Source: Betaproteobacteria bacterium (GTDB lineage Bacteria > Pseudomonadota > Gammaproteobacteria > Burkholderiales > JAHFQX01). Taken from it: DNA of 40,171 nucleotides. The DNA lies in assembly GCA_023259135.1 (NCBI GenBank), contig JAHFQX010000026.1, positions 1 through 40,171 of the forward strand, given 5' to 3'. Below the pieces are notes generated by a model. The model searched no databases and was not told where the DNA came from. It saw nothing but the letters and a program-made list of their open reading frames with translations. Below, piece after piece: positions 1-40,171 of the stretch. The position numbers and the translations under genes are program-made. How positions within the stretch are numbered: the first letter of the stretch is position 1; each line of letters opens with the position of its first letter.

Positions 1-783
1 GAAGAACAGGTTGCCGTAGCGTACCGCGGACAGGGCGGGCCAGCGCTTCCATTCCTCCAGCCACGCCGGCCGCCGGCCGTCGATGGCCGTGGCGACAATG
101 GCCTGCGGATCCGCCGCCAGCACGCCCTCCGCATCGAGATTAGGAGTCAGAGCCGATAATCCGGCGAAGGGGTTTTGCCCTCCGCAGAGTCCCAGGACAT
201 CGTTGATCAGATGCCGGCCATTCACCGTCAGCAGCGGCCGCGCTTCGATCTGCACGAAGACCCGTACCGGCGGGCGTCCCCGATAGCGTTTCGTCAACTC
301 GGCCAGCTTTTCCCTGAAATGCGCTGCCCCCTTGGTGGCGATTGATTCGCTGCCGGTCAGTTTTCCCAGCCGTTCCAAAGTGGCGGGAATTTCGGCTACG
401 TGCCCGGTTTCGCTGTAATAGACGGGCATGCCCAGATCTTCCAGCTTCGCCACTTGCCGTGCGGGATTGCCGCTGCCCCAGGCCAGCACCAGATCCGGAC
501 GCAGCGCGGCGATGGCCTCCAGATCCAACTGATGGCCACCTACCCGGGGCAGCCGGGCGGCTGCTGCGGGATAGTCGCTGTAGTCCACCGTTCCCACCAG
601 CCGATCCCCGGCGCCGATGGCGAACAGGATTTCCGTGAGATGGGGCGACAGACTGACGATGCGCCGAGGCGGGGCCGCCAGGCGCACCGGCCGACCGGCG
701 TCGTCCACCACCTGGACCGACCCGTGGGCGGCCCCTTGCGAGACCGCCAGCAGCAGGGCGAAGACGAGCCGTGGCCGGATCAC
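1..783 (-). CDS. btuF: BtuF-like periplasmic cobalamin-binding protein, C-terminal part missing
   Basis: The minus-strand frame is open from a GTG at 783 to the window edge, giving 261 codons without a stop. The translation starts with a short basic stretch and a hydrophobic segment (RLVFALLLAV) that looks like a signal peptide. Next come VVDDAGRPVRLAAPPRRIVSL and SPHLTEILFAIGAGDRLVG, typical of the N-lobe of class III (BtuF/FepB/FhuD) ABC binding proteins, then LEAIAALRPDLVLAWG. The family binds vitamin B12 or an iron chelate in the periplasm and passes it to an inner-membrane ABC importer. Vitamin B12 is favoured because the gene lies 12 bases after a TonB receptor controlled by a cobalamin riboswitch. 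The start is inferred: no ATG suits, and the ribosome site before the GTG is weak. The permease and ATPase genes may lie outside the window. Confidence 0.82.
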   Translation of the reverse strand, partial: MIRPRLVFALLLAVSQGAAHGSVQVVDDAGRPVRLAAPPRRIVSLSPHLTEILFAIGAGDRLVGTVDYSDYPAAAARLPRVGGHQLDLEAIAALRPDLVLAWGSGNPARQVAKLEDLGMPVYYSETGHVAEIPATLERLGKLTGSESIATKGAAHFREKLAELTKRYRGRPPVRVFVQIEARPLLTVNGRHLINDVLGLCGGQNPFAGLSALTPNLDAEGVLAADPQAIVATAIDGRRPAWLEEWKRWPALSAVRYGNLFF

Positions 784-795
784 CGTCGCCTGCGC

Positions 796-2826
796 TCAGC
801 GAAAATCATAACGGGCGCTCAGCGAAAAGAACCGGTCCCGCATCGGATAGGCGTTGTACACTCCTTGGGCGGCGCCCCGGATGGCGTAGGTGAAATAGTG
901 CTCGTTAAACAAGTTATTCACCGCCGCCGCCAAGTTCCAATTTCCCGTATGGTGGGTGAGCTTGACGTCCACGGTGCGGTAGGCGGGCATTTTTTGGTTG
1001 AAGGTATTGGCTTGGTCGTTGTCGAAGCGCTGCTCGCCGACATAATGCAAGATACCAGCGACGCGGGTCTTGGCGGCCAGCGCGTAGGCAGCCGTCAGAT
1101 TGGCCTTGTGGCGCGGCACCAGGGGCACTTCGTTGCCGGCGACGTTGATCCCGGCGTAGACGCCTTCGCGAAATTCCGCTACGGCGAAAGTGTAATTGGC
1201 CGACAGATCCCATTTGCCCGCGGCGCCTCGGCTTTCCAACTCCAGGCCGTAGCGGCGGGTGGGAGAGAGATTGGTGTTGGCGAAAGTCAGGGCGTTGAAG
1301 TGGATTTCGTTGTTGAGATCCATGTGGTAGAGGCTGGCCTTGAACCCCAGCGGGCCAGCTTGATGCTCCACCCCGACGCGGCGATCCAGGGAGGTTTGGG
1401 GCTCCAGGAAGGTAATGATGGAGTCGAAAAGCGGGCCGCCGAATTGAGAGAACACCTCGTCCACGGTGGCGATGCGGAAGCTGCGTCCCAGCGTGGCGAA
1501 TACCGCGGTGGCCGGCGTCGCTTGATGCCGCAGGCCGATTTCGTAAGCGTTGACCTCGCGCCGCTGATCCCCGCCGGCGTAAGCCGCCGGGTTGGCCCGG
1601 TCCCGCGCGCTGAAATCCACTTCCTGGCGCCGTGCTCCCACGGCGAGGCGGGTGCTCTCGGTGAGCCGGGTCAGGTTATGGAAATACGCCGCCCGGTGCC
1701 GCTGGGTAGCCACGATGCTGGCCGCCGGCGTGGCGAGGCTTGCGGGACTGGCGCCTCGGCGGGAGTCATAATCCCAGTCCGCGGCGTCGAAACCCACTAC
1801 CAGGCTATGATCCCGGCCCAGCAAGCGGTGGGGCAGGCGCATGCGCGGACTGATGCTGTTGACCGCCAGGCCCGTTTCCATGTAGCTGTCGAACAGGCCG
1901 CCGAACACATAGTCGCCGAAGAACGCCCGTTGCTTGCGCTCCCGATGCACCAGGTCCACGCCCAGCTCCGTTTCGCCCAGGTTGCCAGTGTAGCTCAAGG
2001 CGATCCGGTCGTTGTCCCGGGTCGAATAGTCGTTGGGAGTGGAAGTCCCTTGGGGGTCGGTGGCCAATTCGTTGATGCCCAAGGTCGGATTCACCCGCCG
2101 CACTCCGGGCAGGCGCAATTGCTGCCGCTCCGAAGCCAGGCTCAGCCGCCACTCTCCGATCTCGGTGGCGAGCCGGGCGGCCAACGAAGCGTTGGTCTCG
2201 TCATTCCGGTTGTTGCGGCGGTAGTTGTCGGAGCGGTACTGCTGGCCAAAGGCGCGGATCGAAAAGCGTTCGTCGCCAAAGCTGGCGACGCCTTGTGCGT
2301 CTTGGGTGCCATAATTCCCGGCCGCCGCCGATAGTTGGCCGCCGGGCTTGCCGTCGGGAATCCGGGTAATGATGTTGACGGCCCCGCCGCTGGCGCCTTC
2401 GCCGAACAGTACCGCGCCGCTGCCCCGGATGATCTCGATGCGCTGGATTTGGCTGAGGGGAATGGCGGTCCACTGGATTCCCCCCAAATCGATGTCGTTC
2501 ATCCGTTGGCCATCCACCAGCACCAGGGTGTTCTGCGGGCCGGAAGCGCCGAACCCGCCCAAATCCACCGATACGTTGGGGGTGCCGTCCAGGCTGCGCA
2601 TCGTCACGCCGGGTTGCTGAGCCAGCAGATCCCCCACGGTGGCGGCGGGGTTGCGGCGAATTTCCTCCTCGGAGATAACCGTTACGTTGACCGGCTGATG
2701 GGCCGGAGGCTCGGGAAAGCGTCGGGCCGTCACGATGACTTCAGGGAGGGCTGGGGGCTGCTGAGCTGGGGCAAGCGAAGAAAAGGCCGCGCAAAAAAGC
2801 GCCAAGGCCTTGTTGCAATGCTTCAT
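796..2826 (-). CDS. btuB: TonB-dependent outer-membrane receptor, BtuB-like
   Basis: This 676-residue protein has a signal peptide (about residues 1-21, ending APAQQ) and a TonB-box-like PEVIVTARR. The plug domain follows (about 40-155) with VGDLLAQQPGV, GPQNTLVLVDGQRMND and the IERIEI-type strand IQRIEIIRGSGAVLFGEGASGGAVNIIT. The rest is a 22-strand-type barrel rich in alternating polar and aromatic segments, with NLFNEHYFT near the end. Such receptors take up scarce ligands across the outer membrane using TonB energy. The upstream cobalamin riboswitch and downstream btuF-like gene indicate vitamin B12 or another corrinoid. The ATG at 2826 is preceded by AGGAG with a 6-base spacing. The protein ends YDFR, so the usual terminal aromatic is one residue in from the end. 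A receptor for another chelate is the main alternative, but the riboswitch argues against it. Confidence 0.88.
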   Translation of the reverse strand: MKHCNKALALFCAAFSSLAPAQQPPALPEVIVTARRFPEPPAHQPVNVTVISEEEIRRNPAATVGDLLAQQPGVTMRSLDGTPNVSVDLGGFGASGPQNTLVLVDGQRMNDIDLGGIQWTAIPLSQIQRIEIIRGSGAVLFGEGASGGAVNIITRIPDGKPGGQLSAAAGNYGTQDAQGVASFGDERFSIRAFGQQYRSDNYRRNNRNDETNASLAARLATEIGEWRLSLASERQQLRLPGVRRVNPTLGINELATDPQGTSTPNDYSTRDNDRIALSYTGNLGETELGVDLVHRERKQRAFFGDYVFGGLFDSYMETGLAVNSISPRMRLPHRLLGRDHSLVVGFDAADWDYDSRRGASPASLATPAASIVATQRHRAAYFHNLTRLTESTRLAVGARRQEVDFSARDRANPAAYAGGDQRREVNAYEIGLRHQATPATAVFATLGRSFRIATVDEVFSQFGGPLFDSIITFLEPQTSLDRRVGVEHQAGPLGFKASLYHMDLNNEIHFNALTFANTNLSPTRRYGLELESRGAAGKWDLSANYTFAVAEFREGVYAGINVAGNEVPLVPRHKANLTAAYALAAKTRVAGILHYVGEQRFDNDQANTFNQKMPAYRTVDVKLTHHTGNWNLAAAVNNLFNEHYFTYAIRGAAQGVYNAYPMRDRFFSLSARYDFR

Positions 2827-2834
2827 GGTAGTCT

Positions 2835-2889
2835 CCTGGTTCCGTCCGCATCCCCGCGGGCGAAAGCATTAAGGGAACGGAATCCCAGG
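2835..2889 (-). promoter_or_regulatory. Candidate expression platform of the cobalamin riboswitch (RBS-sequestering helix)
   Basis: In the minus-strand transcript, CCUGGGAUUCC (window 2889-2879) can pair with GGAACCAGG (2843-2835). This gives five plus four base pairs around a two-base bulge. The second arm overlaps the AGG of the AGGAG ribosome site (2837-2833) of btuB. Sequestering the ribosome site when the ligand is bound is the usual mode of proteobacterial cobalamin riboswitches. The pairing is seen by eye and was not energy-folded. Confidence 0.45.
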
Positions 2890-2954
2890 GGCCATGGAGG
2901 GAGAAGGGAAGAGCGGAAAGCGTCGCGCCCGTCTGGCCTCCCGCGCCCCGCGGT

Positions 2955-3147
2955 GATTCCAACGTGTCGCTTCAGGCCGGTTTCCGGGCTCGAGAGTCTT
3001 GGCGCGCCGCCTTCCCATGGCGCAAGGCCACAGTGGCTGGATGGCGCGCCCCCACTCTCCTACCGTTGCGGGGGCAGCACAGGCTTGATGTCGCGGACCT
3101 GTTTCCCGTTTCATCCCCTCTCCGGATGGAGGGGGATACCTGAAACG
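2955..3147 (-). ncRNA. Cobalamin riboswitch (AdoCbl-type aptamer)
   Basis: Read on the minus strand, the leader shows the conserved blocks of the cobalamin riboswitch in the right order. These are GGTATCC followed by ATGAAACGGGAAACAGG, the B12-box core GCTGCCCCCGCAACGG, GCCACTGTG, then GGGAAGGCGGCGC and GAGCCCGGAAACCGGCCTG. The aptamer lies between a candidate promoter at about 3154-3159 and btuB, so it should lower btuB-btuF expression when intracellular cobalamin is high. The ends are approximate and were set by the outer conserved blocks. Confidence 0.95.
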
Positions 3148-3153
3148 GTCTCA

Positions 3154-3159
3154 ATTATA
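3154..3159 (-). promoter_or_regulatory. Promoter -10 element for the riboswitch-btuB-btuF unit
   Basis: The minus strand reads TATAAT here, a perfect -10 hexamer a few bases before the first conserved riboswitch block and just after the msrB stop. No good -35 is seen at the usual distance (the best is TAGTCG), so the promoter may need an activator or be weak. Confidence 0.5.
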
Positions 3160-3192
3160 TGGGAAGTCTTATTCTCCGACTAGCTTCCACCG

Positions 3193-3594
3193 TCAGCCGG
3201 ATTTCTTTTCCAGGCGCAGAGCGGCGGAATTGATGCAAAACCGCAGGCCGGTGGGGGGAGGGCCGTCCTCGAAGACATGGCCGAGGTGGGCGCCGCAGCG
3301 GGCGCACAGCGCTTCGGTGCGGACCATGCCGTGAGCCCGGTCGGTGCGAGTGGCGACCCGATCTGGGTCGAAGGGAGCCCCAAAGCTCGGCCAACCGGTG
3401 CCGGAATCGAACTTGGTCTCGGAATGGAACAGTTCGTTGCCGCAGCACACGCAGCGGTAGACCCCCGGCTCCTTGGTATGCCAATATTCTCCGGTGAAGG
3501 CGATTTCGGTGCCGCCTTTGCGGCAGATTTGGTATTGGGTGGGGGTCAGTTCGGCCTGCCATTGGGCGTCGGGCTTGTGGATTTTGTCCGGCAT
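3193..3594 (-). CDS. msrB: Peptide-methionine (R)-S-oxide reductase MsrB
   Basis: This 133-residue protein matches the usual MsrB length. It reduces the R-epimer of methionine sulfoxide in oxidised proteins, normally using thioredoxin. The two zinc-binding CxxC pairs are visible at C48/C51 (CVCC) and C97/C100 (CARC). The fold signatures SGTGWPSF (about 64-71) and HLGHVFEDG (103-111) are present. The catalytic cysteine is C120 in RFCINSAAL. The start at 3594 has GGAG 6 bases upstream. There is no signal peptide, so it should be cytoplasmic. It is divergent from the nitroreductase-family gene and stops just before the btuB promoter. Confidence 0.97.
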
Positions 3595-3659
3595 CGCAAA
3601 CTCCGCTGTAGAACCACTTTTATGAACGCGCCGGGCAGCTAAAGTTCCGGCGGCTATTT

Positions 3660-4343
3660 ATGGATAATGGGACAGGCTATATGGACTTTCGACAACTCGT
3701 CGCCGAGCGTTATAGTGCCCGGCGTTTCCTGGATCGGCCGGTGCCCCGGCAGACCATGCTGGATATTTTGACCCTGGCCCAAGGCTCGGCATCCTGGTGC
3801 AACACCCAGCCCTGGCAACTGACTATCACCTGTGGCGACGGGACCCGGCGGTTTCGGGAGGCGCTGCTGGAACGGGTGGCTGCGGGGACTCCCGAGACTC
3901 CGGATTTTCCCTTTCCCGAGGAATACCGGGGAATCTACCGGGAACGCCGCAAAGCTTGCGGCGTGGCGCTCTATCAATCGGTCGGCATCGGCAAGGAAGA
4001 TCGGCAGGGGGCCGCGGCCCAGTCCCTGGAAAACTTCAAGTTGTTCGGGGCCCCGCACGTTGCCATCGTCACCACCGATGCCCGCTTGGGGTTGTACGGC
4101 GCGGTGGATTGCGGCTTGTATTTGGCGAATTTCATGCTGGCGGCGAAGAGTTTCGGAGTGGATACCATTGCCCAAGCGGCTCTGGCCCGCCATGGAGGGT
4201 TTATCCGGGAGTTTTTCGGGCTGTCTGCGGAGCGGCGCATGCTATGCGGGATTTCCTTCGGCTATGCCGATGCCGAACATCCGGCAAACCGTTTTCGCAC
4301 CGAACGGGCTGACGCGAAAGAGGTGGTCGCGTGGTACGAATAA
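3660..4343 (+). CDS. Nitroreductase-family flavoprotein
   Basis: This 227-residue protein is an FMN-dependent, NAD(P)H-using oxidoreductase of the nitroreductase superfamily. The N-terminal RYSARRFLDRPVP is the family's FMN-phosphate binding stretch, followed by ASWCNTQPWQL, the typical pocket motif. Near the C-terminus LCGISFGYADAEHPANRFRT matches the closing FMN segment. The region GLYGAVDCGLYLANFMLAAKS corresponds to the dimer helix. Substrate cannot be told from sequence; nitroaromatics, quinones or enoates are family possibilities. A second start at 3681 (MDFRQLV) fits many family members and would give 220 residues. The gene is convergent with acnA, with a strong hairpin between them. 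Confidence 0.88.
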   Translation: MDNGTGYMDFRQLVAERYSARRFLDRPVPRQTMLDILTLAQGSASWCNTQPWQLTITCGDGTRRFREALLERVAAGTPETPDFPFPEEYRGIYRERRKACGVALYQSVGIGKEDRQGAAAQSLENFKLFGAPHVAIVTTDARLGLYGAVDCGLYLANFMLAAKSFGVDTIAQAALARHGGFIREFFGLSAERRMLCGISFGYADAEHPANRFRTERADAKEVVAWYE

Positions 4344-4358
4344 GCGAAGGCTGAAGGA

Positions 4359-4393
4359 CACCGGGCCGATGTCTTGTGGACATCGGCCCGGTG
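4359..4393. terminator. Perfect 15-bp inverted repeat between convergent genes, likely bidirectional terminator
   Basis: The arm CACCGGGCCGATGTC (4359-4373) and its exact complement GACATCGGCCCGGTG (4379-4393) flank a 5-base loop, TTGTG. The repeat sits between the stop of the nitroreductase gene (4343) and the stop of acnA (4414). Neither side has a clean T-run, so it may act as an RNA 3'-end stabiliser or a rho-assisted stop rather than a textbook terminator. Confidence 0.7.
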
Positions 4394-4413
4394 CGGGGGG
4401 CGCCGCAAAGGCT

Positions 4414-7239
4414 TTATGCGGCGGCTAGCAACTCTCGCAGCACATAGGGCAGGATACCGCCATGGCGGTAGTAGTCCACCTCGATGGGAGTGTCGATGCG
4501 GAGCAGCACTTTCGCTTCCCGGCGGCTACCGTCTTTCCCGTGGATCACCAGGGTGACGTCCTGCTGCGGACGGATGCCTTGCTCCAGACCGAAAATATCG
4601 AAAGTTTCATCCCCTCGGATGCCTAGGGATTCAGCGCTGTCATCGGCCTTGAATTGCAGGGGCAGTACCCCCATGCCTACCAGGTTGCTGCGATGGATGC
4701 GCTCGAAGCTCTTGGCGATGACCGCTTTCACCCCCAGCAACTGGGTGCCCTTAGCGGCCCAGTCGCGGCTGGAGCCGGTGCCGTATTCCTCTCCGCCGAA
4801 CACGATGGTGGGCGTGCCTTGGGCGATGTATTGCATGGCGGCATCATAGATGCTCATTTGGGCGCCGTCGGGCTGGTGCAGGGTAATGCCGCCTTCTGAG
4901 CCGGGGATCATCAGGTTCTTGATGCGCACGTTGGCGAAAGTGCCCCGCACCATGACGTCGTGATTGCCGCGGCGGGAGCCGTAGCTGTTGAAATCCGCTA
5001 CCGGCACGCCGTGTTCCTGGAGGTATTTGCCGGCGGGGGAGTTGGCTTTGATGGAGCCGGCCGGGCTGATATGGTCGGTGGTCACCGAATCCCCGAAAAT
5101 CCCCAGGGCCCGGGCTCCCGTCACGTCGCCGGTTTGGCCGGGCTGCATGCCAAAATCCTCGAAAAACGGCGGCTCGGCGATGTAAGTGGATTTCTCCCAT
5201 TTATAGACCTGCCCGGCGGTGGCGGGGATGCTGTTCCACAGTGGGTTGTCTTTAGTGAAATCGCCGTAGAGCCGCCGGAAGGTCTTGGGGTCGATGGCGT
5301 ATTTCATGGCGGCGTGGATTTCTTTGCTGGAAGGCCATACGTCTCCCAGCCACACCGGCTTGCCGTTGTGGCCGGTGCCCAGGGGCTCGGTCATCAGATC
5401 CTTCAGCACCGTACCGGTGATGGCGTAGGCCACCACTAGCGGTGGGGAGGCCAGGAAGTTGGCCTTGATATTGGCGTGGATCCGCGCTTCGAAGTTGCGG
5501 TTGCCGGACAGCACCGCGGCGCACACCAGGTCGTTCTTGACGATAGTCGCTTCAATGCCCGGATCCAGCGGTCCGGCGTTGCCGATGCAGGTGGTGCAGC
5601 CGTAAGCCGAGACGTAGAACCCCAATTGTTCCAGATACGGCAGCAGCCCCGCCCGCTTGAGATAATCGGTGACAACTCGGGAACCCGGGGCCAGCGAGGT
5701 CTTGATGTGCCGTTTGACGGTCAGGCCTTTTTCCACGGCTTTCTTGGCCAGCAGGCCGGCGGCGATCAGCACTCCGGGGTTAGAGGTGTTGGTGCAGGAA
5801 GTGATGGCGGCAATCAGCACGTCTCCGTGCCCCAGGGAAAGGGTTGCATCGGCGGGCGCCGGGGCGCTCACCGTATCGGGCGTGGGACGGTTGTCGACCA
5901 TCTCCACCACATCGGCCGGAGCCCCCCGCTGCAGCGATTCGGCAGCCACGGTGCCGCCCCCGCTGATCCCGGCGCCATTTTCCAGCCAGATCTTTAAACG
6001 CTTTCCCAGTTCCTCCGGCTTTTTGGAAAAGCCATTGTCCGCCACCGGTTTGGAGAAGAGTTCGGTGAATTTAAGCTTCACCCGGCCGATTTCGATGCGG
6101 TCCTGGGGCCGCTTGGGCCCGGCCAGGGACGGGGCGATCGAACCCAGATCCAGGGTCAGCACGGTGCTGTAGTCGATGTCGCCTGCTTGAGGAATGCCGT
6201 ACAGTCCCTGGGCCTTGAAATAGGCGGCGAAGGCGCGGATTTCTTGCCGGGTGCGGCCGGTGCCTGCGAAATAGTCCATCGTCACGTCATCCACGGGGAA
6301 GAAGCCCATGGTGGCGCCGTATTCCGGGGCCATATTGGCGATGGTGGCGCGGTCGGGGAGAGCCAGGGAGGCGGTGCCTGGGCCAAAGAACTCGACGAAC
6401 TTGCCGACCACTTTTTCCTTGCGGAGCATCTCGGTGACGGTGAGCACGAGATCGGTGGCGGTGACGCCTTCCCGCAACTGGCCGGTGAGGTGGACGCCCA
6501 CCACGTCGGGAGTGAGGAAGTACACCGGCTGGCCCAGCATGCCGGCTTCCGCTTCAATGCCGCCCACGCCCCAGCCCACCACGCCGATGCCGTTGATCAT
6601 GGTGGTGTGGGAGTCGGTGCCGACCAGGGTATCCGGATAATACACGCCGTCTTTGTGATGCACTCCGCGAGCCAGATACTCCAGATTGACCTGATGCACG
6701 ATACCGATGCCGGGGGGCACCACCTTGAAGGTGTCGAAGGCCTGCATCCCCCATTTCATGAATTGGTAGCGCTCCTTGTTGCGTTGGAACTCCAACTTCA
6801 TGTTCAAATCCAGGGCGTTCTTGGCGCCGAAATAATCGATTTGCACGGAATGATCCACCACCAGATCGACCGGGACCAAGGGTTCGATCATCTTGGGATT
6901 CTTGCCCATCCGCTGCGCGACGCCCCGCATCGCGGCCAGGTCGGCCAGCAAGGGCACGCCGGTGAAATCTTGCAGCACGATGCGCGCCACCACGAAGGGG
7001 ATCTCGTCGGTGCGGGCCGCGTTGGGTTTCCAGTTGGCCAGTTGCCGGACATGTTCTTGGGTGATCTTCTTGCCGTCGCAGTTGCGTAGCACCGATTCCA
7101 GCACGATGCGAATCGACACCGGCAGCCGGGAGACGGGACCGACCCCGGCTTTTTCCAGGGCGGGCAAGGAATGGAACTGGCCCTTGCGTCCCGAGCCCAG
7201 GGAAAACGCTTGCAGGGAATTGAAGGGGTTTTGGCTCAT
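4414..7239 (-). CDS. acnA: Aconitate hydratase AcnA (also serves the methylcitrate cycle)
   Basis: This 941-residue protein is an IRP1/AcnA-type aconitase. It isomerises citrate and isocitrate and, in a prp operon, would also hydrate 2-methyl-cis-aconitate to 2-methylisocitrate. The 4Fe-4S ligands are C482 (SCTNTSNP) and C548/C551 (YGCTTCIGN). [16 protein letters not shown] (205-220) and the C-terminal [15 protein letters not shown] are substrate-site motifs. It is about 50 residues longer than the E. coli protein as remembered. The extra length appears to lie in a Gly/Pro/Ala-rich linker at about 420-470. The ATG at 7239 has AAGGAG in front; an upstream ATG in the same frame would overlap prpD and is rejected. 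It is the last gene of the minus-strand operon, 19 bases after prpD. Confidence 0.95.
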
Positions 7240-7258
7240 TGCAAATGCTCCTTGGCTC

Positions 7259-8710
7259 TCAGATGACGTACAGATCCACGTATTCGTGAACCGGCATGGC
7301 TTCCAGCTTGTCTTGGTCGAGGCTCGCGTCGAGGATCGTTTGCTGTTGCTTGGCGGGAAAGCGCCGCGCCAGATTGGTGCGGAATTTAGCTTCCAGCAGC
7401 GGAATGCCTTCCTTGCGGCGGCGCTTGTGGCCGATGGGGTATTCGCAGACCACTTCCTTGAGTTTCTTGCCATCGGCGAATTCCACCGTCAGGGCATTGG
7501 CGATGGAGCGCTTGTCCGGATCGTGGTAATCCTCGGTGAACTGCTTGTCCTCGACGCAGACGATTTTGTCCCGCAGCTTGTCGATGCGCGGATCGCCGGC
7601 CACCTGGTCTTCGTAATCGGCGGCGGTCAGGCGGCCGAAAATGATGGGCACCGCCACCATGTACTGGATGCAATGGTCCCGGTCGGCCGGATTGTCGAGG
7701 GGGCCTTTTTTGTCGATGATGCGGATGCAGGCTTCATGGGTGCGGATGGTGATTTTCTTGATGTCTTCCGGACGCTTGCCGAGCTTTTGCATTTCCTTGT
7801 GAATCTGCATGGCGCATTCCACGGCGGTCTGGGAATGGAATTCAGCGGGAAAGGAAATCTTGAACAGCACGTTTTCCATCACATAGGAGCCGTAGGGGCG
7901 CTGAAATTTGAAGGCGTTGCCCTTGAACAGCACGTCGTAGAAGCCCCAGGTCTTGGCGGACAGCACCGAGGGGTAGCCCATCTCGCCGGTCTTGGCGATG
8001 AGCGCCAGCCGCACGGCGCGGGCAGTGGCATCCCCGGCGGCCCAGGATTTGCGGGAGCCGGTGTTGGGGGCATGGCGGTAGGTCCGCAGGCTTTGGCCGT
8101 CTACCCAGGCCAGCGATACGGCGTTGATGATCTCGTCCCGGGACAGCCCCAGCATTTGGGCCACCACGGCGGTGGAGGCCACTTTCACCAGCACCACATG
8201 ATCCAGGCCCACCTTGTTGAAGGAGTTTTCCAAGGCGATGCAGCCTTGGATTTCGTGGGCCTTGATCATGCCTTCCAGCACGGCCTTCATGGTCAGGGGC
8301 TTTTTGCCCTGGGCGACGGCGTTGCGGGACAGCCAGTCGGCGGTGGCCAGGATGCCCCCCAGATTGTCCGACGGATGGCCCCATTCTGCGGCCAGCCAGG
8401 TGTCGTTGAAATCCAGCCAGCGAATCATGGCGCCGATGTTGAAGGCGGCCTGCACCGGGTCCAGTTGAAACTGGGTCCCCGGCACCTTGGCGCCGTTAGG
8501 CACCATCGTACCGGGCACGATGGGCCCCAGCAGCTTGGCGCAAGCGGGATATTCGAGAGCTTCCAGACCGCACCCCAGAGTGTCGATCAGGCAGTTACGG
8601 GCGGTTTCATAGGCGAGCTTGCCCTTGATTTTGTACTTGATGACGTAATCGGCGATGTCGACCAGGACTTTGTCGGGCTTGGGGCGAACGTTGGAGATGT
8701 GAGCGGACAT
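7259..8710 (-). CDS. prpD: 2-methylcitrate dehydratase PrpD
   Basis: This 483-residue MmgE/PrpD-family protein dehydrates 2-methylcitrate to 2-methyl-cis-aconitate in the methylcitrate cycle. The sequence follows the enterobacterial PrpD pattern from end to end. It opens [13 protein letters not shown], continues [20 protein letters not shown] and [20 protein letters not shown] (the active-site region), and closes [13 protein letters not shown] partner aconitase (acnA) follows directly, as expected for a PrpD-type rather than an AcnD/PrpF-type pathway. The family match fixes the start at 8710, yet no Shine-Dalgarno sequence is visible upstream (CCACACACC). The 57-base gap to prpC is the largest inside the operon. 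Confidence 0.97.
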
Positions 8711-8767
8711 GGTGTGTGGATTCGATGTGATGGTTTGGATAGGTACGGGAAAGAGTGGTTGGGCGTT

Positions 8768-9916
8768 TTAGCTCCGCTGATCGATGGCGGCGAATTTAAC
8801 GTTTTCCGGTCCGACATAATGGGCGCTGGGGCGGATGATCTTGCCGTCCATGCGTTGCTCGATGACGTGGGCGCTCCAGCCGCTGGTGCGGGCGATTACG
8901 AACAGCGGCGTGAACATGGCGGTGGGCACGCCCATCATGTGGTAGGAGACCGCGGAGAACCAATCCAGGTTGGGAAACATTTTCTTGATTTCCCACATCA
9001 CCGACTCCAGCCGTTCGGCGATGGCGAACATCTTCATGTTGCCGGCGTCGGCCGAGAGTTTGCGAGCCACTTCCTTGATGACCTTGTTGCGGGGATCGGC
9101 GATGGTATAGACCGGGTGGCCGAAACCGATCACCACCTCTTTGTTCTCCACGCGCCGCCGGATGTCGGCTTCGGCCTCGTCCGGGGTGTCGTAGCGTTTC
9201 TGGATTTCGAAGGCCACCTCATTGGCGCCGCCATGCTTGGGACCGCGCAGTGCGCCGATGGCGCCGGCGACGCAGGAATAAATATCCGATCCGGTGCCGG
9301 CGATGACTCGTCCGGCGAAGGTGGAGGCGTTGAATTCGTGCTCGGCGTATAGAATCAGGGAGGTGTGCATCGCCCGTACCCATAATTGCTGGGGGAGCTT
9401 GCCGTGCAGCAAGTGCAAAAAGTGGGCGCCGATCGAGTCATCGTCGGTTTCCACCTCGATGCAGCGGCCGTTGTGGCTGTAGTGATACCAATACAGCAGC
9501 ATGGAACCGAGGCAGGCCATCAGCCGGTCGGCGATGTCGCGGGCGCCGGAATGGTTGTGATCGTCTTTCTCCGGCAGCATGCAGCCCAAGGCCGATACGC
9601 CGGTGCGCATCACGTCCATGGGATGAGCGGACGGGGGCAATTGCTCCAGAACCGCTTGCACCGCCGCCGGCAGGCCGCGCAGCGCCTTCAGCTTGGTCTT
9701 GTAGGCGGCTAGTTCCGCGATGTTCGGCAGCTTGCCATGGACCAGCAGGTGGGCGATCTCCTCGAATTCGCAAGTGTCGGCGATATCCAGAATGTCGTAG
9801 CCGCGGTAATGGAGGTCGTTGCCGGTACGGCCCACGGTGCACAGGGCCGTGTTGCCGGCGGCAACCCCGGAAAGGGCGACGGATTTCTTCTTGCCGGGGA
9901 CGGGGGCTTCTCCCAT
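8768..9916 (-). CDS. prpC: 2-methylcitrate synthase PrpC
   Basis: This 382-residue citrate-synthase-fold enzyme condenses propionyl-CoA with oxaloacetate to give 2-methylcitrate. The catalytic residues lie in [11 protein letters not shown] (His), [13 protein letters not shown] (His) and [17 protein letters not shown] (Asp). The last stretch is the PrpC form rather than the PNVDFYSGI seen in the GltA of this window. PrpC enzymes often accept acetyl-CoA poorly, so this is probably not the main citrate synthase. Two ATGs compete: 9922 lies only 2 bases after AGGAG, while 9916 has an 8-base spacing and is chosen. The gene begins 3 bases after the prpB stop codon. Confidence 0.96.
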
Positions 9917-9918
9917 GG

Positions 9919-10803
9919 TCATTTCTCCTGTTGAAACAGTTGATCGAGCTTGGCTTCGAAAGCGTGATAGTCCAGGTAGCGGTACAGGTCTTCCCGTGTC
10001 TGCATCAAGGGTAGCACCGCTTGCTGGGTGCCGTCCTTCCGAATGGCCTGGTAAACCTGGAGGGCGGCGGCGCTCATGGCGCGGAAGGCTGACAGCGGGT
10101 AGAGCACCAGGCCGACCCCGGCGGAGGCCAGTTCATTCTTGGTGTAGAGCTCGGTTTGGCCGAACTCGGTGATGTTGGCCAGGATCGGGACTTTTACCGC
10201 ATCGGCGAATTTGCGGTACATGGCGAGATCGGTCATGGCTTCGGGAAAAATCATATCGGCTCCCGCCTCGACACAGGCGCAAGCCCGGTCGATGGCGGAT
10301 TGCAGCCCCTCCACCGCCAGGGCGTCGGTGCGGGCCATCACGACGAAATCAGCATTGGTCTTGGCGTCCACCGCGGCTTTGACTCGGTCCACCATCTCCG
10401 CGGCCGGAACGATGGCTTTGCCGGGCCGGTGGCCGCAACGCTTGGCCATCACCTGGTCTTCGATATGCATGGCGCCGGCGCCGAATTTAATGAGGGATTT
10501 GACCGTTCGGGCAATGTTGAAGGCGCCGCCGAAGCCGGTATCCACGTCCACCAGCAGCGGCAAGCCGGTGCTGTCGGTGATGCGGCGCACGTCGGTGAGC
10601 ACGTCGTCCAGGGTGGAGATTCCCAGGTCGGGCAGACCCAGGGAGCAGGCGGCGACTCCGCCGCCGGAAAGATACAAAGCCCGGAAACCCGAGCGTTCGG
10701 CCAAGCGGGCGGCATAGGCGTTGACGCAGCCCACCACCTGCAGCGGGGTTTCGGCTTGCAGCGCGGCGCGGAACCGGGCGCCGGCAGAGGTTTTGGAACT
10801 CAT
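9919..10803 (-). CDS. prpB: 2-methylisocitrate lyase PrpB
   Basis: This 294-residue member of the isocitrate lyase/PEP mutase superfamily cleaves 2-methylisocitrate into pyruvate and succinate, the last step of the methylcitrate cycle. The signature loop KRCGHRPGK carries the catalytic cysteine. [19 protein letters not shown] gives the Mg-binding aspartates, and [13 protein letters not shown] matches PrpB proteins. Length and motifs fit PrpB rather than a true isocitrate lyase, which is much longer. The ATG at 10803 has GAGG upstream. It lies 17 bases after the CoA-ester lyase gene. Confidence 0.97.
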
Positions 10804-10820
10804 GGGGACCTCGTTGCGGG

Positions 10821-11807
10821 TTACTGGAAAAATGCCCGTTCGGCGGCTTCCGGAATGGCTACGCCGGTGACTCGGGCTTTTTGCAGGACTTCCCAGAAGT
10901 AGCGGTAAGTCGCCCGGTCGTGGAGCTCCCCGGCATGTTGGATCGGCCCCCAGTCGGCCTGTTGAGCGGCCAGTAGGATGGTTGCGGCGGTCTCCACCTC
11001 GGCGAAATCGGGCTTCATGGCATCCACGATGGGCTGGATCTGGGCGGGATAGATGCTCCACATGCGCAGGAAGCCGAATTCCTGGCGGGCGCGGCAGGCA
11101 TCCAGGTAGGTGGCGTAGACGTTTTTGAGGTCCAAGGAAACGTTGTGGGAGGGGATTACGCCGTAGGTGAGGGCGGCGGCAACCACCTCGGCCTTGGCCC
11201 GGGCGATGAGCCGGTGCTCGAATTGGGCGGGGCTGCGCATGGCGGCGGCGGGAATGGCGCCATGGTGGCCGCTGATGAAATCCATCAAGCCGAAATCCAA
11301 TACCTGCATCCAGGGCAGGGCGGCGATGGCGAAGGCATCTTTCAGCGCCCCGTGGGTTTCCACCAGCACGTGGATGGGAATGTCCCGCTTGATGCCATGC
11401 TGGGCGGCTTTTTTCTGAATGTATTCGATCATTTCTCCGGCTTGGGTGACGCTGGTGGGCTTGGGGAGGGTGAGGTAAGCGAGATTTTCCCCGGCATTCG
11501 CCACCAGGATGTCCACGTCCTGCTTCCAGGCGGGGTGGGTGTAGTCGTGGATGCGGGCTCCCGCCATTTTCAGCTGGTTGGCCGGGGAGTTGACCAGCCG
11601 GGCCACCATCTCCGCGTGTTCCCGCTCCTTGCCCGCCGCCGCGCCGTCCTCGCAGTCGCAGGTGATGTCGAAGAGGGGTCCCAATTTTCGCTGCAGTTCC
11701 AGGGCCTTGGCAATCAACTTCTCGCTGCCGGCGAAGTGTTCGCAGGAGGGGATGACGGGGAAGGGTTTTTCTCCCTTGAAGAGAGCGTCATTGGGGTGGG
11801 TTTTCAT
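10821..11807 (-). CDS. HpcH/HpaI-family CoA-ester lyase, probable malyl-CoA/beta-methylmalyl-CoA lyase
   Basis: This 328-residue CitE-like lyase belongs to the family that splits 3-hydroxyacyl-CoA esters. Examples are L-malyl-CoA to acetyl-CoA plus glyoxylate, beta-methylmalyl-CoA to propionyl-CoA plus glyoxylate, and citramalyl-CoA to acetyl-CoA plus pyruvate. Visible features are [16 protein letters not shown] (residues 47-61, the acidic motif of the family), VLVETHGAL (E150) and FGLMDFISG (D176), likely Mg and substrate ligands, and a C-terminal [13 protein letters not shown] like the lid segment of malyl-CoA lyases. Its stop lies just before prpB, and its ATG overlaps the stop of the hydratase-like gene (ATGA). 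That context favours propionyl-CoA/glyoxylate chemistry. Exact substrate is inferred. Confidence 0.78.
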
Positions 11808-12874
11808 CGGTTCTCCATGGCGGTCCGCCGCGGCATCAGGACCGTGTAGTCCAGGTCCAGCACCACATTGGGGTGATAAGTCGGCTTGCCATTGTGTTCC
11901 GCGAAGCGGTCGCGGATTTCGGCGGCGGGAATGTTTTTGGTGCCCACCAGCCGCAGCCGCAGGGCCCCCAGGTCGTTACGGCCCGGGAGGGGCCATTGTT
12001 CCAGCACTTCGGTGCTGGCATAGAGGGTATCGCCGGCGTAGCTGGGGTTGCAGTGGGCGCCAGCGTTGATGGCGGCTACGTTCAAAACGTTTTCCAAGCC
12101 TTCGTAATTGAGGGCGTGGCACACCGCAATGACGTGTCCGCCATAGACCAAGCGCTTGCCCCCGGCCGCCTGGGCGTTGAAGTGCAGCCGGGCAGGGTTC
12201 TGGTAGAGCTTGGTGGCCAAGGTATGGTCGGACTCGTCCAGGGTCATGCCGCTGGCGTTGTCGATGCGCTCTCCCGGCCGATAGTCTTCCCAGTAGTCTC
12301 GCCCGGCAGTGGCTGCGGGATCGAGCTTGCCGGGCCGCAGAAAGGCGGGTATCGCCAATCGCTCCGCCGGCACGGATTCCGGCAGCTCCGGAATCAGCGG
12401 TTCCGGGGCGGGGGCCGCCAGATTCCGCTTGTTGACCATGACCCAGCGAATCCACGTCAGGACATCTTGTCCGTGTTGATCGCGAACCGTGGAACGAACG
12501 TAGACCACGCCGTTCTTGCCGCTGGAATTTTGTTTCAGGCCGATAACCGTCGAGTCGGCCGTCAGAGTGTCCCCTGGGTAGACCGGCCGCAGGAATCGCA
12601 GATCGGCGTAACCCAGATTAGCTACCGCATTGAGGGAGATATCGGGAACCGTCTTGCCGAAGCCGATATTGAAAACCAGGAAATCGTGCAACGGGGTGGC
12701 GGGGTACCCGCAGGCGGCGGCTAGCGGAGCGGCGCAATGCAGCGGGTGCCGGGCCCCGGTGAAAGCGATGTAGAGGGAGCGGTCTCCCTCGCTCAGGGTG
12801 CGGGGAGTGCCGTGAACCAGGCTTTGCCCGACCCAGAAATCCTCGAAAAAATGACCTGGCCGGGTTTTGGACAC
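11804..12874 (-). CDS. Double-hotdog MaoC-type hydratase, probable mesaconyl-CoA hydratase (beta-methylmalyl-CoA dehydratase)
   Basis: This 356-residue protein has two MaoC-like hotdog halves. The N-half (about 1-150) contains EGDRSLYIAFTGARHPLH and DFLVFNIGFGKTVPDIS. The C-half (about 190-350) contains LDESDHTLATKLYQNPARLHF, with N226, P227 and H231 in hydratase-2-like positions, then YGGHVIAVCHAL. The pattern resembles mesaconyl-CoA hydratases of the ethylmalonyl-CoA and 3-hydroxypropionate pathways, which interconvert beta-methylmalyl-CoA and mesaconyl-C1-CoA. It is translationally coupled to the CoA-ester lyase, the enzyme that would act next. The start is GTG at 12874 with GAGGA 9 bases upstream, 12 bases after the mdh stop. 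A mesaconyl-C4-CoA or itaconyl-CoA hydratase is the main alternative. Confidence 0.78.
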   Translation of the reverse strand: MSKTRPGHFFEDFWVGQSLVHGTPRTLSEGDRSLYIAFTGARHPLHCAAPLAAACGYPATPLHDFLVFNIGFGKTVPDISLNAVANLGYADLRFLRPVYPGDTLTADSTVIGLKQNSSGKNGVVYVRSTVRDQHGQDVLTWIRWVMVNKRNLAAPAPEPLIPELPESVPAERLAIPAFLRPGKLDPAATAGRDYWEDYRPGERIDNASGMTLDESDHTLATKLYQNPARLHFNAQAAGGKRLVYGGHVIAVCHALNYEGLENVLNVAAINAGAHCNPSYAGDTLYASTEVLEQWPLPGRNDLGALRLRLVGTKNIPAAEIRDRFAEHNGKPTYHPNVVLDLDYTVLMPRRTAMENR

Positions 12875-12886
12875 GATCTTGAGTCC

Positions 12887-13870
<984 letters not shown>

Positions 13871-13989
13871 GGAATGAACACTCCGGGTTATCTGGGGTTG
13901 TCAGAACTGAACTTATGAGCCCGACTTTGCAAGATTGCTGCCTTTCAAGGCCGGTTCAGTCACCAAAGGGGGTGGGCTGAAAGCCGAAA

Positions 13990-14018
13990 ATATTAGCGAA
14001 ATGCGTCCCCATGCGCAA
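13990..14018 (-). promoter_or_regulatory. mdh: Candidate promoter of the mdh-prp-acnA operon
   Basis: On the minus strand TTGCGC (14018-14013) is followed after 17 bases by TAATAT (13995-13990). Spacing is ideal but each hexamer matches the sigma-70 consensus only in part. The predicted start would leave a leader of roughly 110 bases before mdh. Confidence 0.35.
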
Positions 14019-14076
14019 CTCGGGGGAAGCGGTTCAGGAAAGATGGGGGGCTTCGTAGACGGGTTGGCAGCGCTTG

Positions 14077-14086
14077 TGATATAAAT
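14077..14086 (+). promoter_or_regulatory. sdhC: Candidate extended -10 promoter of the sdh operon
   Basis: TGATATAAAT here reads as an extended -10 element (TG-n-TATAAA). No fair -35 lies 16-18 bases upstream, which extended -10 promoters can tolerate. A start near 14092 would give a leader of about 125 bases before sdhC, containing the inverted repeat at 14099-14119. Confidence 0.45.
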
Positions 14087-14098
14087 TCCGCTTGATTC

Positions 14099-14119
14099 GA
14101 GGTTGCCCCAAAAAACCTC
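14099..14119 (+). repeat. Inverted repeat in the predicted sdh leader
   Basis: GAGGTT (14099-14104) and AACCTC (14114-14119) are exact complements separated by 9 bases. It lies just downstream of the candidate start site, so it could be an operator bound by a dimeric regulator or a small leader hairpin. Confidence 0.45.
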
Positions 14120-14215
14120 CCTATGACGATCTTGCCGCGTTTCGCTGGTTGCTAAATTGCCCTGAAAATCCAGAAAAAGCCCATGTCAACATAACGAGTT
14201 AAGGCTCTTCTCCCC

Positions 14216-14590
14216 ATGACCCAACAACGCCCGAAAAACCTCGATCTCACCCGGATCAGGCTTCCCTTGCCCGGTCTGGTTTCCATCCTGCATCGGATCA
14301 GCGGTGCCTTGCTGTTCCTGCTGATTCCCTTCGTTCTCTACCTGCTGGGGGCGAGCCTGGGTTCCGCCGAGAGTTTCGCCCGATGCGCCGCGGTGGTGGG
14401 GCACCCCCTCGGCAAGCTGGTGCTGCTGGCGTTGCTATGGGGCTTGCTGCATCACTTTTTCGCCGGGCTGCGCTTTCTGGCGCTGGATATTCACTGGGGC
14501 GCCAGTTTGGGCGCTGCCAGGAATTCCAGTTGGGCCGTGCTGATATTAAGCCTGGCCTTGACCGTGGCGTTGGGGGTGAGGCTATGGTGA
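14216..14590 (+). CDS. sdhC: Succinate dehydrogenase cytochrome b556 subunit SdhC
   Basis: This 124-residue three-helix membrane anchor is one of two that hold complex II in the inner membrane, where it passes electrons from succinate to ubiquinone. RPLPGLVSILHRISG-like sequence (about 16-30, with S23, H26 and R27) is the quinone-site signature. The second helix ends GLLHHFFAGLRFLALD, where H79 or H80 is the heme ligand. Hydrophobic spans are about 31-48, 67-90 and 104-122. It opens the plus-strand operon. The Shine-Dalgarno (AAGG, about 11 bases upstream) is weak. Its stop overlaps the sdhD start. Confidence 0.93.
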   Translation: MTQQRPKNLDLTRIRLPLPGLVSILHRISGALLFLLIPFVLYLLGASLGSAESFARCAAVVGHPLGKLVLLALLWGLLHHFFAGLRFLALDIHWGASLGAARNSSWAVLILSLALTVALGVRLW

Positions 14591-14931
14591 AGCGCGTTGT
14601 GGTGGGCGCCCATTACGGGTTGCGCGATTGGCTGGTGCAGCGGGTGACCGCCGTAGCCATGGCGGTCTATCTTCTCCTGATGATCGGCGTCCTCGCTGCC
14701 CAGCCGAGCTTGGATTACGCCGCCTGGACGGCCCTATTCCACGCTCCCCTGCTCAGAGTGGCGACCTTGCTGTTTTTTGTCAGCTTGCTGCTGCATGCCT
14801 GGGTGGGGGTGCGGGACATCCTGATGGATTATGTCCATCTGACAGGGGTAAGACTGTTCCTGCAAGCCCTGGTCGTGCTGGTCCTGGCGGCCTATGCGGC
14901 TTGGTTCGCTGAGATTTTGTGGGGAGCGTGA
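14584..14931 (+). CDS. sdhD: Succinate dehydrogenase hydrophobic anchor SdhD
   Basis: This 115-residue three-helix protein completes the complex II membrane anchor. GLRDWLVQRVTAVAM marks the N-terminal amphipathic stretch and first helix. The second helix carries LLLHAWVGVRDILMDYV, in which H71 sits where the E. coli protein has its heme-ligand histidine. The ATG at 14584 overlaps the sdhC stop by 7 bases. The stop shares a base with the sdhA start (TGATG), so translation of sdhC, D and A is probably coupled. Confidence 0.93.
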   Translation: MVKRVVVGAHYGLRDWLVQRVTAVAMAVYLLLMIGVLAAQPSLDYAAWTALFHAPLLRVATLLFFVSLLLHAWVGVRDILMDYVHLTGVRLFLQALVVLVLAAYAAWFAEILWGA

Positions 14932-16697
14932 TGGGAATTCCCGTTAGAACATTCGACGCGGTGGTGGTGGGGGCGGGTGGCGCGGGCTTGCGGGCCGCTC
15001 TGCAGTTGGCCGAGGCCGACCTCAGGGTGGCGGTGCTGACCAAGGTGTTTCCGACCCGCTCCCACACCGTGGCGGCGCAGGGCGGGGTGGCGGCCTCTCT
15101 TGGCAATTCCGAGGAAGACCACTGGCATTGGCACATGTACGACACCGTCAAGGGGTCGGACTGGCTGGGGGACCAGGACGCCATCGAATTCATGTGCCGC
15201 AAGGCTAACGAGGTGGTGATCGAACTCGAGCATTTCGGCATGCCGTTCGACCGTACCGAGAGCGGCAAGATCTATCAACGCCCGTTCGGCGGCCACATGT
15301 CCAACTTCGGCGAGAAGCCGGTGTCACGGGCTTGCGCGGCGGCGGACCGCACCGGCCATGCCATGCTGCATGCCCTCTATCAGCGCAACGTACGGGTCCA
15401 TACCCAGTTTTTTGTCGAGTGGATGGCTCTGGATTTGATCCGCGACGCCGAGGGGGCGGTGCTGGGGGTCACGGCCATGGAGATGGAAACGGGCGAAGTC
15501 TGCATTTTCCAAAGCAAGGCCACCCTGTTCGCCACCGGAGGATCCGGGCGGATGTACTACTCTTCCACCAATGCCTTCATCAACACCGGAGACGGCCTGG
15601 GCATGACGGCCCGTGCCGGGCTGCCGATTCAGGATATGGAGTTCTTCCAGTTTCATCCCACCGGCGTTTATGGCGCCGGCATTCTGATCACGGAAGGAGT
15701 CCGCGGGGAGGGGGGAGTGCTCCGCAATGCGTCCGGCGAGCGCTTCATGGAGCGTTACGCGCCCAACGCCAAGGATCTTGCCTCACGCGACGTGGTCTCG
15801 CGGGCGATGGCCACCGAGATCAAGGAGGGCCGCGGCTGCGGGCCGAACAAGGACCACGTTCTGCTGGATCTGAGCCATCTCGATCCGAAGGTGATCATGC
15901 AGCGCCTGCCGGGAATTCGGGAGATATCGATGCAGTTCGCCGGTGCCGATCCCATCAAGGAGCCGATCCCGGTGGTGCCGACGGCCCACTACCAGATGGG
16001 CGGCATCCCCACCAACTACACCGGCCGGGTGGTGGCCCCGCGGAACGGTAACCCCGATGCCGTGGTTCCCGGCTTCTACGCCGCCGGGGAGTGCGCTTGC
16101 GCTTCGGTACATGGGGCCAATCGCCTCGGCACCAATTCGCTGTTGGATCTGCTGGTGTTCGGCAAGGCGGCCGGGGAGAGCGTGGTCGAGGATATCAAGG
16201 CATTGCCTAAATCGCCCAAGGATCTGCCCAAGGATGCGGCGGATTACTCGCTGGCGCGCCTCGCCCGGCTCGATGGCCAGGCCAATGGCGAGGGCGTCCA
16301 TGAAGTGCAGCTTGCCTTGCGGCGCGCGATGCAGGATCACTGCGGCGTTTTCCGTTTCCCGGACATGCTCAAGCAGGGCGTCGACAAGATTATGGAAGTG
16401 GCTGGGCGTGTCGGCCGTACCGAGATCAAGGACAAGTCCAAGGTTTTCAACACGGCGCGCATCGAAGCGCTGGAACTGGACAATTTGGTGGAAGCCGCCA
16501 AGGCGACCATGGTCTGCGCCGCGACCCGCCAGGAGTCACGCGGGGCGCAGGCGCGGGAGGATTTCCCCGAGCGTGACGATGCCAATTGGCTTAAGCACAC
16601 CCTGTGGTACCGGGATGGCAACCGGGTCGATTTTCGACCGGTGCATCTAAAACCGCTCACGGTGGAAACCATCGAGCTTAAGAAACGCGTGTACTAG
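14931..16697 (+). CDS. sdhA: Succinate dehydrogenase flavoprotein subunit SdhA
   Basis: This 588-residue subunit oxidises succinate to fumarate using covalent FAD. The N-terminus has VVVGAGGAGLRAALQLAEA (dinucleotide fold). FPTRSHTVAAQGGVAASLGN contains the histidine that binds FAD. FHPTGVYGAGILITEGVRGEGG and the catalytic arginine region SRAMATEIKEGRG are present, as is NRLGTNSLLDLLVFG near the FAD site. The length equals that of E. coli SdhA as remembered. The ATG at 14931 has GGGAG upstream and is preferred to an in-frame GTG at 14919. It links the methylcitrate cycle, whose product is succinate, to respiration. Confidence 0.98.
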   Translation: MGIPVRTFDAVVVGAGGAGLRAALQLAEADLRVAVLTKVFPTRSHTVAAQGGVAASLGNSEEDHWHWHMYDTVKGSDWLGDQDAIEFMCRKANEVVIELEHFGMPFDRTESGKIYQRPFGGHMSNFGEKPVSRACAAADRTGHAMLHALYQRNVRVHTQFFVEWMALDLIRDAEGAVLGVTAMEMETGEVCIFQSKATLFATGGSGRMYYSSTNAFINTGDGLGMTARAGLPIQDMEFFQFHPTGVYGAGILITEGVRGEGGVLRNASGERFMERYAPNAKDLASRDVVSRAMATEIKEGRGCGPNKDHVLLDLSHLDPKVIMQRLPGIREISMQFAGADPIKEPIPVVPTAHYQMGGIPTNYTGRVVAPRNGNPDAVVPGFYAAGECACASVHGANRLGTNSLLDLLVFGKAAGESVVEDIKALPKSPKDLPKDAADYSLARLARLDGQANGEGVHEVQLALRRAMQDHCGVFRFPDMLKQGVDKIMEVAGRVGRTEIKDKSKVFNTARIEALELDNLVEAAKATMVCAATRQESRGAQAREDFPERDDANWLKHTLWYRDGNRVDFRPVHLKPLTVETIELKKRVY

Positions 16698-16709
16698 GGG
16701 GCGCGACGA

Positions 16710-17420
16710 ATGACGACAAAGACCATGCAATTCAGTATCTACCGCTACGATCCCGACAAGGACAAGAAGCCGTACATGCAGGACATCACGGTGGAAATCG
16801 ACTCATCCGACCGTAAGCTGCTCGACGCCATGGTCAAGCTCAAGGCCCAGGACGACTCGATCGCCTTTCGCCGCTCCTGCCGAGAGGGCGTGTGCGGCTC
16901 GGATGCGATGAACATCAACGGCAAGAATGGCTTGGCGTGCCTAACCGAGTTGGATGGCCTCAAGCAGCCGGTGGTGTTGCGCCCGTTGCCCGGGCTGCCG
17001 GTGATCCGTGATTTGATCGTGGATATGACTCAGTTTTTCAAGCAATACCACTCCATCAAGCCATACCTTGTCAACGACGATCCTCCCCCGGAGCGGGAGC
17101 GTCTGCAATCTCCGGAAGATCGAGAGGAATTGAACGGCCTGTACGAATGTATTTTATGCGCTTGTTGCTCCACCTCCTGCCCTTCGTTCTGGTGGAATCC
17201 AGACAAGTTCGTCGGCCCGGCCGGGTTGCTGCAAGCTTACCGGTTCATCGCCGATACCCGAGATCAGGCCACCAACGATCGGCTGGACGATCTGGAGGAT
17301 CCCTACCGGCTGTTTCGCTGCCACTCCATCATGAATTGCGTGGACGTTTGCCCGAAGAACCTGAATCCGACGCTGGCCATCGGCAAGATCAAGGAATTGT
17401 TGGTCCGTCGCACGGTATGA
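16710..17420 (+). CDS. sdhB: Succinate dehydrogenase iron-sulfur subunit SdhB
   Basis: This 236-residue protein carries electrons from FAD to quinone through three clusters. The 2Fe-2S site is C57, C62 and C77 with D65 (SCREGVCGSDAMNINGKNG). The 4Fe-4S and 3Fe-4S sites use CILCACCSTSCPSFWWN and CHSIMNCVDVCPKNLNP. All expected cysteines are in place. It follows sdhA by 12 bases, and its stop overlaps the sdhE start (ATGA). Confidence 0.98.
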   Translation: MTTKTMQFSIYRYDPDKDKKPYMQDITVEIDSSDRKLLDAMVKLKAQDDSIAFRRSCREGVCGSDAMNINGKNGLACLTELDGLKQPVVLRPLPGLPVIRDLIVDMTQFFKQYHSIKPYLVNDDPPPERERLQSPEDREELNGLYECILCACCSTSCPSFWWNPDKFVGPAGLLQAYRFIADTRDQATNDRLDDLEDPYRLFRCHSIMNCVDVCPKNLNPTLAIGKIKELLVRRTV

Positions 17421-17671
17421 GCGAAATCGACCGGGTTCGATGGCATTGCCGCCGCGGAATGCTGGAGCTGGACTTGGTGCTGTCCCGATTCATGGATGCT
17501 GTTTACGGAGCATTGGCGGAATCTGATCGGGTGGCCTTTAGCAAGCTGCTGGAATACCCGGACAATGATCTTTGGGACTTGGTTTCCGCTCGCGCGGAAC
17601 CCGAAGATCTGGACGTCTTCGAAATATTGAAGCAAGTGAGGGCCGTCGCGCCGAAACGCGCAGCGGGCTAA
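17417..17671 (+). CDS. sdhE: FAD assembly factor SdhE
   Basis: This 84-residue protein helps attach FAD covalently to SdhA. The RGxxE motif essential in the family is visible as RRGMLELDLVL near the N-terminus. The remainder (FSKLLEYPDNDLWDLV) is the usual small helical bundle. The ATG at 17417 overlaps the sdhB stop; longer in-frame versions would run deep into sdhB and are rejected. The position right after sdhB fits the role. Confidence 0.95.
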   Translation: MSEIDRVRWHCRRGMLELDLVLSRFMDAVYGALAESDRVAFSKLLEYPDNDLWDLVSARAEPEDLDVFEILKQVRAVAPKRAAG

Positions 17672-17715
17672 TGTTGAAAATCAATCAGCGTTGAACGCAC
17701 TATCGGAGAATCGCC

Positions 17716-19014
17716 GTGGAAAGCAAGCGTAAAGCCACAGTATCTGTAGAGGGGGGCGGAAGCTCCGAGTTTCCTGTCTATTCCGGTTCCGTGGGACCCG
17801 ACGTCATCGATATCCGCTCGATGCTGAGCAAGCTGGGGATGTTTACCTATGATCCCGGCTTCATGTCGACCGCCAGTTGCAACTCCGCCATCACTTACAT
17901 CGACGGCGACGCGGGTGTTTTGCTGTATCGTGGCTATCCCATCGAGCAGTTGGCGGTGCAGTGCGACTTTCTGGAAGTCTGCTACCTGCTGCTGAAAGGG
18001 GAACTTCCCACCGCAGCGCAGAAGCAGGAATTCGACAGCATGATCGGGCACCACACCATGGTGCATGAGCAGTTGGCCCGCTTCTATACCGGTTTCCGCA
18101 GGGATGCCCATCCCATGGCCGTGATGGTGGGGGTGGTGGGCGCCTTGTCGGCCTTCTACCACGATTCGTTGGACATCAACGACCCCCACCATCGGGAAAT
18201 CTCGGCTTTCCGGCTGTTGGCCAAGGTGCCCACGATTACCGCCATGTCCTATAAATACACGGTGGGCGAACCCTTCATGTATCCCCGCAACGAACTCAAG
18301 TATGTGGAGAATTTTCTCCACATGATGTTCGCGACCCCGGCGGAAACCTACAAGCCCAATCCGGTGCTGGTGCGGGCGCTCGACCGTATCCTGATTCTGC
18401 ACGCCGACCATGAACAGAATGCTTCTACCTCCACTGTCCGGCTGGCCGGATCTAGCGGCGCCAACCCGTTTGCTTGCATTTCCGCCGGCATCGCCTGCCT
18501 GTGGGGTCCGGCCCATGGCGGAGCCAACGAAGCAGTGCTGGACATGCTGCTGGAAATCGGCGACGTCTCCCGCATCGGCCAATTTCTCGCCAAGGTGAAG
18601 GACAAGAACTCCAACGTTCGACTGATGGGTTTCGGACACCGGGTCTACAAGAACTTCGACCCCAGGGCCAAGCTGATGCGGGAAACCTGCCATGAAGTGT
18701 TGGGCGAGCTCGGCCTGGAAAACGACAAGCTGTTCAAACTGGCCATGGAACTGGAGCGCATCGCCCTGGAGGACGAATATTTTGTCTCCCGCAAACTCTA
18801 TCCCAACGTGGATTTTTATTCCGGAATCGTGCAAAAAGCCATCGGCATCCCCACCAGCATGTTCACCTCGATCTTTGCCTTGGCCCGGACGGTGGGCTGG
18901 ATTGCTCAGTGGAACGAGATGATCAGCGATCCGGAGCAAAAAATCGGCCGCCCCCGGCAACTTTATATCGGACCGAAGCGGCGGGATGTGGTGCCCATCA
19001 CCCAACGGAAATAG
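17716..19014 (+). CDS. gltA: Citrate synthase, hexameric type
   Basis: This 432-residue enzyme condenses acetyl-CoA and oxaloacetate to citrate. Motifs are [18 protein letters not shown] near the N-terminus, [12 protein letters not shown] (catalytic His), [15 protein letters not shown] (His) and [10 protein letters not shown] (catalytic Asp). The N-terminal extension and length fit the NADH-sensitive Gram-negative type. The start is GTG at 17716 with GGAGA in front. It is distinct from the shorter PrpC paralogue encoded 8 kb away on the other strand. Confidence 0.98.
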
Positions 19015-19043
19015 TTTCTGAAAAGCCCGCAAGAGGTTTGGCT

Positions 19044-21923
19044 ATGCTGAAGGAAATGTCGGACAACTCATATCTGTTCGGCGCCAATGCGCCGTTTATA
19101 GAGGATTTATACGAGGCATGGCTGGATGACCCCGAACGGGTCAGCGATAACTGGCGCCGCTATTTCGAATCTGTCAGTCAGAGGGCGGCCGGCGAGCGCG
19201 ACATCCCCCGCCAACCCATCGAAGCAGCCTATCGAACCCTGGCTCGCAAGACTTCGCTTCCCGCGCCCGGCATCGAGAGTCGGGCAGGAGGGGACAAGCA
19301 GTGCGCCGTCAAGGAATTGATTGACGCCTATCGGTTATTGGGCATCCGCCATGCCAAAGTAGACCCCCTCAACCGCCAGGAAAAACCGGTTCTGCCGGAA
19401 CTGGACCCCGCTCATTACGGATTCGGTGACGCCGACCTCGGCGTTCGCTACGATGCCAGCGCGTTTGTCGGCTTGGGGCGGGCGACCCTGAAGGAAATTC
19501 TCGATGCCTTGCGGGCCACCTACTGCGGCACTCTGGGCGTCGAGTACCTGTACATTACCGATGCCGCCGAACGACGCTGGATTCAGGAGCGTCTGGAGCC
19601 TTGCCGGTCCCGCCCGAGCTTCTCGCCGGACAGGCAGCGCCATATTCTGGAGCGCCTGACCGCCGCGGAAATCCTTGAAAAATATCTGCATACCCGCTAC
19701 GTCGGGCAGAAGCGTTTTTCCCTGGAGGGGGGAGAGAGCTTGATCCCTCTCCTGGATTGCCTGCTGCAACGCGGCGGCGAACAAGGCATTCAAGAAACGG
19801 TGATCGGCATGGCTCATCGAGGGCGGCTCAACGTGCTGGTCAATACCATGGGCAAGATGCCCAAGGATCTGTTTTCCGAATTCGAAGGCAAGCATGCGGC
19901 ATCCCTGCCGTCCGGGGACGTTAAATACCATCAAGGATTTTCCTCGGACATTATGACTCCGGGCGGGCCCATGCACTTGACCCTGGCCTTCAACCCCTCC
20001 CATCTGGAGATCGTCAATCCGGTGGTGGAGGGATCGGTGCGGGCTCGCCAGCACCGCCGGCGGGATCGTGCCGGTAGCCAAGTGCTGCCCATACTGATTC
20101 ACGGCGACGCGGCTTTCGCCGGACAAGGGGTGGTGATGGAAACCCTCAACCTGTCCCAGACCCGCGGCTACGGAACGGGAGGCACGGTCCACATCATCGT
20201 CAACAATCAAATCGGCTTCACCACCAGCGATCCGCGGGACACCCGTTCCACGTTGTATTGCACCGATGTGGCAAAGATGATCGAGATCCCCATCTTCCAC
20301 GTCAACGGGGACGATCCGGAGGCCGTGGCCATGGCGGCCGAAATCGCCTTGGATTTCCGCAATCGCTTCAAAAAGGATGTGGTGGTGGACATGGTATGCT
20401 TCCGAAAACTGGGCCACAACGAGCAAGATGAGCCCATGGTCACCCAGCCGCTGATGTACAAAATCATCAACAAGCATCCTGGCACGCGCAAGCTCTATGC
20501 CGACAAGCTGGTCGCGGAAAGCGCCATCGGCCCGGACGAAGGGGACCAAATGGTCCGAGCTTATCGGGAAGCCATGGATGCCGGTCGCCACACCAATAAA
20601 ATCATTTTGCACGAGTTCAAGCCCCCCTACGCGGTAAATTGGGCGCCGTTCCTGAACACGGCTTGGACCGCTCCCGCCGACACTGGCTGTCCGATGGAGG
20701 AGATCACGGCCTTGGCGGAGTCGGTCACGAAAATTCCCGATGATTTCAAGTTGCATCCACGGGTCGAAAAAGTGATGGCCGACCGGCGCCTAATGGGCCA
20801 GGGCAAGCTCCCGATAGACTGGGGCATGGCTGAAACCCTGGCTTATGCCAGCTTGCTCAAGCAAGGCTACGGAGTCCGGATTTCCGGGCAGGACTCGGGA
20901 CGCGGAACGTTCTTTCACCGCCACGCTGTGCTGCATGACCAGAACCGGGAGAAATGGGATGCCGGGAGTTACATTCCGCTACAGCACGTGGCGGATAATC
21001 AGTCGGATTTCCTAGTCATCGACTCTGTGCTTTCCGAGGAAGCGGTGCTGGGGTTCGAATACGGCTATGCCAATTCCGAACCCAATGAACTGGTGATTTG
21101 GGAGGCCCAATTTGGGGATTTCGCCAACGGCGCTCAAGTCGTCATCGACCAATTCATTGCTTCCGGCGAGGTCAAGTGGGGCCGGGTCTGCGGGCTGGTG
21201 ATGATGTTGCCCCACGGTTACGAGGGACAGGGGCCCGAGCATTCCTCGGCCCGTCTCGAACGGTACTTGCAATTGTGCGCTGACCACAACATTCAGGTCT
21301 GCGTCCCCTCCACCGCCGGGCAAATGTTCCATATGCTGCGCCGGCAGATGCTGCGTCCTTATCGCAAGCCCCTGGTGATTCTAACTCCCAAGAGCATGCT
21401 GCGCATGAAGGAGTCCGGTTCCTCTTTGGATGAGTTGGCTCATGGCCGATTCCGGCCGGTGATCGGCGAGGCAGAGGATTTGGATCCGGAGCAAGTGCGG
21501 CGGGTTATTGCTTGCTCCGGGCGGGTGTACTACGACCTGATTGCGGAGCGGCAGGCCCGGGGCAATAAGGATATGGCCATCGTGCGCATCGAGCAGCTGT
21601 ATCCTTTCCCCCACGACGAGTTTAAGGCCCAGATCGAGTTATACGCCAAGGCCAAGGAAGTGTTGTGGTGCCAGGAAGAGCCGGGCAACCAGGGGGCTTG
21701 GCACCGTATCCAGCATTATTTGTTGCGCCACTTGCGGGAAGACCAAGTCCTGGGCTACGCGCTGCGGCCGTCTTCAGCTTCCCCCGCGGTGGGGCATCCG
21801 GCGCTCCACGAAGAACAATCGAGGGCCTTGATTGCCGCGGCCTTCGATTCCATCACGGTGAGTTATCGGAAAATGTCTTCCTTGCCGCGCTCTCGGACCC
21901 CGGCCGTCGCCTTATCGAAATAG
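19044..21923 (+). CDS. sucA: 2-oxoglutarate dehydrogenase E1 component
   Basis: This 959-residue thiamin-diphosphate enzyme decarboxylates 2-oxoglutarate and loads the succinyl group on SucB. The N-terminus (NSYLFGANAPFIEDLYEAWL) is the E2-docking helix typical of SucA. IGMAHRGRLNVLVNTMGK and the ThDP motif IPIFHVNGDDPEAV are present, with PHGYEGQGPEHSSARLERYL in the C-terminal part. The ATG at 19044 has AAGAGG 7 bases upstream. The gap to gltA is only 29 bases, so there is no room for a riboswitch-like leader. Confidence 0.98.
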   Translation: MLKEMSDNSYLFGANAPFIEDLYEAWLDDPERVSDNWRRYFESVSQRAAGERDIPRQPIEAAYRTLARKTSLPAPGIESRAGGDKQCAVKELIDAYRLLGIRHAKVDPLNRQEKPVLPELDPAHYGFGDADLGVRYDASAFVGLGRATLKEILDALRATYCGTLGVEYLYITDAAERRWIQERLEPCRSRPSFSPDRQRHILERLTAAEILEKYLHTRYVGQKRFSLEGGESLIPLLDCLLQRGGEQGIQETVIGMAHRGRLNVLVNTMGKMPKDLFSEFEGKHAASLPSGDVKYHQGFSSDIMTPGGPMHLTLAFNPSHLEIVNPVVEGSVRARQHRRRDRAGSQVLPILIHGDAAFAGQGVVMETLNLSQTRGYGTGGTVHIIVNNQIGFTTSDPRDTRSTLYCTDVAKMIEIPIFHVNGDDPEAVAMAAEIALDFRNRFKKDVVVDMVCFRKLGHNEQDEPMVTQPLMYKIINKHPGTRKLYADKLVAESAIGPDEGDQMVRAYREAMDAGRHTNKIILHEFKPPYAVNWAPFLNTAWTAPADTGCPMEEITALAESVTKIPDDFKLHPRVEKVMADRRLMGQGKLPIDWGMAETLAYASLLKQGYGVRISGQDSGRGTFFHRHAVLHDQNREKWDAGSYIPLQHVADNQSDFLVIDSVLSEEAVLGFEYGYANSEPNELVIWEAQFGDFANGAQVVIDQFIASGEVKWGRVCGLVMMLPHGYEGQGPEHSSARLERYLQLCADHNIQVCVPSTAGQMFHMLRRQMLRPYRKPLVILTPKSMLRMKESGSSLDELAHGRFRPVIGEAEDLDPEQVRRVIACSGRVYYDLIAERQARGNKDMAIVRIEQLYPFPHDEFKAQIELYAKAKEVLWCQEEPGNQGAWHRIQHYLLRHLREDQVLGYALRPSSASPAVGHPALHEEQSRALIAAAFDSITVSYRKMSSLPRSRTPAVALSK

Positions 21924-21938
21924 TTTTTTGGAGCCATC

Positions 21939-23171
21939 ATGCTGATTGAAGTCAGGGTCCCCGTTCTTTCCGAGTCTGTTGCGGAAGCCTCGCTCCTGGC
22001 CTGGCGCAAGAAACCCGGAGATTTTGTGGAGCGGGACGAGAGCCTTATCGAAATCGAAACCGACAAGGTCGTCCTGGAACTGCCCGCTCCCGAGTCCGGC
22101 GTATTGGCCGAGATTCTGAAAGGAGACGGGGCTTCGGTGACCGGCAACGAGGTGATTGCCAAGATCGATACCGCGGCGAAGCGTCCGGAAGGCGCCAAGG
22201 CAGCGGCCGAAGCGCCTGCCGGAGCATCCTTCCCGGCGGCCCCGGATATGGCGGCCGCCTTGCCCGCGGCGCGCAAGGCAGCGTCCGAGCATGGCATTGA
22301 TTTGTCCGCGGTGAGCGGGACTGGCCGGGGAGGGCGAATCACCAAGGCCGACGTGTTGGCCCATGTCGAACACGGCGGCCCAGCCGCTTCCGCGCCGCCC
22401 CCGGTTGCCGCGGCATCCACTGCTCCGGCCCTTGCCGTTCCCGGCGCCGGCTTGGATTCGGGAGGGGGCGAGCGCCCGGAAACCCGGGTCCCCATGTCCA
22501 GGCTACGGGCCCGGATCGCCGAGCGGCTGCTGCAATCCCAAGCCAATGCGGCCATCTTGACCACCTTCAATGAAGTCAACATGCAGCCGGTCATCGATTT
22601 GCGCCGGCGCTATCGCGACCCGTTCGAGAAACAGCACGGAGTCAAGCTGGGCTTCATGTCGTTTTTCGCCAAGGCGGTGGTGGCGGCTCTCAAAAAATTT
22701 CCCATCGTCAATGCCTCGGTGGACGGCAACGACATCGTCTACCACGGTTACTACGACATCGGAATCGCGGTGGGCAGCCCCCGAGGCTTGGTGGTGCCGA
22801 TTCTGCGGAATGCCGACCTGCTGTCCATGGCCCAGATCGAGCAGCAGATCGCCGATTTCGGCAAGCGCGCCCAGGACGGACGGCTGACCATCGAGGAACT
22901 GACCGGCGGCACGTTCTCTGTTTCCAACGGCGGCATTTTCGGCTCCATGCTCTCCACCCCCATCATCAACCCGCCCCAGAGCGCGATTCTCGGCATTCAC
23001 ATGACTAAGGACCGGCCGGTAGCGGAAAATGGCCAGATCGTGATTCGTCCCATGAATTACCTGGCGCTTTCCTATGACCACCGCATCATCGATGGCCGAG
23101 AGGCAGTTCTGTTCCTGGTGGCTATCAAGGATGCCCTGGAGGACCCGGCACGCTTGCTGTTGGATCTTTGA
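21939..23171 (+). CDS. sucB: 2-oxoglutarate dehydrogenase E2 component (dihydrolipoyl succinyltransferase)
   Basis: This 410-residue core subunit of the 2-oxoglutarate dehydrogenase complex transfers the succinyl group to CoA. It has one lipoyl domain (about 1-75) with the modified lysine K43 in [12 protein letters not shown]. An Ala/Pro linker follows, then a peripheral-subunit-binding domain (about 108-145, [19 protein letters not shown]), a second linker, and the catalytic domain ending [16 protein letters not shown] with the active-site histidine. The ATG at 21939 follows GGAG. It begins 15 bases after sucA. Confidence 0.98.
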
Positions 23172-23241
23172 GAGCGCACGTTCAGAAATTTTCGTATCGC
23201 CGGGCAACGCTTTTGTGGGCCCGATTTAACAGGGGATCACT

Positions 23242-24669
23242 ATGCACCCAATTTACGATGTCGCTGTCATCGGCGCCGGACCGGGAGGATATGTCACGGC
23301 CATCCGGGCGGCCCAACTGGGCCTGCGAACCGTCTGTATCGACGACTGGAAAAACGCCGCCGGCAAGCCGAGTCTGGGAGGAACTTGCCTTAACGTCGGC
23401 TGCATTCCCTCCAAGGCCCTGCTGGAATCTTCGGAGAACTACGAGCGGGCCACCAAGAAATTTTCTCAGCATGGCATTGCCGTGCAAGGCGTTTCCATGG
23501 ATGTGGGCGCCATGATCGCTCGAAAAGACAAGATCGTGGAGACCTTCACCGGCGGCATCGCCATGCTTTTCAAGAAAAACAAGGTGGCTTTCATGCCCGG
23601 CCGGGGCAGTTTCGTGGCGGTCGGACAGCCCTATCGGATCGCCGTGGAAGAGGGCGATGCGGCGGAAGTGATCGAGGCCCGCCATGTCGTTATCGCCACG
23701 GGCTCCTTGCCGCGCCCCATTCCCATGGCTCCGGTGGACGGAGACATGATCGTCGATAACGTCGGAGCCCTGAGTTTCAAGGACGTGCCGAAGCGTTTGG
23801 GGGTGATCGGCGGCGGCGTCATCGGCTTGGAAATGGGCAGCGTGTGGGGCCGCCTGGGCTCGGCGGTCACGATTCTCGAAGCCTTGCCTTTGTTTCTGGC
23901 GGCCGCCGACGAGCAGGTGGCGAAGGAAGCTCACCGGGCATTCACTCGGGACTTGGGGTTATCCATCCGCACCGGGGTCAACATTACCGGGGTCAAGAAA
24001 GGCAAACGCTCGGTGACCGTGGAATACGAGGACAACGACGGAGCCCACCACAGCGAGTTCGACAAGTTGGTGGTGGCGGTAGGCCGGATTCCCAATACCG
24101 CGGGACTCAAGCCCAATGCAGTGGGACTCAAGCTAGACGGCCGCGGTTTTATCGAGGTGGATGACCACTGCCGCGCCAACCTGCCGAACGTCTATGCCGT
24201 CGGGGATGTAGTGCGGGGTCCGATGCTGGCCCACAAATCCTCGGAAGAGGGCGTCATGGTGGCGGAAACCATCTCCGGCCAAGCCGGCCACGTCAATCTC
24301 GACACCGTGCCGTGGGTCGTCTACACCTCTCCGGAAATCGCCTGGGTCGGCAAGACCGAGCGAGATCTCAAGGCGGCGGGCGTGGATTACCGGGCCGGGC
24401 AGTTTCCTTTCTCGGCCAATGGCCGGGCGCGGGCCCTGGGGGAGACCACCGGTTTCGTCAAGGTGCTGGCGGACGCCAAGACCGACCGGATTCTCGGTGT
24501 CCATATCATCGGCTCCTTCGCCGCCGAACTGATCTCCGAAGCCGTGATGGCCATGGAATTCGGCGCCAGCAGCGAAGACATCGCCCGTATCGTCCATGCC
24601 CATCCCTCCTTGGCCGAGGCCATGCATGAGGCCGCGTTGGGGGCAGCGGGCCGCGCCCTGCACATTTAA
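23242..24669 (+). CDS. lpdA: Dihydrolipoyl dehydrogenase (E3)
   Basis: This 475-residue flavoprotein reoxidises the lipoyl group of SucB and makes NADH. The FAD motif VIGAGPGGYVTAIRAAQLG opens the protein. The redox-active disulfide is C49/C54 in GGTCLNVGCIPSK. The NAD motif is VIGGGVIGLEMGSVW, the second FAD contact is VYAVGDVVRGPMLAHKS, and the C-terminal HAHPSLAEAMHEAAL gives the catalytic histidine and glutamate. It sits 70 bases after sucB in the same operon and may also serve other 2-oxoacid complexes. Confidence 0.98.
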   Translation: MHPIYDVAVIGAGPGGYVTAIRAAQLGLRTVCIDDWKNAAGKPSLGGTCLNVGCIPSKALLESSENYERATKKFSQHGIAVQGVSMDVGAMIARKDKIVETFTGGIAMLFKKNKVAFMPGRGSFVAVGQPYRIAVEEGDAAEVIEARHVVIATGSLPRPIPMAPVDGDMIVDNVGALSFKDVPKRLGVIGGGVIGLEMGSVWGRLGSAVTILEALPLFLAAADEQVAKEAHRAFTRDLGLSIRTGVNITGVKKGKRSVTVEYEDNDGAHHSEFDKLVVAVGRIPNTAGLKPNAVGLKLDGRGFIEVDDHCRANLPNVYAVGDVVRGPMLAHKSSEEGVMVAETISGQAGHVNLDTVPWVVYTSPEIAWVGKTERDLKAAGVDYRAGQFPFSANGRARALGETTGFVKVLADAKTDRILGVHIIGSFAAELISEAVMAMEFGASSEDIARIVHAHPSLAEAMHEAALGAAGRALHI

Positions 24670-24672
24670 CCG

Positions 24673-25797
24673 ATGGAAACCGGCATCCCGGGTTGGCTGA
24701 GTTCCGGGCCCGAGAATTCGCCCGCGCAACGCTGGTTCCGCGACTACGCGGCGCGGCATGGCTATACGCTGGATGCCGCCCAAACTCGGGTAGTGAGCTG
24801 TTTTGAGGGGCTCTCCCAAGATCTGGCGCTGGCCGAGCGTAGCCGGAATGGATTGCTGGCTCGCTTCAAAAACCCTGTCCCGGTGCAAGGGCTTTACCTA
24901 TGGGGCGGGGTGGGACGAGGCAAGACCTTCCTGATGGACGGGTTTTTCCAATGGATGGGCGCCATCCGCAAGGAGCGCCGGCATTTTCATCGCTTCATGC
25001 AGGAAATCCATCAGCGCTTGAGGACCCTGCGGGGCCGCTCGGACCCGCTGCTGGAAGTGTCCAGGGAAATATCCCAAAGGACGCGCTTGCTGTGTCTGGA
25101 TGAAATGCATATCACCGATATCGGCGACGCGATGTTGATGCGCCGCCTGCTGGAAGGTTTTTTCCAGTACGGCGTGGCGCTGGTCACCACTTCTAATCAG
25201 ATTCCCGATGATCTCTACAAGGACGGCTTGCAGCGCGGCCAATTCCTTCCCGCCATCGATCTTCTCAAAATCCATCTGGCAGTAATCCACCTCGATGGGA
25301 AAGTGGATTACCGGCTGCGAACCTTGGAAAAAGCCGGCGTCTATCACACCTCCCTGGACGTCGGGGCGGAAGCCGCTCAAGAAATGGCTTTCCAAGGGAT
25401 TTTGGGGGAGGAAGGCAGAAAGGATGCGGTGCTGTCGGTACAAGGCCGTTCCATTACCGCCAAGCGCGTCGGTCCGGGAGTGGTCTGGCTGGAATTCGCC
25501 GAGTTGTGCGACAGCCCTCGCAGCCAGGCGGATTACATCGAGTTGGCCCGCAACTTTCACACGGTGCTCATTTCCAACATTCCCCGCTTCGGCCCGGACG
25601 ACGGCGACCGGCGGCGGCGCTTCACCTGGCTGGTGGACGAGTTCTACGACCGGCGGGTCAAAGTGATCCTGTCGGCGGCGGCTCCGCCCCACGATTTATG
25701 TCCGGCGGCGAAACCCGGCAGCGAGTTCGACCGCACCGCGAGCCGGCTGGTGGAGATGCAAAGCCGGGAATATCTTTCTCAGGCGCATCTGGCCTAG
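24673..25797 (+). CDS. zapE: AFG1-family ATPase ZapE
   Basis: This 374-residue P-loop ATPase belongs to the AFG1/LACE1 family. In E. coli the family member ZapE acts on FtsZ and constriction under low oxygen; mitochondrial relatives act on respiratory-chain proteins. Walker A is GGVGRGKT (78-85) and Walker B is LLCLDEMH (D143, E144). A sensor-like LVTTSNQIPDDLYKDGLQR follows. It starts three bases after the lpdA stop, so it is in the TCA operon. The respiratory setting agrees with either role, and only the family assignment is firm. Confidence 0.93.
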   Translation: METGIPGWLSSGPENSPAQRWFRDYAARHGYTLDAAQTRVVSCFEGLSQDLALAERSRNGLLARFKNPVPVQGLYLWGGVGRGKTFLMDGFFQWMGAIRKERRHFHRFMQEIHQRLRTLRGRSDPLLEVSREISQRTRLLCLDEMHITDIGDAMLMRRLLEGFFQYGVALVTTSNQIPDDLYKDGLQRGQFLPAIDLLKIHLAVIHLDGKVDYRLRTLEKAGVYHTSLDVGAEAAQEMAFQGILGEEGRKDAVLSVQGRSITAKRVGPGVVWLEFAELCDSPRSQADYIELARNFHTVLISNIPRFGPDDGDRRRRFTWLVDEFYDRRVKVILSAAAPPHDLCPAAKPGSEFDRTASRLVEMQSREYLSQAHLA

Positions 25798-25904
25798 AGA
25801 TCTGAATATTCGTCCGGTCTGGCGGTGCGCTTCGGCAGGCCAACCCCCGGCAAAGCCCGGGCCATTAAACAAACTCGCACCCTACAGCAGAGGAGGTAGT
25901 CATC

Positions 25905-27812
25905 ATGGGAGATTCTTACCAAGCTTTCCATCGCCGTTCCATAGAAGACCGGGAAGCTTTTTGGGCGGAGCAGGCCCGGCGCATTGATTGGCACAAACCC
26001 TTCGGCCCAGTGCTGGATTACCGCCGGCCGCCCTTCGCCAAATGGTTCGTGGGCGGCGAGACCAACCTTTGCCACAATGCCCTGGACCGCCACTTGGCGG
26101 AGCGGGGCGAGCAACCCGCACTGATCTATCTTTCCACCGAAACCGGCCAGCAGGGCAGTTATACCTATCGGCAACTGCATGCCGAGGTGAATCGCTGCGC
26201 CGCGGTGATGCAAGGCCTGGGAGTGAAAAAGGGCGACCGGGTGCTGGTGTACATGCCCATGATCGCCGAAGCGGTATTCGCCATCCTGGCTTGCGCCCGG
26301 CTGGGAGCCATTCACTCGGTGGTCTTCGGCGGGTTCGCCTCCCACAGCCTGGCGGCCCGCATCGATGACGCCCGCCCCAAGCTCATGGTCACCAGCGATG
26401 CCGGCATGCGGGGCGGCAAGGTGATCCCCTACAAGCACCTGGTGGACGAAGCCATCCGCCTTTCCGCGACTCCCCCGGAAAAAGTGCTGATCTGCAATCG
26501 GGGCCTGGACCCCGGCATGAGCTGGGTCGCAGGCCGGGATCTGGATTACGCCCCGCTGCGGGAAGCCCATCTCAACGCCCAAGTTCCCGTGGCCTGGCTC
26601 GAATCTTCCGAGCCCAGCTACATTCTTTACACCTCCGGGACCACCGGCAAGCCCAAGGGCGTGCAACGGGATACCGGTGGCCATGCGGTGGCCCTGGCGG
26701 CGTCCATGGAATACATTTTCTGCTGCGATCCCGGCGATACCATGTTCTGCACCTCGGACATCGGCTGGGCGGTGGGCCATTCCTACATCATCTATGGGCC
26801 GCTGCTGCGCGGCATGACCACCGTCATGTACGAAGGGCTGCCCATCCAGCCGGACCCCGGTATTTGGTGGCGGATCGTGGAGCAGCATCGCCCCAAGGTC
26901 ATGTTCAGTTCCCCCACGGCGGTTCGCGTCTTGAAAAAGCAAGACCCAGCCTACCTCAAGCAGTACGACGTCGGCAGCCTGCGCTACCTGTTCCTGGCCG
27001 GAGAGCCCCTGGATGAGCCTACCGCCCGCTGGATTTCCCAGGAATTGGGAGTGGAAGTCATCGATAACTATTGGCAGACCGAAACCGGCTGGCCGATCCT
27101 CGCGGCGACTCCGGGAATAGAAAAACTACCCCGCAAGTTCGGTTCTCCGAGCTTTCCGGTCTACGGCTACGATATGCGGCTGTTGCACGAGCAAACCGGG
27201 GAGCCGGTGGGCGCCAACGAGCGGGGGGTGGTGACTATTGTTCCGCCCCTGCCGCCGGGTTGCATGACCACCGTATGGGGGGACGATGAGCGCTTTGTCC
27301 AAACCTATTTCAGCGGATTCCGGCAGCAGGTTTATTCCACTTTCGACTGGGCTACCCGAGACGCCGACGGCTATTACTTCATTCTGGGACGCACCGACGA
27401 CGTCATCAACGTGGCGGGCCACCGGCTGGGCACTCGGGAAATCGAGGAAGCCATTAGCACCCATCCGGCGGTGGCCGAAGCCGCGGTGGTGGGCACCCGC
27501 GATCCGGTGAAAGGCCAGGCGGTGACCGCCTTCGTGGTGCTCAAGGATGCCACTCAAACCCAGACCGAAGCCGGTGCGGCGGCTATGGAAAAGGCGGTGA
27601 TGGCCACGGTGGACGAACAGTTGGGAGCCATCGCCCGTCCCGCCCAGGTCCATTTCATCACCTTGCTGCCCAAGACCCGCTCCGGCAAAGTGTTGCGCCG
27701 CAGTCTGCAAGCCCTGGCGGAGCGCCGCGATCCCGGCGACCTGACTACCTTGGACGATCCCACCGCCCTGGAACAGGTGCGTGCGGCGGTGGCGCCTCCC
27801 CGCAAGAAATGA
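25905..27812 (+). CDS. prpE: Propionyl-CoA synthetase PrpE
   Basis: This 635-residue AMP-forming acyl-CoA synthetase activates propionate to propionyl-CoA, the entry step of the methylcitrate cycle. The phosphate-binding motif YILYTSGTTGKPKGVQRDTG (from residue 239) has the PrpE-type ending QRDTGG. SDIGWAVGHSYIIYGPLL and NYWQTETGWP are family motifs. The adenylation lysine is K595 in RSGKVLRR, a residue often controlled by acetylation in this family. The start has a perfect AGGAGG 8 bases upstream, the best ribosome site in the window, after a 107-base gap from zapE. Acetate may be a side substrate. It is separated from prpBCD by the whole sdh-suc operon. Confidence 0.96.
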   Translation: MGDSYQAFHRRSIEDREAFWAEQARRIDWHKPFGPVLDYRRPPFAKWFVGGETNLCHNALDRHLAERGEQPALIYLSTETGQQGSYTYRQLHAEVNRCAAVMQGLGVKKGDRVLVYMPMIAEAVFAILACARLGAIHSVVFGGFASHSLAARIDDARPKLMVTSDAGMRGGKVIPYKHLVDEAIRLSATPPEKVLICNRGLDPGMSWVAGRDLDYAPLREAHLNAQVPVAWLESSEPSYILYTSGTTGKPKGVQRDTGGHAVALAASMEYIFCCDPGDTMFCTSDIGWAVGHSYIIYGPLLRGMTTVMYEGLPIQPDPGIWWRIVEQHRPKVMFSSPTAVRVLKKQDPAYLKQYDVGSLRYLFLAGEPLDEPTARWISQELGVEVIDNYWQTETGWPILAATPGIEKLPRKFGSPSFPVYGYDMRLLHEQTGEPVGANERGVVTIVPPLPPGCMTTVWGDDERFVQTYFSGFRQQVYSTFDWATRDADGYYFILGRTDDVINVAGHRLGTREIEEAISTHPAVAEAAVVGTRDPVKGQAVTAFVVLKDATQTQTEAGAAAMEKAVMATVDEQLGAIARPAQVHFITLLPKTRSGKVLRRSLQALAERRDPGDLTTLDDPTALEQVRAAVAPPRKK

Positions 27813-28177
27813 TCGTCGCTCAGTCATCCCGGCGCCGGCTCTGGATCGCCTTGGCTTGGCTCGGCGTTGCGGCGGTGGTGGTGGGCTCCCTCATTCCCGT
27901 GAGCCAGGATGGCTTGGCGGAGGGCCAAGACAAACTCGTCCATGCCGCCATGTACGGCATTTTGATGGGATGCTTCTGCCGGGCTTATCCGGATCGGCGC
28001 CGCTGGGCGGCATGGGCTGGGGGGCTGATCGCCTTGGGGGTGGTCCTGGAATTCTTGCAAGGCTGGACCGGCACTCGTTCTTGCGATCCGTGGGACATGC
28101 TGGCCAACGGCAGCGGGGTGGCCGCGGTATGGCTGGGGCTCGGCCTTCAAGGGATGGGCGAGAAGAAACGGCCTTAA
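27809..28177 (+). CDS. VanZ-like membrane protein
   Basis: This 122-residue protein has three or four hydrophobic spans (about 12-29, 42-56, 66-82 and 100-116). It carries VanZ-family residues: DKLVHAAMYGIL in the second span, then LEFLQGWTGTRSCDPWDMLANGSGV with the conserved E, Q, D and N. VanZ proteins are small membrane proteins linked to glycopeptide tolerance in some hosts, but most have no known role. Its ATG overlaps the prpE stop (ATGA), so it is translated with prpE; whether that reflects function is unknown. Confidence 0.8.
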   Translation: MIVAQSSRRRLWIALAWLGVAAVVVGSLIPVSQDGLAEGQDKLVHAAMYGILMGCFCRAYPDRRRWAAWAGGLIALGVVLEFLQGWTGTRSCDPWDMLANGSGVAAVWLGLGLQGMGEKKRP

Positions 28178-28227
28178 CCCAGGGATGTTTCGCTCTGCGG
28201 CAAGCGCAAGGGACAAGAAGAACAAAT

Positions 28228-29646
28228 ATGGACAAACCGACCCCCGCCCGAGCCAGCCTTTCCGGGCTCATGTTGGTCATCGTGACCCTTGCCACTCTGG
28301 TGGACCAGTTCGGCAAAGGGGTGCCTCTGGCCGGGCACGCCGCCAATGCCGCCATGCTGTTGTATGTCGCCCTGGAATACCGCAACAGTCCCAGGGCCGC
28401 CAAAATTATCGTGTGGATTGCTGTTTTGTTCGCCGCCCTCCTGCTGCCGCGGGCGCGGGAGCCGTGGCTGCTGCTCCAGAAGGGAGTGGCGTTCGGCGCT
28501 TTCCTGAGCGCATTCTTCGCGGCCTTGGGATTCATCCGCGCCGCTTCTGAAAAATCCGGGCGCATTGAGCGTGCTGGCCGGCAATTGCTGGCGCAGCCGG
28601 CGGGCCGGCGCTACCTGGCGCTGACCCTGGGCAGCAATCTTTTCGGCCTGATCCTGAGCATGGGCGTGGTCAACCTGTTCGGGGTCATGGTCAAGCGCGG
28701 CAACCCGACGGAGAGCGGAGCGGAGGGCGGAAAACTTCGCGCCTTGCGGGAGCGGCGGGCCATGATGGCGATTCAACGCGGTTTTTCCATGGTGCCGACC
28801 TGGTCCCCGCTGTCCATCCCGATTCCCATCGTGTTGCAGGCCATCCCCACCCTTAGATGGGAAACGTTGGTGCCGGCGGCGCTGGCCGGCGCCTTGCTGC
28901 TGTTGCTGGCCGGGTGGGTGGATGACAAACTGGCTTTCAGCGGGCTCGAAAGCACCCGTGCCACGGACGGAAGCGGCGGCGGAAGCGGCGGTTGGATGGT
29001 GCATGCGCCGTTCGTTTTGCTGGTGTTGGGCATTTTCCTCGCTTCCGTGCTATTGGAAAAAACCGTGGGCAGTTCGATGGTGGTCGGCATGATGACCTGT
29101 GCCCCGCTGGCCGCGCTGCTGTGGATGGCCGGCCAAGCCTCCGGTCTCGGTTGGAAAAAGGGCGCGGCATCGCTGAGCCAACGCCTCAATCGGCAAGTGA
29201 CCGAGGTTTTCCCCCAATACCGCACTGAAATGATCATCATGTTCATGGCGGGCTTCTTCGGAGTGCTGGTGCGGGAAACCCTGCCGCCGGGAACAATCCA
29301 GGAAGGGATTCGGTTTCTTGCGATTTCGCCGCGCTGGCTGCCGACGATCACTTATTTGCTGGTGATCGTTCTTTCGAATCTGGCCTTGCATCCTATGCTG
29401 GCGGTCATCATCCTCAGTTCCGCCATGCCCAATCCGGTCCAGATGGGGATCTCGCCGCTTTCCATGGCTCTGGCCTATCTCTGCGGCTGGGGGGTGGGGA
29501 TCAGCGCCTCGCCGTACACGATATGCAACCTCATGATCGGGCAGTTGACCGGCAAAACCGCCCACTACGTGGCTTACCGCTGGAACGGCCGCTACCTGCT
29601 GGGGGTCACCTTGCTGGGCAGCGTCGTCCTTTATTTGCTGGCGTAG
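28228..29646 (+). CDS. Unrecognised polytopic membrane protein, transporter-like with two repeated halves
   Basis: This 472-residue protein is mostly hydrophobic, with roughly ten to twelve possible membrane spans. I do not recognise its family. Two halves look alike: SNL at 136-138 (GSNLFGLILSMG) followed by SPLS at 193-196, and SNL at 383-385 (LSNLALHPMLAVI) followed by SPYT at 428-431. Paired S-N and S-P motifs in helix breaks recall ion-transporter-superfamily carriers such as the DASS and NhaD groups; this is inference from pattern only. A Gly/Ser-rich cytoplasmic or periplasmic loop lies at about 247-256. The neighbours prpE and vanZ suggest, but do not prove, carboxylate transport. The ATG at 28228 has only a weak AAGAAG upstream. 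Confidence 0.6.
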   Translation: MDKPTPARASLSGLMLVIVTLATLVDQFGKGVPLAGHAANAAMLLYVALEYRNSPRAAKIIVWIAVLFAALLLPRAREPWLLLQKGVAFGAFLSAFFAALGFIRAASEKSGRIERAGRQLLAQPAGRRYLALTLGSNLFGLILSMGVVNLFGVMVKRGNPTESGAEGGKLRALRERRAMMAIQRGFSMVPTWSPLSIPIPIVLQAIPTLRWETLVPAALAGALLLLLAGWVDDKLAFSGLESTRATDGSGGGSGGWMVHAPFVLLVLGIFLASVLLEKTVGSSMVVGMMTCAPLAALLWMAGQASGLGWKKGAASLSQRLNRQVTEVFPQYRTEMIIMFMAGFFGVLVRETLPPGTIQEGIRFLAISPRWLPTITYLLVIVLSNLALHPMLAVIILSSAMPNPVQMGISPLSMALAYLCGWGVGISASPYTICNLMIGQLTGKTAHYVAYRWNGRYLLGVTLLGSVVLYLLA

Positions 29647-29651
29647 CAAGC

Positions 29652-29669
29652 CGGCCGATTTAACGGCCG
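29652..29669. terminator. Short hairpin between convergent genes, spanning a stop codon
   Basis: CGGCCG (29652-29657) and CGGCCG (29664-29669) form a 6-bp stem around ATTTAA. The loop holds the TAA stop of the patB-like gene read on the minus strand. The plus-strand membrane-protein gene ended at 29646. No T-run follows on either strand, so termination is uncertain. Confidence 0.35.
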
Positions 29670-30823
29670 CGTCGACCGCCGATGGCCTGGGCGATGCGCC
29701 GCAAGGCCTCCTCCAAGGTGGATCGCGGGCAGCCGAAATTAAGGCGCACATAGCCCGCCGCACCGAAGTCCTTGCCGTCCGATAGACCGACTCCCGCTTC
29801 CTCGAAGAACCGGGCGGGATCGGCTAGTCCGAGCCCCCGGGCGTCGATCCAGGCCAAATAGGTGGCTTGCGGCGGCACCATGGCAAGGCCCGGCAGGGCC
29901 GCCACCGCCGCCGTCACGGCTGCCCGGTTTTGCCGCAGGTAATCCAGCAAGGCCCGGCGCCAGGCGGCCCCCTCCCGATACGCCGCCTTGGCGGCGACGA
30001 AGCCAAAAATATTGACCGGCGGCACGATGCCGGCCATGACGGCGCGGAACCGCTGGCGCAGTTCCGCATTCGGAATGACGGCGAAGGAAAACCCCAGCCC
30101 CGGCAGGTTGAAGGTCTTGCTGGGGGCCATCAGGGTGATGGAGCGTTGCGCCGCGTCCGCGCCCAAAGCCGCGAAAGGCACGTGGCGCTTGTCCGCATCC
30201 AAAATCAGGTCGCAGTGGATTTCGTCGGAGCAGACGATCAAATCGTGCTGCCGGGCGAAATCGGCCACGGCCGTCAACTCCTCCCGGCCGTAGACTCGGC
30301 CCACCGGGTTGTGAGGATGGCACAGCATCAGCAACCGGGAACGGAGCGTGACCGCTTGTTCCAAGGCGGCCAAATCATGCTCCCAACGTCCATCGCGCTG
30401 CCGCAGCGGGACGCTGATCAGCGCTCTGCCGGCTCGGCGGGGCGCGGCGAGGAAGGGGGGATAAATGGGCGGGCAGACGATGACCCCGTCGCCTTCGTTC
30501 CCTGCCGCCCGGCAAGCCAGGTGCAGCCCCGAGGCCAGGCCCGGCAGCCACACCAGCCCATCGGGCGCCACTTCCCAGCCGTACTCGGCGGCCAAGTAGT
30601 CGCGGATCGCCGGGGCCAACTCCGCAGGCGGCGCCCCGTAGCCGAACACGCCGTGCTCCACCCGCTGCCGCAGTGCCCGGATGATTTCCGGGGGCGAAGT
30701 GAAATCCATGTCCGCGACCCATAAGGGCAGCACGTCCTTGCCCCGGTATTTGTCCCACTTCTCGCTGCCGGTGCCCCGGCGGTCGACAGGGGTGTCGAAG
30801 TCGTAGAAAGGCGAGGAGGACAT
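29660..30823 (-). CDS. patB: PatB/MalY-type PLP-dependent C-S lyase or aminotransferase
   Basis: This 387-residue fold-type I PLP enzyme resembles MalY/PatB cystathionine beta-lyases, which split cystathionine or cysteine conjugates into a thiol, pyruvate and ammonia. The N-terminus DFDTPVDRRGTGSEKWDKY and LPLWVADMDF is characteristic of this subgroup. HPHNPVGRVY binds the cofactor ring side, SDEIHCDLI (199-207) holds the aspartate that contacts the pyridine nitrogen, and the Schiff-base lysine is K236 in APSKTFNLPG. It is the last gene of a minus operon smpB-MFS-patB, 12 bases after the MFS gene. Substrate is not certain. Confidence 0.88.
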   Translation of the reverse strand: MSSSPFYDFDTPVDRRGTGSEKWDKYRGKDVLPLWVADMDFTSPPEIIRALRQRVEHGVFGYGAPPAELAPAIRDYLAAEYGWEVAPDGLVWLPGLASGLHLACRAAGNEGDGVIVCPPIYPPFLAAPRRAGRALISVPLRQRDGRWEHDLAALEQAVTLRSRLLMLCHPHNPVGRVYGREELTAVADFARQHDLIVCSDEIHCDLILDADKRHVPFAALGADAAQRSITLMAPSKTFNLPGLGFSFAVIPNAELRQRFRAVMAGIVPPVNIFGFVAAKAAYREGAAWRRALLDYLRQNRAAVTAAVAALPGLAMVPPQATYLAWIDARGLGLADPARFFEEAGVGLSDGKDFGAAGYVRLNFGCPRSTLEEALRRIAQAIGGRRGR

Positions 30824-30835
30824 CAGAAAACGGGC

Positions 30836-32032
30836 CTAAGCGGGTTTGCTTTCCGCGGCCATGGCCGTGCCCCGGAATACCCAGAAGTGCAGCAAGCTGG
30901 CCGCGAGGCCCGCGCATCCCGCCGAGAAGCCGAAGGCGGCGGCCGGTCCGACGGCTTGCCACAGGGCGCCGAACACGAAGGACGCGGGCAGCAGCAAGAT
31001 CCCGGCGGTCAGATTGAACCAGCCATAGGCGGTGCCGAGTCGCCCCTGGGGGGCCAAGTCGGCCACCAGCGCTTTCTCGGCCCCCTCGGTGGCCGCCAGG
31101 AACAGCCCGTAAGCGGCGAACAGCGGCCACAGTAGGCCGCTGGACAGGCCGTTGACGGCCAGCAGCAGATAGCAGACTCCGTACAGGAGCCAGCCGGAAA
31201 CGATAAGACGGGTGCGCCCCAGGCGGTCGGAAAGCGCCGCCAGGGGGGTGGAGAGCAGGGCGGCGATGAGCGAGGTCAAGGCCCACAACAGAGGGACTTG
31301 ATGCTCGGGAAAGCCGAGTTCCCTGGCCCGCAGCAGCAAGAACATATTGGAGGAATTCCCCAGGGTGAAGAGCCCCAGCGCCGCCAGATAGCGCCGGAAG
31401 ACGGGCGGAAATACTTGCAAATTCCAATGAAACGGCTGGGCCGGGGGAGGGGTCAAGGGGGCCGGCTCGCGCACCAGCAGGGCCAGGCCCACGGTGATGG
31501 CGCCGGGCACGGCGGCCCACAGAAAAATGTCCCGGTAGGGGAGCTGCAGGGACAGTAATCCGGCCGCCAACAGCGGGCCGATCACCGCGCCGGCGTTGTC
31601 CATGGCTCGATGCACTCCGAACGCCAGCCCCCTTTGCGCCGGAGCGACGGCGCGAGCCAGCAGCGCATCCCGGGGCGCGGTCCGCAGCCCCTTGCCCAGC
31701 CGGTCGGCAAACCGCAAGCCCAGCACCACCGGCCATGACCCGGCCAGGGCCAGCAATGGCCGGCCCGCAGCGGCGAAGGCATAGCCGGCCACCACCCAAG
31801 GCTTGGCGGAGCGGGTCCGGTCGGCCAGCATGCCCGCGAATAGCTTAACCAGACTGCTCACCGCTTCCGCGATGCCTTCGATGAGACCCAACACCCCCGG
31901 ACCGGTCATCAGCACCGAGGCGAGATAGAGGGGTACCAAGGGATAGATCATTTCGCTGGTGGCGTCGTTGCACAGGCTTACCCATCCCAGCAACCAGACC
32001 GTGGCGGGCAGGCGAGACCAAACGTTGGACAT
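30836..32032 (-). CDS. MFS transporter, uncharacterised subgroup
   Basis: This 398-residue protein has about twelve hydrophobic spans. The loop between helices 2 and 3 reads FAGMLADRTRSAKPW, the MFS A-motif. RFADRLGKGLRTAPRDALLA in helices 4-5 is typical of a common uncharacterised bacterial MFS subgroup. A second A-like motif, LAALSDRLGRTRLIV, appears in the second half. Substrate is unknown. The ATG at 32032 overlaps the smpB stop (ATGA), which decides the start against a longer frame reaching 32071. The next gene is patB-like, so export of a sulfur compound or amino acid is possible but unsupported. Confidence 0.85.
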   Translation of the reverse strand: MSNVWSRLPATVWLLGWVSLCNDATSEMIYPLVPLYLASVLMTGPGVLGLIEGIAEAVSSLVKLFAGMLADRTRSAKPWVVAGYAFAAAGRPLLALAGSWPVVLGLRFADRLGKGLRTAPRDALLARAVAPAQRGLAFGVHRAMDNAGAVIGPLLAAGLLSLQLPYRDIFLWAAVPGAITVGLALLVREPAPLTPPPAQPFHWNLQVFPPVFRRYLAALGLFTLGNSSNMFLLLRARELGFPEHQVPLLWALTSLIAALLSTPLAALSDRLGRTRLIVSGWLLYGVCYLLLAVNGLSSGLLWPLFAAYGLFLAATEGAEKALVADLAPQGRLGTAYGWFNLTAGILLLPASFVFGALWQAVGPAAAFGFSAGCAGLAASLLHFWVFRGTAMAAESKPA

Positions 32033-32475
32033 CAGCGGACTTTCAGCACCCGTTGTTTTTCCCGCACCCACTCCCGGTCTTTTTCGGCTTGGCGCTTGTC
32101 GTGGAGCTTCTTGCCCTTGGCCAGGCCGATCTCCAGCTTGACCCGGCCGCGGCTGTAATGCATGTCCAAGGGCAGCAGGGTGTAGCCGGCCCGCTCCACC
32201 TTGCCGATCAGCCGGGCGATCTCTTGCTGATGCAGCAGCAGTTTGCGGGTCCGGGTGGGATCGGGGTGGATGTGGGTGGAGGCGGTGAGCAAGGGGCTGA
32301 TGTGGCAGCCCAACAGGTACAGTTCACCCTGGCGGACGGTCACATAGGCTTCCTTGATCTGGGCTCGCCCGGCCCGAATGGCTTTGACTTCCCAGCCTTC
32401 CAGGGCGATGCCGGCCTCATGGCGCTCCTCGATGGAGTAATCGTGGAAGGCTTTTTTATTCTGGATGATGGACAT
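32032..32475 (-). CDS. smpB: tmRNA-binding protein SmpB
   Basis: This 147-residue protein escorts tmRNA to stalled ribosomes for trans-translation. The N-terminus [34 protein letters not shown] is the oligonucleotide-binding core. [15 protein letters not shown] and [37 protein letters not shown] are diagnostic. The basic C-terminal tail ([17 protein letters not shown]) is the part that enters the decoding centre. The tmRNA gene itself is not in the window. It is divergent from ratA across 77 bases. Confidence 0.98.
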
Positions 32476-32504
32476 GGGCAGTGAGTTTTCGGGTGATCTA
32501 GTGT

Positions 32505-32510
32505 ATTTTA
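32505..32510 (-). promoter_or_regulatory. smpB: Candidate -10 element of the smpB operon
   Basis: The minus strand reads GGTAAAATACAC around this site, with TAAAAT as the -10. No clear -35 is seen. The same twelve-base string occurs upstream of tadA on the plus strand (GGTAAAATACAC from 39266), supporting it as a shared promoter core. Confidence 0.4.
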
Positions 32511-32552
32511 CCGGCTTTTTATCCGGCGTCCGGCGCAGCGCGGCGCGATTCC

Positions 32553-32990
32553 ATGGCGATGGTGGAAAAATCGGTACTGGTGGGCCATCCGGCTTCCGAG
32601 CTGTTTCGTTTGGTGGATGATGTGGCGAGGTATCCGGAATTCCTGCCCTGGTGCGGCGGCGCCGAAACCCTCCCCCTGGAGGATGGCTCGGTGCGGGCCA
32701 CCCTCCATATCCGCTATCACGGCATCCGCCAGAGCTTCACCACGGAAAACCGGCGACAGCCCCCGGACTCCATCGAAATACGCCTGGTCAGCGGCCCTTT
32801 CCGGCATCTGGACGGACATTGGCGATTTATCCCCTTGGGGGATGCCGGCTGTAAAGTGGTGTTCCGGCTCCACTACGAATTTTCCAGCCGACTGCTGGAA
32901 AAACTGGTGGGCCCGGTGTTCCACCATATCGCCAATACTTTCGTCGACGCCTTCGTCAAGCGAGCCTCGCAACCGGCCAGCCGGACATGA
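32553..32990 (+). CDS. ratA: RatA/YfjG-type START-domain protein
   Basis: This 145-residue protein has the polyketide cyclase/START fold. The N-terminus [36 protein letters not shown] is diagnostic for the RatA family. In E. coli RatA was described as an inhibitor of 70S ribosome association, while relatives of the fold (Coq10) bind ubiquinone. The C-terminus [19 protein letters not shown] closes the domain. It is divergent from smpB and overlaps rnfH, the usual proteobacterial arrangement. A second ATG at 32559 would shorten it by two residues. Confidence 0.93.
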
Positions 32991-33283
32991 GCGCATCGGA
33001 ACCGATGATAACGGTGGAAGTGGCCTATGCCCTTTCCCAGGAACAAACCCTGCTCAAGCTCTCGGTGGCCCTGGGCACTACGGCAGAACAGGCGGTTCGA
33101 ATTTCCGGAATTCTGGATCAACATCCCGAGATCGATCTTGCCCGCGACAAGCTCGGGATTTTCGGCCGCTTGGCGAAACCGGATATCGTGCTACGGGACA
33201 AGGATCGGGTGGAAATCTACCGGCCGCTGCTGGCCGACCCCAAGGAAGTCCGCAGAATGCGCGCCCGGCAAGGCAAGCGATAA
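32987..33283 (+). CDS. rnfH: RnfH-family ubiquitin-like protein
   Basis: This 98-residue protein has the beta-grasp ubiquitin-like pattern of the RnfH family: ITVEVAYALSQEQTLLKLSV at the start and KLGIFGRLAKPDIVLRDKDRVEIYRPLLADPKEVRR at the end. Its role is not well defined; the name comes from association with rnf electron-transport genes in some bacteria. The ATG at 32987 overlaps the ratA stop (ATGA), indicating coupled translation. Confidence 0.93.
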   Translation: MSASEPMITVEVAYALSQEQTLLKLSVALGTTAEQAVRISGILDQHPEIDLARDKLGIFGRLAKPDIVLRDKDRVEIYRPLLADPKEVRRMRARQGKR

Positions 33284-33291
33284 GGAAAGGG

Positions 33292-33315
33292 AAGTGACCG
33301 GCCAACCGGTCACTT
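33292..33315. terminator. Perfect 10-bp hairpin between convergent genes
   Basis: AAGTGACCGG (33292-33301) and CCGGTCACTT (33306-33315) are exact complements around a 4-base loop. It lies after rnfH (stop 33283) and contains the stop codon of the DUF4124 gene (33310-33312). In the minus direction the stem is followed by CCCTTTCCTTATC, a partly T-rich tail, so it fits a terminator for the minus gene better than for rnfH. Confidence 0.65.
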
Positions 33316-33792
33316 GCACCAGGAGTCCGCCGCTTTCTGGGCAGCTTGGATTTCCTGTTCCCGCTGACTGTCTTCCAGATACACCCGTTCCCCTTTTTCG
33401 TTGAACTTGGCGACCCGGGCGCCGGATTGCAAGGCGCGGAGCTGGGCCTGGGCCTGCTGGCAATTTTGCTGTTTGTCCTTTTGGGCGGCTTGTTCCTGGG
33501 CCTGTTTGGCCTGGGCCTCTTCCGCCGCAATGCGCCGCTGGCGAAACTCCAGTTCCTTTTCCGCGAAGGATTTGGGAGCGGAAGCTTTACCGTTGCCGGA
33601 GGCTGCCGGAGCCGGCGAGGGCGGCACGGCCAGGGATTTTTGCGGCTTGGCTCCGCCGGGCGGAGGCTCGGTAGTGTAGTGAACCTGCCCTTGGGCATCG
33701 GTCCATTTGTAAATTTGCTGAGCCGACACGGGCAAGGCGACCAACAGCGCGGCGCAAACGACGGACAGGGGGCGGAACATCGCTATCACCAT
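33310..33792 (-). CDS. Periplasmic DUF4124-domain protein
   Basis: This 160-residue protein has a signal peptide ([19 protein letters not shown]) followed by the DUF4124 motif [24 protein letters not shown] Pro/Ala linker comes next, then a charged helical stretch rich in Gln, Glu and Ala (about 80-145) that may form a coiled coil. The function of DUF4124 proteins is unknown. Of several in-frame ATGs, 33792 has GGAG at 8 bases and is chosen. It is divergent from guaB. Confidence 0.85.
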
Positions 33793-33814
33793 CGGGTTAT
33801 CTCCAATCCGCCTC

Positions 33815-33844
33815 ACCATAGCGGTTTTCTCCATCGGGCGTCAA
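33815..33844 (-). promoter_or_regulatory. Promoter of the DUF4124 gene
   Basis: On the minus strand TTGACG (33844-33839) and TATGGT (33820-33815) are spaced by 18 bases. The first matches the -35 consensus at five of six positions. The leader to the chosen ATG would be short, about 15-20 bases. Confidence 0.5.
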
Positions 33845-33853
33845 CGGCCCCGG

Positions 33854-33882
33854 TTTTGCGGAACGGGCGCCTCGCTTATAAT
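33854..33882 (+). promoter_or_regulatory. guaB: Promoter of guaB (probably guaBA)
   Basis: A perfect -10, TATAAT, lies at 33877-33882 within GCTTATAATGCGC. The -35 region at 33854-33861 (TTTTGCGG) is poor but correctly placed. The start would fall near 33889, leaving a short leader with GGAAAGGA before the ATG at 33907. Confidence 0.65.
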
Positions 33883-33906
33883 GCGCGATTTGGAAAGGAT
33901 CATGCT

Positions 33907-35367
33907 ATGCGTCCGGCGCAAAAAGCCCTGACCTTCGACGATGTCCTGCTGGTCCCTGCCCATTCCGAAGTGCTGCCCCGCGAAGTGAGCCTCGCCACGC
34001 GGCTGACTGGCTCCATTATTCTCAACATTCCCCTGGTATCCGCCGCCATGGATACCGTGACCGAGGCCCCCTTGGCCATCGCCCTAGCCCAGGAGGGCGG
34101 CATCGGCATGATCCACCGCAACCTGCCTCCCAAGGCTCAGGCCGGAGAAATAGCCAAGGTGAAGCGCTTCGAGAGCGGAGTCGTCAAGGATCCGGTGACC
34201 ATCTCTCCGGCCATGACGGTGCGGGACGTGCTGAGGATCACCCAGGAGCATAAGATTTCCGGGCTGCCGGTGCTGGAAGGGAACCGGGTGGTGGGCATCG
34301 TCACCAACCGGGATCTGCGTTTCGAAACCCATCTGGACCAGCCGATCCGCAACATCATGACGCCTCGGGAGCGGCTGGTGGTGGTGAAGGAAGGCGATAG
34401 CCGGGAAACGGCCATGGAGTTGATGCACCGGCATCGCCTGGAGCGAGTGCTGGTGGTCAACGACGCCTTCGAATTGCGCGGGCTGATTACCGTCAAGGAC
34501 ATTCTCAAATCCACCGAGCATCCCCATGCTTGCAAGGATGGCTTGGGGCGGCTGCGGGTGGGGGCCGCGGTCGGAGTGGGAGCCGGCACCGAGGAGCGGG
34601 TGGAGTTGCTGGTGGAAGCGGGGGTGGACGTTATCGTGGTGGATACCGCCCACGGCCATTCCCAGGGAGTGCTGGACCGGGTGCGCTGGATCAAGCGGCG
34701 GTTTCCCGAGGCGCAGGTGATCGGCGGCAACATCGCCACCGCGGCCGCCGCCAAGGCGCTGCTGGACAGCGGCGCCGACGGGGTGAAGGTCGGCATCGGT
34801 CCCGGTTCGATTTGCACCACCCGTATCGTCGCCGGAGTAGGCGTGCCCCAAATTACCGCCATCCACACCGTTTCCGAGGCTCTGGCGGGAACCGGGGTGC
34901 CTTTGCTGGCCGACGGCGGCATCCGTTACTCCGGAGACATCGCCAAAGCCCTGGCGGCGGGAGCCGACGCGGTGATGCTGGGCGGCTTGTTCGCCGGCAC
35001 CGAGGAAGCCCCCGGGAAAATCGAGCTGTTCCAGGGCCGCTCTTATAAATCTTATCGGGGCATGGGCTCCCTGGGGGCCATGCAGCAGGGCTCCAGCGAC
35101 CGTTACTTCCAGGACGACGAGGACAATCCCGACAAGCTAGTGCCGGAAGGGGTGGAGGGCCGGGTGCCCTACAAAGGCAGCGTGGCGGCGGTGATTCACC
35201 AACTAGTGGGCGGGGTGCGCTCCGCCATGGGCTATCTCGGCTGCCCGACCATCGGGGACGTGCATGCCAAGGCGGAATTCGTGGAAATCACTTCCGCGGG
35301 GGTGCGGGAGTCCCACGTGCATAACGTGCAGATCACCAAGGAAGCCCCCAATTACCACGTCGACTGA
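33907..35367 (+). CDS. guaB: IMP dehydrogenase
   Basis: This 486-residue enzyme oxidises IMP to XMP, the committed step to GMP. The N-terminus [23 protein letters not shown] is diagnostic. Two CBS domains (about 94-205) interrupt the barrel; they usually sense adenine or guanine nucleotides. The catalytic cysteine is C303 in [17 protein letters not shown]. The flap segment [11 protein letters not shown] and the C-terminal [15 protein letters not shown] are in place. The ATG at 33907 is chosen over an out-of-frame ATG at 33902. guaA follows 49 bases later. Confidence 0.98.
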
Positions 35368-35416
35368 CGTCCCCCGGCGGGCACCGTCTCGCCGCTCCCC
35401 CGTTACAGATCTCATC

Positions 35417-36979
35417 ATGCACCAGAAAATCCTGATTCTCGATTTCGGCTCCCAGTACACCCAGCTCATCGCCCGGCGGGTGCGGGAAGCACGCGTGTAT
35501 TGCGAATTGCATCCCTACGACGTGGGCGAGGATTTCATCCGCGGTTTCGCCCCCTGCGGCATCATCCTGTCGGGAGGACCCGCCTCCGTAACCGAAGGGG
35601 ATACCCCCCGGGCGCCGGACCTGGTGTTCCGGCTGGGCGTGCCGGTGCTGGGGATCTGCTACGGCATGCAGACCATGGCGGCGCAATTGGGGGGGGCCGT
35701 GGAAAGTGGGCAGGTGCGGGAATTCGGCTATGCCGAACTCACTGTATCCCGGCCTTCTGGCTTGTTGGACGATATCCACGATCGGCTGGACGCGGCGGGC
35801 CAAGGCATACTCGAAGTGTGGATGAGCCACGGCGACAAGGTCACCGTTTTGCCGGCCGGCTTCTCCGCCATAGCCGGCAACGCCGCCACGCCCATCGCCG
35901 CCATGGCCGACGAGGGGCGACGCTTCTATGGTTTACAGTTCCATCCGGAAGTGACCCATACTCTGCAAGGCAAAGCCATTCTCGACCGCTTCCTGCACCG
36001 CGTCTGCGGCATCGGCCATGACTGGACCATGCCGGGCTACGTGGAAGAGGCGATCGGCAAAATCCGCTCCCAAGTCGGGAAAGAGCACGTACTGCTGGGA
36101 TTGTCGGGAGGGGTGGACTCATCGGTGGCGGCGGCCCTCATTTATCGCGCCATCGGTGACCAGCTGACCTGCGTATTCGTGGATAACGGCTTGCTGCGGC
36201 TGAACGAGGCGCAGCAAGTGATGGACGCCTTCGCCCGCCATCTGGGAGTCAAGGTGTTGGCGGTGGATGCGGCGGATCGGTTTTTGTCCCGCTTGGCCGG
36301 CGTCACCGACCCGGAGCAAAAGCGCAAGATCATCGGCCGGGAATTCGTCGAGGTGTTCCAGCACGAAGCAGCCCGCTTGACCGGCATTCAATGGCTGGCC
36401 CAAGGCACCATCTATCCCGACGTGATCGAATCGGCCCGAGCCAGCACCCAGAAAGCCCAAGCCATCAAATCCCACCACAATGTGGGTGGCCTGCCGGAGA
36501 CCCTGCACCTGAAGTTGCTGGAACCGCTGCGGGAACTATTCAAGGATGAAGTACGGGAATTGGGGCTGGCTCTCGGATTGTCCCGGGAACTGGTATTCCG
36601 CCACCCCTTCCCGGGGCCGGGGCTGGGAGTGCGCATCCTGGGGGAAGTGCGGAGTGATTACGCGGATCTGCTGCGCCGGGCCGACGCCATTTTCATCGAC
36701 GAACTGCGGTCCGCCGATTGGTATGACCGAGTCTCCCAAGCCTTCGCGGTATTCCTGCCGGTCCGTTCGGTGGGGGTGATGGGGGACGGACGCACTTACG
36801 AATACGTGGTGGCGCTGCGGGCGGTGGTGACAGACGATTTCATGACTGCCCGCTGGGCCGAATTGCCCCATGCCCTGTTATCCAAGATATCCAACCGCAT
36901 CATCAACGAAGTACGGGGTATCAACCGGGTGGTATATGACATTTCCGGTAAGCCGCCTGCTACCATTGAGTGGGAATGA
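35417..36979 (+). CDS. guaA: GMP synthase (glutamine-hydrolysing)
   Basis: This 520-residue enzyme aminates XMP to GMP using glutamine and ATP. The class I glutaminase domain (about 1-195) shows [20 protein letters not shown], the nucleophile C81 in [10 protein letters not shown] and the His-Glu pair in FHPEVTHT. The ATP-pyrophosphatase domain has the P-loop [19 protein letters not shown]. The C-terminal dimerisation domain ends [19 protein letters not shown], the usual GuaA end. It probably shares the guaB transcript. Confidence 0.98.
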
Positions 36980-37040
36980 GGGGGTAGATGAGATCCTTGT
37001 TCTCGCGCCGGAGCAACCTTGAATGCCAGGGGTGCCCCGG

Positions 37041-37057
37041 GCGGGTTTAATCCCGCT
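37041..37057. terminator. Small hairpin spanning the slipin stop codon
   Basis: GCGGG (37041-37045) and CCCGC (37052-37056) flank TTTAAT, which holds the TAA stop of the minus-strand slipin gene. The stem is only 5 bp and has no T-run, so it may not terminate. It lies between the convergent guaA and slipin genes. Confidence 0.3.
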
Positions 37058-37808
37058 GGCGACGGGAGCCGAACACCGCTTCCAGCAGTTCCATCGGCAG
37101 CGGAAAGACGATGGTGTTGCTCTTGTCTCCGGCGATGGCATTTAGAGTCTGCAGGTAGCGGAGCTGCATGGCCTGGGGCGACTGGGCTAGCACCTGGGCC
37201 GCCTGGAGCAGCTTTTCGGAAGCCTGCATTTCGCCTTCGGCATGAATCACCTTGGCTCGCCGCTCGCGCTCGGCCTCGGCCTGGCGGGCGATGGCACGCA
37301 CCATGGATTCGTCGATATCCACGTGCTTAATCTCCACGTTCGCCACCTTGACGCCCCAGGCATCGGTCTGCGCATCGAGAATCTGCTGGATGTCGATGTT
37401 CAGGCGCTCGCGCTCGGCCAGCATGTCGTCCAACTCGTGCTTGCCGAGCACTGAACGCAGGGTGGTTTGCGCCAACTGCGAGACGGCCTCAATGAAATTT
37501 TCGACCTGGATGATGGCTTTCTGCGGGTCGATGACACGGAAGTACACCACCGCGTTGACCTTTACCGAGACATTGTCCCGGGAGATCACGTCCTGGCTCG
37601 GCACGTCCATCACCACCGTGCGCAGGTCCACCCGCACCATCTGCTGGATGCCTGGCACCACTAGCACAATGCCCGGCCCCTTTACCTTCCAGAAGCGCCC
37701 CAGCAGGAACACCACGCCGCGCTCATATTCGCGCAAAATGCGGATGCTTGCCACCGCCAGAATGATGATGAGTAGCAGCGCGCCGCTCCAGCCGAAATCC
37801 CAAATCAT
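37047..37808 (-). CDS. Slipin (stomatin-like SPFH protein)
   Basis: This 253-residue protein has one N-terminal membrane span (about 8-26, GALLLIIILAVASIRI), then an SPFH/band-7 domain: REYERGVVFLLGRFWKVKGPGIVLVVPGIQ, VPSQDVISRDNVSVKVNAVVYFRV and TTLRSVLGKHELDDMLAERERLN. A charged helical tail (IARQAEAERERRAKVIHAEGEMQASEKLLQAAQ, split here by family convention) forms the oligomerisation coil. Slipins build membrane-bound cages or rings. The start overlaps the stop of the NfeD protease gene (ATGA), and the two proteins are known partners in other prokaryotes, where NfeD cleaves stomatin. Confidence 0.93.
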   Translation of the reverse strand: MIWDFGWSGALLLIIILAVASIRILREYERGVVFLLGRFWKVKGPGIVLVVPGIQQMVRVDLRTVVMDVPSQDVISRDNVSVKVNAVVYFRVIDPQKAIIQVENFIEAVSQLAQTTLRSVLGKHELDDMLAERERLNIDIQQILDAQTDAWGVKVANVEIKHVDIDESMVRAIARQAEAERERRAKVIHAEGEMQASEKLLQAAQVLAQSPQAMQLRYLQTLNAIAGDKSNTIVFPLPMELLEAVFGSRRQRD

Positions 37809-39145
37809 GATTCTTCTCCTTTCCGTTCCGGTTGAACCACCAAGGTGAGCCCCTCCACCGCCACGATCCTCGCCCGCGCGCCGCGGCTCATCGCCGTCGC
37901 GCTACGCGCCCGCCACCGCTCGCCGAATGCCCGCACCCAGCCTTCCCGTTCAAAATCTTCCAGCGCCTCGGCCGTGCCGCCCACCATGGCTTCCACACCC
38001 GACGCCGGCGGCCGGCGGCGGGCACGCATGGCGAAGGTACCGATGCCGAGCAGCACCAGGGCGCTGACCGTGGCCAGCGGTACGACGAAGGCAAGCGAGA
38101 CTTCCAGGCCGGGAATATTGGCGTCGATGAGCATAAGGGAACCGGCGATGAAGGCGGCAACGCCGCCGATGCCCAGTGCGCCGAAACTGGGCACAAAGGC
38201 TTCCGCCGCCATGAGGCCGATGCCCACCAGTAGAAGCAGAGCGCCGACCGCGTTGATCGGCAGCATGGCGAGGGCGTAGAGCGCCAGCAGCAGGCTGATG
38301 GCGCCGATGATGCCGGCTACTCCGAAGCCCGGCGTATAAAACTCGAACAGCAGGCCGTAGATCCCCAGCATCATCAGGATCAGGGCGATATTCGGATCAG
38401 CTACCGCCGCCAGCAGGCGTTCCTTCCAGTTGTGCTCGACGGTGACGGTGGTGGCGTCGGCGAGGGACAGTACTCGTTTGTTTTCCCCCACCCCGACGCT
38501 GCGCCCATCCAATTGACGCAAGAGATCCGGAAGGTCCGTGGCAATCAGGTCCACTACCTTCAGCTTCGCCGCATCCTCCGCCGACAGGCTGGCCGCCTGG
38601 CGCACGGCCTGCTCGGTCCACTCGGTGTTGCGTCCGCGCAGTTGGGCCAGGCTCCTCAGATAGGCGGCAGCGTCCTGCACAGCCTTCTTCTCCATGGCGC
38701 TGCCCGGTAGTGCGCGGTCTTTGCCGTCCTCCGGCTTCTCCGCCGACGGCTTGCCGGCTTCTCCGCCGATGCCGATGGCCACCGGTGTGGCGGCGCCCAG
38801 GTTGGTGCCCGGCGCCATGGCGGCGACGTGGCTGGCATAGAGGATGTAGGTGCCGGCGCTGGCGGCGCGGGCACCGGCAGGAGCGACATAAGTGGCCACC
38901 GGCACTGGCGATGCAAGGATGCCGCGGATCATGTCGCGCATGGCGGAATCCAACCCGCCCGGGGTGTCGAGCTTCAATACTAGCAATTCCGCCTCCGCCT
39001 GCCGCGCCTCATCCAGGGCGCGCAGGAAATAGGCGGCGCTGGCCGGGCTGATGGCGTTGCGGATTTCGGTGACCACCACCGTCCTGGCAAAGGCGGTGAG
39101 CGGCAGAAGCAGCAGCGCGGCGGCACAGTACAGAAGACGTTTCAT
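37805..39145 (-). CDS. NfeD1b-type membrane serine protease
   Basis: This 446-residue protein has a signal peptide (RLLYCAAALLLLPLTAFA). A ClpP-like protease domain follows (about 25-240), with LVLKLDTPGGLDSAMRDMI and the serine region GARAASAGTYILYASHVAAMAPGTN (serine in ASAGTYI). The lysine region is EKKAVQDAAAYLRSLAQLRG. Four or five membrane spans follow (about 250-370), then a soluble OB-fold NfeD tail ending LVVQPERKGEE. In archaea the homologous protease uses a Ser-Lys dyad to cut stomatin. The ATG at 39145 has AAGGA upstream; longer frames lack a signal peptide and are rejected. It is coupled to the slipin gene. Confidence 0.93.
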   Translation of the reverse strand: MKRLLYCAAALLLLPLTAFARTVVVTEIRNAISPASAAYFLRALDEARQAEAELLVLKLDTPGGLDSAMRDMIRGILASPVPVATYVAPAGARAASAGTYILYASHVAAMAPGTNLGAATPVAIGIGGEAGKPSAEKPEDGKDRALPGSAMEKKAVQDAAAYLRSLAQLRGRNTEWTEQAVRQAASLSAEDAAKLKVVDLIATDLPDLLRQLDGRSVGVGENKRVLSLADATTVTVEHNWKERLLAAVADPNIALILMMLGIYGLLFEFYTPGFGVAGIIGAISLLLALYALAMLPINAVGALLLLVGIGLMAAEAFVPSFGALGIGGVAAFIAGSLMLIDANIPGLEVSLAFVVPLATVSALVLLGIGTFAMRARRRPPASGVEAMVGGTAEALEDFEREGWVRAFGERWRARSATAMSRGARARIVAVEGLTLVVQPERKGEES

Positions 39146-39266
39146 CGTTCCTTTTTCCGACAATCCATGGATAACCATAACACAAACCACCTTCGCGCCC
39201 CACAGAGAACAACCCAAATCTTCCCGTAATTTCCTGGCGCGCAGCCGGGTCGGTAGCGGGGTAGGG

Positions 39267-39272
39267 TAAAAT
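39267..39272 (+). promoter_or_regulatory. tadA: Candidate -10 element of tadA
   Basis: TAAAAT lies within GGTAAAATACACAC, sharing the core seen upstream of smpB. No good -35 is visible. The leader to the tadA ATG would be about 95 bases. Confidence 0.35.
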
Positions 39273-39312
39273 ACACACAGAATCACTTTACGGCTCCGCG
39301 AATGTAATGTAA

Positions 39313-40171
<859 letters not shown>

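Follow-up and report, generated by a model that had tools for sequence, protein, structure and literature searches.

A putative elevator-type carrier encoded downstream of prpE belongs to a family without a Pfam or NCBIfam model

The window, the whole 40,171-nucleotide stretch of Betaproteobacteria bacterium DNA that was analysed, carries downstream of prpE a gene for a membrane protein that is predicted to have the elevator-carrier fold of the ion transporter superfamily. The protein is probably a stand-alone secondary elevator carrier coupled to Na+ or H+, and its substrate would most likely be a small organic acid. Judged by the curated libraries searched, its family appears to be undescribed; the kind of carrier is itself well known. 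In the first-pass annotation the protein had been read as a two-fold membrane carrier outside the families known by sequence, marked by SNL and SP motifs and linked with prpE. The architecture and the absence from known families are retained here, but the SNL residues and the prpE link are not.

The reading frame, which opens with ATG, is genuine and has homologues. The mechanically called ORF begins further upstream at position 27781, but L032, the closest homologue (59% identity), begins within four residues of the ATG at 28228. No second copy of the carrier was detected in the window's genome. Adjacency to prpE, pointed out earlier, is real, the ligase scoring well over its NCBIfam cut-offs (Table 1), with a single gene for a VanZ-family protein between the two. 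This gene overlaps the prpE stop by 4 bases and ends 50 bases before the carrier ATG, and because all three genes are on the same strand with so little space between them, prpE, the VanZ gene and the carrier gene plausibly form one transcript here. When positions 27600-29800 were scanned for promoters and terminators, nothing promoter-like was called and terminators were not in excess. On the 3′ side of the carrier, a PatB-family C-S lyase gene lies on the opposite strand.

Table 1. Genes and predicted structural features of the carrier and its upstream neighbours. Positions are those of the window.
Feature	Position	Strand	Remarks
prpE, propionate--CoA ligase	25905..27812	+	NCBIfam NF007815, 1128 bits (cut-off 955); TIGR02316, 1098 bits (cut-off 827)
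VanZ-family membrane protein, between prpE and carrier	27809..28177	+	NCBIfam NF037970, 23.4 bits (cut-off 20)
Carrier gene	28228..29646	+	472 aa; family without Pfam or NCBIfam model
Two extra N-terminal helices (residues 6-28 and 33-51), before the M-like core	28243..28380	+	DSSP of model
First re-entrant hairpin (residues 125-158, turn 144-145)	28600..28701	+	model, alignment
First SNL (residues 136-138), within helix	28633..28641	+	kept in 2/75 members
R184-G185-F186, one turn ahead of helix break	28777..28785	+	R184 in 74/75 members
First helix break (residues 188-197), W192-S193-P194	28789..28818	+	P194 in 75/75 members
Second re-entrant hairpin (residues 368-399, turn 385-388)	29329..29424	+	model, alignment
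Second SNL (residues 383-385), at turn	29374..29382	+	kept in 1/75 members
G420-W421 and second helix break with S428-P429	29485..29520	+	mirror of G185-F186...S193-P194

An AlphaFold2 model of the carrier, built without templates from 75 sequences, has a pLDDT of 93.4 and a pTM of 0.91. Foldseek returned 32 PDB matches at E≤0.001, nearly all of them TRAP, DASS, AbgT and ArsB carriers, the odd one being an integrative model. DASS and ArsB had both been proposed for structural comparison in the first-pass annotation, and in VIA-align the best match is ArsB (10tp_A; Z 25.3, 383 aligned residues, 3.7 Å). IseQM (9pym_A; Z 23.5, 433 residues, 4.4 Å), SiaQM (7qha_B; Z 23.3, 384 residues, 3.9 Å), yeast Pho90 (Z 23.2) and VcINDY (5uld_A; Z 22.1, 380 residues, 4.2 Å) score almost as high, and the first different fold in the ranking, that of the CNT transporters, is found at Z 8.2. 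The M-like core aligns from about residue 54-56 and is preceded in the model by two extra helices. Alignments that reach back to residue 2-3 are seen only with fused TRAP QM chains, the five listed entries covering 433-439 residues; with the separate SiaM chain the alignment starts at residue 56 (384 residues). On the strength of these alignment ranges, rather than of coordinates, the two N-terminal helices would occupy the place of the TRAP Q-side helices.

The model consists of two inverted repeats, each comprising a re-entrant hairpin and then a helix that a conserved proline interrupts. A separate model of residues 252-472, the C-terminal half, was built from 54 of the 75 sequences (pLDDT 91.7, pTM 0.80). 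Of its 24 VIA-align rows for carriers, 13 put it on the N-terminal half of the solved chain (VcINDY 4f35_D 121-240 and NaS1 8y5z_A 118-307 among them) and 11 on the C-terminal half (among them SiaQM 7qha_B 204-413). These rows have Z values of 6.3-10.0 and the first unrelated row has Z 5.6, although values of 6-10 can be reached by helical bundles through a common arrangement. Foldseek alone gave no significant match for this half (best E 0.75). Compared with each other by hhalign, the halves of the family are not significantly similar in sequence (2.1%), though they align in the expected register, and the two halves of DctM likewise reach only 0.7%. Two-fold inverted-repeat symmetry is supported in that this one half, taken by itself, fits either half of solved carriers. 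The earlier proposal of a two-fold inverted-repeat carrier is therefore supported, as one of the DASS, ArsB or TRAP kind, by a confident, internally symmetric model together with the matches of the isolated half.

Each half had originally been noted to show an SNL helix-break motif and a later SP motif. In the carrier, residues 136-138 and 383-385 read SNL and residues 193-194 and 428-429 read SP, with further SP pairs at residues 54, 367 and 409. Only the SP part proved to be a family feature. Both prolines are located at helix breaks, the second of which covers residues 428-431 in the model, and P429 is found in 70/75 members; the complete pair is kept in 67/75 members at 193-194 and in 50/75 at 428-429, position 428 being S in 53 and T in 22. 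SNL was rejected as a symmetry motif, as it is private to this protein (Table 1). Most members read G-Q at positions 383-384, and the two SNL sites are not equivalent, since the first is inside a helix 8 residues ahead of the hairpin turn and the second is at the turn. When the protein was shuffled 200,000 times, 0.4% of the shuffles had at least two SNL and 0.02% had SNL...SP in each half, but these percentages have to be read in the light of the motif having been picked afterwards. The halves have 26 tripeptides in common, with 20.6 expected.

A mirrored motif, G185-F186-x6-S193-P194 and G420-W421-x6-S428-P429, places a pair nine residues before each proline. R128-Y129 is present in all 75 members. 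The first hairpin turn has S or N at position 144 in 64/75 members and G146 in 73/75, and the second is N388-P389 in the family (N388 in 67/75) but H388-P389 in this carrier, whose own turns read SMG (144-146) and LALHP (385-389). SiaQM has a twin-proline motif at both Na+ sites (PMC9971032), and the SP prolines at the two helix breaks resemble the twin proline of the sodium-coupled TRAP carriers. In ArsB a single Asn is found at the hairpin turns where DASS has SNT (PMC13381914).

Searches of Pfam, NCBIfam and PDB sequences gave no credible match for the carrier or its homologues. The 75 aligned members were also scanned singly against Pfam and NCBIfam and none had a credible match, in line with the initial impression that the sequence as a whole does not resemble a known family. 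The best library matches were isolated (E ~0.002, one member each), and NCBIfam DcuC_1 touches 2/75 members with a best E of 0.007. Ten distant members had no credible Pfam match, and the PDB sequence search, including one with the family profile, returned only chance-level matches and designed helical proteins. The family was not found described in a literature search, a text search that cannot find a family by sequence. The alignment used comprises 67 of 80 loci kept from a one-genome-per-species scan (234 confirmed relatives), 7 loci from other genome searches and the window; it omits 12 near-copies picked by eye and one locus with an interrupted frame. The wide profile adds 22 distant members.

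By record title, the 80 kept relatives are mostly Rhodobacterales and Acetobacteraceae. In the window's own order the only match among 41 sampled genomes was the window itself, and matches were found in 20 of 369 sampled genomes of its class (E≤0.01) and, with the profile, in 29 of 398 of its phylum (E≤0.001). The carrier also matched 36 plasmid records and, among the matches listed, the copies are annotated as 'hypothetical protein' or have no feature. After L032, the nearest relatives are L033 and L034 (43% identity); all three are gammaproteobacterial by title and form a supported clade with the window in a quick tree. A distant sub-family of ~420-450 residues (L132, L134, L135, L136, L138, L013 and L015) was recognised by the profile only and has no Pfam match. 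The interrupted copy, in an Acetobacteraceae MAG (L039:2017-3432), is split into a frame of 141 aa and a second frame, either by an assembly error or as a pseudogene.

Profile comparisons suggest that the family is a separate branch with DctM as its nearest neighbour, as judged from hhalign scores against those of accepted cousins and controls. The wide profile matched DctM at 94% (E 1.2e-7, one pair; narrower profiles 56-87%), ArsB at 20%, CitMHS at 9.5%, DASS at 0.8%, DcuC at 0.3% and an MFS control at 8%. In the same set-up DctM matched DASS at 82%, ArsB at 87% and CitMHS at 96%, and four carrier-versus-MFS controls gave 0-15%. Pfam matches were found in 0/75 members for DctM (PF06808, at E≤1), DASS (PF00939; hhalign 0.8-5.2% over four profiles), ArsB (PF02040; 0.3-20%), CitMHS (PF03600; 2.7-25% apart from one sub-profile, which reached 71% over 142 columns) and DcuC (PF03606; 0.2-0.5%, with two DcuC sequences only). 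SNT, a DASS feature, is absent from both hairpin turns of the carrier.

If the protein works as its fold suggests, the two hairpins and broken helices would make up a transport domain that moves up and down against a fixed scaffold, which may be widened by the two extra N-terminal helices in the way that the Q subunit widens that of TRAP transporters. The twin prolines suggest that a cation, Na+ or, as in ArsB, H+, would act at the hairpin turns and proline breaks. The solute held between the turns with the aid of R184 would be small and most likely the anion of a short organic acid, and no adjacent binding protein would be needed. That cargo is suggested by the superfamily, by R184 near the first break and by the acid importers found beside relatives. 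It remains the likeliest on the evidence of the fold and of those importers rather than of prpE, although co-transcription with prpE here would make an organic acid plausible without naming which. The absence of the family Asn at the second turn of this carrier counts against this reading.

The genes around relatives were compared in 40 of the 80 loci, those on long enough contigs, and in 76 random stretches of the same contigs; presence was scored by tblastn from a small set of seeds taken from plasmids and the window, and the counts are lower bounds on both sides. Large TRAP permeases were found at 6/40 family loci and 0/76 random stretches (p 0.0013). TRAP or TTT genes were found at 6/40 and 2/76 (p 0.02, which is weak as about twenty gene classes were tested uncorrected). 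Of the 36 plasmid records 17 were examined, one of them without annotation, and TRAP or TTT genes are near 11 of the 16 annotated copies. A matched control on 10 of these 16 gave 8/10 against 0/10 random stretches; it omits the positives S. dubius, Marinobacter and P. zhejiangensis and three negatives, and the ten are non-independent, three sharing one layout and two another. Two of the ten, both negative, had 8-kb rather than 5-kb flanks. Over 52 scored rows of a quick tree with long branches flagged, the TRAP/TTT label changes at least 9 times, so the association with importers would have been gained or lost repeatedly. The branch of the window, L032, L033 and L034 has no TRAP or TTT gene and no common catabolic neighbour; the importer association belongs to other branches.

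Other neighbours are mixed. Among 30 nearby genes annotated with Pfam there are housekeeping genes, and AMP-binding, enoyl-CoA hydratase, FAA hydrolase, acetyl-CoA hydrolase, CoA-transferase, PutA, DctM, an AcrB-type pump and others turn up in individual cases. A conserved link with CoA metabolism was considered, as genes of CoA or fatty-acid catabolism occur at 12/16 annotated plasmid loci, but it was rejected because they also occur at 4/10 random plasmid stretches and CoA enzymes show no excess on chromosomes (6/40 loci, 13/76 random stretches). Membrane dipeptidase (M19) and chemotaxis receptor genes were each found at 4/40 loci and 0/76 random stretches; both were set aside as functional links and taken as inherited gene order, because they look confined to single lineages, the Salipiger group and the Acetobacteraceae. 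An M19 gene follows the carrier in L062 (9136-10257) and six other loci of the Salipiger group, some of which also have an oligopeptide ABC transporter. At most Acetobacteraceae loci the carrier is followed by a large methyl-accepting chemotaxis protein (L036:9438-11843 and ten others, the 11 sharing a cluster), which possibly senses the carrier's solute. In an alphaproteobacterial MAG (L078:1429-9194), two tandem carriers come right after a run of three consecutive acyl-CoA-ligase-like (AMP-binding) genes.

Export rather than uptake is possible, if on the unlikely side. The protein would then be a safety valve or a pump for an antimetabolite or metalloid, and beside a TRAP or TTT system it would release surplus acid. 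The top fold match is the efflux pump ArsB, with the AbgT pumps YdaH and MtrF also close, and where a complete TRAP or TTT importer is already present next door, another carrier would otherwise be redundant; one relative (L082) is beside an AcrB-type pump and another (L028) is near chromate-efflux and ArsR-type genes. However, DASS and TRAP importers score almost equally, the predicted fold is compatible with importer and exporter alike, and pump neighbours are not general in the family. A more specific and doubtful suggestion is that the family is a binding-protein-free offshoot of the TRAP permeases, with a two-helix remnant of or substitute for Q within the chain, and that in several lineages it serves as a second carrier beside complete TRAP or TTT systems, exporting or exchanging the same acid or its product. 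If true, this would show how dependence on a binding protein can be lost, or can be lacking in an ancestor, an open question for TRAP transporters.

That the protein is a dedicated importer of propionate, or of another acid of the methylcitrate cycle, feeding PrpE is rather improbable. Only the local adjacency to prpE speaks for propionate as cargo: prpE is on the same strand with one VanZ gene between, and prpC and prpD are within the same window, though ~18-21 kb off and on the other strand. The link with prpE that had been expected in relatives does not extend to them, as tblastn with the window's PrpE detected no orthologue at any of 97 loci, of which 80 are chromosomal and 17 on plasmids; all that it matched there were three distant acyl-CoA ligases (21-26% identity). 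AMP-binding enzymes were found at 0/40 relative loci and 5/76 random stretches, and L032, the closest relative, has unrelated neighbours, a 5′-nucleotidase-domain protein and a glycosyltransferase. To our knowledge, known acetate and propionate permeases have folds other than that of elevator carriers.

The window contains further genes related to the methylcitrate cycle. Positions 8768-13870 hold malate dehydrogenase, MaoC and HpcH/HpaI lyase genes, a prpB-like frame (identified by eye) and prpC in one block. The MaoC protein resembles RipB/Ich and 2-methylfumaryl-CoA hydratase and the lyase resembles RipC, all below cut-offs, and the block may be a branch through methylmalyl- or citramalyl-CoA that feeds the cycle. 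At 4417-8710, the aconitase beside prpD scores as AcnA, over the cut-offs, whereas for AcnD it reaches 796 bits against a cut-off of 1420; PrpD is thus combined with AcnA in this cycle.

A TRAP-type permease that needs a periplasmic binding protein encoded elsewhere is very unlikely. DctM is the nearest profile, the fused QM chains align almost from the first residue and there are other DctM genes in the genome. However, TRAP seeds (DctQ only as fused permease) detected no homologue of a binding protein or of a permease within the window (E 1e-4), binding proteins are near only 2/40 chromosomal relatives, both with a regular DctM, and no member matches Pfam DctM. A non-transporting protein on a carrier scaffold, such as a sensor, is barely credible, as the helix-break prolines and hairpin-turn residues are kept across the 75 members as in a working carrier, the chemotaxis gene of the Acetobacteraceae branch notwithstanding.

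We therefore favour a stand-alone elevator carrier, probably for a small organic acid. Since members from Pseudomonadota, whether plasmid-borne or chromosomal, are labelled 'hypothetical protein', a predicted carrier is missing from annotations and growth models, and a named family would allow a fuller reading of TRAP- and TTT-linked catabolic clusters.

Among known systems, TRAP DctM, SiaQM and IseQM resemble the carrier in fold across the whole M subunit (Z 23) and in a proline at both breaks (PMC9971032); theirs is also the nearest profile, and their fused QM chains span its N-terminal helices too. The carrier differs in having no DctM match and no partner in the window, and in place of a Q subunit it has its two N-terminal helices. 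ArsB gives the highest Z over 383 residues and, like most members of the family, has a single Asn at the turns (PMC13381914), but there is no profile match and the carrier itself has S144 and H388 at these positions. The DASS carriers VcINDY and NaCT share the two-fold elevator fold (Z ~22) and the proline breaks, and are set apart by the lack of a Na_sulph_symp match, by the turns without SNT and by the low hhalign scores. The AbgT pumps YdaH and MtrF are similar in fold (Foldseek E 1.4e-5 to 8e-4; Z 19.2 and 15.0) and are distinguished by the absence of a Pfam or NCBIfam match.
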